64,000 nt of DNA from Collinsella ihumii (GTDB taxonomy: Bacteria > Actinomycetota > Coriobacteriia > Coriobacteriales > Coriobacteriaceae). The notes beneath the pieces were generated by a model that was given only the letters and a program-made list of their open reading frames with translations, was not told the DNA's origin and searched no databases. Of this stretch, positions 1 to 64,000 are shown piece by piece; the stretch's first letter is position 1; every line of letters begins with the position of its first letter. The translations under genes and the position numbers were made by a program. The stretch is taken from contig NZ_FCOU01000012.1 in assembly GCF_900046475.1 (NCBI RefSeq), forward strand, positions 131,924 to 195,923, in the 5' to 3' direction.

Positions 1-484
1 AGACGTGGAGTTCGCCGGCGACGAGGTCCGCGTCTTCAAGGTCCCGGCGAAATCCGATGGGGCGACCCTGCTGTTCGATCCGCGCGAAGTCGACTTCGTG
101 GAGAGCGTGAACCGCGCCAAAAACGGCACCGTGCGCGGCAAACGGGCCTACGGATATGCAGAGGCCTCGCGCAAGCTGGGAGAACGCACCAACTCGTTCA
201 AGCGCCTGATGGCCCGCTTCGACGCGCTCTTTGACGAGATCGTCGACCCCTCGCGCCCCATCAAACGCATCAACATCGGCTTCGGGGGGCTGCTGCCGGA
301 GGAGTTCGCGACGATCGACCTGTTCACCGACGTGCAGGCCGAGCAGACCGAGCGCAACCTCGCCGAGGCGGTGCTCGCCGTCCGCGACCGCTACGGGAAA
401 AACTCCCTGCTGCGCGGCACGAGCTACAAAGACGAGGCCACCGGACGGAACCGCAACGAGCAGGTGGGAGGACACCATGCCTGA
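1..484 (+). CDS. Y-family DNA polymerase (Pol IV/UmuC-like), 3' portion
   Basis: This is the C-terminal part of a Y-family translesion polymerase; the gene enters from beyond the left edge and the frame is open from base 2, so no start is visible. The roughly 160 residues seen match the little-finger (DNA-binding) region and the tail, ending with the family-typical RNEQVGGHHA. The catalytic palm is outside the window. The stop overlaps the start of the next gene by 8 bases, so the two are translationally coupled. The partner is a YolD-like protein, a common companion of Gram-positive UmuC-type polymerases. Family identity rests on the tail motif and this neighbour. Confidence 0.8.
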   Translation, partial: DVEFAGDEVRVFKVPAKSDGATLLFDPREVDFVESVNRAKNGTVRGKRAYGYAEASRKLGERTNSFKRLMARFDALFDEIVDPSRPIKRINIGFGGLLPEEFATIDLFTDVQAEQTERNLAEAVLAVRDRYGKNSLLRGTSYKDEATGRNRNEQVGGHHA

Positions 485-917
485 TATATCGGATACGAAG
501 CGCGTGCCCTCGCCCTGGGGGGACCTCGAGTTCACGCCCGTCGAGGACGCGGGCCGCGCCCCCTCGCTCGAACGGGGCGACGGACGTCCCCAGCGCCGCG
601 CGGACGGCCGGCCGCGGGCGAGCCGTGCCGCGCAGTTCATGCCGTTTGCCGCCCTGACCGGCTATTACGATCTGGTGCGGGAGCAGGAGCGCATCGTCGA
701 GCCGCGCCACGAGCTGACCGAGGAGGAGGCCGATGAGCTGTCGCGTACCATCATGCAGGTGCGCCGCGGCGACCTGGTGCGCATCACGTACTACGATCGC
801 GGCGGCTACAAGACGCGCGCGGGTGTCGTGAACGCCATCGAGCCCGAACGCCGGCGCCTGCGCCTCGGCACCGACACGATCCCCTTCGACGACATCTGGA
901 AGCTCCTGCGCGCATAG
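477..917 (+). CDS. YolD-like family protein
   Basis: 146 residues. The first half is low-complexity and charged. The second half carries the YolD-like core: SRAAQFMPFAALTGY, a long charged helix, then GDLVRITYYDRGGYKTRAGVV and IPFDDIWKL at the end. YolD-like proteins are paired with UmuC-type polymerases and are thought to act as UmuD-like partners in SOS mutagenesis; the biochemical role is not settled. The ATG at 477 lies inside the end of the polymerase gene, 8 bases before its stop, and is preceded by GTGGGAGG. Longer in-frame upstream starts lie inside the polymerase gene and were not used. Confidence 0.85.
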   Translation: MPDISDTKRVPSPWGDLEFTPVEDAGRAPSLERGDGRPQRRADGRPRASRAAQFMPFAALTGYYDLVREQERIVEPRHELTEEEADELSRTIMQVRRGDLVRITYYDRGGYKTRAGVVNAIEPERRRLRLGTDTIPFDDIWKLLRA

Positions 918-946
918 GGGCGCCACGAGAGAGGGGCACAAAAGGC

Positions 947-978
947 GCGCCCGGGTCGCATTGGCGCGACCCGGGCGC
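947..978 (+). terminator. Hairpin after the polymerase/YolD operon
   Basis: A perfect 13-bp stem (GCGCCCGGGTCGC with GCGACCCGGGCGC) and a 6-nt loop begin 30 bases after the YolD-like stop. There is no T-tract, so termination strength is uncertain. Confidence 0.55.
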
Positions 979-979
979 C

Positions 980-1478
980 GCATGAATCAGTCGACGGCTC
1001 TCCGATAGCGGGAAACGGGAGGCAAACGTCCCGTGTATGCCCCCGAGCATCATCCCTTAATATTTTGTTATAGGAGCCTTATCAGTGACGCCATAGTATT
1101 CGAAACACGTCGAACCGCAGCAGCACTTATCAGGGGGTTCCAACCCCGGAACAATACGGCCGCACCGACAGCACTTCCAGAGAGGAGCTGCGGTGTAGAC
1201 ACTCTCTGGATAGGGCTGAGGAGTCGTGCCTCCCCCGGACGCGTCTAAAAGGGCCTCATCGGGGATCTCTGCGAAGCCGCCGCCGACCCCCCCTGATTCT
1301 TATTGAGCTTCTCCTCCATGATCAACCTCGTCTCTCGCAGGTTCCTCGTACCGCCCGGATGACATATCCGCCCCGGACCACGCCCCCATCCTAGCACGGC
1401 CACCGGCCGCCATCCGTCGCGACGGGAGCGGGCGCGTCGGTTCCGGGAACGGATGCGCGACACCTGTCAGATGACCCA
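980..1478. other. Intergenic stretch without a recognised gene
   Basis: About 500 bases between the YolD hairpin and the end of the metal-binding membrane protein gene. It contains a less GC-rich patch around 1055-1100 and short open frames with no recognisable motif and no good ribosome binding site. It may be decayed sequence. I see no RNA gene or repeat in it. Confidence 0.5.
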
Positions 1479-1865
1479 TTACAGTTTGATCACGTAGTAG
1501 CCTGCGTCGCGCACAGCCGCCTCGTACGCGGCCTCGTCGATCGGGTGTTTCGACCGCACGTGCGCGGTCTTGGAGCCGAGATCCACCGTGGCCCAGGTGC
1601 CGGCGATCCCGTTCAGCGCATGGGCCACGTTGTCGGCGCAACCCTGGCAGCTCATGCCTCCGATGGGCAGATCGATCTCATACGGGTAATGCGTCTCGTC
1701 GGTATCCGTGACCTTGACCGCCCGCACCGCGCGGCCCTCGTTGCCCTCCGTGCAGCAGCTCTGCCCCCTGGTGAGGCCGCCGACCGCGCGTCGAACGCCC
1801 GCGACAAGGCCGATCGCGACGACGATGAACACGATGATGTTGCCCGGCGTGAAGATGTCTCCCAT
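1479..1865 (-). CDS. Membrane-anchored heavy-metal-associated (HMA) domain protein
   Basis: 128 residues. A single membrane segment (about residues 9-24) is followed by a linker with a CC pair at 37-38. A C-terminal HMA fold then starts at about residue 63 and has the metal-binding loop GGMSCQGC (69-76). HMA domains bind Cu(I) or similar soft metals in chaperones and P-type ATPases; here the domain stands alone on a membrane anchor. The ATG at 1865 was chosen because AAGGGG precedes it; an upstream in-frame ATG would add 20 residues before the membrane segment. No transporter gene is adjacent. It is divergent from DUF3793-flavodoxin. Confidence 0.75.
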   Translation of the reverse strand: MGDIFTPGNIIVFIVVAIGLVAGVRRAVGGLTRGQSCCTEGNEGRAVRAVKVTDTDETHYPYEIDLPIGGMSCQGCADNVAHALNGIAGTWATVDLGSKTAHVRSKHPIDEAAYEAAVRDAGYYVIKL

Positions 1866-1950
1866 AGCTCCCCTTTTCCGCGCAGGACGCGCATGCATGC
1901 GCAATAGATAGGCCGTCACAGCCACTATAGCGCGTTTTCGTCATAAGTTC

Positions 1951-2013
1951 GATAAAGTTGACTTTTTTCTTGACCTGCGAGCTCCTTCGCTATAAGTTTG
2001 CTATTGGAAACTT
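1951..2013. promoter_or_regulatory. Divergent promoter region with two small inverted repeats
   Basis: The AT-rich gap between the HMA gene and DUF3793 holds AAAGTTGACTTT (1954-1965) and AAGTTT-8 nt-AAACTT (1994-2013). The second overlaps a TATAAG that could act as a -10 element for the rightward operon, although the spacing to TTGACC is only 15 nt. These could be operators of a metal- or redox-responsive repressor. The regulator is unknown and neither repeat matches a Fur or DtxR box that I know. Confidence 0.35.
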
Positions 2014-2043
2014 TCATCAGCCGCAGGGTAGACGGGAGCAGCC

Positions 2044-2712
2044 ATGACCAGGACCATCGATTCTCTATCCCTCGAACGAGCCATCGTGCGTCATTGCTCG
2101 CCTACGCTCGCCGCGCTCAAGCCGGCAAGCCTTTTCACCTTCCCCGGCAACTTCGTCGACGCTCCCGACAGCCAAAAGCATCGCCACGCCCTGGCGGAAG
2201 CGATAACAGCATGCGAACAACAGCTGGCGAGCGCCGGCATCACGGTGCGCGTGCTCGCATGGCGAACCTGCGGCGCGCTCGTCTACGTGTACCGTCCTGC
2301 CGAGCTGGCGGCCTACCTGTCCGATCGACGCGCATCCCGCCTTCTCGGAGCCCTGGGATACGACACGTCTTCGCTCGATCGCTGCATCGGGGTGCTCGCC
2401 GGCAAGCTGCAGGCCATGGACCCCGGCAGCAGGCAGGCAGCGCGCGAAACCCCCTGCCCATGCACATCATCCGGATGCAGCAAGGATTTCCCCCACGAGA
2501 TGGGCCTGTTTCTGGGATACCCCTACGAGGACGTTGTCGGCTTCATCCAGCATCGGGGACGCGATTACCTCGCCGTGGGCATGTGGAAGGTCTACACCGA
2601 CCTCGAACGCGCGCTCGCGACATTCGAGCGCTTCAAGCGGTGCGCCGCAGCCAGCATGCGCGCCCACCAAAACGGCAGCAGCCTCGCGCAGCTCGCCGTC
2701 GCAACCAGGTAA
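2044..2712 (+). CDS. DUF3793 family protein
   Basis: 222 residues, with the family features CSKDFPHEMGLFLGYPYEDVVGF in the C-terminal half and GMWKVYTD near the end. DUF3793 proteins of gut anaerobes are usually found beside a flavodoxin or iron-uptake genes; no activity has been established. The flavodoxin gene follows after 40 bases on the same strand, so the two form an operon. The ATG at 2044 is preceded by ACGGGAG. No signal peptide or membrane segment is evident. Confidence 0.8.
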   Translation: MTRTIDSLSLERAIVRHCSPTLAALKPASLFTFPGNFVDAPDSQKHRHALAEAITACEQQLASAGITVRVLAWRTCGALVYVYRPAELAAYLSDRRASRLLGALGYDTSSLDRCIGVLAGKLQAMDPGSRQAARETPCPCTSSGCSKDFPHEMGLFLGYPYEDVVGFIQHRGRDYLAVGMWKVYTDLERALATFERFKRCAAASMRAHQNGSSLAQLAVATR

Positions 2713-2752
2713 CCGTCCGGAGCTTACCGGACCCGATAGAAAGGATACATCC

Positions 2753-3172
2753 ATGAGTAAGATCGCAGTCATTTTCTGGAGCGGCACCGGCAACACCGAG
2801 GCCATGGCCAACGCGGTTGCCGAGGGTGCAGCATCCAAGGGAGCCGAGGTCGAGACCGTCCAGGCGGCAGATTTCAGCGCAACCAACGTCTCCGGCTACG
2901 ACGCCCTCGCTTTCGGCTGTCCGGCCATGGGCTCCGAAGAGCTCGAAGAGGGCGAGTTCCAGCCCATGTGGGACGACGTCAAGCCCGAGCTCGGCGACAA
3001 GAGGATCGCCCTGTTCGGCAGCTACGACTGGGGCACGGGCGAGTGGATGGACACCTGGCGCGAAGACGCCGAGGACGCCGGCGCCAACGTGGTCGACACG
3101 CTCATCGTGAACAACGAGCCCGATGACGAGGGCCTCGCCTCCTGCGCAGAGCTCGGAGCGGCGCTCGCGTAG
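2753..3172 (+). CDS. Flavodoxin
   Basis: 139 residues, the usual short-chain flavodoxin length. The N-terminal FMN phosphate loop is WSGTGNTE (residues 9-16), followed by FGCPAMGSEELEE (the flavin-side loop) and GSYDWGTGEWMD. It is a soluble low-potential electron carrier. RBS AAAGGA is correctly spaced from the ATG at 2753. It lies downstream of DUF3793 and is followed by a strong terminator, so the operon is DUF3793-flavodoxin. This pairing is often iron-responsive in other bacteria; that is an inference here. Confidence 0.93.
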   Translation: MSKIAVIFWSGTGNTEAMANAVAEGAASKGAEVETVQAADFSATNVSGYDALAFGCPAMGSEELEEGEFQPMWDDVKPELGDKRIALFGSYDWGTGEWMDTWREDAEDAGANVVDTLIVNNEPDDEGLASCAELGAALA

Positions 3173-3228
3173 CATATCCGCAAAGACGCCGATCACCCGC
3201 CTCGGCGCACCATGTGCCACCCCTCCTC

Positions 3229-3263
3229 AAGCCCTGCCGACGCGACTCGCGGCAGGGCTTTTT
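3229..3263 (+). terminator. Rho-independent terminator of the flavodoxin operon
   Basis: An 11-bp stem (AAGCCCTGCCG with CGGCAGGGCTT) with a 10-nt loop is followed by a run of T. Confidence 0.9.
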
Positions 3264-3368
3264 GCGTTCCGCCAAGGGTACAATTGGACATGACGGTTCA
3301 GACGAATCGCCGCGGCCCGTCAGACGCGGCCCGGCATCTGAACCGAATGCAGAACAGAGAGGGGAACT

Positions 3369-4007
3369 ATGGACGATACCAAGCGCGCAGCCCATCGCGC
3401 CACGGCGCAAACCGTCATCAAGAATCTCAAACGCCGCAACATGGAAGGCTACTACTGCGACACCGCGGCCGAAGCCGTCGAGCTGGTGTGCGGCATGATC
3501 CCCGCAGGCGACTCCATCACCTGGGGCGGCAGCGTCACCTTCACCGAATCGGGCATGAAGGCCGCGCTCGAGGCGGGCGATTGGCGCCTGCTCGACCGCA
3601 CGACAGCCACCACGCCCGAGGAGAAGCGCGAGATGTGGCGCGACCGCTCGAGCGCCGACTGGTTCTTCATGAGCACGAACGCGCTGACCATCGGCGGCGA
3701 GCTCGTCAACATCGACGGCAACGGCGACCGCCTGGCGCTGCTCGTCCACGGACCGGCGCACGTCGTCGTGCTGGTCGGCATGAACAAGCTCGTGGCCGAC
3801 GTCGACTCCGGCATCAAGCGCATCCGCACGACGACCTGCCCGCTCAACGCGTCGCGCCTGCACACCGCGACCCCGTGCGAGACCAACGGCATCTGCGGCA
3901 GGTGCCATGCCGAGCGCTGCATGTGCTGCGAGGCGGTCATCACCCGCCATTCCCGCCACGATGGGCGCATCAAGGTCGTCCTCATCGGCGAGGATCTCGG
4001 CTACTGA
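3369..4007 (+). CDS. LUD-domain (LutC/YkgG-like) protein
   Basis: 212 residues. It has the LUD fold pattern: SITWGGSVTFTESG near the N-terminus, then TTATTPEEKREMWRDRSSADWFFMSTNA, NIDGNGDRLA and MNKLVADVDSG. It ends with a cysteine-rich stretch (CETNGICGRCHAERCMCCE) seen in the anaerobe subgroup of this family. LutC-type proteins take part in lactate oxidation, but lutA and lutB are absent here, so the role is open. RBS AGAGGGG precedes the ATG. It is followed closely by an Fe-alcohol dehydrogenase, probably cotranscribed. Confidence 0.85.
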   Translation: MDDTKRAAHRATAQTVIKNLKRRNMEGYYCDTAAEAVELVCGMIPAGDSITWGGSVTFTESGMKAALEAGDWRLLDRTTATTPEEKREMWRDRSSADWFFMSTNALTIGGELVNIDGNGDRLALLVHGPAHVVVLVGMNKLVADVDSGIKRIRTTTCPLNASRLHTATPCETNGICGRCHAERCMCCEAVITRHSRHDGRIKVVLIGEDLGY

Positions 4008-4055
4008 TATAGACATCACGGCATCAGGCATTACACGTCCTCGAAAGGAACGACT

Positions 4056-5297
4056 GTGAACGATTTTAGGTTCTACTCCCCCACGCGCTTCGTCTTCGGC
4101 CGCGGCGTGACCGACCGCGCAGGCGACGAGATCGCCAAGCTCGGCTTCAAGCGCGCCCTGCTCGTCTTCGGCCAGGGTTCCGTGGTCCGCACCGGAACGC
4201 TCGACCGCGTCAAGGCATCGCTGGATGCCGCCGGCGTCGCCCACGCCGAGCTCGGCGGGGTGAGGCCCAATCCCGAGATCACCTCGGTGCGCGAGGGCAT
4301 CGCGCTGGCGCGTGAGTTCGAGGCGGACATCGTCGTGCCCGTTGGCGGCGGATCGGCCATGGACGCCGCGAAGGCCATCGCGCTCGGAGCCGTCTACGAC
4401 GGCAATGCGTGGGATTTCTGGCGCAAGCGCGCCACGCCGACCGACCATCTGCCGCTTGCGTGCGTGGTCACCATTCCCGCATCGGGATCCGAGGCGTCCA
4501 ACTCCTGCGTCATCAGCAACGACGAAGAGCATCTCAAGTGCGGCCTCAACACCGACCTCAACCGCCCCGTGCTCGCCATCATGGACCCCGAGCTCACCTT
4601 CACCCTGCCCCCGTACCAGACGGCAGCGGGCGTCACGGACATGATCGCCCACATCATGGAGCGCTTCTTCTCCGGCCAGCCCGCGGTGGACGTCACCGAC
4701 AACATCGCCTGCGGCATGATCCGCGCCGTCATGGACGCCGCGCCGCGCGTCATGGAGGATCCGAAGGATTACGACGCGCGCGCGAACATCATGTGGGTGG
4801 GCACCCTCGCGCACAACGGCCTGGCGGGCCTCGGCCTGGGCGTTCCGGGCGGTCGCGACGGCGACTGGACCTGCCACGGCCTCGAGCACGAGCTGTCGGC
4901 ATTCGATCCCAAGATCACGCACGGCGCCGGCCTCGCGGTCATCTTCCCCGCCTGGATGCGCTATGTCTGGCGCGAGCATCCCGAGCGCTTCCTCGCGTTC
5001 GGAGAGCAGGTGTTCGGCATCGAGCCGGTCGATCCCGCAGTCGACGACCTCTCCGATGTCGACGAGGAGATCACGCCCGAGCGCGCCATCGAGGACGCCG
5101 TCGAGGCGACCATCGACGAGCTGCAGGACTTCTTCGTCTCCCTCGGCATGCCGCGCACCCTGTCGGAATTCGGCATGACCGAAGACGACATCGAAAAGCT
5201 CATGCCCGGCCTCTCCATCAACCGCGGCGAGCTGTTCGGCTCCTTCAAGAAGCTGACGCTCGACGACGCACGCGCCATCTATCGGAGCGCGCTGTAG
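4056..5297 (+). CDS. Iron-containing alcohol dehydrogenase
   Basis: 413 residues with a GTG start and an AAAGGA RBS. It is a group III dehydrogenase similar to butanol dehydrogenases and YqhD. The NAD(P) site is PVGGGSAMDAAKA and the metal-binding histidines lie around CHGLEHELSAFDPKITHGAG. It is expected to reduce aldehydes to alcohols with NAD(P)H and Fe2+ or Zn2+. The C-terminal region carries an acidic insertion (VDDLSDVDEEITPERAIEDAVEAT). It lies 48 bases after the LUD gene and is followed by a terminator. Confidence 0.93.
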   Translation: MNDFRFYSPTRFVFGRGVTDRAGDEIAKLGFKRALLVFGQGSVVRTGTLDRVKASLDAAGVAHAELGGVRPNPEITSVREGIALAREFEADIVVPVGGGSAMDAAKAIALGAVYDGNAWDFWRKRATPTDHLPLACVVTIPASGSEASNSCVISNDEEHLKCGLNTDLNRPVLAIMDPELTFTLPPYQTAAGVTDMIAHIMERFFSGQPAVDVTDNIACGMIRAVMDAAPRVMEDPKDYDARANIMWVGTLAHNGLAGLGLGVPGGRDGDWTCHGLEHELSAFDPKITHGAGLAVIFPAWMRYVWREHPERFLAFGEQVFGIEPVDPAVDDLSDVDEEITPERAIEDAVEATIDELQDFFVSLGMPRTLSEFGMTEDDIEKLMPGLSINRGELFGSFKKLTLDDARAIYRSAL

Positions 5298-5340
5298 GGA
5301 TACCGCTGTCGGTTATCGCAATCGCGATGCCCGTCGGAAC

Positions 5341-5373
5341 AGGGCGGCCGGGCCTGTGCCCGCCGCCCTTTTT
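5341..5373 (+). terminator. Terminator after the alcohol dehydrogenase
   Basis: GGGCGG...CCGCCC stem with one bulged base and a 4-nt loop, followed by TTTTT. Confidence 0.85.
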
Positions 5374-5440
5374 GCTGAGCTGCGCTATCGATATCCGTTG
5401 AGGCACTTGTCCTGCCGCCCCGACCGTGCGACGCTTATGC

Positions 5441-5511
5441 GCCCCAGGGAACCACCGACCAACCGCCCTCCGCGCGCCCGCGGAATGAATCGGCCGGTGG
5501 TTCCCGAAGGC
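5441..5511. repeat. Hairpin element with GAATGAATCG arm, copy 1
   Basis: GGGAACCACCG (5447-5457) pairs perfectly with CGGTGGTTCCC (5495-5505). The right arm is preceded by GAATGAATCG. A diverged relative lies at 9357-9463, sharing GCCCCA at the left and GAAxTGAATCG with GGTGxTTCCC at the right. This may be a short mobile or structural repeat upstream of the GH3 gene. Confidence 0.45.
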
Positions 5512-5551
5512 TCCCGAACTGTGCACATGCGTTTTTGAGGAAAGAGCTGCC

Positions 5552-6820
5552 ATGGCATCCTTGCATCGAACCGTCACCCGCCGCGCCGTCCTCGCCGCCG
5601 GCGCCTTGATGGCGCTCAGCGCAGGATTGGGCGGTTGCGGCGGGAGCTCGGCCGCACCGCAGCAGGGCGATCCGAGCGATGGCAGCTCCCCGAACATCTC
5701 ACCGGATATAGCGGAGGTGACGGACGGCCCCGTGCAGCCGGGGCCCTCATCCACACCGACGCGCCCCGAGCAGACGCTTGCCGCCATGACGCTCGAGCAG
5801 AAGGTCGCCCAGCTGTTCTGCGTGACTCCCGAGCAGCTCACCGGCGCCTCGGTCGCCACGGTCTCGGGCCCCATGACCGCCGACGCGCTCGCGCGCATCC
5901 CCGTCGGCGGGCTCGTCTATTTCTCCCACAACATCGTGGGCGACCGGCAGCTGCGCGACATGCTCGCCGGCGCCGACCGACTGAGCCGTGCATCGGGCGC
6001 CGGCGTGGGCGCCTTCCTGTCCGTCGATGAGGAGGGCGGCCCGCTCGTCGCGCGCGTCGCCAACTCCGGCCTGTTCGATGTCCCGACCTTCCCCAACATG
6101 AGCGAGATCGGGGCGACCGGCGACGCGTCGCGCGCGGCCGAGGTCGGATCCACGATCGGCGGATATCTCGCCGGCATCGGGTTCAACCTCGACTTCGCCC
6201 CCGATGCGGACGTGCTCACCAACCCCGACAACCCCGTCATCGGCCCGCGTTCGTTCGGCAGCGATCCCCAGCTCGTCGCGCAGATGGTCGCAGCGCAGGT
6301 CGAGGCGATGCTCGCCGTGGGCGTCGCGCCCTGCGTGAAGCACTTCCCAGGGCACGGCGACACCATGGGGGACTCCCATACCGGGGCGGTCTATACCGAG
6401 CGCAGCAGAGACGAGATCGAGGCCTGCGAGTTCGAACCGTACCGAGCGGCCATCGAGGCGGGCGTGCCCATGGTGATGGTCGGGCACATCGAGACGCCCA
6501 ACTTTGCCGCCGACGGGCTGCCCGCCTCGCTCTCCCCCATCATGATGGGCGACGTGCTGCGCGGCGAGCTCGGCTTCGACGGCATCATCATCTCGGATTC
6601 GTTTTCCATGGGCGCCATCACGCAGCGCTTCACGCCCGACGAGGCCGCCGTGCAGTTCTTCGCTGCCGGAGGCGACATGCTGCTCATGCCGGCGGATCTC
6701 ACGCTCGCCTACAACGGCGCGCTCGAGGCGATCGGAGGCGGCGTGCTGACCGAAGCGCGCATCGATGAGAGCGTGATGCGCATCTTGAACGTCAAGGACG
6801 ACCTCGGCCTGCTTCCATAG
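5552..6820 (+). CDS. nagZ: GH3 beta-N-acetylhexosaminidase lipoprotein (NagZ-like)
   Basis: 422 residues. The N-terminus has a twin-arginine-like VTRRAVLAAG followed by a lipobox ending LGGC, so it is probably an exported lipoprotein. A Ser/Pro/Asp linker (about 30-75) leads to the GH3 barrel with the NagZ signature KHFPGHGDT, the dyad histidine in GDSHT, and the nucleophile Asp in IIISDSFSM. It should remove N-acetylglucosamine from muropeptides or other amino-sugar glycans outside the membrane. The second GH3 domain is absent, as in NagZ. RBS AGGAAAG precedes the ATG. Confidence 0.9.
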   Translation: MASLHRTVTRRAVLAAGALMALSAGLGGCGGSSAAPQQGDPSDGSSPNISPDIAEVTDGPVQPGPSSTPTRPEQTLAAMTLEQKVAQLFCVTPEQLTGASVATVSGPMTADALARIPVGGLVYFSHNIVGDRQLRDMLAGADRLSRASGAGVGAFLSVDEEGGPLVARVANSGLFDVPTFPNMSEIGATGDASRAAEVGSTIGGYLAGIGFNLDFAPDADVLTNPDNPVIGPRSFGSDPQLVAQMVAAQVEAMLAVGVAPCVKHFPGHGDTMGDSHTGAVYTERSRDEIEACEFEPYRAAIEAGVPMVMVGHIETPNFAADGLPASLSPIMMGDVLRGELGFDGIIISDSFSMGAITQRFTPDEAAVQFFAAGGDMLLMPADLTLAYNGALEAIGGGVLTEARIDESVMRILNVKDDLGLLP

Positions 6821-6851
6821 GAAGGCATCCGTCCGCCATCGGGGGCCTTCC
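6820..6851. terminator. Weak hairpin between convergent genes
   Basis: GGAAGGC (6820-6826) and GCCTTCC (6845-6851) flank a GC-rich loop between the GH3 gene and the convergent endonuclease IV gene. A shared terminator is plausible, but the stem is only 7 bp. Confidence 0.4.
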
Positions 6852-6859
6852 GAATCCGC

Positions 6860-7726
6860 TTACTGCTGAAGAGCCCGAAGCCGCTCGATCTCCTCGGCGT
6901 ATCCGGGAAGCTCGTTGGGCGTCTCCAGAATGAACGGCAGGTCGCGCAGGGCGGGATGCGAGACGATGCGCGCGAACACGTCGTCCCCTCCTCCGAGCTC
7001 GGCTGCGCCCAGGTACCCCTCCCCGATCTTGGCGTGGCGGTCCTTATGCGCCCCGCACGGGTTCTTCGAGTCGTTGATGTGCACGGCGCGCAGGCGCGGA
7101 AGGCCGATGATGCGGTCGAAGTCCGCAATCACGCCGTCGAGATCGTGGATGATGTCGTACCCGCCGTCGCTCACATGACAGGTATCCAGGCACACCCCCA
7201 GATGCTCCGCAAGGCGCGGCGAGCGCTCCTCGACGCCCTCGATGATGACCGCAATCTCCTCAAACGTGCGTCCGACCTCGGTGCCCTTGCCCGCCATCGT
7301 CTCCAGCAGCACCGTGGTGCGCATGTTCTCGAACATGACCTGGCAGAGGGTCTCGACGATCAAATCGATACCAACCTCGGCGCCCTGCCCCACGTGCGAG
7401 CCGGGATGGAAGTTGTAGTAGTTGCCCGGAAGCGCCTCCATGCGCTGCAGATCCTCGGCCATCGCCTCGAGCGCGAACTCGCGCGCCCGCTCCTTTGCAG
7501 AGCAGGGATTGTACGTGTAGGGGGCATGCGCCACGAGGGGCCCGAACGCGTGCTCGTCGAGGATGCGCTGCAGGGCGGCGACATCGTCCAGATCGAGCTC
7601 CTTGACCGATCCCCCTCGCGGATTGCGCGTGAAGAACGCGAAGGTGTTTGCGCCGATGGACAGCGCGGTCGCACCCATGGCCTCGAAGCCCTTCGTCGTG
7701 GACAGATGGCACCCGATAGTAAGCAT
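6860..7726 (-). CDS. nfo: Endonuclease IV (deoxyribonuclease IV)
   Basis: 288 residues, the usual length. It is an AP endonuclease of the base-excision repair pathway that cuts 5' to abasic sites. The zinc-cluster residues are visible in [48 protein letters not shown] and LETPNE. The start is the ATG of MLTIGCHLS. It lies near the AlkA-like and Ogt genes, which together form a cluster of alkylation and base-excision repair functions, although a palindromic repeat separates them. Confidence 0.95.
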
Positions 7727-7830
7727 TCCAACTCCATTTCTCAGTCAAGACGGCGCGCCCATTGTACGCCACAACCGAAGGCGGCGGCAGGCTGGGCAGC
7801 GCCTTCCTCATCACGGTGGCCGTCGCATCT

Positions 7831-7908
7831 CGCCAAGCGGGATGGGTTGAAATGAACCCGTCCCCAATCAACCGCCAAGCGGGACGGGCTGAAATGAACC
7901 CGTCCCCG
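7831..7908. repeat. Two tandem copies of the GGGTTGAAAYGAACCCGTCCCC repeat
   Basis: CGCCAAGCGGGATGGGTTGAAATGAACCC... is followed by a second near-identical copy starting at about 7873. The same short unit occurs at about 11190, 19839, 26316, 43250, 48234, 51842 and 56857. Confidence 0.8.
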
Positions 7909-7920
7909 AGCACCCCAAAA

Positions 7921-8112
7921 AACGTGTATATCGAGTTTGGTGCGATTTTTAGGTGCCCTTCGCCCACATGCGCCGCACCCCTCGGCATTTGCCCAGTTGT
8001 TTCCTGCGGAAATGCTGAGGGGTGTAGCGATGGTGGGGAAATGGGCCTCAAAAATCGCACCAAACTCAGCCTACTCTCCCTGTGGGTTTTGCCCGAAGCG
8101 GATTTTTATGCA
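7921..8112. repeat. Long palindromic element, family A, copy 1
   Basis: Perfect 18-bp arms at 7933-7950 and 8050-8067 (GAGTTTGGTGCGATTTTT and its complement) enclose a roughly 100-nt centre with CACCCCTCGGCATTTGCCC. The flanks, including the outer TAGGCTGAGTTTG side, match the element at 31365-31572 in reverse orientation. Between the two copies the stem sequence differs, but each copy keeps complementary arms. Together with the short repeats this fills the 416-base gap between nfo and ogt. Confidence 0.85.
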
Positions 8113-8143
8113 GTTTCGGCACGGGAATATGCAGCAACGTCGC

Positions 8144-8683
8144 CTACGGCGCCGCGCGCACTCCTTCAAGCTCGAGCAGCGCCCGCTTGCGGTCGAGCCC
8201 TCCCGCGTATCCCGTGATCGAGCCGTCAGCGCCCACCACGCGATGGCAGGGCACGATGATCGAAACCGGGTTGCGTCCGACCGCGCCGCCAACGGCACGC
8301 GCCGAGGTCCGCATGCCGAAGCGCCGTTCGAGCTCCTGCGCGAGCTGCCCGTACGTCGTCGTCTGCCCGTACGGGATCTCGGCAAGCAGACCCCAGACGC
8401 GGAGCTGGAAATCCGATCCCATCAGATGGAGCCGCGGCACCTCGTCCGGCACCTCTTTGGCGAAATACCGATCGAGCCAAAAGCACGCGCCGTCGAGCGC
8501 ACGACACGCCTCACGGGAGGCAGCCAGATCGCCCCCGCCGTCCTCGCCCAAACGACGGCGCGTCGACCCGAATTCGCCAAGATGCTTCTGCCCCTCGAAC
8601 CACACGCCGGCAAGCCCCAGCTCGTCCGCCGCGAGCAGCAAAGGGCCCAGCGGCGAGTCGTAGGTCCGCTTCTGCATGGACAT
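8144..8683 (-). CDS. ogt: Methylated-DNA--protein-cysteine methyltransferase
   Basis: 179 residues. The C-terminal active site PCHRV with the cysteine acceptor is intact, with the preceding GxVGRNPVSIIVPCHR and the TTTYGQLA helix-turn-helix. It removes O6-alkyl groups from guanine in a suicide reaction. The start at 8683 was chosen from the GAAAGGGG box 5 bases upstream; a frame extending further would overlap the glycosylase gene. Only 2 bases separate it from the upstream AlkA-like gene, so the two repair genes are one operon. Confidence 0.94.
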   Translation of the reverse strand: MSMQKRTYDSPLGPLLLAADELGLAGVWFEGQKHLGEFGSTRRRLGEDGGGDLAASREACRALDGACFWLDRYFAKEVPDEVPRLHLMGSDFQLRVWGLLAEIPYGQTTTYGQLAQELERRFGMRTSARAVGGAVGRNPVSIIVPCHRVVGADGSITGYAGGLDRKRALLELEGVRAAP

Positions 8684-8685
8684 CG

Positions 8686-9333
8686 CTACCCCTTTCGTGA
8701 TTTGGGTGCCCAGTCGCGCATGCCCGGTATGGCGCCGCCCGCGATGGCCCACAGATACAGGCTCGCCACGCTGCCATACGGGCTGTAGCGGCGCCGATAC
8801 TTCGCGAACAGCTGCGGGGTGATGCGCCGATGATGGTAGAGCATCCTCATGCCGCGCTGGATGGCTAGATCGTCAAAGGAGAGCACGTCGGGCCGCTGCA
8901 GGCAAAACAGCAGGATCATCTCTGCCGTCCAGCGGCCGACCCCCTTGAGCGACACGAGCGCCGATATCGCCTGCTCATCGGGCAGCGCCGCGACCGCATC
9001 GAGGTCGAACGAGCCCTCCTGCACCCGTTCGGCGAAATCGAGCAGGTAATCGGCCTTGCGAAACGAGATCCCCAGAGCCTGGAGCCCGTCGCGGCCGGCG
9101 TCGAGCACATGCGCGGCGTCCACGGCACCCAGCCGCTCCCGCATACGACCCCAGATGGTCGCCAGTGCCTTCGTCGAGATCTGCTGCCCGACGATCTGGT
9201 GCACGACCGACGAGAACAGGTCGTCATCGACCTCGCGCTCGACGGGACCGATGGCGTCGATCGCCTCGGCCAGCCGCACGTCGCGCGACCGCAGATACGC
9301 AAGCTCGGTCTCCCCGTAGGCAAAGCAGGCCAT
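8686..9333 (-). CDS. DNA-3-methyladenine glycosylase (HhH-GPD, AlkA-like)
   Basis: 215 residues, shorter than E. coli AlkA because it lacks that protein's N-terminal domain. The helix-hairpin-helix is LKGVGRWTAEMIL, followed by the loop LSFDDLAIQRGM with the catalytic Asp. QIVGQQISTKAL near residue 50 is typical of the family. It removes alkylated bases to start base-excision repair. It lies first in a two-gene operon with ogt, giving coordinated removal of N-alkyl and O6-alkyl damage. Confidence 0.93.
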   Translation of the reverse strand: MACFAYGETELAYLRSRDVRLAEAIDAIGPVEREVDDDLFSSVVHQIVGQQISTKALATIWGRMRERLGAVDAAHVLDAGRDGLQALGISFRKADYLLDFAERVQEGSFDLDAVAALPDEQAISALVSLKGVGRWTAEMILLFCLQRPDVLSFDDLAIQRGMRMLYHHRRITPQLFAKYRRRYSPYGSVASLYLWAIAGGAIPGMRDWAPKSRKG

Positions 9334-9356
9334 CGAAGCCTCCGTTCACGCAGCAT

Positions 9357-9463
9357 GCCCCAAGGAGGCACCGGTCACGTGCGTTCGCGCCGGTCGGCCC
9401 CGCGGCACGGCGGATGCGGACGAAGGCGCGGCGCGAAATGAATCGCTCGGTGTTCCCCAAGGC
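9357..9463. repeat. Hairpin element with GAATGAATCG-like arm, copy 2 (diverged)
   Basis: GCCCCAAGGAGGCACCGG at the left and GAAATGAATCGCTCGGTG then TTCCCC at the right resemble the ends of the element at 5441-5511. The pairing here is imperfect. Confidence 0.3.
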
Positions 9464-9487
9464 GTCAACCTGCAACCATTGTCGCAC

Positions 9488-9522
9488 GAAAACGCCCGCG
9501 CAGCCGCCTCGGCCGCGCGGGC
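9488..9522 (-). terminator. Terminator of the DAHP synthase gene
   Basis: GCCCGCGC and GCGCGGGC (9494-9501, 9515-9522) form an 8-bp stem. Read on the minus strand it is followed by GTTTTCG, a short T-run. Confidence 0.6.
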
Positions 9523-9598
9523 GCGTCCCCGTTTTCATCAAAGGTCGCCGTGGCCTCACGCCGCGTGCGTCGCGACGCCTCGGCAGTGCGGGCGCGCT

Positions 9599-10627
9599 CT
9601 ACGAGCGCTCGGCGATCTCGAGCACGAGGCGCTCGGTCTTCTCCCAGCCCAGGCACGCATCGGTAATGGATTTGCCGAACACGCCGCCGTCGATGGGCTG
9701 GTTGCCGTCTTCCAGGTAGCTCTCGACCATGAAGCCGCGCACGAGCCGGCCGATCGCCGGCGCGCGGCGAGCGGAGTCGAGCACCTCCTTCATGATGCGA
9801 ATCTGCTCGAGCGGGCGCTTGCCGGAGTTGTCGTGGTTGCAGTCGATGATCGCCGCGGGATGGGCGAAGTTGTCCTCCGTGTACTTGGCAGCCAGGCGCT
9901 CCAGGTACTCGTAGTGGTAGTTGGGATAGTTGAGCCCGTCCTCACCGATGTAGCCGCGCAGCACGGCGTGGGCGAGCGGGTTGCCCGTCGTCTCGACCTC
10001 CCAGTTGCGGAACAGGAAGGTCTGCGGCTGCTGGGCCGCGTAGATGGAGTTGAGCATGACGTCGGTCGATCCGCCCGTCGGGTTCTTCATGCCCACGGGC
10101 ATGGGGACGCCGGAAGCGACGAGACGATGCTCCTGGTTCTCGACCGAGCGCGCGCCGACCGCGATGTATCCGAGCAGGTCGATCAGGTACTGGTAGTTCG
10201 AGGGGTAGAGCATCTCGTCGGCCGTGAACATGCCCGTCTCCTCGACCACGCGCAGATGCATGCGGCGAATGGCCTTGACGCCCTCGAGCAGATTGGGCGC
10301 CCCCTCGGGATCGGGGTTGTGGAGGAGCCCCTTGTAGCCTGTACCCTTCGTGCGCGGCTTGTTGGTGTAGACGCGCGGGATGATCACGAAGCGGTCGCGC
10401 ACGCGGTCGGCGAGCTTGGCGAGACGCGTCACGTATTCGAGCACCGAATCCTCGCGATCGGCCGAGCACGGGCCGATGATCAGCAGGCGGCGCGGATCGC
10501 GGCCGGTGAGAACGTCTGCGACCTGCGCATCGAAGTCCGCCTTCTTGCCCGCCATGTCCGCAGAAAGCGGCATCTCCTCGCGAATCTCCTTGGGGATAGG
10601 CAGCAGACGCTTGAACTTCATTGACAT
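9599..10627 (-). CDS. 3-deoxy-7-phosphoheptulonate (DAHP) synthase, class I
   Basis: 342 residues. It catalyses the first step of the shikimate pathway, joining PEP and erythrose-4-phosphate. Family signatures include IIGPCSADRED, RVYTNKPRTKGTGYKGL, EMLYPSNYQYLIDLLGYIAVGARSVENQEHR, GMKNPTGGS and IIDCNHDNSGK. The ATG at 10627 sits 8 bases from AAGGAG; a GTG 9 bases further up touches the RBS and is less likely. The N-terminal extension of the feedback-regulated enzymes is present. It is monocistronic, with its own terminator. Confidence 0.95.
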   Translation of the reverse strand: MSMKFKRLLPIPKEIREEMPLSADMAGKKADFDAQVADVLTGRDPRRLLIIGPCSADREDSVLEYVTRLAKLADRVRDRFVIIPRVYTNKPRTKGTGYKGLLHNPDPEGAPNLLEGVKAIRRMHLRVVEETGMFTADEMLYPSNYQYLIDLLGYIAVGARSVENQEHRLVASGVPMPVGMKNPTGGSTDVMLNSIYAAQQPQTFLFRNWEVETTGNPLAHAVLRGYIGEDGLNYPNYHYEYLERLAAKYTEDNFAHPAAIIDCNHDNSGKRPLEQIRIMKEVLDSARRAPAIGRLVRGFMVESYLEDGNQPIDGGVFGKSITDACLGWEKTERLVLEIAERS

Positions 10628-10890
10628 GGTCGGCACTCCTTTTTCACATCATCGGCAACACATATAGGGGCGATTATCCCCTGCCCCAACCGTCGCGGAA
10701 AGTCCCCTTGACGCACGAAATCGAAATGTTAATAATTCTCTTCCCCGCAACCGCATACCTGCGGCGTTCGACCGCTGGGCAACCGCCCTGTTTCCGATTG
10801 GTTACCGCTTGTTCGACACCACGCGGACCGGCGCGTGCCTCGGGTACAACCATGTGCAGGCAGGCACTACGGACATGAAAGGGCATCTTC

Positions 10891-11175
10891 ATGGATACCA
10901 ATCAGTTTGAGATCCACACCAACGCCGTCCGCTACGTCGACGCGCAGGGCAACACGCTGGCCGAGGTCACGTTCCCCGCACGCGACGCGAATACCGTCGA
11001 TATCAACCACACGTATGTGGACGAATCGCTGCGAGGCCAGGGCATCGCGGGACAGCTTCTCGCCAACGTGGCCCAAGAGCTCGAGGAGACGGGCCGACGC
11101 GCCTACGCGAGCTGCTCGTACGCCGCGCAGTGGTTCGCCAAGCATCCCGAGAAGGCAGCACTGCTCGCCTCGTAG
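10891..11175 (+). CDS. Small GNAT-fold N-acetyltransferase (YidJ/Gcn5-like mini-GNAT)
   Basis: 94 residues, the length of the single-domain mini-GNAT family. The acetyl-CoA loop is ESLRGQGIAGQL (around residue 50). It is followed by AYASCSYAAQWFAKHPE, in which the conserved Cys and the YAAxWFxxHPE pattern are family hallmarks. The substrate is unknown. The weak RBS GGGCATC lies upstream of the ATG. Confidence 0.87.
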   Translation: MDTNQFEIHTNAVRYVDAQGNTLAEVTFPARDANTVDINHTYVDESLRGQGIAGQLLANVAQELEETGRRAYASCSYAAQWFAKHPEKAALLAS

Positions 11176-11189
11176 CGCGCGGGGCAGCC

Positions 11190-11225
11190 GATGGGTTGGA
11201 ACGAACCCGTCCCCACATGACCCAT
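11190..11225. repeat. GGGTTGGAACGAACCCGTCCCC short repeat
   Basis: One copy with outer arms ATGGGT and ACCCAT, lying directly after the mini-GNAT gene. Confidence 0.75.
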
Positions 11226-11230
11226 TCTTA

Positions 11231-11261
11231 AGGAAAACGGGCCGCACTTGAGGCGGCCCGT
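11231..11261 (-). terminator. Terminator of queA
   Basis: ACGGGCCGC and GCGGCCCGT form a 9-bp stem. The minus-strand product continues with TTTTCCTT. Confidence 0.85.
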
Positions 11262-11268
11262 CTTCATG

Positions 11269-12492
11269 TTATTCGATCAGCATCGCGTCGCCGAAGCTGA
11301 AGAAGCGGTAGCGCTCCTTGATGGCCTCGGCGTAGGCATCCATGATCTGGTCGCGCGTGGCGAGCGCCGACACGAGCATCATGAGCGTCGAGCGCGGCAC
11401 GTGGAAGTTCGTGATCAGCGCGTCGACGACATGGTAGGTCGACCCCGGCATGAGGTAGAGGTTCGTCGTGGCGTCCGCGCGCACCGTGATGTCGCCGCGG
11501 CCCAGCGTGTCCGCACCGTCCTCGCGACCCTCGAAATAGCGGGCGACCACGGGCGGCTCAGATGCCGGCGCCTCGGCATCGAACGCGCTCTCGAGCGAGC
11601 GCACCGCCGTCGTGCCCACCGCGATGACGCGATGCCCCGACGCCTTGGCCTCGTGCACCGCCTCGACGACCTCGGTCGGCACGTGGTAGCGCTCGGTATG
11701 CATGACGTGCTGCGTGGGGTCGTCCTCCTCCACCAGGCGGAACGTGTCGATACCGACCTCGAGCTCCACGGCCACGAACCTAGCGCCCTTCGCCTCGATG
11801 CGCTCCATGAGCTCAGGGGTGAAGTGCAGGCCGGCCGTAGGCGCCGCCGCGGAATGCTCCTCCTTCATGGCGTACACGGTCTGGTACTTCTCGGGATCGC
11901 CCTGGTAGTCGGTGATGTAGGGCGGCAGCGGCACATGGCCCGCGGCATGGATCGCCTCGTCGAGCGTGCGGGACGCCCCCTGTGCGTTCTCGCCCTGCGG
12001 GGCGAACCGGACCAGGCGGCCGCCGCGGCTCTCGGGCACGAAGTCGACGACCTCGCCCGTGAGCACGACCGGCGCCGTCTCGGGCGCGTGCAGGCCGCCC
12101 GCGCGGTACTCGATCACCGCCCCCGGCTTCAGGCGCTTGCCGGGGTTGACGAGGCACTCCCACACATGGCCGAGCGCATCGATGTCCTCGCGACGGCGCA
12201 GCAGCAGCGTCTCGGCCACGCCGCCCGTCTTGGCCTTGCGTCCGACCAGGCGCGCCGGCATGACGCGCGTCTTGTTGATGACGAGCACGTCGCCGGGCTC
12301 GATATAGTCGATGATGTCGCGGAAGACCCTGTGCTCCACGGTCCCGCCGTGGGACAGGGCGATGCGCCCGTCGCCTTCCCGCACCTGTCCGCAGCGGTCG
12401 AGCACAAGCAGGCGGCAGCTGTCACGCGGCTCGGCCGGGGCCTGGGCGATCAGCTCTTCGGGCAGGTTGTAATCGAAATCATCGGTTCGCAT
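11269..12492 (-). CDS. queA: S-adenosylmethionine:tRNA ribosyltransferase-isomerase
   Basis: 407 residues. It makes epoxyqueuosine in tRNA from preQ1-modified tRNA and SAM. Signatures are the N-terminal DFDYNLPEELIAQ, the VINKTRVMPARL strand, HSAAAPTAGLHFT and the C-terminal HVPRSTLMMLVSA. An internal insertion around residues 195-215 (QGENAQGASRTLDEAIHA) is longer than in E. coli. QueH, which performs the next step, is encoded at 44.7-45.3 kb. It is transcribed alone. Confidence 0.96.
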   Translation of the reverse strand: MRTDDFDYNLPEELIAQAPAEPRDSCRLLVLDRCGQVREGDGRIALSHGGTVEHRVFRDIIDYIEPGDVLVINKTRVMPARLVGRKAKTGGVAETLLLRRREDIDALGHVWECLVNPGKRLKPGAVIEYRAGGLHAPETAPVVLTGEVVDFVPESRGGRLVRFAPQGENAQGASRTLDEAIHAAGHVPLPPYITDYQGDPEKYQTVYAMKEEHSAAAPTAGLHFTPELMERIEAKGARFVAVELEVGIDTFRLVEEDDPTQHVMHTERYHVPTEVVEAVHEAKASGHRVIAVGTTAVRSLESAFDAEAPASEPPVVARYFEGREDGADTLGRGDITVRADATTNLYLMPGSTYHVVDALITNFHVPRSTLMMLVSALATRDQIMDAYAEAIKERYRFFSFGDAMLIE

Positions 12493-12646
12493 GGGATGAA
12501 AGCTTTCTTCTTGCTGCCGTATCGGGTACGGCGGATGACCAACGTTGCTATCCTAGCGCAACGCACGGCGGGGCACAGGCCCTCCCCCATATCCACGCAG
12601 GCGCTGCACATGGGAGCGGATGCGATGCGCCGCGAGCCCTGCATCG

Positions 12647-12710
12647 TGCAAATCGGGGACGTACCTGCTGCGTGCAAAAATGCACGCAGCAGGTACGTCC
12701 CCGATTTGCA
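12647..12710. repeat. 64-nt perfect palindrome, family B, copy 1
   Basis: 30-bp perfect arms (12647-12676 and 12681-12710) with an AAAA loop; each arm contains GGGGACGTACCTGCTG. Near-identical elements lie at 35844-35909 and 37075-37148. It lies between queA and prfC. Confidence 0.95.
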
Positions 12711-12749
12711 TGCCGGGCCACCCGCCAAGATGGCCCGGTCGGCGCCCTC

Positions 12750-14363
12750 CTAGAACGTCACGTTGCCGAACTCCGAAAGCTCGAGGTCGGGGTTGTGCTC
12801 AAAGGCCCAATCGACGTTCCACGGGCTCGTAAACAGCAGCAGCTTGCCGCCGCGCATGTCCTCGACGCGCAGCGTGTCGCGCGTAAGGTTCAGGCTCTTG
12901 ATGTCGACCTGGCCGGGCTCGTTGGCGATCCAGCGGATGTCGGTGTAGCCGAGGGGCTGGCGGCGCACCTCGACATGGTACTCGCTCTTCAGGCGCTGCT
13001 CGAGGACCTCGAACTGCAGCTCGCCGACCACGCCCACGATCACGCTCTCCATGCCGGCGCCGAGCTCGCGGAAGATCTGGATGGCGCCCTCTTGGGCGAG
13101 CTCTTCCATACCCTTCACGAACTGCTTGCGCTTGAGCGTGTCGACCTGCGACACGCGCGCGAAGTGCTCAGGCGCGAACGTGGGGATTCCCGCGTACTGC
13201 ACGCGGCACGAGGTGCTGCAGACGGTGTCGCCGATGGAGAACATGCCCGGGTCGAACAGGCCCACGATGTCGCCGGCGTACGCCTCGTCCACCGTCGCGC
13301 GGTCATCGGCCATCATCGCCGTGCCCGTGGCCAGCTTGATCTTGCGGTTGCCCTGCATATGCCACGCGTCCATGCCGCGCTCGAACTTGCCCGAGCAGAT
13401 GCGCACGAAGGCGATGCGGTCGCGGTGGTTCTTGTCCATGTTGGCCTGGATCTTGAACACGAAGCCCGAGAACGCCGAGGTCTCCGGCTCCACCGGCTCG
13501 CCGGTGAGCGCGTCGGTGTGGGCGGACGGCGCGGGCGCCAGGCGCAGGAAGTCCTTCAAAAACGGCTCCACGCCGAAGTTCGTGAGGGCCGACCCGAAGA
13601 ACACCGGCGAGAGCTTGCCGGCGCGCACGGCGTCGAAATCGAACTCGTCGGCGGCGCCGTCGAGCAGCTCGATGTCGTCCATGAGGTTGCGGTGGTTCTC
13701 GGCGCCGATGAGCTCGTCGAGCGCGGGGTCGCCGAGCTCCGCCTCGATCTCGTTGACCTTCTTGGACGCGTTGGCGCGCCCGTCGCCCTCGAAGGCCAGC
13801 ACGTGACGGCTCGCGCGGTCGAACACGCCGCGGAAGTTCTTGCCGTTTCCGATCGGCCAGTTCATCGGGCACGTGCCGATGCCCAGCACGTTCTCGATCT
13901 CCTCCATGAGCTCGAACGGGTCGCGCGTCTCGCGGTCGAGCTTGTTCACGAACGTGAAGATGGGGATGCCGCGCAGGGCGCAGACGCGGAAGAGCTTCAC
14001 GGTCTGCGCCTCGACGCCCTTGGCACCGTCGATAACCATGACCGCGGAGTCCGCCGCCATGAGCGTGCGGTAGGTGTCCTCGGAAAAGTCCTGGTGGCCC
14101 GGGGTGTCGAGGATGTTCACGCAGCAGCCGCCGTAGGTGAACTGCAGCACCGACGAGGTGACCGAGATGCCGCGCTGCTTCTCGATGTCCATCCAGTCGG
14201 ACACCGCGTGCTTGGCGCTGCTCTTCCCCTTGACCGAGCCGGCCGACTGGATCGTGCCGGTGTACAGCAACAGCTTCTCGGTCAGCGTGGTCTTGCCCGC
14301 GTCCGGGTGCGATATGATGGCGAAGGTGCGGCGCGACGAGATCTCATCGGCGATACTTGGCAT
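12750..14363 (-). CDS. prfC: Peptide chain release factor 3
   Basis: 537 residues. This GTPase recycles RF1/RF2 from the ribosome after termination. G1 is SHPDAGKTTLTEKLL, the switch region QRGISVTSSV, G3 DTPGHQDFSED, and G4 NKLDRET. The domain following the GTPase has the RF3-specific FRGVFDR. Length matches the family, which separates it from EF-G. The start follows AGGGGAGCCC. No gene is tightly linked downstream. Confidence 0.96.
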   Translation of the reverse strand: MPSIADEISSRRTFAIISHPDAGKTTLTEKLLLYTGTIQSAGSVKGKSSAKHAVSDWMDIEKQRGISVTSSVLQFTYGGCCVNILDTPGHQDFSEDTYRTLMAADSAVMVIDGAKGVEAQTVKLFRVCALRGIPIFTFVNKLDRETRDPFELMEEIENVLGIGTCPMNWPIGNGKNFRGVFDRASRHVLAFEGDGRANASKKVNEIEAELGDPALDELIGAENHRNLMDDIELLDGAADEFDFDAVRAGKLSPVFFGSALTNFGVEPFLKDFLRLAPAPSAHTDALTGEPVEPETSAFSGFVFKIQANMDKNHRDRIAFVRICSGKFERGMDAWHMQGNRKIKLATGTAMMADDRATVDEAYAGDIVGLFDPGMFSIGDTVCSTSCRVQYAGIPTFAPEHFARVSQVDTLKRKQFVKGMEELAQEGAIQIFRELGAGMESVIVGVVGELQFEVLEQRLKSEYHVEVRRQPLGYTDIRWIANEPGQVDIKSLNLTRDTLRVEDMRGGKLLLFTSPWNVDWAFEHNPDLELSEFGNVTF

Positions 14364-14530
14364 GGGCTCCCCTGTTCTGCGGCCGCGGTGCTCGACGGCG
14401 GCCCCTCATATGCGTTTGACCTGAGCCATTGTAGCCGCAAGCGCCCCGACACACGAGACGTCCACGCGAAAACCGCCGGCCGAGCGGCGGCTCGCCCCGA
14501 CGGCGCGAGCATGCGCGCAGCCGGTCTCTT

Positions 14531-15130
14531 CTACACATTTCCTGCGGCGACGAGCGCCGCGATGACCGCGAACGTGAAGGAGAACCCGGAGCAGAACAGG
14601 TCGGGGCGCCCCTCGATGAAGGCGTCCACCACGTAACCCGCCCCCTCGGACATGCGGCCGTACAGAAGCGCGCTGCCGCCGGAAACGCCGACCGACATGC
14701 CCAGATATCGCACGAGCGAGATGACGCTGCCCGCGAACCCCAGGTGCTCGGGCGCAACCGACCCCATGACGAGCGAGTTGTTCGGCGACTGGAACAGTCC
14801 CGTGCCGACCGCCATCACGAGCATGCCGACGACGATGACGGCAAGCGGGGCGGTCGCGGGCAGGCTTCCCGTGAAGGCGATGCCCACCGCGTAAATCACC
14901 AGGCCCGTGAAACACGGCAGGGCGCTGCCGATGCGGTCGGACAGGGCGCCGGCGGCGGGGCCCACCGCCGCCATGCCAAGCGGGATGGCGCCGAGCTCCT
15001 CCTGCATGACGGGAAGGGCGATGTTGACGATGCTGCTGTCGAGTGTGGACATGAACGTCATGGCCACGATGGTGAACAGGATGACCCACTTGTTGGAACG
15101 GGGCATGCCAGCGGATGCGGCGCTACTCAC
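14531..15130 (-). pseudogene. Internally deleted DHA2-type MFS transporter
   Basis: 199 residues from a GTG with a good GGGAGG box. The N-terminus contains TM1 (FTIVAMTFMSTLDSSIVNIALPVMQEELGA). At about residue 48 the sequence jumps to what is normally the second half (GPAAGALSDRIG), including LFQSPNNSLVMG and FIEGRPDLF. Compared with the full DHA2 transporter at 26.5-27.9 kb, about 290 residues (TM2 to about TM9) are missing, while frame, RBS and stop are intact. It is either a decayed gene or an unusual mini-protein; transport by it is unlikely. Confidence 0.75.
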
Positions 15131-15365
15131 GCGATTACCTCCCAGACGCGCGCGGACAGATCCACGCGCCTGGAAACACGCCTCCCCGGTAGCAGCGATC
15201 GCGCTGCGGCACCGGGCGCTATCGCGGGCGTGGCGGCAACCGACCCCCTCCCGCGATGGGCGGGCACATCATAGCATGCACGGCGCCGTATCGGGCCGCA
15301 TCACAGCGTGCGGCTGAGCCCGGGCGAGACAAGTCCCACCCGGCAGCGCCCGCGCGCCGCGCTCG

Positions 15366-16391
15366 CTAGCGAGCCGTCTCGCGACGGACCAGCACCGGCT
15401 CCACGGCCTTATGGACCGGCTCGCCGAGCGGCCGCGGCCGGCGCTTCTTGCGCTCCTCCATCTGTGCCATGAGCAGCCCCATGGCCTCCTGGGCGATGCG
15501 GGAAACCTGCTGGCGCACCGTGCTGATGGGGATGACGGACTCGCGCGAGACCGGTGAATCGTCGAAGCCCACGATGCGGTACTCGTCGGGCAGGTCCCCA
15601 TGTGTCCGCACGATCTGGTTCACGAGCATGTTCGCGTAGGTGTCATTCGACACGAACACGCCCTTGCGCCTGCCCGGGAAGCGCTCCTCCAGCTCTTCGA
15701 ACACCTGGCGCATCGTCCGGTCCGCCTCCTCGTAGCCGTGGCCGAAATCGCGCAGCATGAGCTCGCAGGCCACCCCGCGTTCGCGGCACGCGTCCACAAA
15801 GCCGCTGATGCGCCCGTGCGCGGGCACCGACTCGGGCACGTCGGAGTTGATATGGATGAGCACCTCGCAGCCGCATTCGTCCAGAAGGCCTGCCGCCAGG
15901 ACGCCGCCCGCGCGGTTGTCGGTATTCACGCTGCTGCAGAAGCGGTCCTCTCGCTCGATGGTGACGACCGGCACCTGGAAGGAGGCGAGCTCCTCGGAGG
16001 GCACCGTGTTGCTGAGGACGATCATGCCCTCGATCTGGTAGGCGAGCAGCTCCTCGATGTAACGGCGCTCCACGTCGCGGTTGTCGTCGCCGGCGAACAC
16101 GAGGAACTTGTAGCCGCACGTCTCGTAGGTCGCTAGGATCTCGTCGAGCATCTGCGAGTAGAAGTGCAGGTAGAGGTTCGGCACGATGACGCCTACGAAC
16201 TCGGTCTTGCCGCTCGCGAGGATGCGGGCGACCTTGTTCTCCTTGTAGCCGAGCTCCTCAAGCGCCGCGGCGATCTTCTCCTGGTTCTCCACCGTCAGAG
16301 AATCGGGGTCATTGAAGTAGCGCGATATCGTCGTCTTCGAGAAATGGGTGTAGCGCGCGATATCGGCAAACGTGACGCTCTTCTTGCCCAT
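15366..16391 (-). CDS. LacI-family regulator of the sucrose locus (ScrR-like)
   Basis: 341 residues. The helix-turn-helix is VTFADIARYTHFSKTTISRYFN, followed by the hinge and a periplasmic-binding-like sugar domain (VGVIVPNLYLHFYSQMLDEI onward). It is divergent from the PTS remnant and GH32 gene, and a 16-bp palindrome of LacI type lies between them. It is therefore most likely the sucrose-responsive repressor of that locus. RBS AGAGGGGGG precedes the ATG. Confidence 0.93.
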   Translation of the reverse strand: MGKKSVTFADIARYTHFSKTTISRYFNDPDSLTVENQEKIAAALEELGYKENKVARILASGKTEFVGVIVPNLYLHFYSQMLDEILATYETCGYKFLVFAGDDNRDVERRYIEELLAYQIEGMIVLSNTVPSEELASFQVPVVTIEREDRFCSSVNTDNRAGGVLAAGLLDECGCEVLIHINSDVPESVPAHGRISGFVDACRERGVACELMLRDFGHGYEEADRTMRQVFEELEERFPGRRKGVFVSNDTYANMLVNQIVRTHGDLPDEYRIVGFDDSPVSRESVIPISTVRQQVSRIAQEAMGLLMAQMEERKKRRPRPLGEPVHKAVEPVLVRRETAR

Positions 16392-16575
16392 CGGTCCCCC
16401 CTCTCTTGCACATAGCGCTCAGCCTAGCACAAGCGGTGCGGCGGGTGCAGGCGCGTCCGCACGGCAACCGCCTCGGCCGATACGCTCACCCGCGATTTCC
16501 TACCATACACCGACAAGAGGGGGCCCGCTGCGGGCGATTCATTGTCTGACCCCTCATCCGTGTGATAAACCGTAC

Positions 16576-16605
16576 TCGGTTACGTAACCGATAACTTAAC
16601 CGGTT
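16576..16605. promoter_or_regulatory. LacI-type operator in the sucrose locus
   Basis: A perfect 16-bp palindrome TCGGTTACGTAACCGA (16576-16591) has the central CG and AAxxG...CxxTT look of LacI-family sites. A second shorter palindrome AACCGGTT (16598-16605) follows. The site lies just before the RBS that once served the PTS gene. Confidence 0.8.
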
Positions 16606-16618
16606 CTTTTCAACAAAG

Positions 16619-16828
16619 GGAGGCGGCAGCATCGGCGCGGCCTACGCCACCATGGTGCAGGTGCTCTCCGTCTCGCAGGGCCCATGCGGTATCATCGGCG
16701 TCATCTGCATCAGGCCCGACTGCATGCTGCAGTTCCTCGTCTCGGCGGTCATCGCGATCGTGTGCACGTTCGTCATCACCCTCGCGTTCGCCAAGACCAT
16801 CGGGCGCAAGCAGCTGGCAACCCTGTAG
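16619..16828 (+). pseudogene. C-terminal remnant of a sucrose PTS EIIC permease
   Basis: A 69-codon open stretch reads IGAAYATMVQVLSVSQG then GIIGVICIRPDCMLQFLVSA and VTLAFAKTIG-like residues before a TAG. This resembles the last membrane region of sucrose/beta-glucoside EIIBC proteins. It is joined directly to an operator-RBS region (CAACAAAGGGAGG) with no start codon at the right distance. An internal deletion probably removed roughly 1.2 kb or more of the permease gene. Homology is inferred from the pattern and context, not from a search. Confidence 0.6.
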
Positions 16829-16830
16829 CC

Positions 16831-16902
16831 TGCAACCCTGCCACCTGGCAGGTTGCACCCCTGCAGCCGAAAGGCGACGACCGACGCGCCGTCGCCTTTC
16901 GG
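16831..16902 (+). terminator. Two hairpins between PTS remnant and GH32 gene
   Basis: TGCAACC-TGCCA pairs with TGGCA-GGTTGCA (16831-16857). CCGAAAGGCGACG pairs perfectly with CGTCGCCTTTCGG (16867-16902). Neither has a T-tract. They probably ended or attenuated the former PTS transcript ahead of the GH32 gene. Confidence 0.55.
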
Positions 16903-16972
16903 CACATCAGCGATACGGAGCGACCTCCATATCGGACTGACCCCGCCAACCATCGGATTAAGGGAGCACGAC

Positions 16973-18301
16973 GTGCGCGGCATCGAGCAGACGGGCCACC
17001 TCAAGGCACCGCTCAACTGGATCAACGACCCCAATGGGTTCATCTACTACCGCGGGCAGTACCACCTGTTCTATCAGTACTTCCCCTATGCCCCGAGCTG
17101 GGGAACCATGCACTGGGGGCACGCGGTGTCGCCCGACCTCATCCACTGGGAGCACGAGGGAATCGCCCTCTTCCCCACGAAGCTCGCCGACCGAAACGGC
17201 TGCTTCTCCGGCAGCGCCATAGAGCGCGCGGGGCGCCTGCACCTCTTCTACACCGGCGTCCGCTACCTCGAGACCGACCCGGAGAACATCCACAAACACC
17301 TGAACAACCGGTTCGAATCCTGCCAGATGGAGCTCGTCTCCGCCGACGGGCAGCACTTCGACAACCTGGACGCCAAGCGCGTCATCATCCCGGCGATCAC
17401 CGATCCGGAGCTGGGCGACGCCACCCATACGCGTGACCCGAAGGTCTGGCGCGGGCGCGACGGCTACCACCTGGTGCTCGGCACGACGGTCCACCGCGAG
17501 GGGCGCCTTCTCATCTACCGCAGCGACGACCTTGGCACCTGGGAGCTCGCCGGCACGGTCGAGCGCGACGGTCTTGGCTGGATGTGGGAGTGCCCCGACT
17601 GGTTCGAGGTCGACGGTACCGGCGTCGTCATGGTCTCCCCCATGGGCCTGCTCGACGACGGCGCGGCGCCCACCGACATGGCCATCTGCATGCTCGCGGA
17701 CTTCGACGAGGACACCTGCCGCATGACGCTTGCCGACAGCTACCAGTTCTTCGACTACGGCCTCGATCTCTACGCGCCGCAGAGCGCGCTCGACGCCGAG
17801 GGGCGCCGCACCGTCATCGCCTGGCTGCGCATGCCCGCCGCGGTGGAGGCTGCCGAGGGCGCCTGGCGCGGGATGATGAGCCTGCCGCGCGTGGTTGAGG
17901 TGGCAGGCGGCCACATCTACTTCCGCATCCACCCCAACGTGCGCGCTGCCTACCGCCTGCCGGTGTCCCCCGAGCAGGCCTCGACGCGCACCGGCTACCA
18001 CCTAGCCATCGAGCTGCACGAGGGCGAGTCGCTCGACCTCGGCGGATACCGCATCGCGCGCACGGGCGGTCGCATCGTCGCCGACCGCAGCGCTGTGTGC
18101 CCGCACAACGGCAAGTGCCGTCTCACCTCCGAGACGCCCGAGGTCCGCGAGGGCGATCGTCTCGACATCTTCGTCGACGCGAACATGGTCGAGACCTACG
18201 TGAACGACGGCGAGTACGTGCTGAGCCACGCGGTCTTTGGGCTCGAGGACCGCATCGACGTGCATGCCGTCGCGACGCCGGAGCTCCACGCCCTCGGCTA
18301 G
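16973..18301 (+). CDS. scrB: GH32 sucrose-6-phosphate hydrolase / beta-fructosidase
   Basis: 442 residues with a GTG start and AGGGAG box 7 bases upstream; an ATG 120 bases earlier would add a non-homologous leader. Family GH32 motifs are complete: WINDPNGF (nucleophile Asp), FSGSA, RDPKVW (transition-state Asp) and WECPDWF (acid/base Glu), followed by a C-terminal beta-sandwich. There is no signal peptide, so it is cytoplasmic and expected to split phosphorylated sucrose. The partner PTS permease is a remnant, so its substrate supply is uncertain. Confidence 0.93.
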   Translation: MRGIEQTGHLKAPLNWINDPNGFIYYRGQYHLFYQYFPYAPSWGTMHWGHAVSPDLIHWEHEGIALFPTKLADRNGCFSGSAIERAGRLHLFYTGVRYLETDPENIHKHLNNRFESCQMELVSADGQHFDNLDAKRVIIPAITDPELGDATHTRDPKVWRGRDGYHLVLGTTVHREGRLLIYRSDDLGTWELAGTVERDGLGWMWECPDWFEVDGTGVVMVSPMGLLDDGAAPTDMAICMLADFDEDTCRMTLADSYQFFDYGLDLYAPQSALDAEGRRTVIAWLRMPAAVEAAEGAWRGMMSLPRVVEVAGGHIYFRIHPNVRAAYRLPVSPEQASTRTGYHLAIELHEGESLDLGGYRIARTGGRIVADRSAVCPHNGKCRLTSETPEVREGDRLDIFVDANMVETYVNDGEYVLSHAVFGLEDRIDVHAVATPELHALG

Positions 18302-18347
18302 TTGCTCCGACCTGTCGCGCAAGAGACACCCTGTCCGGATTTCGCCC

Positions 18348-19661
18348 TCACGCGTTCTTCGCGCGCACGCGTACCAAGCGGCCGAACGCCGAACGGCAGA
18401 GGGGCACCGCGTAGAGGAAGACCGCAAGCGCCATGCTCTCGATCGGAGCGCCCATCGAGGCCAGCGGGACGCTGCCGGCGATCGACCAGGGCACCAGGCC
18501 CGCGACCAGCACGACCGAGTCCTCCAGGTCGAGGGCGTGGTCGGACCTCGAGGCGGACAGGCCCGAGCTCAGCTGATGCGTGAGCATGATGGCAAGCGTC
18601 TGGTTGCACGAGATCATCGAGGCCAAGGCGGCGATACCCAGCGTGGCGGTGAACGCGGACACGCGCGCCGCGAGCGACGCGACGATCCCCTCGACCGCGC
18701 TCAGAAGATCGGTCTCCTTGAAGATCCCCGCGTACGCCGAGGTCGTGCAGACGATGCCGACCGCCGACAGCATCGAGGCGACGCCGCCGCCCGACAGGAC
18801 GGCCGTCTCGGGCGTACGCGCGACATAGCCCGCAAGCGCCACCCGCACGACATCCGCCAGGCCCATACCCTGGATGCCAAGGCAGATCGGCACCGCCGAC
18901 AGCACGCCGGCGGCGATCACGGCGAAGATATTCACCCGGAGAGCGGCGAGCGCGAACACCAGCAGCGGCGGCGCGAACACGAGGGGGTTCAGGTTGAAGG
19001 CGGCCCTCATGCCGTCGAGCGCGCCCGCGCCCCCGGATGAGGCGCCCGCAAGCAGGCCGGCGACGACGTAGACGAAGCACGACAGGGCGAACGGCGCTAT
19101 CGCCGTTCTCGCCATGCGTTTGAGGTTCGCGTAGAAATCGGTGTCCGTGATGTTTGCCACGAGCAGGGCGCTCGTCGAGATGGGAGACCAGCGGTCGCCG
19201 AAAAACGCGCCGGATAGCGCGGCCCCACCCGCAAGCGGCAGCGGGATGCCCATGCTCGCCGCGATGGAGACGCATATCGACCCCATGGTCGCCGCCGTGC
19301 CGAACGAGGTCCCCGTCAGGACCGATACCGCGCAGCTCAGCAGAAACGTCATGATGACGAACAGGTGGGCGGGGATGCAGGGCACCGCATAGACCACGAT
19401 GGCGGGAATGACACCGGCGGCGCGCCACAGACCCGTCAGCATGCCGACGGTCAGAAGCATTCCGAGGATACGGCGAACCGGGCGGATGCCGCGCCAGCAC
19501 ATCGCGAGCACGCGGCGCACGCCGTTGCCGCACTGCCGCGCGTACCCGCAGAACAGGACCAGGCCGCCGAGCAGCGCATAGACCGTCGGCACGCCGGCGG
19601 CGATGCAGCCGATGAGCAAAACGGAAAACAGTCCAAGCGTAAGCGATGCAGCCAATGTCAT
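18348..19661 (-). CDS. Na+/H+ antiporter NhaC-family transporter
   Basis: About 437 residues with about 11 membrane segments. Family-type motifs are TGTSFGTAATMG, GAALSGAFFGDRWSPISTS and NITDTDFYANLKRM in the first half and SMISCNQTLAIML in the second. It should exchange Na+ (or a carboxylate substrate, as in MleN) for protons. The ATG at 19661 directly abuts GAGGGG; a TTG at 19655 has better spacing and may be the true start. It is convergent with scrB, with no clear terminator. Confidence 0.87.
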   Translation of the reverse strand: MTLAASLTLGLFSVLLIGCIAAGVPTVYALLGGLVLFCGYARQCGNGVRRVLAMCWRGIRPVRRILGMLLTVGMLTGLWRAAGVIPAIVVYAVPCIPAHLFVIMTFLLSCAVSVLTGTSFGTAATMGSICVSIAASMGIPLPLAGGAALSGAFFGDRWSPISTSALLVANITDTDFYANLKRMARTAIAPFALSCFVYVVAGLLAGASSGGAGALDGMRAAFNLNPLVFAPPLLVFALAALRVNIFAVIAAGVLSAVPICLGIQGMGLADVVRVALAGYVARTPETAVLSGGGVASMLSAVGIVCTTSAYAGIFKETDLLSAVEGIVASLAARVSAFTATLGIAALASMISCNQTLAIMLTHQLSSGLSASRSDHALDLEDSVVLVAGLVPWSIAGSVPLASMGAPIESMALAVFLYAVPLCRSAFGRLVRVRAKNA

Positions 19662-19788
19662 CCCCTCGGTACATGCGGATCCCCTATGCAGCAAGAACCG
19701 TTATACCGCCGGGTGCGTCCGGGCGCACGGCAGCCCGCCTCCCATCACAGGAACGCTACGGTTGCGCCCCGTCCCAAAGCGAATAGGC

Positions 19789-19872
19789 CATGTGGGGACG
19801 TGCCCGTTTCAGCTCATTGACGGCCGTGCATGCCACCGATGGGTCAAAACGAGCCCGTCCCCAGATGACCCG
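19789..19872. repeat. Inverted pair of the GGGGACG-type short repeat
   Basis: A degenerate copy GTGGGGACGTGCCCGTTTC (from 19791) faces a second copy GATGGGTCAAAACGAGCCC (from 19839). Confidence 0.6.
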
Positions 19873-19886
19873 AAGCGCGCCTTTGG

Positions 19887-21341
19887 TCAGCGGTAGAACG
19901 CGGACAGGTCGCGACCCAGCTCGACAAGCGTCGGCTCGTCGACATAGGCCATGTGGCCGGCACTGTAGAGCTTGAGCTCCACGCGGCGTTTAAGATCCTC
20001 CGGCAAAAACAGGTTCGAGATGTCGTGCGCGGCGTTCCACCAGGGCGTCGCCGCGTCGTAGCGCCCTCCGAGAACCGCCACCCGCATCGTGGGGTTGTGC
20101 TTGAGCGCGGCCGCGATGTCGTATGCCACGTTGGGCGCCGCGGCCCTCATGCCGCTGCCGGGCACCTCGTGCGAGCGGTCCCAGGTGATGCCGATCTTCA
20201 TGAAGTTGCTCAGCGGGTACTCGGGCGCGCCGGCAAAGCCGATCTGCTGCAGGTGCCGGCGGAACGCCGCGTTCCAGGCGGGCTCGATGGCGTCCGAGGA
20301 GGCGTCGCCCGCGATCGGCGAGCTGACCTCGATCGACGTGCAGGGCGCATGGGTCGTGAAGCGCGTGTCGAACCGCCCGGTGACAAGCCCCTCGTCCGCC
20401 AAAAGCGAGCTTCGAAACGTCGTCAGATCGATGCGCAGGTTGTTGCGCTCGATAAGCTCGGCGGGAAGACCGATGATCTCGGACAGCTCGCGCGCCGAGC
20501 TCGCCTTCTCCGCGGGCGTCATGCGGTCGCCGCGCAAGAGCATCGGGGCGTAGGTGCGCTCGGCGAAGTCCATGGCCCCGTCGAACCACGCCGCCTCGTC
20601 GGTCCCCGCTCCGGCGCGACCGAAATGGCGCGCGGTCGTCGCATAGACCGGCAGCAGACCCACATATCCCAGAAGCGACCCGGGCATCTTCTGCGCCCAA
20701 TCGAACACCGACGACAGCATGATGACGCCCGTAACCGGGACGAACCGCTCGGAGAGCAGGCGCATGAGCACCGCGTTGCGCATCGTTCCGTACGACTCGC
20801 CGAACAGATAGACCGGCGACCCCCAGCGGTTGTTCCGGGTCAGCCACGACACGATCGCGCGGGCGAACGTGTCGGCGTCCCCATCGACGCTCCACATGTC
20901 CTGCGGGTCCGTCCCCTCGGCGACGACCGAGTAGCCCGTGCCGAGCGCATCGAGGAACACCAGGTCGCTGACGCGCAGCAGCGTCGCAGGGTTGTCCTCC
21001 ATGCGCGCGGGCGCCACCACGTGTCTCAAGCCGTCGGTCGCCACGCGCTTGGGCCCGATGCCGCCGACGTTGATGGGCACCGACGCACTGCCCGGGCCGC
21101 CGTTGTAGCAGAAGGTGACCGGGCGTGCAGACGCGCGGGCGTCCGGCGCGGCGACATAGGACAGGGCGAACATCTTGCCCAGGAGCTTGCCCGTATCGGT
21201 GCGCACGTCGATGTGACCCGCCGACGCGACGTACTCGATGCGCTCGCCCGCGCACTCCCACGCCATGGTCGCGCAGGCGGGCTCGGGCACCGGAAGCCTG
21301 CCCTCTTCCGCATCCATCTCGTATACCAGCTGATTGCTCAT
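19887..21341 (-). CDS. S10 family serine carboxypeptidase-like peptidase
   Basis: 484 residues. Alpha/beta-hydrolase with the S10 features NGGPGSASVP (oxyanion region), FLDALGTGYS, the nucleophile elbow GESYGT, Asp in GGRYDAATPW and His in YSAGHMAY. No signal peptide is seen, unlike the eukaryotic enzymes, so it is probably cytoplasmic; bacterial S10 proteins of this type are common in gut anaerobes but poorly studied. The start ATG follows GGGAGGCAGAC. Confidence 0.92.
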   Translation of the reverse strand: MSNQLVYEMDAEEGRLPVPEPACATMAWECAGERIEYVASAGHIDVRTDTGKLLGKMFALSYVAAPDARASARPVTFCYNGGPGSASVPINVGGIGPKRVATDGLRHVVAPARMEDNPATLLRVSDLVFLDALGTGYSVVAEGTDPQDMWSVDGDADTFARAIVSWLTRNNRWGSPVYLFGESYGTMRNAVLMRLLSERFVPVTGVIMLSSVFDWAQKMPGSLLGYVGLLPVYATTARHFGRAGAGTDEAAWFDGAMDFAERTYAPMLLRGDRMTPAEKASSARELSEIIGLPAELIERNNLRIDLTTFRSSLLADEGLVTGRFDTRFTTHAPCTSIEVSSPIAGDASSDAIEPAWNAAFRRHLQQIGFAGAPEYPLSNFMKIGITWDRSHEVPGSGMRAAAPNVAYDIAAALKHNPTMRVAVLGGRYDAATPWWNAAHDISNLFLPEDLKRRVELKLYSAGHMAYVDEPTLVELGRDLSAFYR

Positions 21342-21395
21342 CTGTCTGCCTCCCTTGCCTGCAAACGGCGGGTCGACCCCGCCCTGCAGCCGTTC

Positions 21396-21716
21396 CTATT
21401 GCCGGGCGCGGACCCGCTCGCCCTCAATCCGGACGTCGCCGTACGGCGTGCGCACCGTGCCCGTCACCCGATTGCCATCAAAGCGGGCGTCGCAGGTGAA
21501 GGGCACCGTCTGGAGCAGCATCGAGAGCCTGCCCGAAAGGGGGACCACCGTCGATGGTCCCTCCCGGCGCGGCGCCCCGCACACAAGGGGGTACCGTTTG
21601 CCCAACGCCGCCAACGTGCCGCTCACCCGACCGTCCCCGGAGCACGCCACCGAAAGCGTTCCCGTCTTCCTGCCGAGCGGCGTGTCGAGCGTCGCCCGGT
21701 AGGTGCCGTCAACCAT
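21396..21716 (-). CDS. Small hypothetical protein coupled to a methyltransferase
   Basis: 106 residues starting at the ATG at 21716, 8 bases inside the end of the methyltransferase gene. The sequence alternates short strands (GTYRATLDTPLGRKTGTLSV, GRVSGTLAALGKRYPL, VTGTVRTPYGDVRIEGERV), suggesting a small all-beta fold. No known motif or cysteine cluster was recognised. Translational coupling suggests that it works with the methyltransferase. Function unknown. Confidence 0.7.
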   Translation of the reverse strand: MVDGTYRATLDTPLGRKTGTLSVACSGDGRVSGTLAALGKRYPLVCGAPRREGPSTVVPLSGRLSMLLQTVPFTCDARFDGNRVTGTVRTPYGDVRIEGERVRARQ

Positions 21717-22542
21717 GGTATCCCCCACGGGCCACATCGCCCGGCTTCTCCGCAAGCGTCGCCCAGAACGACGGGATGCCGAGCTCGTGCAGACGACCCG
21801 ATCCGTTCGTGTCCTCGTACAGGTCGAGCAGGCGGAAGCCGGCCTGGATCTGACCGCGGATCTGCTCGTCCATCGTATGGGAGAACTGCACGCCCCACTC
21901 GGGAAGCTCGTCTTCCGAGATGAGCGACGGGTCGAGCAGCGGGTTGTACGGCAGGCCGCGGACGATGCGCTCCTCGTCGTCATCGACCACGTAGTTGAAG
22001 CCGTTGTCGAGGCCCGCGAGGAGCCTTCCGCCCGGCGCCAGCACGCGGAAGCATTCGCGCCAGATAGGCAGCACGTCCTCGACGTAGCAGTTGGACACCG
22101 GAAGGAAGATGAGGTCGAACTCCCCGTCGTCAAACGGCAGGGGGCGCGTCATGTCGGCGCGCACGACGCGGATCTCGTAGCCCTCGCGCTCGGCCACCAG
22201 GCGCTCGGAGGCCACCTGGCGCTCCGAGTAATCGAGCACCGTGCACACGGCGCCCATCGCGGCGAACAGCGGCATCTGCTGGCCTCCGCCCGCCGCCAGG
22301 CCGAGCACGCGCCTGCCCCGCATGTCGGCGAAGAACCAGTCGCGGGGCACCATGCGTACGGGCGTGAGCACCATGGACCAATCCCCCTCGAGCGCGGCCA
22401 GATACCGCTCGTGCGAGATCGGCGTGCCCCACTCCCAGCCGTCGGCGATCCACTGGTCGATGATCCGAGCGTTCAGGTCGGTGTACGATTCCCCTGCGCA
22501 GGCGTCTTGCGCCCCGCACCCGCCATGGCGTTGCAGTCCCAT
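21709..22542 (-). CDS. Class I SAM-dependent methyltransferase
   Basis: 277 residues from the ATG at 22542, preceded by AGGAGG; a longer frame has no RBS. Motif I is VLGLAAGGGQQMPLFAAMG, motif II contains VLDYSERQ, and the post-motif FDLIFLPVSNCYVEDV and LAPGGRLLAGLDNGFNY are typical of the UbiE-like group. Substrate unknown. An N-terminal GDWSMVLTPVRMVPRDWF is conserved in a subgroup of anaerobe proteins. Confidence 0.88.
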   Translation of the reverse strand: MGLQRHGGCGAQDACAGESYTDLNARIIDQWIADGWEWGTPISHERYLAALEGDWSMVLTPVRMVPRDWFFADMRGRRVLGLAAGGGQQMPLFAAMGAVCTVLDYSERQVASERLVAEREGYEIRVVRADMTRPLPFDDGEFDLIFLPVSNCYVEDVLPIWRECFRVLAPGGRLLAGLDNGFNYVVDDDEERIVRGLPYNPLLDPSLISEDELPEWGVQFSHTMDEQIRGQIQAGFRLLDLYEDTNGSGRLHELGIPSFWATLAEKPGDVARGGYHG

Positions 22543-22699
22543 TGCGCCTCCTTTTCTCGGTGCGTCATGCGCGTCATGACCACACGCCATTATGCACCAA
22601 GGAGGCCTTACCTTTTGCGCGGAGGACGAGACGAGGGGCGCGGACCGGGGACCGCCTCTTGCGGGATTCCGCCTCCCGCCTGTCCCGCAGAGCAGCCCC

Positions 22700-22820
22700 G
22701 TTGACTGTACGCTATGGGAACACCGCCCCGTCCACTGTATGCTATGGGAACGTTTTTCGCCCGAAAGCGTTCCTGTGGCGTACCGTCAACGGGGCGGTGT
22801 TCCCATAGCGTACAGTCAAC
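22700..22820. repeat. Nested 121-nt palindrome, family C
   Basis: Outer arms of 31 bp (22700-22730 and 22790-22820) are perfectly complementary and contain ACTGTACGCTATGGGAAC. An inner hairpin repeats the same motif in variant form (ACTGTATGCTATGGGAAC from about 22733). The architecture is a repeat pair inside a repeat pair, as in REPIN-type elements. Confidence 0.9.
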
Positions 22821-23054
22821 CGCCCTGCCGACCCGGCCCGCAGCGCTCGAGGCCCTTTTCAGAGTTTCTCTGGGGCGCATATCATCGAACATGTCACCAC
22901 GTTTACCTGCGCTTTCTCTAAAGACAGGGTCAGCGAACCCCGCTTCTCGAGCTCGCGGGAACGCATGGACGCGCATTATGGCTCGATTATTGATACCAAA
23001 TTGAGCAACGATCCGGCTTGAACCTCATATGCGGAGGCTCAAATCCCGTATCTG
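22821..23054. other. Remaining intergenic sequence before the MFS gene
   Basis: Together with the palindrome this fills the 511-base gap between the methyltransferase start and the MFS gene end. It contains an AT-richer stretch near 22985-23005. I see no gene or RNA in it. Confidence 0.4.
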
Positions 23055-24323
23055 TCAATCAGCGGCCCTCTCGCTGTCCGTCTCGATGGTGCGGATACTC
23101 GGAATCGCCCATGTTGCCAGCGCAAGAAGGAGCATGGCGGCACCGGCACCCGCAAACCACAGCGTCGCGCCGACCCCATCGGCAAACAGACTCGACACGG
23201 CAAGGCCTATCGGCAGGGCCCATGACATGATCGCGCCGTACAGGCCAAACACGCGACCCAGATACTCGGGTGGGACCTTCTCCTGCATGAGCGCGGTCTG
23301 CGGACCGGAGTAAAACGGCGAGCTCACGCCCATAAGGAAGCTCATGGCCAAAAAGGTGACATATCCGTTTGGGCCGAGCAACCCTGCCACAAGCGTGGCG
23401 GCGCCATAGAGCGCCGTCGCCGCAACAACCGTAAGCGCGCGATTTTTAAAGCCTCCCGTTGAGGCGAGAAGGGCGGACCCGGCGATCATGCCCACCGAGA
23501 AGACGATCTCCGCCGTCGCGGCATCGGTCGTCGTCCCTCCGAAGTGGTCGATCGTCATGAGCGGAAACAGCGCCGATATGGGCGAGAACACGAGCGTGAA
23601 CACGAAGCCGCACCACAGGAGCGCAAACAGGCCGCGATAGGCGCGCAGCACCCGGTAGCCGGCAGCGGTCTCTCGCAGCAGGGCGCGCACGCGCGAGGAG
23701 ATGCCGACGGGCCCCGCCGCCTTCGCCTCGCCGGCCGCCTGGGCGCCGCCGACATCGAGCCGCGCGACCATGACCGCGACCGTCGCCAGAAGCGCGCCGA
23801 GCACATCGAGCGCGATCATGGCCGTAAGGCCCCACAGGGGGTAGATGACCGCCGCGATGGCCGTGCCCATGATGTAGCCGCCCGACTGCACCGCCTGCGA
23901 CACGCCCGCCAGTCGCGTCAGGTGCTCGGGCGGCGCCACGAGCGGCGTCAGGGTCTGAAACGCCGGCGCGTGGAACGCGCTGCCGATCGCGCGGAAGAAC
24001 AAGGCGACGATGACCACCCACACCGGCAGCGCGCCCGTCGCCGACACGGCGGCGACCAGGGCGCTCACCGCGGCGATAAACAGATCGGCCCCGATGAGCA
24101 CGCGCTTGATGGGCATGTGGTCGACGATGACGCCGGCAAAGGTCCCGAACGCGGCGAGCGGCAAGAACCCGGCGAGCGAGGCGAGCGACAGCATGCTCGC
24201 CGAATTCGTCGAGAGCGTGATGTGCCAGATGAAGCCCATCTGCAGGATGGAACTCGTGAGCACCGAGATCAGCTCGCCGCCCCATACGCAGGCGAGCTTC
24301 ACCTGCCACGAACGTTTCGCCAT
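23055..24323 (-). CDS. MFS transporter (macrolide-efflux-like, MFS_3)
   Basis: 422 residues, 12 membrane segments, starting at the ATG 3 bases after GAGGGAGG. The first segment pair (GGELISVLTSSILQMGFIW) and the VIVDHMPIKRVLIGADL loop, a variant of the A-motif, are typical of the DUF894/MefA-like group. It probably expels a drug or metabolite. The MmcQ-like gene lies 36 bases upstream on the same strand and should be cotranscribed. Confidence 0.88.
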   Translation of the reverse strand: MAKRSWQVKLACVWGGELISVLTSSILQMGFIWHITLSTNSASMLSLASLAGFLPLAAFGTFAGVIVDHMPIKRVLIGADLFIAAVSALVAAVSATGALPVWVVIVALFFRAIGSAFHAPAFQTLTPLVAPPEHLTRLAGVSQAVQSGGYIMGTAIAAVIYPLWGLTAMIALDVLGALLATVAVMVARLDVGGAQAAGEAKAAGPVGISSRVRALLRETAAGYRVLRAYRGLFALLWCGFVFTLVFSPISALFPLMTIDHFGGTTTDAATAEIVFSVGMIAGSALLASTGGFKNRALTVVAATALYGAATLVAGLLGPNGYVTFLAMSFLMGVSSPFYSGPQTALMQEKVPPEYLGRVFGLYGAIMSWALPIGLAVSSLFADGVGATLWFAGAGAAMLLLALATWAIPSIRTIETDSERAAD

Positions 24324-24359
24324 GGCCCCTCCCTCATCGGTCCGTTCAGGCAAACGCAC

Positions 24360-24746
24360 CTATTGTTGCATGATTTCCCGCTGGACCCTTCGGGGCAGCT
24401 TGGCGAACACGAGGTCGAAGCTCGCGTCGCACAGCTCGAGCACCAGATCCTCCGGCACGCCCGTATCATCCAGGTCGATCGAGATCCATGTCCTGCCGTC
24501 GGAGTAGTACCCGGGCAGGACCGCCGCGGGAAACTCCGCGCGGAGCTCGACGATGCGCTCAGGATCGCACTTGAGCGACAGAAGGTGCCGGCCGGCATAC
24601 GGATCCTTTGCGGTCGGCGCCGCCGTGAACTCGCAGGCGAACTGCTTGCCACCCACCCAGTACACCATCCAGCCCCACGAGGGGTGCAGCGCCCGCGTCG
24701 CACCCGGATGCGCCAGCAGCCGAGTCTCGATGGCCGTCACGTCCAT
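24360..24746 (-). CDS. MmcQ/YjbR family protein
   Basis: 128 residues with the compact YjbR-like fold. Family features are HPSWGWMVYWVGGKQFA, LLSLKCDPERIVEL, GRTWISIDLDD and the C-terminal SFDLVFAKLP. These proteins resemble CyaY and are often called DNA-binding, but the function is not firmly established. RBS AAGGAGGG precedes the ATG. It is first in an operon with the MFS exporter and divergent from a nitroreductase gene. Confidence 0.9.
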   Translation of the reverse strand: MDVTAIETRLLAHPGATRALHPSWGWMVYWVGGKQFACEFTAAPTAKDPYAGRHLLSLKCDPERIVELRAEFPAAVLPGYYSDGRTWISIDLDDTGVPEDLVLELCDASFDLVFAKLPRRVQREIMQQ

Positions 24747-24757
24747 AGCGCCCTCCT

Positions 24758-24792
24758 TGTGGGAAAATGGGGACAGGCACTATTTTCTCACA
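24758..24792. repeat. 35-nt mini-palindrome with GGGGACAGGCAC core
   Basis: TGTGGGAAAAT (24758-24768) pairs with ATTTTCTCACA (24782-24792) with one mismatch around GGGGACAGGCACT. It occupies most of the 67-base divergent promoter gap between MmcQ and the nitroreductase, so it may carry or disturb promoter elements. Confidence 0.75.
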
Positions 24793-24813
24793 GTTCGAAG
24801 GGATGCGATCGAC

Positions 24814-25326
24814 ATGGAATTCACCGACGTCGTGAAGAATCGCTATTCATGCAAGCAGTTTGACGGCAGGCAGGTCGAACCCGAGCATCTCCAGGCGATC
24901 CTCGAGGCGGGCCGCGTCGCCCCCACCGCCAAGAACCTGCAGGAGCAGCGCATCTACGTCCTGCAGAAAGAGGCGGACCTCGCCGCGATCGACGAGCTGA
25001 CGCGGTGCCGGTACGGCGCGCCCACCGTGCTTCTCGTCGCCTTCGATGCCCACAACGTGTTCACCTATCCAGGAGGGGCGCGGGATTCGGGCATCGAGGA
25101 CGCGACCATCGTGGCGACCCACATGATGCTCGCCGCCTACAACGCAGGCGTGGACAGCTGCTGGATCAACCTGATCGATCCCGACGCCGTGCGCAAGCGC
25201 TTCGACCTGCCCGAAAACGAAGAGGTCCTCATGCTGCTCGACCTCGGGTATGCGGCTGAGGGCGCAGGCCCCCTTGCCAACCACGACAGCCGCAAGCCTC
25301 TCGCGGACACTGTGGTGTACCGCTAG
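24814..25326 (+). CDS. Nitroreductase family protein
   Basis: 170 residues, typical of the short flavin reductases. The N-terminal NRYSCKQFDGRQV and AGRVAPTAKNLQEQ form the FMN-binding part. GIEDATIVATHMMLAAYNAGVDSCWINL follows, then a C-terminal DLGYAAEGAGP and NHDSRKPL. It likely reduces nitro compounds, quinones or another flavin substrate with NAD(P)H. Convergent with the membrane protein downstream. Confidence 0.93.
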   Translation: MEFTDVVKNRYSCKQFDGRQVEPEHLQAILEAGRVAPTAKNLQEQRIYVLQKEADLAAIDELTRCRYGAPTVLLVAFDAHNVFTYPGGARDSGIEDATIVATHMMLAAYNAGVDSCWINLIDPDAVRKRFDLPENEEVLMLLDLGYAAEGAGPLANHDSRKPLADTVVYR

Positions 25327-25338
25327 CACCCACCTAGC

Positions 25339-25427
25339 GTGATGCTTTTAGGGACAGTCCCCTTTTTACCGGCGGTGGAGCGTCGCTCCACCTCCGGTAA
25401 AAAGGGGACTGTCCCTAAAAGCATCAC
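25339..25427. repeat. 89-nt near-perfect palindrome, family D
   Basis: 34-bp perfect arms (25339-25372, 25394-25427) containing GGGACAGTCCCC, plus an inner GGTGGAGC/GCTCCACC stem with one mismatch between. It sits exactly between two convergent genes, and its right end supplies the stop codon of the minus-strand gene. Confidence 0.95.
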
Positions 25428-26275
25428 GTCCGGTAGCGCACCTCCGAGCGGCCCCGCTCCGCCAGGCGCGCCGTCGCCGTCAGGGCAAGCCACAGCCCCA
25501 TCACGACCATGGCCAGGCATACCAGGCCTCCGACCGTGCCCTCGACGAGGTTGCGCGACACGCGCACCGGCAACCCCTCCCAGTCGACACGCGAGAGTAC
25601 CACGGTCTGCAGCGCGAATATCGAGATGATCGCGCTTGCGAGGTTGAACACGCGCACGCCCTTGACCGACAGGGTCTCCTCGCGACGCGCGCGCACGAGA
25701 TTGACGAGCGCGACCGTGACCAGCACGAACGCGTAGGCCGCATAGATATACATGAGCGCGCCCGGGTAGGTGCCGCCAAACCCCTGGAGCACGATGCGCG
25801 CGACCGTCCCGGACATGACGAGCACGGCGAGCGCCAGCGCCGTTCCCGCCCGCCTGCATCGGCGCAGCGAGTCGACGCTCTCGACCCTGCGATCGAGCGT
25901 CACGCTCATGAGCGCGCCCGACGCGAGGTAGGACTTGCCCGCGTTGAGCCCCGCGATCACGATGCCGACCGACAGGACCCACACCGACTGCGCCAGCAGC
26001 CCCATCACGACGTTTACGAGCGCGAACGCGACATGGACGACGCCGACGACGAGTCCCGTCGCCATGGCGCGCGCCTGCCGGTTCTCTATTAGCGGGTCCG
26101 GCACCACGGCGCGGACCACGGTGCCCACGCGGGAGACGCGACGGACCACGATGGCCTCGCCCGGCGTCGTGTCCGGGGCGCCCGCCAGAAAGCGAAGCAG
26201 GCGGACGACGGCGCGCCTGACGCGCGTGCGGGTGCGGACGCGCACGCGGCTGTTCGTCTCGACGATGACCCGCAT
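25424..26275 (-). CDS. Predicted multi-pass membrane protein
   Basis: 283 residues from the ATG at 26275, with GAGGGGG upstream. A very basic N-terminus (SRVRVRTRTRVRRAVVRLL) is followed by about six hydrophobic segments (e.g. 70-90, 95-115, 145-165, 170-190, 215-235, 245-265). No family was recognised. Its TGA stop falls inside the first bases of the adjacent palindrome, so the natural C-terminus may have been altered when that element arrived. Codon usage is like its neighbours. Confidence 0.7.
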   Translation of the reverse strand: MRVIVETNSRVRVRTRTRVRRAVVRLLRFLAGAPDTTPGEAIVVRRVSRVGTVVRAVVPDPLIENRQARAMATGLVVGVVHVAFALVNVVMGLLAQSVWVLSVGIVIAGLNAGKSYLASGALMSVTLDRRVESVDSLRRCRRAGTALALAVLVMSGTVARIVLQGFGGTYPGALMYIYAAYAFVLVTVALVNLVRARREETLSVKGVRVFNLASAIISIFALQTVVLSRVDWEGLPVRVSRNLVEGTVGGLVCLAMVVMGLWLALTATARLAERGRSEVRYRT

Positions 26276-26315
26276 GCCGCACCCCCTCGCCCGCGCGCCC
26301 CTGCATCTGCCCTGG

Positions 26316-26348
26316 ATGGGTTTTGGGGACGGGTTCATTCCAACCCAT
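26316..26348. repeat. GGGGACGGGTTCATTCCAACCC short repeat
   Basis: Copy with outer ATGGGTT and AACCCAT arms, 40 bases upstream of the membrane protein start and thus in its leader. Confidence 0.75.
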
Positions 26349-26493
26349 TCGCCCTGCATCCATCATAGCGGGAGATGCCGCAAGACCGCAGGCGCAGGCG
26401 CCGGAATCGCCCGCAGATGGCATGTCCCGGCAAGGCAGCCCCGGGACCGCACGGCACAAAGCGACGCCGGCCGACCGCGTTTGCGGCGGGCCG

Positions 26494-27915
26494 CTACGCG
26501 CGCCTGCGGTCGATCACGAGCGTGCGCACGAGCGAGCACGCGAGCGCGATCAGGACGAGCGCGGAAAGCAGGTGGAACACCGTCGCCAAGCCGTGCATGA
26601 ACAGCTCGGGCCGCCCCTCCACGAAGCTCGTGACGCGATAGCCCGCCTCCGCGCTCATGCTGCCGTACAGCACGCCCGTGGAGATGGTGATGCCGAGCGA
26701 CTGGCCGAGGTAGCGCATCAGGTTGCCGAGCGACCCCACGAACCCGAGCATCTCGGGCGCGGCATGGCCCATGATGAGCGAGTTATTGGGCGACTGGAAC
26801 ATGGCGCTGCCGAGCGAGGTGAACATGAGCATGGGGACGATGGCCGTAATCGGCGTGTCGAGCGCCAGGCACGACAGCCCGAACAGGCCCGCCGAGAAGA
26901 CGGCCTGTCCGGCGATCGTCGGCTTGATGCAGCCGATCTTGTCGGACAGCGCGCCCGACAGCGTTCCGATCGTGGCGTTCACCAGCGGGTAGCACGCCAT
27001 GACGAGGCCCGCCACGCCCGGATCGAGCCCGAGCGCACTCTGCAGGTAGAACGGCATGATGATCGTCACGCCGGAAAGGCCCAAAAACACAAGGACCATG
27101 GCGACGAGGTCGATATCGAAGCTGACGTTTCTGAACACCTCGAGGCGCACGAGCGGCTCGGGCACTCGGCGCTCCACCGCGACGAAGAGGGCCAAAAGCA
27201 CAAGACCGACCGCAAGCAGGCCGAACTCGAACGGGCCCGCCGCGGTCTCCATGAGCGTAATGGCCACGAACACGAGCAGGATCGAGGGGATGATGAGCAG
27301 CATGCCGGGCACGTCGAGCGACCGCTTCTCGGTCGGGCGGCGATTCGGCAGGGCGATGAGGCCGATCACGAACGAGATGATGCCGATCGGGATGTTGATG
27401 ACGAAGATCGACTCCCACGGGAACATCGACACGAGCATGCCGCCAACGGTCGGGCCCGCCATCGCGCCCAGCGCGGTGAACGTCGCCACGAGGCCCAGCG
27501 CGCGTCCACGGCTTTCGGCGAACAGCTCCGTGATGATGCCCTGGTTGTTTGCGAGGCTGCACGCCACGCCGAGCGCCTGTACGCCGCGCGCGATGACGAG
27601 CACCGGCAGCGTGGAGGACAGCGCGCACAGCCCCGACCCCACCGTGAACAGGACGACGCCGATCTGGAACACACGCACCTTGCCCACGATGTCGCCCAGG
27701 CGGCCGAACACGAGCAGAAACGCACACGTGATGACGAGAAACGCGCTCGCCACGAGCTGGACCTCGGTCGCCTCGACGCCGAGCTCCGCCTGCATCGTCG
27801 GCAGCGCCACGTTCACGATGGTGCCGTCGAGTACCTCCATGAACGTCATGCACAGAATCGCGAACAGCGCCCACCCGCGATGCGCGGTGCCGTCCCTCGC
27901 TCCAGTCCTATTCAT
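26494..27915 (-). CDS. DHA2 family MFS drug exporter (EmrB/QacA type)
   Basis: 473 residues, 14 membrane segments. Motifs are MTFMEVLDGTIVNVALP in TM1 (motif D1), GRLGDIVGKVRVFQIG (motif A) and GPTVGGMLVSMFPWESIFVINIPIG (motif C). It likely exports lipophilic drugs or a small metabolite. The ATG at 27915 overlaps the end of the TetR gene by 8 bases, so the two are coupled and the repressor very likely controls its own pump. It also provides the reference for the deleted relative at 14.5 kb. Confidence 0.92.
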   Translation of the reverse strand: MNRTGARDGTAHRGWALFAILCMTFMEVLDGTIVNVALPTMQAELGVEATEVQLVASAFLVITCAFLLVFGRLGDIVGKVRVFQIGVVLFTVGSGLCALSSTLPVLVIARGVQALGVACSLANNQGIITELFAESRGRALGLVATFTALGAMAGPTVGGMLVSMFPWESIFVINIPIGIISFVIGLIALPNRRPTEKRSLDVPGMLLIIPSILLVFVAITLMETAAGPFEFGLLAVGLVLLALFVAVERRVPEPLVRLEVFRNVSFDIDLVAMVLVFLGLSGVTIIMPFYLQSALGLDPGVAGLVMACYPLVNATIGTLSGALSDKIGCIKPTIAGQAVFSAGLFGLSCLALDTPITAIVPMLMFTSLGSAMFQSPNNSLIMGHAAPEMLGFVGSLGNLMRYLGQSLGITISTGVLYGSMSAEAGYRVTSFVEGRPELFMHGLATVFHLLSALVLIALACSLVRTLVIDRRRA

Positions 27916-28540
27916 CGCCATCAACCCTTTCGTCGCATGATCCCGACCTGCCGTACAGCGCATCGAGCGTCGCATCGATCAGCGCGTCGACCGTGCGCTC
28001 GAGCGCCGCGGGCGCGAACTCGTCGCGCGCCAGCAGCGTGAGGGCGCAGACGCGCTGCAGCGACGCCGCGAGCTCCGCATCCGGCTCGCCTCCCGCGGCG
28101 CGCACCGCATCGGCGACGCTCGCGAGCATGCCGCCCGCGAGCTCGGGCCCCATGCTCACATCGCCGGGCAGCGCGCGGCGGATCTTGCGGAAGTCGGCGT
28201 CATCGACGCATCGAAAGATCGCGCGGTCGCTGTGCCACGCGGCGCGCATCCACGCATCGAGCTCGTCGCGTCCGGGCGCGCCGCCCGAGCGCTTCGCCCG
28301 GACGGTCATGTCATGGAGCTCCTCCATGAGCGCGCGCCGGTTCTCGGCGACCATCTCTGCCACGAACTCGCTTTTGGACTTGAAGAACCCGTAGAACGTC
28401 CCGGGCGCGATGCCCGCCTCGCGCGCGACGTCCTCGACGCGCGTTGCGCGGTAGCCCCGCTCGAGCAGGCAGCGCCATCCCGCGTCGAGCATGGTGCGGC
28501 GCAGCGCCTCGCGCTCCTCGTCAGTAAAAATCGCCGGCAT
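27908..28540 (-). CDS. TetR-family regulator of the adjacent DHA2 pump
   Basis: 210 residues from the ATG at 28540 with AAGGGA upstream. The N-terminal helix-turn-helix is RVEDVAREAGIAPGTFYGFFKSKSEFV. The C-terminal ligand domain is Ala-rich and unassigned. It is the first gene of a two-gene operon, overlapping the exporter. A frame extending 24 residues further upstream lacks an RBS and would overlap the probable operator. Confidence 0.9.
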   Translation of the reverse strand: MPAIFTDEEREALRRTMLDAGWRCLLERGYRATRVEDVAREAGIAPGTFYGFFKSKSEFVAEMVAENRRALMEELHDMTVRAKRSGGAPGRDELDAWMRAAWHSDRAIFRCVDDADFRKIRRALPGDVSMGPELAGGMLASVADAVRAAGGEPDAELAASLQRVCALTLLARDEFAPAALERTVDALIDATLDALYGRSGSCDERVDGDE

Positions 28541-28598
28541 CTCGATCCCTTCGATACGGCTTCCATCGTGCATCATGGTACCCACACCCGATGTCTTT

Positions 28599-28627
28599 AA
28601 CTGAATATTCATTTTATTTCTTCAGTT
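28599..28627. promoter_or_regulatory. Probable TetR operator
   Basis: AACTGAA (28599-28605) and TTCAGTT (28621-28627) form an inverted repeat around an AT-rich spacer. The perfect palindrome TGAATATTCA (28602-28611) overlaps the left half. Position just upstream of the TetR gene suggests autoregulation. Confidence 0.5.
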
Positions 28628-28640
28628 TCTGCGCGGTTCA

Positions 28641-28680
28641 AGAGCCGCCGTGCGACCCCTTACGCGCACACGGCGGCTTT
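28641..28680 (-). terminator. Hairpin after the AI-2E family gene
   Basis: AGCCGCCGTG and CACGGCGGCT stems around a 16-nt loop, 40 bases after the stop of the AI-2E transporter gene. The minus-strand tail is CTCTTGAA, a weak T-run. Confidence 0.6.
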
Positions 28681-28717
28681 GCCTCGAACGGCCCTATGCG
28701 GCACGGCGACCTTGCCC

Positions 28718-29818
28718 CTATCGCTCCAAGCCGTAGACGTCGTTTTTGAGCAGGCGATACACGCACGCCGCGAGCGGTACACCCACGAACATGCCGACGA
28801 TGCCGAACGCACCGCCGCCGACCGTGACCGCCGCGAGCACCCAGATGCCCGGCAGCTGGATGGACGAGCCCACGACATGCGGGTAGATGAGGTCACCCTC
28901 AAGCTGCTGCAGCACCACGATGAAGATGAGGAAGATGAGCGCCTGGACAGGCGACACCATGAGGATGAGAAACGCGCCCACCGCCCCGGAGAGGAACGCG
29001 CCGATGATGGGGATGAGTGCCGTGAACGCGGTGAGCGCCCCAATCATAAGCGCATAGGGCAGGCCAAGCAGGAACATGCCGAGGGCGCACAGCACACCCA
29101 ACACGACGGCCTCGGTGCACTGCCCGACAAGAAAACGGTGGAAGCAATCGTCTGCGATACCCAGGACATAGCGGACACGCACGAGTGTGGAGGCAGGAAG
29201 ATAACGCTCCATCAACAGGTCGCGCTGACGGGCAAGCGCCCTCTTGTTGAGCAGGATGAACAGCGCGAAGATGAACGCGAGCACAAACGTCGCCGTACCG
29301 GAGACCACGCCCGACACCGCTCCGACCACGCCGGACATGACCGTGGTCGCAAGGCTGCTCGCGTGCGATTGCCAATCGAGGGCGCCGAGCGACTCCGTGA
29401 CGCTTTCCACAACAGCGGGCGTGATGAGGTTGCTCTCCTCGAGCCATGAAAACAGGGCCTGCAAGGCGACCGGCAGCTCGTCGATAAGCAGGCGTACGCA
29501 GTCGATAAGCTGCGGCACCACAAGGCGCAGCACGATGGCGACGACCGCGACAAGCGTGAGCAGCGCCGCCACGAGCGAAAGGCCCGGGCGGACGCGCGCG
29601 ACGACGCGGTTACTGCTTTTCGGCAGCATATGCCGCTCGTAAAAGCTCATGAGGATGTTCAGCGGGTAGGCGAGCACAGCGCCATACACAAGCGGCGCCA
29701 CCGCCTGCAGAATAAGCTCGATAAAACCGGCAATGTTCGGCCAATAGTAGATAGCGAGATACACCGAAAAGGCCGCGATGGCGAGAGCGACGACGGTGCG
29801 GATGCTCGGTTGGTTCAC
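28718..29818 (-). CDS. AI-2E family transporter
   Basis: 366 residues with a GTG start 5 bases after GGGAGG. Eight membrane segments in the family arrangement: two N-terminal, a long soluble helix region (IDCVRLLIDELPVALQALFSWLEE), then five or six. The conserved TAFTALIPIIGAFLSGAVGAFLI and VVLQQLEGDLIYPHVVGSSIQLPG motifs are intact. Members export autoinducer-2 or exchange Na+ for protons; the substrate cannot be told from sequence. Confidence 0.92.
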   Translation of the reverse strand: MNQPSIRTVVALAIAAFSVYLAIYYWPNIAGFIELILQAVAPLVYGAVLAYPLNILMSFYERHMLPKSSNRVVARVRPGLSLVAALLTLVAVVAIVLRLVVPQLIDCVRLLIDELPVALQALFSWLEESNLITPAVVESVTESLGALDWQSHASSLATTVMSGVVGAVSGVVSGTATFVLAFIFALFILLNKRALARQRDLLMERYLPASTLVRVRYVLGIADDCFHRFLVGQCTEAVVLGVLCALGMFLLGLPYALMIGALTAFTALIPIIGAFLSGAVGAFLILMVSPVQALIFLIFIVVLQQLEGDLIYPHVVGSSIQLPGIWVLAAVTVGGGAFGIVGMFVGVPLAACVYRLLKNDVYGLER

Positions 29819-29936
29819 AGGGTCCTCCCGACCAGACGGTTGCGTTTCCCCCATGATACCCACTGACAGGTTGGAACCTCATCCGAACGTCCCGACCGCA
29901 AGGCGCGCATATCTCCCCGCGGGCATCTCGCACCCG

Positions 29937-30266
29937 TCACTCCTCGATGGCGCGAATGCTTTCCAAGCGGACGGCCACAAGCTGAGTGCCGCCCTGCTTT
30001 CCGGCGCGTTCCACCAGCGCCCACTCGTCGTCCACATCCGTAAGCGTACCGGAGAGCTCTGCCGTCCCGACCGCCGCGTTCAGGTCGTCGAGCACGAGCT
30101 TGACGAGGCTCCCGCGGCGCCGCTCGAGCTGCCCGCGCAGCCCGCGGTCGCGGTCGCCGTCGTGCGCGACAATCCTCCGCAGGTCCCTCTTCGTCGGCAT
30201 CCAGACGAACAGCGCGATGACGAACCCGAACGTGAGTATGCTGATCACCTGGTAGAACGCGTCCAT
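29937..30266 (-). CDS. Small membrane-anchored protein downstream of XRE regulator
   Basis: 109 residues. An N-terminal membrane segment (FYQVISILTFGFVIALFVW) is followed by a basic stretch and a soluble domain with SGTLTDVDDEWALVERAG and LVAVRLESIRAIEE, which resembles the end of the upstream regulator's C-terminal domain (RVVRLIDIRDIEG). The start lies 3 bases after the regulator's stop, so they form an operon. Function unknown; perhaps it senses something at the membrane for the regulator. Confidence 0.75.
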   Translation of the reverse strand: MDAFYQVISILTFGFVIALFVWMPTKRDLRRIVAHDGDRDRGLRGQLERRRGSLVKLVLDDLNAAVGTAELSGTLTDVDDEWALVERAGKQGGTQLVAVRLESIRAIEE

Positions 30267-30269
30267 CCC

Positions 30270-30731
30270 CTACGCCTCCGTCCCCGTCGCGATGCCCTCG
30301 ATATCTCGGATGTCAATCAGCCGCACCACGCGCTCCCGCTCGACCTTGGGCGAGCCCAGCCGCGAGCGCTTCACCGTGCAGGCGACGCGCATCCATCCGT
30401 CCGAGATGTCGAGCACCTCCGCGTCCTCGAGCACGCCGCCGTCGCCGGCGCACGCGATCAGAGCCGTCTTCCCGATGAACGCGCGCAGCACGTGCAGGTC
30501 GCGCGCGCGGCGGTCGCGCCCCGTGCTCACCACGTCGACCTCATCGCTCACAAGGTCGTCGATCGTCACGCCGTAGAGCCGGGCTAGCTCTGCGGCCTTG
30601 TCGAGCGCAGGCGAACCCTGCCCGAGCTCCCAGTTGGATACGGTCTGCCGGCTCACGCCGATGGCGGCGGCGACCTCTTGCTGGCTCTTCCCGGAGCGGC
30701 GCCGCAGCGCCGCGAGCTTGTCGGAAATCAT
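30270..30731 (-). CDS. XRE-family transcriptional regulator
   Basis: 153 residues. The helix-turn-helix is KSQQEVAAAIGVSRQTVSNWELGQGSP (residues about 13-40), followed by LYGVTIDDLV and a small C-terminal beta-rich domain (ALIACAGDGGVLEDAEVLDISDGWMRVAC). The ATG at 30731 follows GGGAGG; a longer upstream frame would run into the divergent GNAT promoter. It is paired with a small membrane protein. Confidence 0.9.
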   Translation of the reverse strand: MISDKLAALRRRSGKSQQEVAAAIGVSRQTVSNWELGQGSPALDKAAELARLYGVTIDDLVSDEVDVVSTGRDRRARDLHVLRAFIGKTALIACAGDGGVLEDAEVLDISDGWMRVACTVKRSRLGSPKVERERVVRLIDIRDIEGIATGTEA

Positions 30732-30881
30732 GGGCGACCTCCCGTCGTTCGGATCATCCCCATTTTCCCGCGACGGGCGCCTCCAGGCGAGCAAATCCGC
30801 TTGGCAATCCCGCCAATCCGCTTGCGCCGTGCGACAATGGGTGCCGCAGCCCATGTCCCCAAAAACGCGTATGGAGCCCCT

Positions 30882-31340
30882 ATGATCAGATCCCTCTCCC
30901 CCGCCGACCTCGATACCGTCATGAGCCTGTGGCTCGATGGCAACGAGCAGGCGCATCCCTTCGTGCCCGACGGCTACTGGCGCGCCGCATACGAAGGGGT
31001 CCAACGCGAGCTGCCGCATGCCGACGTGCTGGTCCATGTCGACCCGGAATCTGGCGCCGTCGACGGGTTCATCGGCCTGACCGGCGACTACGTGGCGGGC
31101 CTCTTCGTTCGCGCCGACGCCCAGTCGCACGGGATCGGCAAGGCGCTGCTCGACGAGGCGAAGCGCCGCCGCCGAGCGCTCACGCTCCACGTCTACCGCG
31201 ACAATCCGCGCGCCGTCGCGTTCTACCTGCGCGAAGGGTTCACCGTGCGCAGCGAGGGCACCGACGGGGAGACCGGCGCGGCGGAGTACGAGATGGCGTG
31301 GGACGCAGACGGCAGCCGGCCTGGTTTTCGCCATGTATAA
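30882..31340 (+). CDS. GNAT family N-acetyltransferase
   Basis: 152 residues. N-terminal IRSLSPADLDTVMSLWLDGNEQAH and the acetyl-CoA loop VRADAQSHGIGKALLDEAK, followed by LTLHVYRDNPRAVAFYLREGFTV. This resembles YjaB-type acetyltransferases. The substrate is unknown. It is divergent from the XRE regulator and convergent with a histidine kinase, with a long palindrome between. Confidence 0.9.
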   Translation: MIRSLSPADLDTVMSLWLDGNEQAHPFVPDGYWRAAYEGVQRELPHADVLVHVDPESGAVDGFIGLTGDYVAGLFVRADAQSHGIGKALLDEAKRRRRALTLHVYRDNPRAVAFYLREGFTVRSEGTDGETGAAEYEMAWDADGSRPGFRHV

Positions 31341-31364
31341 ACCTTCAGCAAAGCAGCAGGTAGC

Positions 31365-31572
31365 GGAAATCCACGTGCATAATAACCCGTTCGAAGCAAA
31401 ACCCACCGAGGAGGTAGGCTGAGTTTGTCATTGTTTTTCGGTGCCCGCACCCCACAGGCGCCATACCCCTCGGCAAAGCCGCAGGATTCAACTGGGCAAA
31501 TGCTGAAGGGTGCGGCGCATGTGGAGGATCCGCACCGAAAAACAATGACAAACTCGGTATGCACGTTTTTCG
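31365..31572. repeat. Long palindromic element, family A, copy 2
   Basis: Perfect 24-bp arms (31421-31444, 31532-31555) beginning GAGTTTGTCATTG. The centre has ACCCCTCGGCAAAGCCGCAGG and CAACTGGGCAAATGCTG, as in copy 1 (7921-8112), in the opposite orientation. The flanks TAGGCTGAGTTTG and GCATACCGAGTTTG also match copy 1. It lies between convergent genes. Confidence 0.9.
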
Positions 31573-31611
31573 CCCCCGCAGGGGTGGTCGAGAGCGATCG
31601 ACCCCACTTCG

Positions 31612-32523
31612 CTACGCACCGCCCAGCGTGTGCATGGCGAGCGTGACCGCCAACACGTCGCCCGCAAGCGATGCGGAGATCTCCATGTCCATGGCGCGCG
31701 CCAGATTCGCCGCGACCGACAGGCCGAGGCCGCTCCCCTTGGCACCGCGCGACGAATCCGCCTGGTAGAACCGGTCGAACAACCGGTCGGCATCGATAGC
31801 CGCCGGGTCCGAGACGGCATTCGCGATGCTCAGGACCACGCGATCGCCCTCGCGACGCTCCTCAATCGTAGGCGCCGCCATCCCGTGGCGCAGCGCGTTC
31901 ACCACCAGATTCGTCAAGATGCGCGAAAGCGCCTCCCGATCCGCCTCGACCGTGACGGCCGCGTCGCCAAACGTGACGGCCGGCTCCCAGCCGCGCTCCT
32001 CGAAGGCGGGGTACTGCCCCAGCAGCACCTCTTCCACAAAGGGCTTGAGCGCCACCGGCTCCATCTTGAGCACAAGGTCGGGATCGGTCGACTTCGTATA
32101 GGCGAACAGCTGGTCGAGCAGCTCGGTCGTGGTGTCGATGCGGCTCGCAGCCGCCTCCAGATGCCGGGCGCGCGCCGCCGGGTCCTCCTCGTCGCATGCG
32201 AGCTGCAAATAGCCTTTCGCCCCCATGAGCGGCGTGCGGATGTCATGCGACAGCGCCGACAGGTCGCGCTGGAACTCTTGCTGACGGCGCATCGCCTCGA
32301 CATGCGCCTGAGCGCTGCGGTCGAGCTCCGCGTTGATGGCGTCGGCAAGATCGGTGACACCGGGCGCGCCGCCCGCCGCCACGCGCACGTTGCTCTCCCC
32401 CTCGCACCCGCGCAGGAAACGTGCGATGCGGTGCATCTCACCGAGATAGCGCACGCTCGCCAGCACCAAGCCCATGCCAAGGCCGAGCACGAGCAGCAGC
32501 AGGGAGATATTCTCCGTCTCCAT
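31612..32523 (-). CDS. Sensor histidine kinase of an antibiotic-responsive type locus
   Basis: 303 residues from the ATG at 32523 with AAAGGGG upstream. One or two N-terminal membrane helices (SLLLLVLGLGMGLVLASVRYL) with almost no extracellular loop, then a linker, H-box ALSHDIRTPLMGAKGYL, N-box NLVVNALRHG and G-box GAKGSGLGLSVAAN. Kinases with no sensor domain are typical of systems that sense through an ABC transporter, which fits the adjacent ABC genes and response regulator upstream. Confidence 0.92.
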   Translation of the reverse strand: METENISLLLLVLGLGMGLVLASVRYLGEMHRIARFLRGCEGESNVRVAAGGAPGVTDLADAINAELDRSAQAHVEAMRRQQEFQRDLSALSHDIRTPLMGAKGYLQLACDEEDPAARARHLEAAASRIDTTTELLDQLFAYTKSTDPDLVLKMEPVALKPFVEEVLLGQYPAFEERGWEPAVTFGDAAVTVEADREALSRILTNLVVNALRHGMAAPTIEERREGDRVVLSIANAVSDPAAIDADRLFDRFYQADSSRGAKGSGLGLSVAANLARAMDMEISASLAGDVLAVTLAMHTLGGA

Positions 32524-32644
32524 GGCATCCCCTTTCCCGTGGGTCCCGCCTCCTCGGGCGAGCGCCCGTTCCAGCTTACTTGAACGGCGGTGCGCAGGAG
32601 AGGCCGTTGCCCGCAAAACAGCCAGCGGACCGCTTTCGAAAGCT

Positions 32645-32845
32645 CAGTGGAGGCTCCGGCCCCAAGAATTGCCGAAAAATCGACGTTGTAGACGGCTCGT
32701 TTCCGGATGCCCCGAGAAACGCACTTCCCGCACAGGAGCTACCTGCGGAAACGCCGGCGCCGCAGGTGCCGTTTTGGGCAGGTCCGGATTTGGGCCGTCT
32801 ACAACGTCGATTTTTCGGCAATTATGCCGCTCGCAGCCTCCACTG
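32645..32845. repeat. Long palindromic element, family E
   Basis: Perfect 30-bp arms (32667-32696 and 32794-32823, containing GCCGAAAAATCGACG) around a 97-nt centre, with an additional outer pair CAGTGGAGGCT (32645-32655) and AGCCTCCACTG (32835-32845). It lies between the permease and the kinase genes, inside what should be one operon. Confidence 0.92.
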
Positions 32846-32909
32846 GACCCCGATCCACAGGTGTCCGCCACGGGGGCGGGCGCCTGCAGAATGAATTGGT
32901 CGGGTTTTC

Positions 32910-33788
32910 CTAGATATCGCGCTTGCGAGCGATGGCGAGCACGGCCGCGCTGGCGATGGCGATCCAGATGACGCCCGTGAGCAGCGCTTGGATACCCGGG
33001 TCGATGGTGAACGCCAGCGACGAAGGGCCCCAGATGTCGGCAGCCCGCATCCCGAACATCTGACCGCCGTCGGCCAGGTTCCCCAGCGACGTGGAGGGCA
33101 TCCACGCGACAAGCGTCTCGAGAGCGGGGCGAATGGGCTGCAGCACGCGCAGGATGCCGCCTGTGGAATACGCCAGTCCGCTCACCAGGCTCGCAACCAC
33201 CCCGAGGCTGAAGCAGAACGAGCAGATGTAGCTCATGGGGCTGACGCGCGTGGCATACGCGACGACGAGCGAGATCACCGCGAGCGCCCAGATGTTGATC
33301 CAGAATCCGACGAACCATCCCAGCAGCTCAACCGGGCTGTCAAACGTCGCGAACGTGTATCCGCCGATCCATGCGACCGCGGTGACGAGCACGATCTCGA
33401 GCAGCACCATGATGGCGGACAGCACGCCGGCGAACACCACCTTGCCGCCGAAGTACGAAAGCCTGCCGCCGCGAGCGCTCAGCACGCTGCGTGCGTAGTT
33501 GTTTTTGAGCTCCTGCAGCGCATGTTCGACCACCATGAAGCAGACGCAGAGCGGGACGATGCCGCCGCCCATGCTCGCAAGATACGCGGAGTACGAGGGG
33601 AAATCGGAATTGACCGGGTTTACTGTCCCCGGCGCGAGCGATTCGAAGAGCGAGCTCCTGACGAAGATCGTCATCGCCACGGTCATGGCGTACACGACGA
33701 GAAGTGACAGCCCGTACTGCCAGAAGCTGCCGCGCAGGCCGCGGACGCGCGTAATGCGGTAGAGGTCGGATTTGATGAGGTTCAGCAT
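32910..33788 (-). CDS. ABC-2 type transporter permease
   Basis: 292 residues with six predicted membrane segments, starting LIKSDLYRITRVRG, a common opening of BcrB/LanE-type permeases. Conserved polar positions between TM3 and TM4 are unremarkable. With the ATPase at 33.9-34.9 kb it should form an exporter that protects from or exports a peptide or lipid-targeting antibiotic. A small ORF sits between permease and ATPase. Confidence 0.88.
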   Translation of the reverse strand: MLNLIKSDLYRITRVRGLRGSFWQYGLSLLVVYAMTVAMTIFVRSSLFESLAPGTVNPVNSDFPSYSAYLASMGGGIVPLCVCFMVVEHALQELKNNYARSVLSARGGRLSYFGGKVVFAGVLSAIMVLLEIVLVTAVAWIGGYTFATFDSPVELLGWFVGFWINIWALAVISLVVAYATRVSPMSYICSFCFSLGVVASLVSGLAYSTGGILRVLQPIRPALETLVAWMPSTSLGNLADGGQMFGMRAADIWGPSSLAFTIDPGIQALLTGVIWIAIASAAVLAIARKRDI

Positions 33789-33792
33789 GGTT

Positions 33793-33864
33793 CTACCTTC
33801 CTTTGCGACGGGAGAACAGAGACGGAACGATTTCGAGCAGAAAGTCGATCAGGCAATCCAGCAT
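33793..33864 (-). CDS. 23-residue small ORF between ABC ATPase and permease
   Basis: The ORF encodes 23 residues beginning MLDCLIDFLLEIVPSLFSRR and ending KGR. The GGGGG box lies 5 bases before the ATG, and the start follows 4 bases after the ATPase stop. The peptide has an acidic, hydrophobic helix (DFLLEIVPSLF) and a basic tail, so it could lie on a membrane. No known family was recognised. Conserved spacing in an ABC operon suggests a real gene; confirmation needs homologues or mass spectrometry. Confidence 0.55.
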   Translation of the reverse strand: MLDCLIDFLLEIVPSLFSRRKGR

Positions 33865-33868
33865 CGCG

Positions 33869-34867
33869 CTACCCCCTGTTCCCTGCGGTCGTCCCGCCGT
33901 CCATAAGCTCGACGAAGTAGTCCTCGATGTCGCGCTCGAGCACCGTGAGCTCGAGCACCACCTGATCGGCGTCGTGCAGAACGCACGACACGTCCTCCAC
34001 CGAGGGCGCGCCCGACGCAGCCGGGTCGCTCGACGCCCCGCCGAACGAAGAGGCCGCCGAGCGCGCGCCGCCAGCGATCACGATCGACTGGTCGGGATCC
34101 ACGCGGAAGGTCGCGCCCGGCAGACGCTCCTCCAGAATCGCGAGCGCCCGCGCCGGATCCGCCGTCTTCACGCGGACCGAGCTGCCGCAGGCCGCATGCA
34201 GCTCCTCGTCGGTGAACTCGCGCACCATGTGACCGCCCGCGATGACACCGAACCGGGTGCACACGCGCATGAGCTGGTCGAGCACGTGGCTCGAGATCAC
34301 GATCGTCACGCCGCGCTCCTGGTTGAGCCGCACAAGCGCCCGTCGCAGGTCGCGCGTCGTCTCCGGGTCCATGCCGTTGAACGGCTCGTCGAGCAGCAGC
34401 AGGTCGGGCGAGCCCACAAGCGCGAGCGCGAGCCCCAGCCGCTGCTTCATGCCCTGCGAGAACTTCTTCGCCTTGCGCGGGCCGACTCCCTCGAGCCCCA
34501 CGAGCTGCAGCAGGTCGTCCACCTGCTCGTGCGGGCGGACGACGCCCATGGCGAGCGCCTTCATCATCATGTTCTCCGTCGCGGAGAAGTTCGGCAGCAC
34601 GCCGGGCTCCTCGATCAGGGCGCCGATGCGCGAAGGCGCTCCCGAGAAGCTCCCCGCCACGCGCGAGCGATCCTCGCCGAACAGCGCGAGCTGTCCGGCA
34701 CTCGGCGCGGCAAGCCCGGCGATCATCTTCATCGTCGTCGACTTGCCCGCGCCGTTTTTGCCCACGAAGCCGTAGATGTCCCCCGCGGCCACATGCATAT
34801 CCAGGCGGTCGACCGCGAACATCTTCCCGTAGCGCTTGGTGAGACCACGGATATCGATCACATTCAT
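33869..34867 (-). CDS. ABC transporter ATP-binding protein (BcrA/LanF-like)
   Basis: 332 residues. Walker A GKNGAGKST, Q-loop region IGALIEEPGVLPNFSATENM, signature FSQGMKQR, Walker B LLLLDEPFNGMD, and H-loop VISSHVLD. The C-terminal extension (about 215-332) includes a Ser/Ala-rich spacer and ends with ERDIEDYFVELM, as in BcrA-type subunits. The ATG at 34867 follows AGGAG. It is cotranscribed with the 23-residue ORF and the permease. Confidence 0.93.
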   Translation of the reverse strand: MNVIDIRGLTKRYGKMFAVDRLDMHVAAGDIYGFVGKNGAGKSTTMKMIAGLAAPSAGQLALFGEDRSRVAGSFSGAPSRIGALIEEPGVLPNFSATENMMMKALAMGVVRPHEQVDDLLQLVGLEGVGPRKAKKFSQGMKQRLGLALALVGSPDLLLLDEPFNGMDPETTRDLRRALVRLNQERGVTIVISSHVLDQLMRVCTRFGVIAGGHMVREFTDEELHAACGSSVRVKTADPARALAILEERLPGATFRVDPDQSIVIAGGARSAASSFGGASSDPAASGAPSVEDVSCVLHDADQVVLELTVLERDIEDYFVELMDGGTTAGNRG

Positions 34868-35005
34868 GGTTGCTCCTATCTCGTGCATCCTGCGGCAGCG
34901 GGCGTCTGCGCGTCGCCTTCTCCCCGCTGCTCATGCATGAGTATGGAAAACGACCTTTGAGCAAGTCTTTTCCAAGGTTTAAGAAAGGTTAAAGAAGCGC
35001 CCGTG

Positions 35006-35731
35006 TCAGGATTCCTGCAGCTTGAACCCCATGCCCCACACGGTCTTGATGTAGGCGTCGGTGCCCGTCGCGCGCAGCTTAGCGCGGATGTTCGACACAT
35101 GCACGTTCACCGTGTTGTCGTCGGCGGTGTACGGCTCGCCCCACGCCCGCTCGAACAGCTCCTGCTTGGAGAACACGCGGCGGGGGTGCTCCATCAGCGC
35201 CTGAAGGATGTTGAATTCGATGCGGGTGAGCTCGATTCCCCGCCCGTCCGCGGAAAACGTGCGCGCCTCGGGGTCGAGCTCCCATGCGCGGAAGCACAGC
35301 GTGGGGCCCGCGAACCGCGTGCCGTCACCGGCACCGTCGGATGCGGAAACGCCGCGATGGCGCAGCTGGACCTCGATGCGCGCGACGAGCTCGTCCAAGT
35401 CGAACGGCTTGGTGAGGTAGTCGTCCGCGCCGAGCTTGAGCAGGTCGATGCGGTCGGAGGCGGCCGTGCGCGCGGAGATCACGATGATGGGGACGCGCGC
35501 GTCGCGCTCGCGGATGAGCCCGACGAGCTCCTCGCCCGGCATGCCGGGAAGCATCAGGTCGGAGACCACGATGTCGAAGGGAAGCGCACCCTCGCCGCCC
35601 CCGATGAGCAGGCGAGCCTCGCTCCCGGAAAACGCCTGCGTGCAGGCCATACCGCGTCGCGCCAGGTGCGTGGCGACGATCTGATTGATATCGGCATCGT
35701 CCTCGACGATGAGCACGCGAACGCCCGGCAT
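35006..35731 (-). CDS. OmpR-family response regulator of the ABC/kinase locus
   Basis: 241 residues. Receiver domain with the acidic pair VEDDAD, phospho-acceptor VVSDLMLPGMPG and Lys in YLTKPF, then a winged-helix domain with FNILQALMEHPRRVFSKQELFERAWG and NTVNVHVSNIRAKLRATG. The ATG at 35731 is 6 bases after GAGGAG. It is followed by ATPase, small ORF, permease and the kinase on the same strand, a layout like lantibiotic or bacitracin defence loci. Confidence 0.94.
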   Translation of the reverse strand: MPGVRVLIVEDDADINQIVATHLARRGMACTQAFSGSEARLLIGGGEGALPFDIVVSDLMLPGMPGEELVGLIRERDARVPIIVISARTAASDRIDLLKLGADDYLTKPFDLDELVARIEVQLRHRGVSASDGAGDGTRFAGPTLCFRAWELDPEARTFSADGRGIELTRIEFNILQALMEHPRRVFSKQELFERAWGEPYTADDNTVNVHVSNIRAKLRATGTDAYIKTVWGMGFKLQES

Positions 35732-35843
35732 GTCCAACTCCTCGCAACGATTACGGCGATCCTTTCGCCCCATTGTGACGCAGACCGCGCCGTTTTGACA
35801 GCACCGATACGCCCACAAACCGAAAACCGGTACCCGCCGCGCA

Positions 35844-35909
35844 TGCAAATCGGGGGACGTACCTTCCGCGTGCAAAAATGCACGCGGAAGGTACGTCCCC
35901 CGATTTGCA
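35844..35909. repeat. 66-nt perfect palindrome, family B, copy 2
   Basis: 31-bp perfect arms with an AAAA loop (35844-35874, 35879-35909). They contain GGGGGACGTACCTTCCGCG. Relative to copy 1 both arms changed CTGCTG to CTTCCG together, keeping pairing. It lies in the divergent region upstream of the response regulator. Confidence 0.95.
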
Positions 35910-36051
35910 CTTCGGGCATCTGGCTGAACTTCCCCGTCATGAGCGCCATCGTGGGCGCGCTCCTAGCCGGAAAAACGTCCGTCCCCGCCCTCGCCGCCCA
36001 CGCGGCTGCGCTACGATACGTCAAGCAGGGCAATGGAAAAGGGGTGCCGCC

Positions 36052-36477
36052 ATGAGGGGTCCGCTATCAGCGCTTGTGTCAGCAGCCGGCGTCGTCACGC
36101 TGCTCGCGCCCGCGTGCGCCTACGCCGAGATCGGTCTCAAGCAGGAGGTCACCTCGGAAGGCACGGTCGTCTACTTCGACTTCGACGGCCTGGGCTACGT
36201 GCTCATCATCATCGTTGCGCTCGTCTTAATCCTGCGCGGCCAGCGCGCATCGCTGAAGCGCGTCGCGGAGGCCAAACGGAGGCGCGCCGCCAAGCGAAGG
36301 GCCGCGGGAACCGATGCGGAGGGCGACGGATGCGAAGAGGACCTCGGCGCGAGCGCGCTCGCAGCCGTCGAGCGGCTGAAGAGGGCCGAACGAGACGCGC
36401 ATCGGCCCCGTAGCCGCCGCCTCGACGCGAAGCCGGGCGACGATGACCACGGCACCGGCGAACAGCGCACCGGATAG
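36052..36477 (+). CDS. Small secreted/membrane hypothetical protein
   Basis: 141 residues. An N-terminal signal-like segment (LSALVSAAGVVTLLAPACAYAE) with a probable cleavage after AYA is followed by a short outside part, a second membrane segment (LGYVLIIIVALVLILRG) and a highly charged cytoplasmic tail rich in Arg, Ala, Asp and Glu. RBS AAAAGGGG precedes the ATG. No family recognised. It is followed by a GNAT gene after 79 bases. Confidence 0.7.
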   Translation: MRGPLSALVSAAGVVTLLAPACAYAEIGLKQEVTSEGTVVYFDFDGLGYVLIIIVALVLILRGQRASLKRVAEAKRRRAAKRRAAGTDAEGDGCEEDLGASALAAVERLKRAERDAHRPRSRRLDAKPGDDDHGTGEQRTG

Positions 36478-36556
36478 CCACCCCCTCGCCCCGTGATGCC
36501 CGCCCCGACGTCCGCGCGGGGCGCAAGGCCGCACCCGTCCCCCACTGGAGCATATC

Positions 36557-37048
36557 GTGAGCAGCACCCTCATCCGCCCGATCGCACCCGCCGACGACGC
36601 CGCCGTCGCCGCCATCATCCGCACCTGCCTCGAGGCGTATCGCCTGGACATCCCGGGGACCGCGTACTTCGACCCGGAGCTCGACCATCTGAGCCGCTTC
36701 TACGCCTCGCGCCCCGGGCGCCGCGCCTACTTCGTGATGGAGGATGCCGACACGGCGCGCATCCTCGGCGGGGCGGGCCTCGCGGAGTACGAGGGGCTCG
36801 ACGCCTGCTGCGAGCTCCAGAAGATCTACCTGGTGGAGAGCGAGCGCGGGCGGGGCCTGGGCCGTGCGCTGCTGGACGCCGTCGAGGGGCATGCCCACAA
36901 GCTCGGCTACCGGCGCGTCTACCTCGAGACGCATACGAGCCTGCACGAGGCCGTCCGCCTGTACGAGCGCTGCGGCTACCGCCGCGTCGATCGGCCCGCC
37001 ACCGCCATCCACTCCACCATGGACCTCTTCTATCTCAAGAACCTGTAG
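36557..37048 (+). CDS. GNAT family N-acetyltransferase
   Basis: 163 residues with a GTG start. Motif A is ELQKIYLVESERGRGLGRALLDAVEGHA, followed by the YLETHTSLHEAVRLYERCGYRRV segment typical of YhbS/MarR-associated GNAT proteins. The first part (RPIAPADDAAVAAIIRTCLEAY) matches the GNAT opening. Substrate unknown. Confidence 0.92.
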   Translation: MSSTLIRPIAPADDAAVAAIIRTCLEAYRLDIPGTAYFDPELDHLSRFYASRPGRRAYFVMEDADTARILGGAGLAEYEGLDACCELQKIYLVESERGRGLGRALLDAVEGHAHKLGYRRVYLETHTSLHEAVRLYERCGYRRVDRPATAIHSTMDLFYLKNL

Positions 37049-37074
37049 AGAAAGCCCATCAAAGCCTTTGACGG

Positions 37075-37148
37075 GCAGTGCAAATCGGGGGACGTACCTG
37101 CTGCGTGCATTTATGCACGCAGCAGGTACGTCCCCCGATTTGCACTGC
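37075..37148. repeat. 74-nt perfect palindrome, family B, copy 3
   Basis: 36-bp perfect arms with a 2-nt TT loop (37075-37110, 37113-37148). They share GGGGGACGTACCTGCTG with copy 1. It lies between a GNAT gene and the GntR operon promoter. Confidence 0.95.
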
Positions 37149-37206
37149 CGGCCCCGGGCCGGTCTCCTGCTTTCTTGACCCGGCGGAGAAAAAATCCCAT
37201 CGCTCA

Positions 37207-37256
37207 TTGCCACTGTGCATAGGTGTGTATATACTGTAGCTATCGGGTATATACAC
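37207..37256 (+). promoter_or_regulatory. Promoter and operator of the GntR-ABC operon
   Basis: TTGCCA (37207-37212) and TATACT (37230-37235) are separated by 17 nt. The inverted repeat GTGTATATAC (37225-37234) and GTATATACAC (37247-37256), with a 12-nt spacer, overlaps the -10 element. The TAnAC half-site type suits YtrA-like GntR regulators, so the operon is probably autoregulated. Confidence 0.8.
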
Positions 37257-37377
37257 TATGCCCAGAGGGACGACGCGAAGACGTCCGTTGCCGTCCCAGC
37301 CGCCGTTCGGGGACGCCCGAGCGCGCGGCACCCCGCCGAGGGACGCCCCGTGCGGGGCGCACGAAAGGACACGCAAC

Positions 37378-37746
37378 TTGGAAATCATCATCTCGAACGC
37401 AAGCAGCAAGCCCATCTACGAGCAGATCTGCGACCAGATCAAGACTGCGATCCTCGCCGGCGACCTCGCCGAAGGAGAGCAGCTCCCCAGCATCCGCGCG
37501 CTCGCCAATAGCCTGCGCGTAAGCGCCATCACCACGAAGCGCGCCTATGCCGACCTCGAATCCGAAGGATTCATCGAGACGGTCCAGGGCAAGGGGAGCT
37601 TCGTCGCCGGCGGCAACGCCGAGCTGATCCGCGAGGAGCAGCTCCGCCAGGTCGAGGCGCACATGACGCGCGCCATCGACGCCGGCCGCGCCATGGGGCT
37701 CACCGACGGCGAGCTCACCGAGATGTTCGCCCTTGAGCTGGAGTGA
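37378..37746 (+). CDS. GntR-family regulator (YtrA subfamily)
   Basis: 122 residues from a TTG start with AAAGGA upstream. The helix-turn-helix is GEQLPSIRALANSLRVSAITTKRAYADLESEGFIETVQGKGSFVA. The C-terminal part is short, as in YtrA regulators, which control ABC transporter operons. Bases 37455-37504 are identical to a stretch inside the IS110-family transposase gene at 51175-51224; here it fits the family, so this gene is the source. ABC transporter genes follow. Confidence 0.93.
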   Translation: MEIIISNASSKPIYEQICDQIKTAILAGDLAEGEQLPSIRALANSLRVSAITTKRAYADLESEGFIETVQGKGSFVAGGNAELIREEQLRQVEAHMTRAIDAGRAMGLTDGELTEMFALELE

Positions 37747-37785
37747 CCGCAAGCTCGCACCACGCATCCGCAGAAAGGACCCGCC

Positions 37786-38709
37786 ATGTCATCTATGGCA
37801 CCCGATAGCACCATCGCCGCCGCGCCCCTCATCGAGGCGCACGACATCACCAAGCACTACGACGGCTTCTCGCTCGACGGCGTCGACCTCACCGTGGAGG
37901 AAGGCGAGATCGTCGGATTCGTCGGACAGAACGGCGCCGGCAAGTCCACGACCATCAAGGCCCTGCTCGGCCTCATCGAGCTCGACGGCGGCACGGCGCG
38001 CGTGCTCGGCACCGACGTGCACGCCCTCGCGCACACGTCGGCGGGCGCCTCCGCGAAGGAGCATATCGGCGTCGTGTTCGACACCGTCTCCGTTCCGGGG
38101 CACCTGCGCATCTCCGAGATCGGCCGCATGCACGCCCGCGCTTTCACGGGCTGGAGCCAGCACACCTTCGACAAGCTCGTGCGCGAGTTCGGCCTCGAGC
38201 CGACAAAACCGGTCAAGGACCTCTCGCGCGGCATGGGCATGAAGCTCAGCCTCGCCTGCGCCCTGTCGCACGGCGCGCGCCTGCTCATCCTCGACGAGGC
38301 GACCGCGGGCCTCGACCCCATGGCGCGCGACGAGGTGCTCGACCGCCTGCGCGAGTTCGTCGCCGCACCCGGCCATGCCGTGCTCATGAGCAGCCACATC
38401 ACGAGCGATCTCGAGAAGATCGCCGACCGCGTGGTGTGCATCGAGAACGGCCGCATCGTGTTCAACCTCATAAAGGACGAGATCACCGACGAGATGGGCG
38501 TCGCCCGCTGCCGCGTGGCCGATTTCGAGGCCGTCGCCGCGAGCGGCATCATCCCCGAGCGCGCAATCCGCTACCGCAAGCACGACTACGGCATCGACCT
38601 GCTCGTGCCCGACCGCTTCGCCTTCGCGGAGCGCTTCCCGAACATCCCCGTCGACCACATGACGATCGACGACTACCTCACCCTCACCCTGAAAGGCGGT
38701 GTGCGATAG
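37786..38709 (+). CDS. ABC transporter ATP-binding protein
   Basis: 307 residues. Walker A GQNGAGKST, signature LSRGMGMK, Walker B LLILDEATAGLDP, H-loop LMSSHITSD. The C-terminal region (IPVDHMTIDDYLTLTLKGG) matches YtrB-like subunits. It lies 39 bases after the GntR gene and its stop touches the permease start, so this is a three-gene operon of the YtrA type, often linked to cell-wall antibiotics or unknown export. Confidence 0.93.
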   Translation: MSSMAPDSTIAAAPLIEAHDITKHYDGFSLDGVDLTVEEGEIVGFVGQNGAGKSTTIKALLGLIELDGGTARVLGTDVHALAHTSAGASAKEHIGVVFDTVSVPGHLRISEIGRMHARAFTGWSQHTFDKLVREFGLEPTKPVKDLSRGMGMKLSLACALSHGARLLILDEATAGLDPMARDEVLDRLREFVAAPGHAVLMSSHITSDLEKIADRVVCIENGRIVFNLIKDEITDEMGVARCRVADFEAVAASGIIPERAIRYRKHDYGIDLLVPDRFAFAERFPNIPVDHMTIDDYLTLTLKGGVR

Positions 38710-39435
38710 ATGAAGCGCGCATACCAGATCGAAATGACCGTCATGCACCAGTACGCCCGCCAGCTCCTCGCGCTGGGCGTGTTCGTCGCCGCGTGCACCT
38801 GCGTCGGCATGGGGAGCATCGTCGCCGCGCCCGGCGTGCTCACCTGCATGTACTTCATCATGGGCGCACTCGCGACATCGGCCTACGACGAGCAGAACGG
38901 CTGGGGGCTCTTTCGCCTCACCATGCCCCTGAGCAGGCGCGACGTCGTAATCGGGCGCTACGGCATGATCGCGACCATCGGCCTGATCGGCATGGTCGCG
39001 GGGCTTGTCGGCGGCACCGCTCTCGCCGCGATCGCGACGGTGGCGCCGCTGCCGGGCGACCTGTCGACGACGTTCGGGCTCACGCAGGACAACATCCAGG
39101 CCATGGTCTTCTCCTGTGCGCTGTGCGCCGTCATCGGGTCGGGGATCGCGGCCGTCGAGACGCCGGTCTACCTGCGCTTCGGCCAGACGAAAGCGACCCA
39201 GTGGATCCCGATGATCAGCGTCATCCTCTTCATCGGGCCCATGATGATCCTCGGCGCGTCCGGCGGCCTTGGAAACTTCGCCGGCATCGCCGATGCGCTC
39301 AGCGCCGTCTTCGCCTTCATCGAGACGCCCCTCGGCGCGATCACGAGCCTCGCCGCGTCCCTGGTCGCCGTATTCCTGATCCTCGGCGTCTCCGCGGCCA
39401 TCTCGATCAGGCTCTACGAGCGCCGCGAGCTGTAG
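38710..39435 (+). CDS. ABC-2 type transporter permease
   Basis: 241 residues with six membrane segments, starting directly at the stop of the ATPase gene. The N-terminal MKRAYQIEMTVMHQYARQLL and the YDEQNGWGLFRLTMPLSRRDVVIGRYG segment are typical of YtrC/D-like permeases of gut Actinobacteria and Firmicutes. Partner of the preceding ATPase. Confidence 0.9.
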   Translation: MKRAYQIEMTVMHQYARQLLALGVFVAACTCVGMGSIVAAPGVLTCMYFIMGALATSAYDEQNGWGLFRLTMPLSRRDVVIGRYGMIATIGLIGMVAGLVGGTALAAIATVAPLPGDLSTTFGLTQDNIQAMVFSCALCAVIGSGIAAVETPVYLRFGQTKATQWIPMISVILFIGPMMILGASGGLGNFAGIADALSAVFAFIETPLGAITSLAASLVAVFLILGVSAAISIRLYERREL

Positions 39436-39463
39436 CACCCTGGAGCCTCGGGCACGACCGTTC

Positions 39464-39501
39464 CGGCGGGCCGCGCGGGAAGCACTCCGCGCGGCCCGCC
39501 G
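39464..39501 (+). terminator. Terminator-like hairpin after the GntR-ABC operon
   Basis: 15-bp perfect stem (39464-39478 with 39487-39501) and an 8-nt loop; there is no T-run. Confidence 0.65.
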
Positions 39502-39506
39502 TATCG

Positions 39507-39717
39507 AAGTGGCTAATTAGTTCTATTCTGCTGTCGCGCATCCCCTGCAGACGGGCAAGAGTCCGCGCATTTGCGGCTTCTTGCCCTCGGGAGGGTCCGG
39601 CACAGGGCGATTCGACCCCGGATATCGCCGGAGATTCCAGCCAAAGCAGCCATATCGGCTGGTTCGGACACCATCGCCCAACCCGCCTGACAGCAAATCA
39701 GAAATAATTAGCCACTT
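39507..39717. repeat. Long imperfect palindrome, family F
   Basis: 29-nt arms (39507-39535 and 39689-39717) start AAGTGGCTAATTA and end GCTGTC. Thirteen bases at the outer end and the inner TGCTGTC match exactly; about five central bases differ. The 153-nt centre includes GGGCAAGA...TCTTGCCC-like stems. It lies between convergent genes. Confidence 0.8.
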
Positions 39718-39847
39718 TTCGGCACGGGGAGGATCGATTCGCTCCGGAACGCCCCGTCCGCCCTGGCGGAAGCCCGCAACCATGCCTCCCCTCCATGCGT
39801 ATCGACGTCCGTCGCGCAAGCCATGCTGCGCCCGCGCGCTGTCGGCA

Positions 39848-39885
39848 GATCCCGCGCCGGAGCCCGCAGGCTCCGGCGCGGGATC
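39848..39885. terminator. Perfect 17-bp hairpin after the MFS gene
   Basis: GATCCCGCGCCGGAGCC pairs with GGCTCCGGCGCGGGATC around a CGCA loop, 30 bases beyond the stop of the MFS gene read on the minus strand. Confidence 0.7.
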
Positions 39886-39916
39886 TCAGGCGCGAGATGC
39901 CAAAACGGACGACTCC

Positions 39917-41167
39917 CTACCGCTCGGCGCGGGCGAGCCACCAGGCCACGGCGGCCGTCACGGACGCCGCCACGAACGCGATCGCCCAAGCGGGCACGAT
40001 GTCGAGCGCGACGCCGTAGGCGAGCTGGCCCACCGGCGTGGCGCAGTTCGCCAGCATGATCGCGAGCGCCATGACCTTGCCCACCAGCGTGCCGGGGCTC
40101 TCGACCTGCAGATAGCTCGTCGCGACGATGCTCATGCACATGCACACAGCCATCGTGGGGAGGTACAGGACGACGAGCGCCGTATAGGTACCGAGGGCCG
40201 GCAGCGGCACCATGAGCGCGAAGGCGATGGAGACGATGCCTGCCACGACCCCGAAAAGCAGCGCGGGGACGCGGCGGATGCCGAGCGTGCCCGGCGCCGC
40301 CGCCACGATCGCCCCTCCCGCGAGACCGCCCACGGCAAGGGCTCCCTGCAGCACGCCCATGAGCTGGTTGGGCAGGCCAAGCGTCTCGGTCACGATGTAG
40401 GGCGAGCACACGTTGAAAAACGAGGAGCCGAACAGGTTCACGAGCGTCGCCGCCATGATGGTGCGCCACATGAGCGGGCGCGAGCGGAGGAAGGCGAGCG
40501 CCTCCTTCAGGTCCGCGCACGCGGTGGCGACGGCGCCCGCCGTGCGCGCGGGCGGCTCGTAGGGGACGTGCACGAGGGCCGCCACCACGAGGGCCGATGC
40601 GGCGAAGCAGGCGGCCGATATGAAGACGATGGGCGCCAGGCCGAGAAACCCGAACGCGATCCCTCCCGCGACGGGGCCGCCGATCCCCGTGAGCATGCCC
40701 ACCTGGTTCACGAGCGCCACGGCGCGCTCCACCTCGTGCGGCTCCACCAGATGCGGGATCGCAGACTGCACGCACGGCTGGTAGAGCGCCTGGGCGGCGA
40801 ACGCCAGCATGAGCATGGCCACGGTGGCGACGATGACCGCAGACGTCCCCGCCGCAAACAGGTAGGCAGCCATCGCTACGGCCAAGACCGCGTCCACCGC
40901 GATCATGACGCCGCGCTTGCGCGTGCGGTCCGCGATGACGCCCCCGATGGGCGCGAGCAGCGTGTAGGGCACGAACCCCGCCGCGACCACGCCTCCGTAC
41001 AGCGCGCCGGACCCCGTGAGGTTCAGCAGGTGCAGGGGCAGCACGAACTGCAGGATCTCCATGCCCAGAAGCGAGAGCGCCTGGGATGCCATGACCGCTG
41101 CGAAGCGCGGGGACGCGAGTCCTCCTCCCCGTCCAGGTGCGGCGCCGCCTTTGATGGTACCGTTCAT
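39917..41167 (-). CDS. MFS transporter
   Basis: 416 residues, 12 membrane segments. N-terminal LASPRFAAVMASQALSLLGMEILQFVLPLHLL and the loop GGVIADRTRKRGVMIAVD (motif A) are typical of the MFS_3/enterobactin-exporter-like group. The ATG at 41167 follows AGAGAGGA. It is controlled by the TetR regulator just upstream: a matching operator sits immediately before its start. Confidence 0.92.
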   Translation of the reverse strand: MNGTIKGGAAPGRGGGLASPRFAAVMASQALSLLGMEILQFVLPLHLLNLTGSGALYGGVVAAGFVPYTLLAPIGGVIADRTRKRGVMIAVDAVLAVAMAAYLFAAGTSAVIVATVAMLMLAFAAQALYQPCVQSAIPHLVEPHEVERAVALVNQVGMLTGIGGPVAGGIAFGFLGLAPIVFISAACFAASALVVAALVHVPYEPPARTAGAVATACADLKEALAFLRSRPLMWRTIMAATLVNLFGSSFFNVCSPYIVTETLGLPNQLMGVLQGALAVGGLAGGAIVAAAPGTLGIRRVPALLFGVVAGIVSIAFALMVPLPALGTYTALVVLYLPTMAVCMCMSIVATSYLQVESPGTLVGKVMALAIMLANCATPVGQLAYGVALDIVPAWAIAFVAASVTAAVAWWLARAER

Positions 41168-41181
41168 GTCGTCCTCTCTTT

Positions 41182-41203
41182 CATACATTCGGTTGGTATG
41201 TAT
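41182..41203. promoter_or_regulatory. TetR operator upstream of the MFS gene
   Basis: On the minus strand CATACCAACCGAATGTATG agrees at 17 of 19 positions with the site upstream of the TetR gene (41996-42014). Half-sites ATACAT and ATGTAT flank it. Confidence 0.75.
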
Positions 41204-41216
41204 ATTGATTCGAAAG

Positions 41217-41236
41217 AAAGCCGCTCGAAGCGGCTT
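41217..41236 (-). terminator. Terminator between TetR gene and MFS gene
   Basis: AAGCCGCT and AGCGGCTT form an 8-bp stem with a 3-nt loop; the minus-strand product continues TCTTTCG. This separates the regulator transcript from the MFS transcript. Confidence 0.75.
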
Positions 41237-41261
41237 CTCCCGTCATCACCTGCCGGCAGCG

Positions 41262-41963
41262 TCAGGACCGATCGTCTTCTCCCCCATCGTCGGCGATGAA
41301 ATCGCGCGCCAACGTTCCCCACGAGTCGTCCCACATGCGCGCCGGGTCGAAAAACTTCCAATCCACCAGGTCCACGCCGAGCGCGTGCATCACGCGCACG
41401 AGCACGCTCACGCGGCGCTCGAACTCGCTCTCATCGGCGAGCGGATGGAACAGCGGCACCATCCACAGGTTGGCGAGCAGCAGCATGACCTCGGCGGTCT
41501 CGCGCGGGAACTCGGAGCTCACCGTGCCGTCCGCCACCCCCTCGCGTATCACCGGCTCGATATAGCGGTGCGCGACCTCGAGGGCGTCGGCGAACTCCCG
41601 CGCCAGAAGACGGGAGTTTTGCACGGGATCCGAGGAGGGCCGCATAGCGCGCAGCATGTCGGCCGACGGCCCCTCCGCAGACGACTCGTCGAGTGCGCGG
41701 ATCTTCTCGATACCCGAAAGCGACCGATTGGAGATGATGGCCTCGGCCCGCTCGACGACCGGGCGATTCGCCCGCTCGAACACCGCCTCGAAGATATCCT
41801 CTTTGCTCTTGAAGTGATGGTAGACCGCGCCCTTGGTGAGTCCGCCGAGGTGGTTCACGATATCGGCCATGGTCGTCTGCTCGTAGCCCTTGGTCATGAA
41901 CAGCTCCTCGGCCACGTCGAGAATCCGTTTGACGGTCTCCTCGGGATACTTGTTGCGCGCCAT
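41262..41963 (-). CDS. TetR-family regulator
   Basis: 233 residues from the ATG at 41963 (GGGGAGG upstream). The helix-turn-helix is TTMADIVNHLGGLTKGAVYHHFKSKEDIF. The C-terminal domain includes ESSAEGPSADMLRAM and HPLADESEFERRVSVLV. It represses itself and the downstream MFS pump: both have the same operator type. A longer open frame upstream would pass through the operator and was rejected. Confidence 0.93.
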   Translation of the reverse strand: MARNKYPEETVKRILDVAEELFMTKGYEQTTMADIVNHLGGLTKGAVYHHFKSKEDIFEAVFERANRPVVERAEAIISNRSLSGIEKIRALDESSAEGPSADMLRAMRPSSDPVQNSRLLAREFADALEVAHRYIEPVIREGVADGTVSSEFPRETAEVMLLLANLWMVPLFHPLADESEFERRVSVLVRVMHALGVDLVDWKFFDPARMWDDSWGTLARDFIADDGGEDDRS

Positions 41964-41995
41964 ACCGCCCTCCCCGCTCCGGTCTTCATGGGTAT

Positions 41996-42014
41996 CATAC
42001 CAACGGTATGTATC
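41996..42014. promoter_or_regulatory. TetR operator upstream of the TetR gene
   Basis: CATACCAACGGTATGTATC contains ATACC-AAC-GGTAT and matches the MFS operator at 41182-41200. The repeat supports autoregulation. Confidence 0.75.
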
Positions 42015-42144
42015 TATAGCAAGGACGCCTTCCGCCGGCTTCGGCCGAGCCGACGGGCGATGAGGGCGACGAGATCGCAACGCCCCGCCCTCAACCCGTC
42101 ATAATGGGTCCAATAGACCGCCTTGCATACGGATTGGAGCGTTC

Positions 42145-42495
42145 ATGGCACGCACGCCCATCGCCCAGATGTCGTTTACCAAGATCTATCCGCTGCTGGT
42201 GCAGAAGGCAGAACGCAAGGGACGCACGCGCGAAGAAGTCGATACCGTCACCTGCTGGCTCACCGGCTACGACCAGGCGGGGCTTGCACGACAGCTCGAA
42301 CGCGACCTGACCTACGCGGATTTTTTCAACGAGGCGCCCGCGCTCAACCCGCATCGCACGCTCATCACCGGCAAGATCTGCGGCGTCGACGTGACGGCCA
42401 TCGAGGATCCGATCGAGCAGAACGCCCGCTACCTCGATAAGCTTGTGGACGAGCTGGCAAGTGGGCGCGCCATAGAGAAGATTCTGCGCGCGTAA
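42145..42495 (+). CDS. DUF2200 family protein
   Basis: 116 residues covering the whole family length. Characteristic segments are MSFTKIYPLLVQKAERKGRTREEVDTVTCWLTGY, DLTYADFFNEAPALNPHRTLITGKICGVDVTAIEDPIEQNARYLDKLVDELASGR. These are small cytoplasmic proteins of unknown function. The start ATG follows GGAGCG. A CATAATGGG motif lies about 40 bases upstream and may be the promoter. Confidence 0.92.
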   Translation: MARTPIAQMSFTKIYPLLVQKAERKGRTREEVDTVTCWLTGYDQAGLARQLERDLTYADFFNEAPALNPHRTLITGKICGVDVTAIEDPIEQNARYLDKLVDELASGRAIEKILRA

Positions 42496-42528
42496 GGAAG
42501 GCTGCAGCCCGGGAGGCTCTCTCGCGGC

Positions 42529-42954
42529 CTACAGCGAATTCGGGCCCGCCTTCGCCGAGGCGCGACTCACGGTGCGGACGACGAACCTGCCGCCCGCCCG
42601 GGCCGCCGTGCCAAGACCGTGCACCGCTGCCCTCCCCGCCTTGCGGGCGATCTTCGCCGCCTGCTGCTTTGCCGCGACGCCCACCTTATGCGCTGCTTGG
42701 TCCAGACGCTCTTCGATCTTGGTCGCCGCGCGACCGGAGAACGTCCGTTGCCCGCGGCTGATGAGCGCCGCCCCGCCCGCGATGGCCGCCACGCCGGGGC
42801 CGGGCAGGATGCACATGGGCACGCCCGCAACCGCAAGGACCGTGCCCGCAACCATCTGCGCGGCACCCTTGGCCTTTGCACCGCGGGACACCTCGGACGC
42901 TGCGGGCTTCTTGCGATCTGCAGGCGGCTGAACGCCGCACTTGGCTTTCTTCAT
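42529..42954 (-). CDS. Basic membrane-associated hypothetical protein
   Basis: 141 residues. A Lys/Ala/Arg-rich protein with one hydrophobic segment (MVAGTVLAVAGVPMCILPGPGVAAIAGGAALIS) containing the PGPGxA turn of PGPGW-type membrane proteins, then a basic amphipathic C-terminal half. Function unknown. A 34-base gap separates it from the convergent DUF2200 gene. RBS before the ATG is weak. Confidence 0.6.
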   Translation of the reverse strand: MKKAKCGVQPPADRKKPAASEVSRGAKAKGAAQMVAGTVLAVAGVPMCILPGPGVAAIAGGAALISRGQRTFSGRAATKIEERLDQAAHKVGVAAKQQAAKIARKAGRAAVHGLGTAARAGGRFVVRTVSRASAKAGPNSL

Positions 42955-43029
42955 GGAGTATCAATCCTCAATTCGACAACGAACTCATCGGTCCTCGTCG
43001 TGCCGTATACCCCGCGCCCGGCTTGCGCG

Positions 43030-43290
43030 ATCGCGCTTCATGAATTCCTAAGGAAGCTCCGAGTCATTCATGAACGAACGGGGGTCTTTTCGGCGTTTGC
43101 GCAGGAATCGCCTTTTGACGTCCCCGCTTATTCATGAACCCCTGTTAGACCCCGCGGATACGGGGCCCCTTCGCGTTCATGAAATAGCGTGGGGCGGCGA
43201 CGAGCGGCGGGAAGCTTCCGTTCCGGCTCGCAGGGACCGCAGGGGCCGCCGGATGGGTTGAAACGAACCCGTCCCCAAGCAACCCATGAA
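43030..43290. repeat. Long repeat element R, copy A, with tail repeat
   Basis: From about 43131 it reads GATACGGGGCCCC, then CGCGTTCATGAAATAGCG, CGGCGACGAGCGGCGGG and CTTCCGTTCCGGCTCGC, ending in GGATGGGTTGAAACG... Related copies are at 51842-51990 (inverted) and 56745-56922. Ahead of it TTCATGAA recurs at about 43038, 43068 and 43131. This explains most of the 354-base gap. Confidence 0.8.
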
Positions 43291-43309
43291 AAAGCCGACC
43301 GATGCACGC

Positions 43310-43786
43310 CTAGTCGGAGAGCACCGGAATCCGGCGCAGCAGGCGCATGACGGCGCGCACCTCGGGCCCCGCCACGAACAGCTGCCACAGGAGCGCCATG
43401 GGAAAGTTCATCGCCACGGTCTGAATCCACGTCGCCACGAGCTCGCCCGCAGGCGGCTGCTTGAACGCGAGCGTCGCCACCAGGCTCATCATCGGGCACA
43501 TGCTCCAACAGGTGAACGCCCCCATGAACACGGTGACGAGCAGCGCAGGCACCTTCGTGGGGTCGAGGAGCCTGAACGTGAGACGGTGCGCGATGCGCCC
43601 GCCGACAAGCGTCTCGAGCACGATCACCGCGACCATGAGCGGCACGATGTCGGCAAACGGCGCGAAAAGCAGCTCCGTCTTGAGCCCGCCGTATATGAGC
43701 GCCTGGTTGTACAGCTCCATCCCGTAGACCATCGCGAATGCCATAAGCAGGGAGAACACGATGCGCTGGGCTTTTGTTTTGGGCAT
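43310..43786 (-). CDS. DUF2798 family membrane protein
   Basis: 158 residues with four membrane segments, two DUF2798-like repeats: MAFAMVYGMELYNQALIYGG and LLVTVFMGAFTCWSMCPMMSLVATLAF. RBS GGAGG precedes the ATG at 43786. Function unknown; members are common small inner-membrane proteins in Firmicutes and Actinobacteria. Confidence 0.82.
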   Translation of the reverse strand: MPKTKAQRIVFSLLMAFAMVYGMELYNQALIYGGLKTELLFAPFADIVPLMVAVIVLETLVGGRIAHRLTFRLLDPTKVPALLVTVFMGAFTCWSMCPMMSLVATLAFKQPPAGELVATWIQTVAMNFPMALLWQLFVAGPEVRAVMRLLRRIPVLSD

Positions 43787-43827
43787 GGTTCGCCTCCATT
43801 GCGCCCAGCCCTCATGTCCGCACGGCA

Positions 43828-43871
43828 CGCGCTGCGGGAGGGCAACTGGACTTATGCCTTCCCGCAGCGCG
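43828..43871. repeat. Palindrome upstream of the DUF2798 gene
   Basis: CGCGCTGCGGGA-G-GGC (43828-43843) pairs with GCC-T-TCCCGCAGCGCG (43856-43871) with one mismatch and a 12-nt loop. Confidence 0.7.
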
Positions 43872-43921
43872 TTGCGCCACACATGCTAGCACGGCCCAGA
43901 CCGCAGCTCTCAGAAACACCA

Positions 43922-44665
43922 TCAAACGCCGAGCAGCTCGTGCAGCAGGCGCTCGCGGCCGTTGATGAACATCTCGGTCACCTGATAGCTGTCGGTCTCC
44001 TCGTAGGCCACCTCGTGCAGGCGCCCGCCGTCGAACGACACGATCTGCGCGCCCGGAAGCCCGAGCAGGATCGGAGAGTGCGTCGCCACGATGAGCTGGC
44101 TGCCGTGAAGCGCCAGCTGGTACATCTCGTAGAGCAGCGTGAGCTGGCGGGAGGGCGACAGCGCCGCTTCCGGCTCGTCGAGGAAGTACAGACCGTTTTC
44201 CTTTGCGCGATCCTGGATGAAGCCGAGAAACGCCTCGCCATGCGACATCTGGTGCAGCAGCTCAAGTGCGCCGGTCGCCGGATTCGTGTAGGTCATCCCC
44301 GCATACGATTCGGCGGCGGTCGCCACGTTGTAGAAGCTCTCCGCCCGCAGGAAGAACGTGCTCCAGGGGCGCAGCAGGCCGCGGCCCATCTCGATGCCCT
44401 CGTGCAGCGATGAGTGCGAATCCCGCGTGGAGAACGCGTAGTTGGCCGTGCCGCTCTCCGGGTTGAGACCGTAGGCGACCGCCATGGCCTCGAGCAGCGT
44501 CGACTTTCCCGACCCGTTCTCGCCGACGAAAAACGTCACGCTCCCGGCGAGCTCCAGCGGCTCGAAACCCAGACGGGCGAGCGCGGGGATGCCGCGCAGG
44601 TACGCATCGCCCGGCACAAGCTCCCAACGGATGGCGACGGACTTGATGAACGGCGCGCTTCCCAT
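43922..44665 (-). CDS. AAA family ATPase (COG3910-like)
   Basis: 247 residues from the ATG at 44665 with GGGGGA upstream. Walker A GENGSGKSTLLEAMA (residues about 48-62), Walker B GLYFLDEPEAALSPSRQ and a D/H-loop LIVATHSPILLGLPGA. It is the standalone ABC-type ATPase class found in many bacteria with no known partner. It lies 22 bases downstream of queH on the same strand. Function unknown. Confidence 0.9.
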   Translation of the reverse strand: MGSAPFIKSVAIRWELVPGDAYLRGIPALARLGFEPLELAGSVTFFVGENGSGKSTLLEAMAVAYGLNPESGTANYAFSTRDSHSSLHEGIEMGRGLLRPWSTFFLRAESFYNVATAAESYAGMTYTNPATGALELLHQMSHGEAFLGFIQDRAKENGLYFLDEPEAALSPSRQLTLLYEMYQLALHGSQLIVATHSPILLGLPGAQIVSFDGGRLHEVAYEETDSYQVTEMFINGRERLLHELLGV

Positions 44666-44687
44666 CGTTTCCCCCGGCATCCGGGCA

Positions 44688-45272
44688 TCACGCATGGAGC
44701 TTCGCGGCCTTGCGCTCGTCGCGCAGCCGGATGCGGTCGAGCGCCGCCTCGGCGGCCGAGAACCGGCAGCCGCAGTAGTTCTGCCGGTACATCCCGAGCT
44801 CGCGCGAGCGGCGCGTGGCCTCCGGGTACCAGGGGCGAAAATCACGGATGACCGGCGTGAGACCGTGCGCGCCCGCCAGGCGCGTCAAGACGTCGTTGCA
44901 GGTCTCAAACAGCTGGTAAGGCGACACCGCGAGCGTTGTTGCGATATGGTCGAAACCCTCGTCGCAGGCTACGCGCACCGCTTCGGCAAGCCGCAGGCCG
45001 TAGCAGGCGCGGCATCGGCGCTCGCGATCGCGTGCCCCGATGGGCGCCACCCCGCGTTCCCACGCGTCATAGTCCTCGCGCGCCTCGATGAGCGGGATGT
45101 CGTTCGCGGCGGTCCAACGACGCAGCTCCTCCAAGCGGCGATCGTGTTCGTCTGCCGGCTGGATATTCGGATTCGTCCAGCAGATCGTGGGCTCGAAACC
45201 TTCCTCTACCAGCAAGCGAACCGGCTCGAGCGAACACGGGGCGCAGCAGGCGTGCAGCAAAAGCCGTGTCAT
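44688..45272 (-). CDS. queH: Epoxyqueuosine reductase QueH
   Basis: 194 residues, the DUF208 family. The cysteine pattern is complete: LHACCAPCS at the N-terminus, CRACYG in the middle, and CGCRFSAAE near the C-terminus; these bind a [4Fe-4S] cluster and an iron. It reduces epoxyqueuosine to queuosine in tRNA, complementing QueA encoded at 11.3 kb. The ATG overlaps the DUF3267 stop (ATGA) and follows GGGGAGG. Confidence 0.93.
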   Translation of the reverse strand: MTRLLLHACCAPCSLEPVRLLVEEGFEPTICWTNPNIQPADEHDRRLEELRRWTAANDIPLIEAREDYDAWERGVAPIGARDRERRCRACYGLRLAEAVRVACDEGFDHIATTLAVSPYQLFETCNDVLTRLAGAHGLTPVIRDFRPWYPEATRRSRELGMYRQNYCGCRFSAAEAALDRIRLRDERKAAKLHA

Positions 45273-45907
45273 AGGTCCTCCCCACGCGCCTGATCGGGCT
45301 CTCCGTCGCCGAGAAACTCGACGCCCCAGTCGCGGTCGATGCAGTGCGTGATGCGCGCGTCGGCGAGCATCGCGGCGACGTAGCCCCAGTCGCCCGTGCA
45401 TCCGGACAGATGCAGCACGGCCACGATGTAGGCCAGCACCGGCCAACCGCTCACGACGCCGAGCGCCAAGAGCAGCAGCGTCACCGCAAACGTCGGCGCG
45501 AGCGCGATAGCCAGGTACTGCCCGCGCGTGTAGACGACATCCTCGGCGCAGGCATAGAGCATGCCCGCCTTCCAGTTCGCCCCGAACGTGATCTTGGTGC
45601 CGGCGGGGGCGAACGCCTTGAAGAAGATGGCGTGGACGAGCTCGTGGACGGCAAGCGAGGCGAAGCATCCGACGGCTCCGGCGGCAAACCACCAGAACGT
45701 CGGGGGCAGGACCGGGAAGCGCGGGTCCTCTCCCTTGAGAACGGAGGCGAGCTCGCTGCCCGGCAGGCCCAGCATGTCCGGCGCGCCCGAGACGAACCAT
45801 GCGACGCCCGCAATCGCGCCGACGACCAGCGTCGCCGCCGTCATGCGCATCATGCGCGCTAAAAACGCCTTGTCTTCAAAGGTGTGTATGCAGGCAATCC
45901 TCTTCAT
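45269..45907 (-). CDS. DUF3267 putative zinc metalloprotease
   Basis: 212 residues, four membrane segments. The zinc motif HELVH lies in VHELVHAIFFKAF, with a downstream Asp/Asn region of DUF3267 (FGANWKAGMLYACAEDVVYTRGQYLAIALAPTF). The arrangement is that of intramembrane or membrane-embedded metalloproteases. The stop overlaps the queH start (ATGA). The RBS is weak, so the start is uncertain. Confidence 0.85.
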   Translation of the reverse strand: MKRIACIHTFEDKAFLARMMRMTAATLVVGAIAGVAWFVSGAPDMLGLPGSELASVLKGEDPRFPVLPPTFWWFAAGAVGCFASLAVHELVHAIFFKAFAPAGTKITFGANWKAGMLYACAEDVVYTRGQYLAIALAPTFAVTLLLLALGVVSGWPVLAYIVAVLHLSGCTGDWGYVAAMLADARITHCIDRDWGVEFLGDGEPDQARGEDL

Positions 45908-46117
45908 GCCCTGAGGATACCACGGAGCGCAGGGCGCCGTCCCCCGCGCGGGAAACCGGGGGCGCGGCGTTCTCATGCGCTCGCCCGCCCTGACGTCCCC
46001 CGAGCGCGAACGCGGGCCCAAGCCGCGACGGGCCACGGGCGGGCAGCGGGGCGGCGGGCCGCTCTCTGTCGTTTTTTACGGATTGCCGCCGCAACCTGCA
46101 CGCCCTTGGCCTTGTGC

Positions 46118-46123
46118 GATAAT
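46118..46123 (+). promoter_or_regulatory. Candidate -10 element of the MetRS-like gene
   Basis: TGCGATAATGGG about 45 bases before the ATG. Similar GAYAATGGG motifs precede the GNAT at 30.9 kb, DUF2200 and the HD gene. No matching -35 is evident. Confidence 0.35.
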
Positions 46124-46168
46124 GGGTCCCCGTATGCACATCGATTCAACACGCACTGAGGAGCCCGC

Positions 46169-48232
46169 ATGGCACACAAGCTCAGCAAAGATAGCCGCCC
46201 GTCATGGCCACATCGCGCCATCGTCACCGCAGGCATGCCGTATGGCAACAAAAACTTGCACTTCGGACACGTCGGCGGCGTGTTCATCCCGGCCGATTTC
46301 TTCGCGCGTTTCCTGCGCGACCGCCTGGGCAAGCAGAATGTGATCTTCGTCTCGGGCACCGACTGCTACGGCTCCCCCATTATGGAAGGCCATCGCAAGC
46401 TGCTCGAGTCCTGCGGCACCGATTGCACGCTCACCGACTACGTGCAGGCCAACCACGACCTGCAGCAATCCGCGATCGATGGCTTCGAGATCAAGCTCGA
46501 CCTGTTCGGCGGATCCGCCCTTCCGCCCGCTGCCCCCATCCACAACCAGACGACGGCGGAGATCATCGAGCGCCTGAATGAGCGCGGCGTGCTCCACAAG
46601 CGTGCGACCAAGCAGTTCTACGATGCCAAAGCGGGCCAGTTCTTAAACGGCCGCCAGGTCATCGGTCGCTGCCCCATCCAGGGCTGCAAGTCCGAGAAGG
46701 CCTATGCCGACGAGTGCGACCTCGGCCATCAGTACGAGCCCGAGGAGCTCATCGCACCCAAATCCGCCCTCACCGGCGAGACCCCAGAACTCCGTCCGGT
46801 CGACAACATCTACTTCGATCTGCCCGCCTACCTCGACTTCTTGAAGGACTACACCGCGAAGCTCGAAGCGGACGAGACGGTGCGCCCCGTAGTATCCAAG
46901 ACCATGGAAGAATGGTTGCTTCCTGCGCAGATCTACATCCAGAACAAGTTCCGCGAGGCATTCGACGCCATCGAGGACCAGCTGCCCGCCCACACCGTCA
47001 CCGAGCCCGAGGGCAACAAAAGCTCGTTTACCGTCACGTTCCCCAGCTGGGAGGAGCGCGACGCGGCGCACGAGGTGCTCTCCGCAGGAGGGGTGCGCTT
47101 CCGCTCCGGCAAGGCGCTCGTCCCCTTCCGCATCACCGGCAACATCGAATGGGGCGTGCCCGTGCCCGACGAGTGCGGCTGCTCCGGCCTCACCTGCTGG
47201 GTGTGGCCCGAGAGCCTCTGGGCGCCCATCAGCTTCACCCGCACCGTGCTGGCCGAGGCCGAGCGCGCAGGCCGCGCGGACCGCTACGCGAGCCTCGACT
47301 GGCACGACTGGTGGTGCAGCGAGGACGCGCACGCCTACCAGTTCATCGGCCAGGACAACATCTACTTCTACGGCATCGCGCAGACGGCCCTGTGGGAGGC
47401 GCTCGGCTGCCACATGCAGCAGAGCACGCTCGTGGCCAACTACCACGTGCTCTACATGGGCAAGAAGGCGAGCTCCAGCTCCCAGACCCCGCCCCCGCCC
47501 GCCGCTGAGCTGCTGGAGCACTACACCGCCGAGCAGCTGCGCGCGCACTTCCTGTCGCTCGGCCTCGGCGAGAAGCCCGTCTCGTTCAGCCCCAAGGCCT
47601 ACGACACGCGCGAGACCGGCAAGAACGCCGACGGCACGCCGCTGCTCGCACGCGACGACAAGCGCGTCATCGACCCCGTCCTGAAGGAGGGCGCGCTGCT
47701 CACCGGCGTGTTCAACCGCCTGGCGCGCTCCTGCTTCTACGGCGTGGCCGAGAAGGAGGGCGACGAGGCGGGCCACCGCTGCGGCTGCATCCCCGCAGGC
47801 ACCCCCGACGCCGGCGTCATCGAGGCATCCGAGCAGGCTGTCCTCGCCTTCGAGCAGGCCATGCACACCTTTGAGTTCCACCACGCCCTCACCGTGTGCG
47901 ACGGCTACCTGCGCGCCGCGAACAAGCGCTGGAGCGACGCGAGCAAGGCCGCCAAGAACGCCGAGGACGACGCCGCGATGAAGCAGGCGCTCGTGAACGC
48001 CTTCCACGAGCTGCGCGTCGCCACGGTTCTCATGCACGGCATCGTGCCGGTCGGCTGCGAGCTCATCTGCGAGCACTTCGCCATCGACCCCGACACGTTC
48101 TTCTCGTGGGATCGCATCTTCGACACCTGCGACGGGCTCGTGGCGAGCCTGGGCGAGAAGCCCGGCGAGCACAAGGTGGTCCCGCTGCCGCCGCGCTTCG
48201 ATTTCTTCGAGAAGCATCCGAGCCAGAACTAG
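46169..48232 (+). CDS. Methionyl-tRNA synthetase-like class I tRNA ligase
   Basis: 687 residues. HIGH is HFGHVGG (about 31-37), with GMPYGNKNLHFGHVGG and VSGTDCYGSP as in MetRS. The KMSKS position reads GKKASSSS, which is degenerate and followed by a TPPPP insertion. The editing-like insertion between about 250 and 330 is long. These class I ligase-like proteins exist beside the normal MetRS in Coriobacteriia and may be paralogues with altered function. Whether this is the main MetRS or a second one cannot be told from this window. Confidence 0.75.
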   Translation: MAHKLSKDSRPSWPHRAIVTAGMPYGNKNLHFGHVGGVFIPADFFARFLRDRLGKQNVIFVSGTDCYGSPIMEGHRKLLESCGTDCTLTDYVQANHDLQQSAIDGFEIKLDLFGGSALPPAAPIHNQTTAEIIERLNERGVLHKRATKQFYDAKAGQFLNGRQVIGRCPIQGCKSEKAYADECDLGHQYEPEELIAPKSALTGETPELRPVDNIYFDLPAYLDFLKDYTAKLEADETVRPVVSKTMEEWLLPAQIYIQNKFREAFDAIEDQLPAHTVTEPEGNKSSFTVTFPSWEERDAAHEVLSAGGVRFRSGKALVPFRITGNIEWGVPVPDECGCSGLTCWVWPESLWAPISFTRTVLAEAERAGRADRYASLDWHDWWCSEDAHAYQFIGQDNIYFYGIAQTALWEALGCHMQQSTLVANYHVLYMGKKASSSSQTPPPPAAELLEHYTAEQLRAHFLSLGLGEKPVSFSPKAYDTRETGKNADGTPLLARDDKRVIDPVLKEGALLTGVFNRLARSCFYGVAEKEGDEAGHRCGCIPAGTPDAGVIEASEQAVLAFEQAMHTFEFHHALTVCDGYLRAANKRWSDASKAAKNAEDDAAMKQALVNAFHELRVATVLMHGIVPVGCELICEHFAIDPDTFFSWDRIFDTCDGLVASLGEKPGEHKVVPLPPRFDFFEKHPSQN

Positions 48233-48233
48233 A

Positions 48234-48268
48234 ATGGGTCATTTGGGGACGGGTTCGTTCCAACCCAT
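48234..48268. repeat. GGGGACGGGTTCGTTCCAACCC short repeat
   Basis: One copy between convergent genes, with ATGGGTC and AACCCAT outer arms. Confidence 0.8.
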
Positions 48269-48278
48269 CAAAGGAAGC

Positions 48279-49103
48279 TCAGCGGGCGATAAGCAGCTCC
48301 GCGTCCACGGTGACCGAGTGCACCCGGTCGCGCGGTAGTTCCGCGGTGTCCACGCCGAACAGCAGCGGCGTCATGCGCAGCAGGTCGTCTACCTGGTCAG
48401 GTGCCACATCAAAGGTGGCACGGGTGCGCAGGCGCCGCTCGAGAGCCATATGCCGCTCCAGATGCTCGACGACCCGCCGGTTCGAGTGGCTCGCATGGCG
48501 CAGGCGCTCCCCCGCGAGCTCGCGCAGCTCGACGAGATGGTCCGGGCCGGGCACGACCTTGACGAGCCACCCGCCCTCGGCAAGTACCCGCGTGAACTCA
48601 GCGTAGTTCGCCGGCGTGAAGATATTCAGGACGCACCCTACCGCACCGTCGCGCACCGGCAGGTTCGCCACGTCGGAGACGAGCCAGCACACGCCGTTGC
48701 CCCCGCGCGCGGCGCGCACGATCGCATCACGAGAGTTGTCGAGCCCGATTACGGGAACGTCCAACGTCTCGGCCAAGGCCTTCGCGTAATAGCCCTCTCC
48801 GCAGCCCGCATCGAGCACCGGGCCCGCAAGCTTTGCGCCGTCGAGCGCATCGAGCAGAGCATCGAGCACATGGCGGTAGAACCCCGCCTTGAGAATATGC
48901 GACCGCGCCTCGAAAAAACCGGCGTCATAATCGTCGTGCACCGCGCGTCGCAACAGGTTGACGTACCCCTTGGCGGCGATGTCGAAGCCATGACCGCGCC
49001 CGCAGCGCAGGCTCGCCCCCTGCAGGGTCATCTCCGCGCCGCACAGCGGGCAGCGCAGCGCATCGGCGATACGGGCGAACTTCTCGATACGTGCGGGATT
49101 CAT
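48279..49103 (-). CDS. RlmA-like 23S rRNA (guanine) methyltransferase
   Basis: 274 residues from the ATG at 49103. The N-terminal zinc ribbon has CPLCGAEM...LRCGRGHGFDIAAKGYVNLL, the hallmark of RlmA proteins, followed by motif I VLDAGCGEGYYAK and a DNPP-like post-motif (NIFTPANYAEF). It methylates G745/G748-type positions and can alter resistance to macrolides. The start overlaps the stop of the preceding 48-codon ORF (ATGA), so the two are translated together. Confidence 0.9.
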   Translation of the reverse strand: MNPARIEKFARIADALRCPLCGAEMTLQGASLRCGRGHGFDIAAKGYVNLLRRAVHDDYDAGFFEARSHILKAGFYRHVLDALLDALDGAKLAGPVLDAGCGEGYYAKALAETLDVPVIGLDNSRDAIVRAARGGNGVCWLVSDVANLPVRDGAVGCVLNIFTPANYAEFTRVLAEGGWLVKVVPGPDHLVELRELAGERLRHASHSNRRVVEHLERHMALERRLRTRATFDVAPDQVDDLLRMTPLLFGVDTAELPRDRVHSVTVDAELLIAR

Positions 49104-49246
49104 CGCCTGCACCAGCTCTCGAACGCGATGCGCGTGAGGCCAGCAAGGCAGCGGCTGCACTTGCCGCCCACGCGGTCGGCTACAGGGCGGGCACCGTGCG
49201 CGTCCTCATTGAAACGCGCCGGGCGTATCGTCAGCGCATCGGCCAT
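49100..49246 (-). CDS. 48-residue CxxC small protein coupled to RlmA-like gene
   Basis: The ORF at 49246-49100 begins MADALTIRPARFNEDAHGAR and ends IAFESWCRR. It contains GGKCSRCLAGL, a CxxC, and a further Cys near the C-terminus. GGAGG lies 8 bases before the ATG, and the stop overlaps the methyltransferase start. It could be a small zinc-binding protein. No family recognised. Confidence 0.7.
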   Translation of the reverse strand: MADALTIRPARFNEDAHGARPVADRVGGKCSRCLAGLTRIAFESWCRR

Positions 49247-49286
49247 ATCGGGAACCTCCATCTGCACAGGGAGCGATAACGTCAAG

Positions 49287-49312
49287 ACCCCGGCGTCAGC
49301 GGGCGCCGGGGT
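49287..49312 (-). terminator. Terminator of the flavin/ferredoxin gene
   Basis: ACCCCGGCG and CGCCGGGGT (49287-49295, 49304-49312) form a 9-bp stem, downstream of the flavoprotein stop. Confidence 0.55.
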
Positions 49313-49483
49313 GGGACAGATTATGGCACGCACGACACGTCACCCGCGTATCGGCGCGCATGTATCGGCGCTCATTCCAAGAAGTGCACAAAAGGGGGAG
49401 CACGCAGGTGCCGGCAAACAGCAGGACGGGCGCCTGCTTAGCTGGCCGCTCGAAAGCGGCCCGGCGCTGCATCCGCCATCAGA

Positions 49484-50176
49484 CTAGCAGCCCTTTGACC
49501 GGACGGCTCCAGCAGGGCAGACATGGAAGCAGTTGCCGCACTCGTCGCAGCGCTCGCCGAGGATACGGTAGGCTGCACCGTCGTCGGTCGGGAATATCGC
49601 CTTGTGCGTGCACGCCTCGGCACACGCCCCGCATGCAATGCAGCGGTCCGGATCGATGCTCAAGCCCGCCGGCACGAACGAATCGCCACCGAAGGCAAAC
49701 CGCTCACGCAGGATCTTGTGGTCGCGATGGACCATGTTGAAGTCGTAATCGTAATACTCGCCATGGAAGCGATGGAGCACGAACACAACGGTCTCGGGAT
49801 ACTTGTTGATGTCGTAGACCGCCACGTTGAACAGAGGGTTGCCCGCCGCCTTCTCGTCGACCTCGGCCTGTGTGAGCTCGCGTACCTCGCCGGAGACGCG
49901 GACCATGTATCCGGGCTGGAAATGCGGCAGGTTGTCGTCATCCCACGAGCACGGCGCACCCGTCCTCTCTGCTGACACGGCGAGCACGCCGCCCTCCTTC
50001 AGCTGCCGGTAGAACGGCTTCACACGCATCGTGCGCAGGTAAAGACCCTCGTCATCATAGGCGAAGAAGTGGGCGATGCGCGCGTCGATACCGTTCTCGC
50101 CGTCGCGCGTGGCGAAACTGCAGCACCCGATAGCATTGAACAGCTCGTAGACCTCTTGCATGGTTTTCACAGTCAT
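49484..50176 (-). CDS. Pyridoxamine-phosphate-oxidase-like flavoprotein with 2[4Fe-4S] domain
   Basis: 230 residues. The N-terminal half is a PNPOx-like split-barrel FMN domain (FATRDGENGIDARIAHFFAYDDEGLYLRTM, FYRQLKEGGVLAVSAER). The C-terminal half is a ferredoxin with CIACGACAEACTHKAI and CDECGNCFHVCPAGAV. It is an anaerobe-type flavin:ferredoxin fusion of unknown substrate. Starts at 50176 (ATG) and 50170 (GTG, better spaced from GGGAG) are both possible. An IS110-family element sits in its immediate upstream region. Confidence 0.88.
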   Translation of the reverse strand: MTVKTMQEVYELFNAIGCCSFATRDGENGIDARIAHFFAYDDEGLYLRTMRVKPFYRQLKEGGVLAVSAERTGAPCSWDDDNLPHFQPGYMVRVSGEVRELTQAEVDEKAAGNPLFNVAVYDINKYPETVVFVLHRFHGEYYDYDFNMVHRDHKILRERFAFGGDSFVPAGLSIDPDRCIACGACAEACTHKAIFPTDDGAAYRILGERCDECGNCFHVCPAGAVRSKGC

Positions 50177-50202
50177 CTCTCCCTTCGTTGGGTTGGTTGA
50201 CG

Positions 50203-50215
50203 ATATGTTCATCGG
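50203..50215. repeat. Left inverted repeat of the IS110-family element
   Basis: 13 bases exactly complementary to 51828-51840. Confidence 0.85.
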
Positions 50216-50334
50216 GTGACCAGGTCGCAGCCGCCCCTGGCCGAGGGGGAAGCCCCGTCGCTCGGAGCGTGGGTTAGCATCGTCTCGTGTCAGCAAGGCG
50301 GCCGCCAGGGCCACAGAGAGAAGGGGGCTTCCCG

Positions 50335-51469
50335 ATGAGCGAGTATACCACCCAGGTCGGCATGGACGTGCACGCGCGCAGCGTGTCCTGCAGGGCGCTG
50401 AGGCCCGACACAGGCGAGTGCTGGTCGGGCACGTTCCGCGGGGAGGGCTTCGAGCGCGCCGTGCTCGAGTGGCTGAGGAGGCTCCCCCAGCCGGTGAGGT
50501 GCGCGTACGAGTCCGGCTGCACGGGCTTCTGGCTGAGCCGGTTCCTGGAGGGGGCCGGCGTCGCCTGCGGCGTGGTCGCCGTCTCCACTATGCCGCGCTC
50601 CCCGAGGGACAGGCGCCACAAGAACGACAGGCGCGACGCCGCCGTCGTGCTGCGCGAGATGTGCAACCCCGCCAGCGACGTCTCCTACGTGTGGGTCCCC
50701 GACCCGCAGACCGAGGGCGCCCGCGACCTCGCCCGGGCCGCCGACGCGGCCGCCCGGGACGTCCGCTCCGCCAGGCAGCGCGTGAGCATGCTGCTGCTCA
50801 AGCACGGGTTCGCCTGGTGCGAGAGGACGCCCTCCGGCAACCTGAGGAAGACGTGGACGCGGGAGTGGCGCAGGTGGGCGCTGTCGCGCGACCTGGGCGA
50901 CGCCCTGTCGAACAGGGCGCTCGAGATGGAGTTCGGCGCGGTCGAGCGCCTCGAGCGCGAGGCCGCCGGGCTCGCGGCGGCGGTGGCCGAGGAGGCCGGG
51001 CGCCCCAGGTGGAGGCCCTACGTGGACGCGCTCGTCCGCCTCAAGGGCGTCGACGTGCAGACCGCCTTCCTCGCGTGCGCCGAGTTCGGGGACTTCTCGC
51101 GGTTCCGCAGCGGCAGGGCCGTCTCCCGCTGGATCGGGTGCACCGCCTCGGAGAGCTCCAGCGGCGAGGCCGACCGCCGGCGACCTCGCCGAAGGAGAGC
51201 AGCTCCCCAGCATCCGCGCGCTCGTCGAGGGCGCGGCCTCGATGCCGCGCCGGAACGGGCGCCCGAAGCGCGTGCGCCCGGGCCACGAGGTGTCCCCCGC
51301 GGTCGAGGAGATGGCCGCAGCCGCCAACGAGCGGCTCCGGCGGCGCTACGAGCGCCTCAGGGGCGCCGGCAAGCACGCCAACGTCGCCAGGGTGGCGGTC
51401 GTGAGCGAGATGGCGCGCTGGATCTGGGCGATAGGCCTGCAGGTGCAGCGCGAGCTCGCCGCCGCCTAG
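50335..51469 (+). pseudogene. IS110-family transposase, frame-disrupted by a GntR-derived 50-bp stretch
   Basis: The first part (from ATG 50335) shows the RuvC-like DEDD residues: QVGMDVHARSVS, YESGCTGFW and KNDRRDAA. The C-terminal transposase domain follows with LKGVDVQTAFLACAEFGDFSRF and WIGCTASESSSGEADRR. From 51175 to 51224 the bases equal 37455-37504 of the GntR gene, and the reading frame after them (MPRRNGRPKRVRPGHEVSP...MARWIWAIGLQVQREL) is shifted by one. The expected GITxAGNSHxRR part is missing. The full ORF as written is therefore broken; the element may be dead, or the stretch may be an assembly error. Confidence 0.85.
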
Positions 51470-51827
51470 CGCGCGGCGCGAGATAGGGCCGTCCCCTCCG
51501 CCGGCCGGGCCCGCGGCGCGCGGGGCAACTCGCGTCCGTCCCCATGCGCGGCCCCGCGGCAGCCCGCCGCCGGGCCATGCGCGTCCGTTGACTCCCCGCC
51601 GCGAGGCGGGGGCTGCGACACTGCCCGCACCGAAGAGAGCCGTACTGCGGGCCGGGGCCCTCCCCGGCATCCGCGATTCTGTGAGTGGAACGCGTTGGGC
51701 GTCCGAGGTTCCCCGGGGCCGCCGGGCCCCGGTTCGAGGACACGCCCGCGGCCCGCCGGCGGGGGTGGGGGAAGCCGGCCCCCGGGCCAGCTACCCGGGG
51801 GCCGGCGGAATATTGCCTATTGACAGT
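51470..51827 (+). ncRNA. Candidate bridge-RNA region of the IS110-family element
   Basis: 358 nt of untranslated, very GC-rich sequence between the transposase stop and the right inverted repeat. It folds: a 7-bp stem with GCGA loop (51594-51611) and a 13-bp perfect stem (51774-51786 with 51794-51806). IS110-family elements carry a target-guiding bridge RNA in a non-coding end; in the IS1111 group it lies at the right end. CGTCCCCA (51537-51544) complements part of the target flank. This assignment is an inference. Confidence 0.35.
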
Positions 51828-51840
51828 CCGATGAACATAT
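51828..51840. repeat. Right inverted repeat of the IS110-family element
   Basis: Complement of 50203-50215. Confidence 0.85.
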
Positions 51841-51841
51841 G

Positions 51842-51999
51842 TGGGGACGGGTTCGTTTCAACCCATGGGTTGGTTGGGGACGGGTTCGTTTCAACCCATC
51901 GCGAGCCGGAACGGAAGCGTCCCGCCGCCCGTCGCCGCTCCACACCATTTCATGAACGCGGAGGGGCCCCGTATCCACGGTGACCTACCGGAGGTCACC
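51842..51999. repeat. Repeat element R, copy B (inverted), with tandem tail repeats
   Basis: Half a tail repeat interrupted by the IS, then an intact copy (51867-51897), then GCGAGCCGGAACGGAAGCG, CGGCGGGC..., CATTTCATGAACGCGG and GGGGCCCCGTATCCACGG, the reverse of copy A. A hairpin GGTGACCT/AGGTCACC (51979-51999) closes it. Confidence 0.8.
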
Positions 52000-52017
52000 C
52001 AAACTTGCCAACAACCC

Positions 52018-52932
52018 CTATCGAAGCTTCCCCACATGCTCGAACCACCGCGCGGCAACGTAGGCGGCATGCTCGGCCATCAGGTCGAAACCGAGCAGCT
52101 CCTCACAGTCCGCACTCACGTTGGTCATCGCATTCGTGTCGATGATGTAGGGCGCACGCTCGGTCTCTATGACATCAAAGCTTCCGAGCTCGAACCCCAA
52201 CAGAGCAGCGGCCCGCTCGGCGACATCGCGCACCTCCCGCGGGCAGGTATCATCGTATGCCTCGTAGGTCGATCCCACGTGATAGGACGACAGGCCGCAC
52301 GCCGCGATGCTGCGCTTCTGGATATGGGCGCAAGCGCCGCCCACGATCTCGATGCGCGTCACATATCCCGCGCGCGCCACAAGAAATTCCTCGACGATGA
52401 ACGTCGTGTCTTGCGGAGCCGCTACCAAAAATGCGCGCGCCTCCGCATCGTCGCGCAGCACCGCGGTACGGGCGGAGCGCCCGCCGCAATCGGGCTTGAT
52501 GATGCAGGGATACGAAAGCGCGTGCACATCGATCTTGTCAGCAGGCGCACAGGCGTACACCTTCGGCACGCACAGGCCCGCAGAGCCCAGCGTCCGCACG
52601 CCGCGCAGCTTGCTGATCTCATAGCGAAACGCGCTTCCCGTGTTCACCATGGGGATCCCTGCCGCCTCGGCCACCTCGATCAATTCGAGCATATGCGCAT
52701 GCGACCGTGCGTGCCCGCGCGCCACGGCGCTTGCCGGCACACGGCTGGTGAGCATCGTGCAGGCGAGGGCGGCCTCCACCGCATCGGGGCGCTCCATGTC
52801 GATCATGCGGACCGGCACATCCCGCGCGCAGAGCTCCATCGCGAACTTGAAGTCGGACCATTCGCTCGACTCGTACAGCACGCCCAGCGAGGGCGCGGCG
52901 GGCGCCTCGAACACCGGATTCTTCTTATCCAT
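52018..52932 (-). CDS. ATP-grasp domain protein
   Basis: 304 residues from the ATG at 52932. N-terminal Rossmann-like part (LGVLYESSEWSDFKFAMELC), then the ATP-grasp core: KLRGVRTL, CIIKPDCGGRSARTAVL (ATP lysine and loop), FIVEEFLVA, and YIIDTNAMTNV at the metal site. Such enzymes join an amino acid or peptide to another group via acyl phosphate. It follows the amino-acid ABC ATPase by 2 bases, so substrate might be the imported amino acid; unassigned. Confidence 0.85.
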   Translation of the reverse strand: MDKKNPVFEAPAAPSLGVLYESSEWSDFKFAMELCARDVPVRMIDMERPDAVEAALACTMLTSRVPASAVARGHARSHAHMLELIEVAEAAGIPMVNTGSAFRYEISKLRGVRTLGSAGLCVPKVYACAPADKIDVHALSYPCIIKPDCGGRSARTAVLRDDAEARAFLVAAPQDTTFIVEEFLVARAGYVTRIEIVGGACAHIQKRSIAACGLSSYHVGSTYEAYDDTCPREVRDVAERAAALLGFELGSFDVIETERAPYIIDTNAMTNVSADCEELLGFDLMAEHAAYVAARWFEHVGKLR

Positions 52933-52933
52933 C

Positions 52934-53668
52934 TCACACACCCCATTCCAGCAACTTGCCCAAGAACCGCTTGAGCTCGGGTGTACGGGGATTGCCGAAC
53001 AGATCCTCCGAGCGCCCGTACTCCTTCAGCACGCCGTCGCACAGGAAGGCGACCTTGTCGCACGCATGCCGCGCGAACCCCATCTCATGCGTCACCACGA
53101 TGAAGCGCGCTCCCTCGTCGCGCAGGTCGCGCAGGATGTCGAGCACCTCGCTCGTGTACTCCGGATCGAGCGCGCTCGTGGGCTCATCAAGTAGCAGCAG
53201 ACGCGGCCGAGGCGCCACGGCGCGCGCGATGGCCACACGTTGCTGTTGGCCACCCGAGAGCTCCGCCGGTCGCGCTTCGGCCTGCGCGGACATGCCGAAG
53301 CGCTCAAGCAGCTCGTCGGCGCGGCGGCGCGCCTCCCCCTCGGCAACGCCGTGCACCGCACGCAGCGGCAACGTGATGTTCTCGCGCGCACTCAGGTGCT
53401 GGAACAGACCGCCCTGCTGGAACACAAACCCCAGCCGCGCCCGATAGCGCTCGAGCTCCCGCTCCCGATAGTCGACCGCCTTGTCATCGAGCGCGACCGT
53501 ACCGGCGGTCGGCACGAGCAGCCCGCCTACGATGCGCAGCAGCGTCGACTTGCCGCCTCCAGACGGACCGATGATCGCGAGCGTCGTCACCTCATCGTCC
53601 AACTCGATGCCGCGCAGGACCGTACGTCCCGAAAACGACCGTTCAAGACCGCGGATCTCAATGCGCAT
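52934..53668 (-). CDS. Polar amino-acid ABC transporter ATP-binding protein (GlnQ-like)
   Basis: 244 residues. Walker A GPSGGGKST, signature LSGGQQQR, Walker B LLLLDEPTSALDP and H-loop VVTHEMGFARHACD. RSFSGRTVLRGIELDD and length suit the HisP/GlnQ group. The ATG overlaps the end of the permease gene. It powers uptake of a polar amino acid. Confidence 0.94.
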   Translation of the reverse strand: MRIEIRGLERSFSGRTVLRGIELDDEVTTLAIIGPSGGGKSTLLRIVGGLLVPTAGTVALDDKAVDYRERELERYRARLGFVFQQGGLFQHLSARENITLPLRAVHGVAEGEARRRADELLERFGMSAQAEARPAELSGGQQQRVAIARAVAPRPRLLLLDEPTSALDPEYTSEVLDILRDLRDEGARFIVVTHEMGFARHACDKVAFLCDGVLKEYGRSEDLFGNPRTPELKRFLGKLLEWGV

Positions 53669-54449
53669 AACCTGTCCTCTTCTCGAAATAACGGCTCACG
53701 AACGTGAGCGGCAACGTCAGCACCAGGTACAGCCCGCCCAGCAAAAAGTAGCAGCCGAACATGTTGAAGTTCGTCGCACTGATCTCGCGCATGGTTTGCG
53801 TGAGCTCGATGACGGCGATGACCGAAAGCAGCGACGAGTCCTTGATCACACTCGCGAACTGCCCGGTCAGCGCGGGCAGCGTTCGTGCCACGAGCTGAGG
53901 CACCACCACGTAGCGCAGCGTCTGCGCCCGCGTGAACCCCACGGCACGCGCCGCTTCGAGCTGCATGGCGTCAATCGACAGCAAGCTGCCGCGGATAATC
54001 TCGGCGATATAGGCGCCTTCGAAGACTGAGAGGATCGCCACGCCGGCAACCATCCGGTTTTCGATACCCCATGCCGTGCCGATGATGTAGAAGAACAGGT
54101 AGATCTGCACGAGCAGCGGCGTTCCGCGGATGATCTTCACGTAAAGATCCGCCGCGTAACGGACCACGAGCACCCGGCAGCCCTGCGCCCACGCCACGAT
54201 GGCACCCAGCGCAAGGCTCGCCACGAGGCTCAGGGCGGAGATCTGCACGGTCAGCAGAAAACCGTCGATGATCCTTACGCGGAACTGCCCGATGAAACTG
54301 AAATCGAGCTGAACGCCAACCGCAGCGAGCGAAGCCCAGACACCTGCAAGCACTGCGATGCATACCAGCAGGTAGTTGAGTACGCCGGCCACCGGATGAA
54401 CCGGCGATCCCGGCTCTACGCGAAACAGCCGCGCGATGCGTCGACCCAT
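53658..54449 (-). CDS. Polar amino-acid ABC transporter permease
   Basis: 263 residues with five membrane segments, starting at the ATG 4 bases after GAGGAGG. The N-terminal TM and the HisM-like IIDGFLLTVQISALSLVASLALGAIVAW are followed by the EAA loop IDAMQLEAARAVGFTRAQTLRYVVVPQ. It pairs with the GlnQ-like ATPase and the binding protein upstream. Confidence 0.94.
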   Translation of the reverse strand: MGRRIARLFRVEPGSPVHPVAGVLNYLLVCIAVLAGVWASLAAVGVQLDFSFIGQFRVRIIDGFLLTVQISALSLVASLALGAIVAWAQGCRVLVVRYAADLYVKIIRGTPLLVQIYLFFYIIGTAWGIENRMVAGVAILSVFEGAYIAEIIRGSLLSIDAMQLEAARAVGFTRAQTLRYVVVPQLVARTLPALTGQFASVIKDSSLLSVIAVIELTQTMREISATNFNMFGCYFLLGGLYLVLTLPLTFVSRYFEKRTGYAH

Positions 54450-54500
54450 GCGCCCTCCTCTCATCCGCCCATGCAGCAGCTGCCGCTGCGGGCGAGCAAC

Positions 54501-55397
54501 CTATTCGAAATCGAAAAACCAGGTGAACCCGAGCTCGTCGAAGGCAGCCTTCTCCTCGGCGAGATACTTCTCCGTCAGACGATCGAACTCTCCGTTGTCC
54601 TTGCTGTCGGCGATGAAGGCGTTGAGCTCATCGAGCAGCTCGGTATCACCCTTCTTGACCGCAATGCCCCACTCCTCCGGATCTTGGAAGGGAATGAAGA
54701 CCGCCTCGGTCGTATCGGGATTGGCCTCATGGTTTCGATAGATGGTGAGCTGGTCGTAGATGAAACCGTCGGCGCGGCCTTGCACCACTTCCGTCACGCA
54801 GGCGGACTCGTCGGCAAGACGCGTGATCGTGGCCTCCGTGAGGTGATTCGTCGCATAGACGTCACCGGTCGACCCGGTCTTAACCGCTACGGTCTTGCCC
54901 TCTTGGTTCAGGTCATCGACAGACGATATCCCCGAACCGCTGTTGGCGAGAATCGCGAGCTGCGCCTGCGCGTACGCATCGCTGAAATCGACCGTTTGCT
55001 TGCGCTCGTCGGTGATCGTCATGGAGCTGATCACGCAATCCGCCTTGCCGGTCTGAAGCGACGGGATGAGGCCGTCCCATGCCGTGTTCTCGATCACGAT
55101 GTCGTAGCCGTACGCTTCGCCGAAATCGCGCATGAAGTCGACGCTGATACCCGAGGGCTCACCTGCGCCGTCTTTCGTTTCGAACGGTGGGTAGGCGAGC
55201 TCCATCGCGACAACGAGCGTACGGCCCTCATCAGATGTCTGCGAACTTCCCGCAGAAGAACCCGCATCCTTCGAGCCGTCCTGCGAGCACCCGCCGAGTG
55301 CTCCCGCCAACGCGGCGAGCGCCGGCACTGCCAGCAGAGCGCGGCGCGTCATAACGGGCGCCTCAACGAACTTTGCAGTATGTGCAACCTTAGCCAT
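54501..55397 (-). CDS. Amino-acid ABC transporter substrate-binding lipoprotein
   Basis: 298 residues. Twin-arginine-like RR is followed by a lipobox LAGALGGC (about residue 30-37), then a Ser-rich linker and a type II SBP domain: TLVVAMELAYPPFE, GISVDFMRDFGEAYGYD, DCVISSMTITDERKQTVDFSDAY, VAVKTGSTGD. The ligand is a polar amino acid; the exact one cannot be told. It lies between MarR and the permease in the operon. Confidence 0.94.
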   Translation of the reverse strand: MAKVAHTAKFVEAPVMTRRALLAVPALAALAGALGGCSQDGSKDAGSSAGSSQTSDEGRTLVVAMELAYPPFETKDGAGEPSGISVDFMRDFGEAYGYDIVIENTAWDGLIPSLQTGKADCVISSMTITDERKQTVDFSDAYAQAQLAILANSGSGISSVDDLNQEGKTVAVKTGSTGDVYATNHLTEATITRLADESACVTEVVQGRADGFIYDQLTIYRNHEANPDTTEAVFIPFQDPEEWGIAVKKGDTELLDELNAFIADSKDNGEFDRLTEKYLAEEKAAFDELGFTWFFDFE

Positions 55398-55412
55398 GAT
55401 CCATTTCCTTTC

Positions 55413-55889
55413 CTATCGAGCCTCCTGCTCACCGCCACGCTCCTCGGAACCGACACCGAGCGCGGCAGCAAAGTTTTGCTGCATCTGGAGCAGCACCTCA
55501 CGGGCGGCCTCCATGCGCGCGTCATCGATTCCCTTGCGCTGCACCTCCAGAAGGCGGTGCGATATCTCCTGGAAATCACGCTCGAGCAAGCGGCCCCGTT
55601 CGGTCAAAAACACCACGACCGATCGTCGATCGAGCACCCCGCGCTCCGTACGGACATATCCCGCATCTGCGAGCTTTTTCACCAACGTGGTGACCGTCGA
55701 GGGATCGCGATGCACCCGTGCGGCGAGTTCGCGCATGGACAGACCGTCCTCGGCGAACAGTTGGAGCAGCACATCCCCGTGGGACGTCACGAGTCCCTCC
55801 AGGCCCCGCTCCCCCATCTGCTGCACCAGATATCGATTCGCCAGCGCACGCGTGCGCGCCACAACAGAAACCATATCGATGACGGCCAT
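55413..55889 (-). CDS. MarR-family regulator of the amino-acid ABC operon
   Basis: 158 residues from the ATG at 55889, 7 bases after AGGAGG. The winged helix is DGLSMRELAARVHRDPSTVTTLVKKLADAGYVRTERGVLDRRSVVVFLTERG with the DxRs wing. It is the first gene of a five-gene operon (MarR, binding protein, permease, ATPase, ATP-grasp). An 18-bp palindrome lies immediately upstream of its promoter and is likely its operator. Confidence 0.93.
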   Translation of the reverse strand: MAVIDMVSVVARTRALANRYLVQQMGERGLEGLVTSHGDVLLQLFAEDGLSMRELAARVHRDPSTVTTLVKKLADAGYVRTERGVLDRRSVVVFLTERGRLLERDFQEISHRLLEVQRKGIDDARMEAAREVLLQMQQNFAAALGVGSEERGGEQEAR

Positions 55890-55930
55890 CAAGGCACCTC
55901 CTTGCGATCGCGCCCCTTCGCTTCTCCCTC

Positions 55931-55977
55931 ATTATACTTGGATGTCCATGTATTACAAGAACTTTGACGTCAAAGTT
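55931..55977 (-). promoter_or_regulatory. Promoter and MarR operator of the amino-acid ABC operon
   Basis: On the minus strand TTGTAA (55953-55958) and TATAAT (55931-55936) are spaced 16 nt. Directly upstream of the -35 lies the perfect 18-bp palindrome AACTTTGACGTCAAAGTT (55960-55977), a typical MarR-type site. Confidence 0.85.
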
Positions 55978-56123
55978 TTTGAGTACTGAGCGCCCTCGAT
56001 TCCATATCGAGGTTTTGCGCGTGTGAAATTGGATACTGCCACTGCGAAACCGATTGGGGCATAATCTGATGGCTTTATTGACGACGGAATCGGGCATGCC
56101 CCGCAGGAGAGAAAGAGGCCCTT

Positions 56124-56681
56124 ATGGCGAACGTGTTGCAGATGCGCCCGGCGCGCGCAGAGGAAGCCGCCCGCGTCGCCGAGATCCTCGAGGACGGAAA
56201 GCGCACGATCGCGCAGTTCGGCATCGAGCAGTGGCAGCGCGGCTACCCCAACATCGAGAGCGTGCGCGCCGATATCGCGACGGGTTCCTGCTACGTTGCT
56301 GAGGACCCCTCCGGCGCGCTCGTGGGCACCCTGGCGCTGCTGTCCGGCGTGGATCCCGAGTATTGCCGTGCGCACGTCCCCTGGTTGACGCCCAATCCGT
56401 TCGAAGGTGAGGACGCGGCCCCCTATCTTGCCATCCACCGTAGCGCCACGGCAGCCGAGGCGCTCGGGAGCGGCGTTATGGGTTTCATGTTCGACGCTGC
56501 TGAGGGCATCGCCCGCGAGCACGGTGCCCTCAGCATCCGCATCGACACCCATCCGGGCAACCGTGCCATGCGCGGGTTTTTGGCCAAACAGGGCTTTACC
56601 GAGATCGCGCCCATCGAGCTCACGCAGAAGGATGGCAGCGAAACCGACCTCGGCCGCATCGCCTACGAGAAACTCGTGTAG
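56124..56681 (+). CDS. GNAT family N-acetyltransferase
   Basis: 185 residues. RPARAEEAARVAEILEDGKRTIAQFGIEQWQRGYPN opens the protein; acetyl-CoA binding is around RSATAAEALGSGVMGFMFDAAEGIAREHGALSIRIDTHPGNRAMRGFLAKQGF. RBS AGAGAAAGAGGCC is moderate. Substrate unknown. It is divergent from the MarR operon. Confidence 0.9.
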   Translation: MANVLQMRPARAEEAARVAEILEDGKRTIAQFGIEQWQRGYPNIESVRADIATGSCYVAEDPSGALVGTLALLSGVDPEYCRAHVPWLTPNPFEGEDAAPYLAIHRSATAAEALGSGVMGFMFDAAEGIAREHGALSIRIDTHPGNRAMRGFLAKQGFTEIAPIELTQKDGSETDLGRIAYEKLV

Positions 56682-56689
56682 CTGCAGCG

Positions 56690-56936
56690 CGGGACTGTTA
56701 TCCCCTCCCCGTCCCCAATGGCTGGCCCCGTCCCCAACGGCCCTTCATGAAAACCTCTGATAGACCATCGTAGATACGGGCCCCTCCGCATCCATGAAAT
56801 AGCGTGGAGCGGCGGGGCGCTTCCGTTCCGGCTCGCGGGGATCGCGGGGGCCGCCGGATGGGCTGAAACGAACCCGTCAACCAACCCATGGGTTGAAACG
56901 AACCCGTCCCCAATCAACCCATCATCACCCGACCGA
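56690..56936. repeat. Repeat element R, copy C, with tandem tail repeats
   Basis: Reads TAGATACGGGCCCCTCCGC, CCATGAAATAGCGTGG, CTTCCGTTCCGGCTCGC like copies A and B, ending in a GGGCTGAAACGAACCC... and a second full tail repeat (56888-56922). Degenerate GTCCCCAA repeats precede it. It fills the 291-base gap. Confidence 0.8.
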
Positions 56937-56972
56937 TACGTGCGACAATGGACGCGCCGCAAGGAGGCCGCC

Positions 56973-57455
56973 ATGATTTACACGCCGCTCACCAACCACG
57001 CGATGCGCATCGCCTACGAAGCCCACGCCGGACAGACCGACAAGTGCGGGACACCCTATGTCTTCCACCCGTTTCACCTCGCCGAGCAAATGACCGACGA
57101 GTACACGACCTGCGTCGCGCTGTTGCACGATGTGGTCGAGGACACCGATGTCACCCTCGACGAGCTTGCTCGCGAGTTTCCGCCTACGGTCATCGACGCC
57201 CTGCGCCTGCTTACCCATGACCTGCGCGTGCCCTATCTCGACTACGTGCGCGCCGTCGCCTCCAACCCGATCGCCCGCACCGTCAAGCGGGCCGACCTCA
57301 CACACAACCTCGACGCCACGCGCTACGCAGGCAGCACGCCGCCGCCCGCAGAAGAACTCGCCCGCAGACGCACGAAGTACGAGAACGCGCTCGCCATCCT
57401 CGACGAAGCGCGAGGAGAAGACGAGGGTAACGCGGACCTTTGCAGTCCTGTATGA
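56973..57455 (+). CDS. HD-domain phosphohydrolase (RelA/SpoT N-terminal-like)
   Basis: 160 residues. HD motif: AYEAHAGQTDKCGTPYVFHPFHLAEQM and CVALLHDVVEDTD, the arrangement of the ppGpp hydrolase domain of SpoT/Mesh1. It lacks the synthetase domain, so it is a small alarmone hydrolase or a related nucleotide hydrolase. RBS AAGGAGG precedes the ATG. It is followed by a Dus gene. Confidence 0.9.
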   Translation: MIYTPLTNHAMRIAYEAHAGQTDKCGTPYVFHPFHLAEQMTDEYTTCVALLHDVVEDTDVTLDELAREFPPTVIDALRLLTHDLRVPYLDYVRAVASNPIARTVKRADLTHNLDATRYAGSTPPPAEELARRRTKYENALAILDEARGEDEGNADLCSPV

Positions 57456-57526
57456 TGAGGGGCTGCTTGACGCGCGCGAGGCCCACGTCAAGCCCGCTAT
57501 CCACCCGATGTCGTGAGCGAGGGTTC

Positions 57527-58483
57527 ATGATTCTGTCTTTGGCGCCCATGGAAGGGCTGACCGGCCACACGTTCCGAGCGATCCATGCCGAGTGCTTCGG
57601 GGCCCTCGACCGGTACTACACGCCGTTCATCGCACCCCCGCGGGTCGGAAGCTCGTTCGGGGGGCGCGTCCGCGCGGAGCTCGACCCTGAGGTCAACCGG
57701 GGCCTGGTCGTGGTGCCGCAGCTGCTCACGAAAGACGCCGACGAATTCGTATGGGCGGCGGTGCTTCTCGCCGACATGGGGTTTACGGAGGTCAACCTGA
57801 ACCTGGGATGCCCCTCGGGGACGGTCGTCTCCAAGGGCAAGGGCGCGGGGTTCCTGCGCGACCTCGAGAGGCTCGACGCGTTTTTGGACGAGATCTGCGC
57901 CCGCTCTCCCCTCCCGGTTTCAATCAAGACGAGGATCGGCGTCGCGGATGATGCGGAATACGAGCGTATCCTGGAGGTGTATCGGCGCCACGAGCTCGCG
58001 GAGCTCATCGTGCACCCCCGCGTCCAGAAGGACCGCTACCAGGGCGCACCGCGCCAAAAGGCCTACGGCACGACCCTGAGGGCCGTCTCGTACCCGGTTG
58101 CGTACAACGGGGACGTCTTCGGCGTCGAAGACATGGACGCGCTCCTTGCGGCGTACCCGGAAACGCGCCACGTGATGCTGGGCCGCGGCATCCTCGCCAA
58201 CCCGGCGCTCGCCCGCATGCTGAAGGGCGGGCCGGCCGCCTCGGCAACCGAGCTTGAGCGCTTCCATGACAGGCTGTACGGCATCTACGAGGCCGAGATG
58301 GGCGGCAACGCGGTCTTCCGCATGAAGGAGTGGTGGTCCTACGCCCGGTTCGCCTTCGCGGACCCGCAATCGGTGCATCGCGCCGTCAGGAAGGTCCGCA
58401 AGGCCGACGAGTACCGCGCGGCGACGGAGCGGATCTTTCGCACCGAGCGCCTCGCGGCAGTCGCGCGCTTCCAGGCGGCGTAA
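57527..58483 (+). CDS. tRNA-dihydrouridine synthase
   Basis: 318 residues. FMN-barrel signatures are LSLAPMEGLTGHTFR, EVNLNLGCPSGTVVSKGKGAGFL with the catalytic Cys, VSIKTRIG, and HPRVQKDRYQG and GRGILANPAL at the flavin end. It reduces uridine to dihydrouridine in the D-loop. RBS GAGGGTTC precedes the ATG. It is convergent with the UbiB-like gene. Confidence 0.93.
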   Translation: MILSLAPMEGLTGHTFRAIHAECFGALDRYYTPFIAPPRVGSSFGGRVRAELDPEVNRGLVVVPQLLTKDADEFVWAAVLLADMGFTEVNLNLGCPSGTVVSKGKGAGFLRDLERLDAFLDEICARSPLPVSIKTRIGVADDAEYERILEVYRRHELAELIVHPRVQKDRYQGAPRQKAYGTTLRAVSYPVAYNGDVFGVEDMDALLAAYPETRHVMLGRGILANPALARMLKGGPAASATELERFHDRLYGIYEAEMGGNAVFRMKEWWSYARFAFADPQSVHRAVRKVRKADEYRAATERIFRTERLAAVARFQAA

Positions 58484-58516
58484 CGGCCGCCCCGTCTCGC
58501 CGTCGCGCCCGACCCG

Positions 58517-60283
58517 TCAGCGGCGCCGGCTGTGGGAGTTGCGCCAGATCTCGCGCCCCAGCATGAGCGCGAGCACGAGCGCCGACAGGTACCCCAGAAA
58601 GCCGATGACGGGAATGCCGAAGATGACCGGCTCGATCTTGGCGTAGTAGACCACCGACGAGCCGATGAACAGGCCGGCGATGACGATGGCCATGGACATG
58701 CGGTCGACGATGCCGCCCACATGGCGCAGCACGCGCTCGCTGCCGAGCACCTGCGTGTTGATCTTGAGCTGGCCGCGCGTGAGCATGCGCGAGGCCAAGC
58801 CGAGCTGGTCGGCCGCCTCGAGCAGGCCCTTCGCCGCCCGCACCGACGCGTGCGCCATCTCCTCGGCGGTCTCGGCGGCGCGGGTGAAGGAGCTCTTCTC
58901 GTTTTTGATATGGGCCGAGATGATCTCGACCATGTTGACCTCGGGCATGTACTCGGACAGCAGGCCCTCGAGCGTCACCATACCGCGCGCGAACATCGTC
59001 ACGACGCTCGGCAGCTCGACGTCGTTTTTGCGCGCCAGGCTCACGAGCGACGTCAGGAACTCGCCGATATCCAGGTCCTTCAGGTTCAGGCCCGCGAAAT
59101 CCGCGACGATGAAGTCGAGGTCGGACAGAAACGTCGAATGGTCGAGCTCGGACGAGTCCCCGCGCGTGACCGCGAAGCGCATCAGGGAGTCCTTGAGCTT
59201 GGCGACGTCGTTCTCGGCGACCGAGAAGATGATGTCCTTCACGATCGCGCGGTCGTGGCTGGACATGCGCCCCACCATGCCCAGGTCGATGAAGTAGACC
59301 ACGTTGTCCTTCAAGATGATGTTTCCCGCATGCGGGTCGGCATGGAAGAAACCGTCGTCGAGCACCTGCGTCGAATAGTCCTCGACGATGCGCGCGCCGA
59401 TCTTCTCCAGGCTGTAGCCCGCCTCGGAAAGCGTCAGGGGGTCGGCGATCGAGATGCCGTCGATGTAGTCCATGACGACGATGTGCTCGGTGCAGTACTG
59501 CAGGTACGACCGCGGGCACGAGATGCCGCGCGTGTCCTTGTGGAACGTGTAGAAGTCGTCGAGGTTGCGCGCCTCCATGAGGAAGTTCGTCTCCTCGCGA
59601 AACGACTGCCACAGCTCCTCGACGACGCCCTGGAGGTCCACGAACTGGTCGGTCTTCACGAAGCGCGACGCCGTGCGCACGATGGAGCGCATGATGTCGA
59701 TGTCTTGCGCCATGACCTGCTGGGCACCCGGGCGCTGCACCTTGACGGCGACGTCCTCGCCGGTCAGCAGCCGCGCGCGATGGACCTGTGCGAGCGAGGC
59801 GCTTCCCAGCGGCTTGCGGTCGATCCACTCAAAGACCTCGGCGGTCTTGCGGCCGTACTCGGCCTCCAGACAGTCGCGAATCACCCAGAACGGCACCGGC
59901 TCCACGTCGGTGCGCAGGCGCCTCAGCTCGTCGCAGAACCGCTGCGGCAGGATCTCGGAGCGGTTCGCGAGGATCTGCCCCATCTTGACGAACATGGGGC
60001 CGAGCTCCTCGATGAGGCAGCGCAGGCGCACCGGCGTGATGTTGTTCCACGCCTCGTACTTGCGCACGAGGTTGAAGATCTCGGCGATGCGGCGCCTGCG
60101 CCCCTTCGCCGTGAGCTGGAACTCCTCGGCAGGAGCCATGACCTCCGGCTCATCCGGAAACTCGTCCTTTGCCCGCGCGCGCCTGTGGCCCAGGCGCGCC
60201 ATGAGCTCCTCGTCCTCGAAGACGATGGTATCGTCGGGGTCCAGTTTGTCCCGTTGTGAGCTGGTGGTGTCGACTCCTGCCAT
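58517..60283 (-). CDS. UbiB/ABC1-family atypical protein kinase
   Basis: 588 residues. The Ala-rich loop LGSASLAQVHRARL, catalytic Lys VAVKVQRPG, catalytic-loop DPHAGNIILKDN and metal-site IDLGMVGRM are all present, followed by two C-terminal membrane helices (VIFGIPVIGFLGYLSALVLAL). UbiB proteins bind ATP and aid quinone or lipid metabolism. A 9-base gap after the phasin-like gene indicates an operon. Confidence 0.92.
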   Translation of the reverse strand: MAGVDTTSSQRDKLDPDDTIVFEDEELMARLGHRRARAKDEFPDEPEVMAPAEEFQLTAKGRRRRIAEIFNLVRKYEAWNNITPVRLRCLIEELGPMFVKMGQILANRSEILPQRFCDELRRLRTDVEPVPFWVIRDCLEAEYGRKTAEVFEWIDRKPLGSASLAQVHRARLLTGEDVAVKVQRPGAQQVMAQDIDIMRSIVRTASRFVKTDQFVDLQGVVEELWQSFREETNFLMEARNLDDFYTFHKDTRGISCPRSYLQYCTEHIVVMDYIDGISIADPLTLSEAGYSLEKIGARIVEDYSTQVLDDGFFHADPHAGNIILKDNVVYFIDLGMVGRMSSHDRAIVKDIIFSVAENDVAKLKDSLMRFAVTRGDSSELDHSTFLSDLDFIVADFAGLNLKDLDIGEFLTSLVSLARKNDVELPSVVTMFARGMVTLEGLLSEYMPEVNMVEIISAHIKNEKSSFTRAAETAEEMAHASVRAAKGLLEAADQLGLASRMLTRGQLKINTQVLGSERVLRHVGGIVDRMSMAIVIAGLFIGSSVVYYAKIEPVIFGIPVIGFLGYLSALVLALMLGREIWRNSHSRRR

Positions 60284-60292
60284 GATGAATGC

Positions 60293-60736
60293 TTACGCGT
60301 CCTGCTCCGTCTCGGGCGCACTCGAGCCCTCGGCCTCCGCCGTCTCCTGCTCGACCTCGACCGCCTCGACCTTGACCGACACGGTGTCGTCGTCAACCGA
60401 GTCGACCAGATCGCGGACGTGCGCCATGAACTCGACGCGCTCCGCCTTGGTCATCGCGCGCACGCGCGCCAAGATGAGCTCGTCGAGGATGCGCTCGGCG
60501 ACGGTCTCGCCCTGGGTGTTCAAGCGGTCGGTCACATCCGAGAACGCACCGCCGGCGCGCTCGAAGATGTCGGACATGGAGCGGGCGAAATCGGGCGTCG
60601 AGGAGTCGCGACGGACCTCCTCGCCCTTGGCGGACAGGCTGTCGAGCACCTCCTTGCCCTTCTCGGCCGTGAGCGCAGCCGCTCCGAAACCGATGTTCAC
60701 CATATTGTTGACGAGGTCTTCGAACTTCGTGGCCAT
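60293..60736 (-). CDS. Phasin-like coiled-coil protein upstream of UbiB
   Basis: 147 residues, helical: KFEDLVNNMVNIGFGAAALTAEKGKEVLDSLSAKGEEV, then a charged acidic tail. This resembles the PhaF/poly-granule-associated (DUF1178-free) phasin-like family often found next to UbiB genes. RBS AAGGAGG precedes the ATG. Function unknown; no polyhydroxyalkanoate synthase is seen in this window, so a lipid- or membrane-associated role with UbiB is more likely. Confidence 0.8.
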   Translation of the reverse strand: MATKFEDLVNNMVNIGFGAAALTAEKGKEVLDSLSAKGEEVRRDSSTPDFARSMSDIFERAGGAFSDVTDRLNTQGETVAERILDELILARVRAMTKAERVEFMAHVRDLVDSVDDDTVSVKVEAVEVEQETAEAEGSSAPETEQDA

Positions 60737-60819
60737 GTGAGCCTCCTTATTCCGAACCGTGCCGGGCATTCGTCTGCTCGCCACGTGCGTATTGTCTTCT
60801 TGTACCCCGAACCGCCTCG

Positions 60820-62451
60820 TTAGTTGTCCGACATCGCGAAAGCGTTTTTCATCGCGAGGCTCGTGGTGAAGAGCACGCGGCCGAGCAGGTCGTCGGTCTC
60901 GCGCTTGAGGTCCGCCGCCATGCGGTCGTTCGCCTCCGCGAGCGCCGCGCTCACCTCGTCGCGGGGAAGCTTCTCCACCGCGGCGTCCGTCTCGCGCAGC
61001 AGGCGGTGCGCCATGCCGCCGATCTTCTCCTGATAGCGCTCGATATGGGCGGAGTTGTCGTGGAAGCGGGCGTCGGCGAGCGCCGCGATGATGCGGTTGG
61101 CCCAATAGAAGCTCTCGGACGTCACGCGCTCCGTCGTGTTCTCCAGGTACTCCGGCATGCGCTCGACGTTCGCGTAGAGCGGCACGAGCGCGTTGAACAC
61201 GTTGGAGCCGAAGGCCATCCACTGCACGCAGGCGTTCTCGTGCGCAACGTAGGGGCGGATCTGGAGCACCGCGAGCTGGCCGTTGCGGTTGATGCCGATG
61301 GGGCGGTACGCGCCGCGCGTGGCGTCGGTGCCGCCGCGGCCGTAGCAGTCGTAGGGCGTGCCCTGGTAGTGGGCGGACAGCACGTACTTCACGTCCTCGA
61401 TCGTGACCTTGCGCTCGGGCACACGGCTCCAGGGGATGTCGTCGGACTCGGGGCCGAAGGCGGCGTCCGGGCCGTCCCAGCCGTCGCCCGGGTTCAGGCA
61501 GCGCTGCATGTACCAGGCGCGCGGCGTGTTGTACACGTGGTCGGAATCGGAATGGGAGCCGAAGGCCTCGCGCGGGTTGAAGATGTCGCCAGCGAGCAGG
61601 CCTTCGCGAACGTCGTCCACGAAGTTGTCGAGGTCGTCGAGCATGTCGTCGTCGGCGTCGAACAGCGCGTCGGCCAGCTCGTCGTAGATGTCGTCCAGCG
61701 TGTCGTCGACCACGTGCGGCGCGAGCATGGTGAGGTTCAGGTGGTTGGCCTCCATCCACGCACGCAGGTCGGCGCTCGCCATGTGCTCGACCTGATCGCC
61801 CTCGGCGTCCGCCAGGTCGAAATAGTCGATGCCGAGCTGGTTCGGCATGGTGACATAGGCGTCGTCGGGCACGCGCTTGGCGATCCAGTGATGGCCGCCA
61901 ATGGTCTCCAGCCACCAGATCTCGGCGGCATCCGAAAACGCGATGCCGTTCATCTCGTAGGTGCCGTACCGCTCGAGCAGCTCGCCCAGGCGCTTGACGC
62001 CCTCGCGCGCGGTGCGGACGTAGGGCAGCACGACGGTGACGAAGTCCTCCTCGCCGAGCCCGCCGGGGACCGCGGGCACGTAGCCCTCCTCGCCCTCGGT
62101 GCCACGGGCGGGCGCATACTCCACGAGCGGGTCGGCGCCCAGCACGCGCTCGTTGCTCGTGATGGTCTCGGTGGCCGACATGCCCACGTTGGCCTCGTTG
62201 AAGCCGGCGGCGGCCCAGATGCCGTGGCCGGGCAGCGCGTCGGGCACCGAGCTGTAGCGCATCGGGTCGTCCGGCAAATCGAAGGTGAGGTGCGAGGCCG
62301 TCGCGGTATAGGTGCGCGGCTGGTCCGCCGGCATGACCACGGCCATGCGCTTGGGCTCGAACTTGCCGCCGGGCGAGTCCTCGTTGCGCGCCACGATCGT
62401 GGAGCCGTCATAGCTCGCGAGCTTACCTACCAGAATCGTCGTGCAGGCCAT
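60820..62451 (-). CDS. C69 family dipeptidase (PepD-like)
   Basis: 543 residues. Ntn-hydrolase N-terminus MACTTILVGKLASYDGSTIVARNEDSPGG with the nucleophile Cys at position 3 exposed after processing. PYVRTAREGVKRL and a long substrate domain follow. It cleaves dipeptides inside the cell and is common in gut anaerobes and lactobacilli. It lies near the phasin-like and UbiB genes on the same strand but with an 84-base gap. Confidence 0.92.
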   Translation of the reverse strand: MACTTILVGKLASYDGSTIVARNEDSPGGKFEPKRMAVVMPADQPRTYTATASHLTFDLPDDPMRYSSVPDALPGHGIWAAAGFNEANVGMSATETITSNERVLGADPLVEYAPARGTEGEEGYVPAVPGGLGEEDFVTVVLPYVRTAREGVKRLGELLERYGTYEMNGIAFSDAAEIWWLETIGGHHWIAKRVPDDAYVTMPNQLGIDYFDLADAEGDQVEHMASADLRAWMEANHLNLTMLAPHVVDDTLDDIYDELADALFDADDDMLDDLDNFVDDVREGLLAGDIFNPREAFGSHSDSDHVYNTPRAWYMQRCLNPGDGWDGPDAAFGPESDDIPWSRVPERKVTIEDVKYVLSAHYQGTPYDCYGRGGTDATRGAYRPIGINRNGQLAVLQIRPYVAHENACVQWMAFGSNVFNALVPLYANVERMPEYLENTTERVTSESFYWANRIIAALADARFHDNSAHIERYQEKIGGMAHRLLRETDAAVEKLPRDEVSAALAEANDRMAADLKRETDDLLGRVLFTTSLAMKNAFAMSDN

Positions 62452-62576
62452 AGCTGGTGATCCTCCTCGTCCGGCCGGACGCGGGATGCGCCGGCCATCG
62501 GTTTGCCGTCCGCACTAGTGTAACGCCTCGCCCGGACACGCGGCGTGACAGCAAGGCAGAGTCGTCGTCACGCCGG

Positions 62577-63767
62577 TCACGCCAGGCCCGTGGGAACCTC
62601 GACCGTAAAGGTCGTGACGCCGTCCTCGCTGGTCGCCGTGACCGTTCCCCCGTGCGCGCCGATGATCTCGCGGGCGATGGCGAGCCCGAGGCCCGCTCCC
62701 CCGTGGCGAGCGCCGCGCGCGCCGTCTTCGCGGAAGAACCGCTCGAAGATGCGCTCCAGGTGGGCCGGCGATATCTCCTTGCCCCGGTCGCTCACGACGA
62801 ACCTCGTCATGTGCCCCGCCTGCTCGAGAAGGCAGCGGACCTCGCTGCCCCGGTCCGCGAACGCGACGGCGTTGCGCACGATGTTCGCAAGGGCGCGCGC
62901 CATCTTGTCGGGGTCGATGAAGGCGCATGCCCCTTCCGGCACGTCGACCTCGATCGAGACCCCGCGCGCCTGGGCCCGGGGATACAGCTCGTCGGCGACC
63001 TGGCGCACAAGCATGCCCGCGTCCACGCGCTCCCGCTCGACGGGCATGGCGCCCAGGTTGTAGCGCGTGATCTCAAAGAACTCGTCCATCATGGCGTCGA
63101 GCGAGCGCGCCTTGGCCAGCGCCGTGCCCGCATAGCGGGCGCGCGTGTCCTCGGGAAGCCCCGGCTCCTCGGCGAGCAGGGCGAGATAGCCCACGATCGA
63201 GGTGAGCGGCGTCTTGATGTCGTGCGCAAGATAGGCCACGAGCTCGTTTTTGCGCTGCTCCGCCGCCTGTGCGGCGCGTTCGCGAGCCCGATCGCGCTCG
63301 GCCAGGCGCTCGAGCTCCACGTGCGCGGCGCCGAGGTGCGCGGGCAGCTCCGGCACGGCGCCCGTCCCCATCTCAGAGACGGCCCAGGTGAGCTCGTCCA
63401 CCTCGCGGGCCGCGCGGGCGCACCACAGCGCCGAGATGACGACGAGTCCCGCCGCGAACGCACTCCAGACCACCGGCCCCTCGATGACGGAGACCACGGC
63501 CCGGTAGTCCGACAGGTCGCGGAACCGGTAGTGCCCGTCGGCCATCGAGTCCTCCTGATAGCCGAGCATGCGGTACAGCTCGACCGACTCCTCGGGGACC
63601 TCCACCCAGACAGACGTGACGTCGGCGATGACGGCGGACAGCGCGTCGCCGAACAGCGCATGGGCGCCCCACACGGCGAGCGCGAACGCGACGGCGAAGG
63701 CGCCGAGCCGCGCGAGCAGCCCGCGCACGAGCCTGCGGCGCGTGTCGATTCCCTGCATGGTCCTCAT
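62577..63767 (-). CDS. Sensor histidine kinase (VanS-like)
   Basis: 396 residues. Two N-terminal membrane helices flank an extracellular domain of about 55 residues (VWVEVPEESVELYRML...), then HAMP-like, H-box LAHDIKTPLTSIVGYL, N-box NIVRNAVAFAD, G1 DRGKEISPAHLERIFERFF, G2 GAGLGLAIAREI. It follows the response regulator gene on the same strand with a 30-base gap. Confidence 0.92.
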   Translation of the reverse strand: MRTMQGIDTRRRLVRGLLARLGAFAVAFALAVWGAHALFGDALSAVIADVTSVWVEVPEESVELYRMLGYQEDSMADGHYRFRDLSDYRAVVSVIEGPVVWSAFAAGLVVISALWCARAAREVDELTWAVSEMGTGAVPELPAHLGAAHVELERLAERDRARERAAQAAEQRKNELVAYLAHDIKTPLTSIVGYLALLAEEPGLPEDTRARYAGTALAKARSLDAMMDEFFEITRYNLGAMPVERERVDAGMLVRQVADELYPRAQARGVSIEVDVPEGACAFIDPDKMARALANIVRNAVAFADRGSEVRCLLEQAGHMTRFVVSDRGKEISPAHLERIFERFFREDGARGARHGGAGLGLAIAREIIGAHGGTVTATSEDGVTTFTVEVPTGLA

Positions 63768-63797
63768 GGCTGCGATCGCCCTCCCCCCATCAGCGCG

Positions 63798-64000
63798 TCA
63801 TGGCGCGATCTTGTACCCCACGCCCCATACCGTCTCGATGAACACCTGGTCCGAGTCGATGGCCGACAGCTTCGAGCGAAGATGCCGGATGTGGACCATG
63901 ACGGAATTGGAGCTTGACGCCAGGTACGGCTCCCTCCACACCGACTCGTACAGCTCGCGCGTGGCCACGGGATGCCCGCGGGCCTCCAGCAGGGTCGCGA
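63798..64000 (-). CDS. Response regulator, C-terminal part (VanR-like)
   Basis: The window edge cuts this minus-strand gene. The 67 visible residues are the end of an OmpR-type winged helix: HPVATRELYESVWREPYL, SSNSVMVHIRHLRSKL and the terminal VWGVGYKIAP. The upstream receiver is beyond the edge. Cognate kinase follows immediately. Confidence 0.88.
   Translation of the reverse strand, partial: ATLLEARGHPVATRELYESVWREPYLASSSNSVMVHIRHLRSKLSAIDSDQVFIETVWGVGYKIAP

Follow-up and report, generated by a model that had tools for sequence, protein, structure and literature searches.

The window, a stretch of 64,000 nucleotides from Collinsella ihumii, carries a cassette in which a response regulator, an ABC ATPase, a small ORF, an ABC-2 type permease and a histidine kinase follow one another, all on the minus strand (Table 1). 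The initial annotation had picked out the 23-codon ORF between ATPase and permease as gene-like and worth a check, and its account of the start, the stop, the GGGGG box and both 4-base gaps agrees exactly with the coordinates on the minus strand. The ATPase stop (33871-33869) is followed after 4 bases by the ATG at 33864, and after 23 codons the TAG (33795-33793) lies 4 bases before the permease ATG at 33788. The GGGGG box is 7 bases 5' of the small-ORF ATG and reads GGAGG in the closest relatives that carry the same form of the peptide (type A, described below; loci L037 and L040-L043).

Table 1. Genes and translation signals of the cassette, in positions of the window
Feature	Position	Strand	Basis or remark
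Probable small gene, 23 aa, MLDCLIDFLLEIVPSLFSRRKGR, type A	33793..33864	minus	homologues in matching slot and selection
GGGGG Shine-Dalgarno-like box of the small gene, within the last ATPase codons	33872..33876	minus	sequence; GGAGG in closest relatives
Permease Shine-Dalgarno AAAGGAAGG, overlapping the final K-G-R codons of the small gene	33796..33804	minus	sequence
OmpR-type response regulator, ~241 aa	35006..35731	minus	also matched in relatives
ABC ATPase, 332 aa from an ATG with AGGAG upstream	33869..34867	minus	longer ORF begins at 34888
ABC-2 type permease, 292 aa, NosY/PmtD-like fold	32910..33788	minus	AlphaFold2 model and fold searches
Histidine kinase, ~303 aa	31612..32523	minus	one N-terminal membrane stretch; matched in relatives

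Genes of the cassette and the ATPase-permease spacer

The nearest named relative loci are those of Candidatus Collinsella stercoripullorum and C. tanakaei strains. All 17 of the Coriobacteriaceae loci L037-L053 gave a match to the regulator and 15 of them a match to the kinase; in the remaining two the contig stops shortly past the permease. The best curated family for the ATPase is TIGR03740, a lantibiotic-protection family (189 bits, under its cut-off of 309.75), and the same protein scores 124 bits against the PmtC model (under its cut-off of 375). The permease gave nothing above cut-off in Pfam (ABC2_membrane_4 at E 0.2) and no match at E ≤10 in NCBIfam, and a search of PDB sequences with the permease alignment returned one match, a spidroin at E 0.1. 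Its AlphaFold2 model (mean pLDDT 80.8, pTM 0.82) has an ABC-2 fold, for which Foldseek placed the PmtCD chain 6xjh_A first (E 4.3e-4) and gave a NosDFYL chain at E 9.0e-4; VIA-align 2 returned Z 18.0 for NosDFY 7o12_E (rmsd 4.0, 242 aligned) and Z 17.1 for PmtCD 6xjh_A (rmsd 3.6, 240 aligned). The matched NosDFY and PmtCD chains presumably correspond to NosY and PmtD, the membrane subunits. With their two Z scores within 1 of each other, the match indicates a generic fold. The kinase N-terminus, METENISLLLLVLGLGMGLVLASVRYLG, contains a single membrane stretch, and an external sensor domain is not evident on reading its sequence.

The cassette resembles peptide-antibiotic protection modules. 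It shares with Cpr/Nis lantibiotic protection an ATPase that scores best with TIGR03740, an ABC-2 permease and an adjoining two-component system, and differs in having one permease rather than two different membrane subunits, an ATPase below the TIGR03740 cut-off and an extra small gene; the cassettes of C. tanakaei YIT 12063 and of genome G056 contain more than one permease. Two repeats were also observed in this region. A large imperfect inverted repeat (32645-32845, 99-base arms, 73% complementary) lies between the permease and kinase genes, and a perfect REP-like palindrome with 31-base arms and a 4-base loop occupies 35844-35909. The REP-like arm occurs in 58 copies in the same genome at ≤3 mismatches (30 forward, 28 reverse; none for the reversed control), frequently in facing pairs.

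An ORF of 23 codons is shorter than gene callers usually report, and its existence alone is within chance: in 100,000 mononucleotide shuffles of the 80-base spacer, an ORF of at least 20 codons starting in the first 15 bases arose 1,427 times with ATG (1.4%) and 4,805 times with any start codon (4.8%). Conservation is what decides. Non-coding explanations for the spacer were also considered and set aside. A structured RNA gave no Rfam match (31500-36000), and the spacer folds more weakly than its shuffles (z +1.20), 178 of 200 of which fold at least as well. No promoter or terminator is listed within the spacer, the whole 4.5 kb containing no sigma-70-like promoter and two terminator-like sites. 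The small proteins themselves had no match at E ≤10 in Pfam (four tested) or NCBIfam (five tested), the type B profile (see below) had a single match at E 8 in a PDB sequence search, and none of the literature matches listed is a paper on this small gene. Global microbial small-protein catalogues (PMC11364881) may contain the sequence without a function.

Distribution and codon-level selection of the small ORF

A search of 65 Coriobacteriaceae genomes with the peptide recovered it in six, including the source genome, the other five copies being 78-91% identical. The permease was found in 31 of the 65 at E ≤1e-15, and profiles of the two forms of the small ORF (E ≤0.01) recovered type A in 11 family genomes and type B in 18 (profile A3), together 28. 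A recognisable small ORF lies directly upstream of the permease in 28 of the 31 permease-bearing genomes, with one of the 28 broken. In G026, G046 and G056, whose permeases are divergent, only unlike ORFs of 90, 79 and 47 aa are found there. The other 34 family genomes have no small ORF at E ≤0.01, once a different gene in G048 is set aside. The co-occurrence of small ORF and permease has a Fisher p of 2e-15, which for related genomes such as these is not a test on independent samples.

The type B form was searched with profile A3 in 395 genomes of the order, which may not take in every one of the 65 family genomes, and with an earlier profile, A2, in all 65. At E ≤0.01, A2 recovered 17 of the 18 type B genomes (G057 being at 0.028) together with G048 (0.005). 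The match in G048, which is without the permease, and weaker look-alikes belong to a different small gene near an argR-like gene, and G048 is absent from the A3 matches. This other small one-helix ORF, such as MIAAMHIALFALVLLLPIALIALLAYYYLHTRKR, is seen at positions ~1460-1560 of loci L159, L165, L166, L170 and L171; by eye, the argR-like gene precedes it in L159, L165, L166 and L170 at least, and a penicillin-binding-protein-like ORF on the opposite strand follows it in L159, L165 and L171 at least. A weak second type B match in G018 has no cassette gene adjoining and looks like a chance frame. At E ≤0.01, A3 matched 19 of the 395 genomes of the order, and its match outside the family (G385) is a fragment within a 428-aa frame. 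The type B profile matched 8 of 396 genomes in a sample of the phylum, the two outside the family falling inside 251-aa frames, and the type A profile matched 11 of 395 genomes of the order, all within Coriobacteriaceae.

The ATPase-permease spacer was read in 36 of 80 loci (L037-L072), 44 distant loci being left out. Either type of small ORF is present in 17 of 17 spacers from the Coriobacteriaceae loci L037-L053; in L055 it lies elsewhere in the operon. In all 18 remaining loci (L054 and L056-L072, from Eggerthellaceae, Atopobiaceae and one unplaced member of Coriobacteriales) there is no space for a small ORF, as the permease begins before the ATPase stop is complete and the two overlap (part read by eye). 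Because these neighbouring-family cassettes do without it, the small protein appears to be an addition made in Coriobacteriaceae and not part of the core of the system.

The initial annotation had also held that loss or frameshift of the ORF in close relatives with an intact operon would speak against a gene, and on this point the outcome is mixed. Type A is missing from G033 and G043, whose ATPases are 85 and 89% identical to that of the window, and a transmembrane form occupies the slot. A frameshift does occur, in the distant congener G031 (L199), where the small ORF has also lost its stop and the ATPase and permease are open. G031 is a natural loss of the small gene.

Codon comparisons were made in four small sets: close type A (five rows from five of six genomes, the G039 peptide being the same as that of G045), other type A (four rows, the second ORF of G055 omitted), type B (five rows) and type B of genus g5 (four rows), with the type B rows trimmed to 24 shared codons and with G043, G047, G053, G064, G042 and the long forms excluded. 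Summed over pairs, pN/pS was 0.19, 0.28, 0.37 and 0.60, respectively, the g5 value being the weakest, and change is concentrated at third codon positions. With all codons after the start included, none of 5,000 column shuffles in any set was as conserved in amino acids. Since the permease Shine-Dalgarno lies within the last codons of the small ORF, its terminal K-G-R is partly dictated by that signal. With the last four codons removed, pN/pS was 0.20, 0.30, 0.38 and 0.67, and 0, 0, 0 and 1 (g5) of 5,000 shuffles reached the observed conservation. As judged from these codon patterns, the small ORF is under purifying selection, and the 23 codons very probably constitute a real gene. The frequency of such ORFs in shuffled spacers leaves room for a frame kept open by GC-rich sequence and two ribosome-binding sites; conservation over several genera, codon-position bias and a constant position relative to the permease make this extremely improbable, and the codon-level selection results already contradict it.

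Two helix types in one slot and their tie to the permease

The small ORF takes two forms. By calculation, type A, found in the window and in peptides such as MLDLIMDALSAAIEIVFSPRKKGR, forms an amphipathic helix whose acidic face is narrow, which bears out the acidic hydrophobic helix with a basic end described initially. Its Eisenberg moment is 0.39-0.46 in five peptides, values reached by 0.001-0.003 of shuffles, and, amphipathic and with three acidic residues, it is a poor transmembrane helix by calculation. Type B, such as MIDIVINVAVIGALVYLLSSGRKGR, is a transmembrane helix that is hydrophobic throughout and ends in basic residues (moment 0.01-0.09 in seven sequences, six of type B and the 47-mer of G056). 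Aligned with hhalign, the type A and type B profiles gave a probability of 93.8 over 23 columns, and the type A profile matched the type B peptide of G064 at E 0.0017 for 100 sequences. A common origin of the two types is only suggested by these matches, the sequences being short and the K-G-R end partly a ribosome-binding site.

In the ATPase tree, in which 9 of 42 inner branches are weakly supported, type B occurs in the outer Coriobacteriaceae groups and type A is confined to one group of 16, where it is mixed with type B. Loci L038 and L040 have regulators, ATPases, permeases and kinases that are 91, 95, 92 and 95% identical, and one has type B and the other type A; G055 (L051, L183) has B then A in tandem. 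Loss of either member of an ancestral pair would fit this distribution, as would recombinational exchange, and the distribution suggests that types A and B can serve the same function. Upstream of permease 1 of G056, a 47-aa ORF (L215:2470-2613) has a terminal tail with weak likeness to type B (type B profile E 0.019) and matches the permease profile at E 4.9e-11 over residues 1-40 of the permease N-terminus. Derivation of the small ORF from the permease N-terminus was rejected, as this ORF is the sole case in its favour; the ordinary small peptides of the window, G064 and G042 gave no match to the permease profile.

The amphipathic form invites comparison with phenol-soluble modulins, which are of similar length to type A. 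On such a reading the 23-mer would be a substrate of the pump, acting outside the cell as a modulin, a bacteriocin or a signal for the adjoining two-component system. PmtABCD exports phenol-soluble modulins and human antimicrobial peptides (PMC9629497). Type A, a leaderless 23-24-mer, shares the amphipathic helix, the permease has a fold like that of PmtCD, its best Foldseek match, and the ATPase also scores, below cut-off, with the PmtC model, all of which makes export of a modulin-like peptide appealing in the case of type A. Type B suits this reading poorly: the leaderless amphipathic helix was calculated for all five type A peptides and for none of the six type B peptides, which occupy the same slot, nor for the G056 47-aa ORF. 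The permease fold being generic and the ATPase scoring higher with TIGR03740 than with PmtC further weaken the case, and here, unlike for phenol-soluble modulins, the pump operon itself contains the peptide gene, mostly as a single copy. Different peptide types in sister operons with permeases 92% and kinases 95% identical are unlike a signal matched to its receptor. Export of the peptide is thus quite unlikely, and less likely than a role as an accessory subunit. A more specific version, in which a self-exported modulin or signal is read by the adjoining two-component system and A and B are forms that lineages exchange, so far only in Coriobacteriaceae, is very doubtful.

The position of the small ORF is tied to the permease. 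The distance from its last sense codon to the permease start, stop included, is 5-8 bases in 24 of 28 genomes (including the broken copy of G031) and 39-149 bases in the four genus-g5 genomes; these four, G057, G058, G059 and G061, retain type B with its basic tail 36-146 bases from the permease, off its ribosome-binding site. In C. tanakaei YIT 12063 (L055, G042) the operon opens with the small ORF, MHPADAINIAIDLAIIAALAYLLFTSQKGR, which has a GGAGG of its own upstream and is followed by permease 1, the ATPase, permease 2 and the kinase; permease 2, which comes after the ATPase, has no similar small ORF. In G064 (L214:585-3807) a cassette of regulator, small ORF, permease and kinase is found without an ATPase, for which there was no match in a 9-kb stretch and none genome-wide at 1e-40 (genome completeness 95%). 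Judged by gene arrangement, the small protein tracks the permease, not the ATPase.

The short spacing, and the permease ribosome-binding site within the last codons of the small ORF, are also what would be expected of a mini-ORF that serves translational coupling, in which ribosomes that have completed the small ORF reinitiate at the permease and so determine the ATPase:permease ratio, the peptide itself being idle. Such coupling alone is insufficient because the operon-first, ATPase-less and off-ribosome-binding-site cases keep the small ORF, and the amino-acid conservation that persists when the last four codons are removed also counts against an idle peptide. As a full explanation it is unlikely, and translational coupling probably occurs besides a role of the peptide.

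A predicted accessory subunit of the exporter

The small ORF on balance probably encodes a one-helix membrane accessory subunit of the adjoining lantibiotic-protection-like ABC-2 exporter. Genome comparisons support a gene that is conserved, under purifying selection and tied to the permease, and we infer that the small protein is translated, resides at the membrane, contacts the permease and affects it. Its synthesis would keep step with that of the permease, whose start codon comes 4 bases past the stop of the small ORF and whose ribosome-binding site is contained in the end of that ORF. The protein would associate with the permease within or at the membrane. There it may stabilise the permease, set its substrate range, or relay its state to the kinase, which seems to be without a sensor domain; in BceS-type systems, the transporter supplies the signal to a kinase that has no sensor domain. 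The choice among these three effects is a guess, with stabilising or tuning a peptide-antibiotic exporter the most likely. The suggestion in the initial annotation of an immunity or regulatory peptide therefore holds in part: a regulatory or accessory role agrees with a protein that tracks the permease in a protection-module-like cassette, and nothing demonstrates immunity.

Several known small proteins offer parallels, drawn here by description rather than by sequence for VraH, CcmD, LucB and others. In Staphylococcus aureus, resistance to gallidermin requires VraH as well as VraDE, and the binding of VraH to VraD depends on the presence of VraE; the BceS-type kinase family is called intramembrane-sensing in the same account (PMC5786555). 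Like the protein predicted here, VraH is a small membrane protein with a basic C-terminus that accompanies an ABC transporter and a two-component system; its single hydrophobic helix with a positive C-terminus is matched by type B by calculation, type A having the basic end and an acidic amphipathic helix. VraH2, a duplicate listed downstream and probably part of that operon (PMC6291627), can be likened to the two small ORFs of G055. The systems differ in that VraE is a 10-helix permease with a large external domain (BceAB type) and the permease here is a 292-aa ABC-2 protein, and in that vraH lies 3' of the permease gene by locus-tag order and the small gene here lies 5' of it. The VraH motif YYKRREEKGK is absent by eye from the small peptides compared.

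CcmD, a subunit with one helix, interacts with CcmABC (PMC3884852), and it resembles the predicted protein as a single-helix subunit of an ABC complex with 6-helix membrane parts, its N-terminus outside and its C-terminus inside; it differs in its length of about 70 aa and its role in haem delivery. Modulation of their own transporter has been proposed for LucB and shown for AcrZ (PMC10710835). LucB, AcrZ, MgtS and MntS are similar as small proteins that tune transporters through an established or proposed binding, and differ in that LucB belongs to a lipid-uptake ABC transporter and AcrZ, MgtS and MntS to other transporter classes. An accessory subunit in the style of VraH or CcmD is thus predicted from genes alone, as a likeness of kind rather than as shown relatedness to either, and the small gene is best grouped with the transporter-associated small proteins of one helix, outside the VraH, CcmD and phenol-soluble modulin groups.

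If this assignment is right, the cassette would provide a compact test case for what one helix of 23-25 residues contributes to an ABC-2 exporter. It would also amount to a natural experiment, in which an amphipathic and a transmembrane helix appear to have been exchanged in one slot with the pump, regulator and kinase almost unchanged. The small gene, for which Pfam and NCBIfam gave no match, nevertheless stands beside the permease in 28 of the 31 genomes of this gut-bacterial family that carry the permease.
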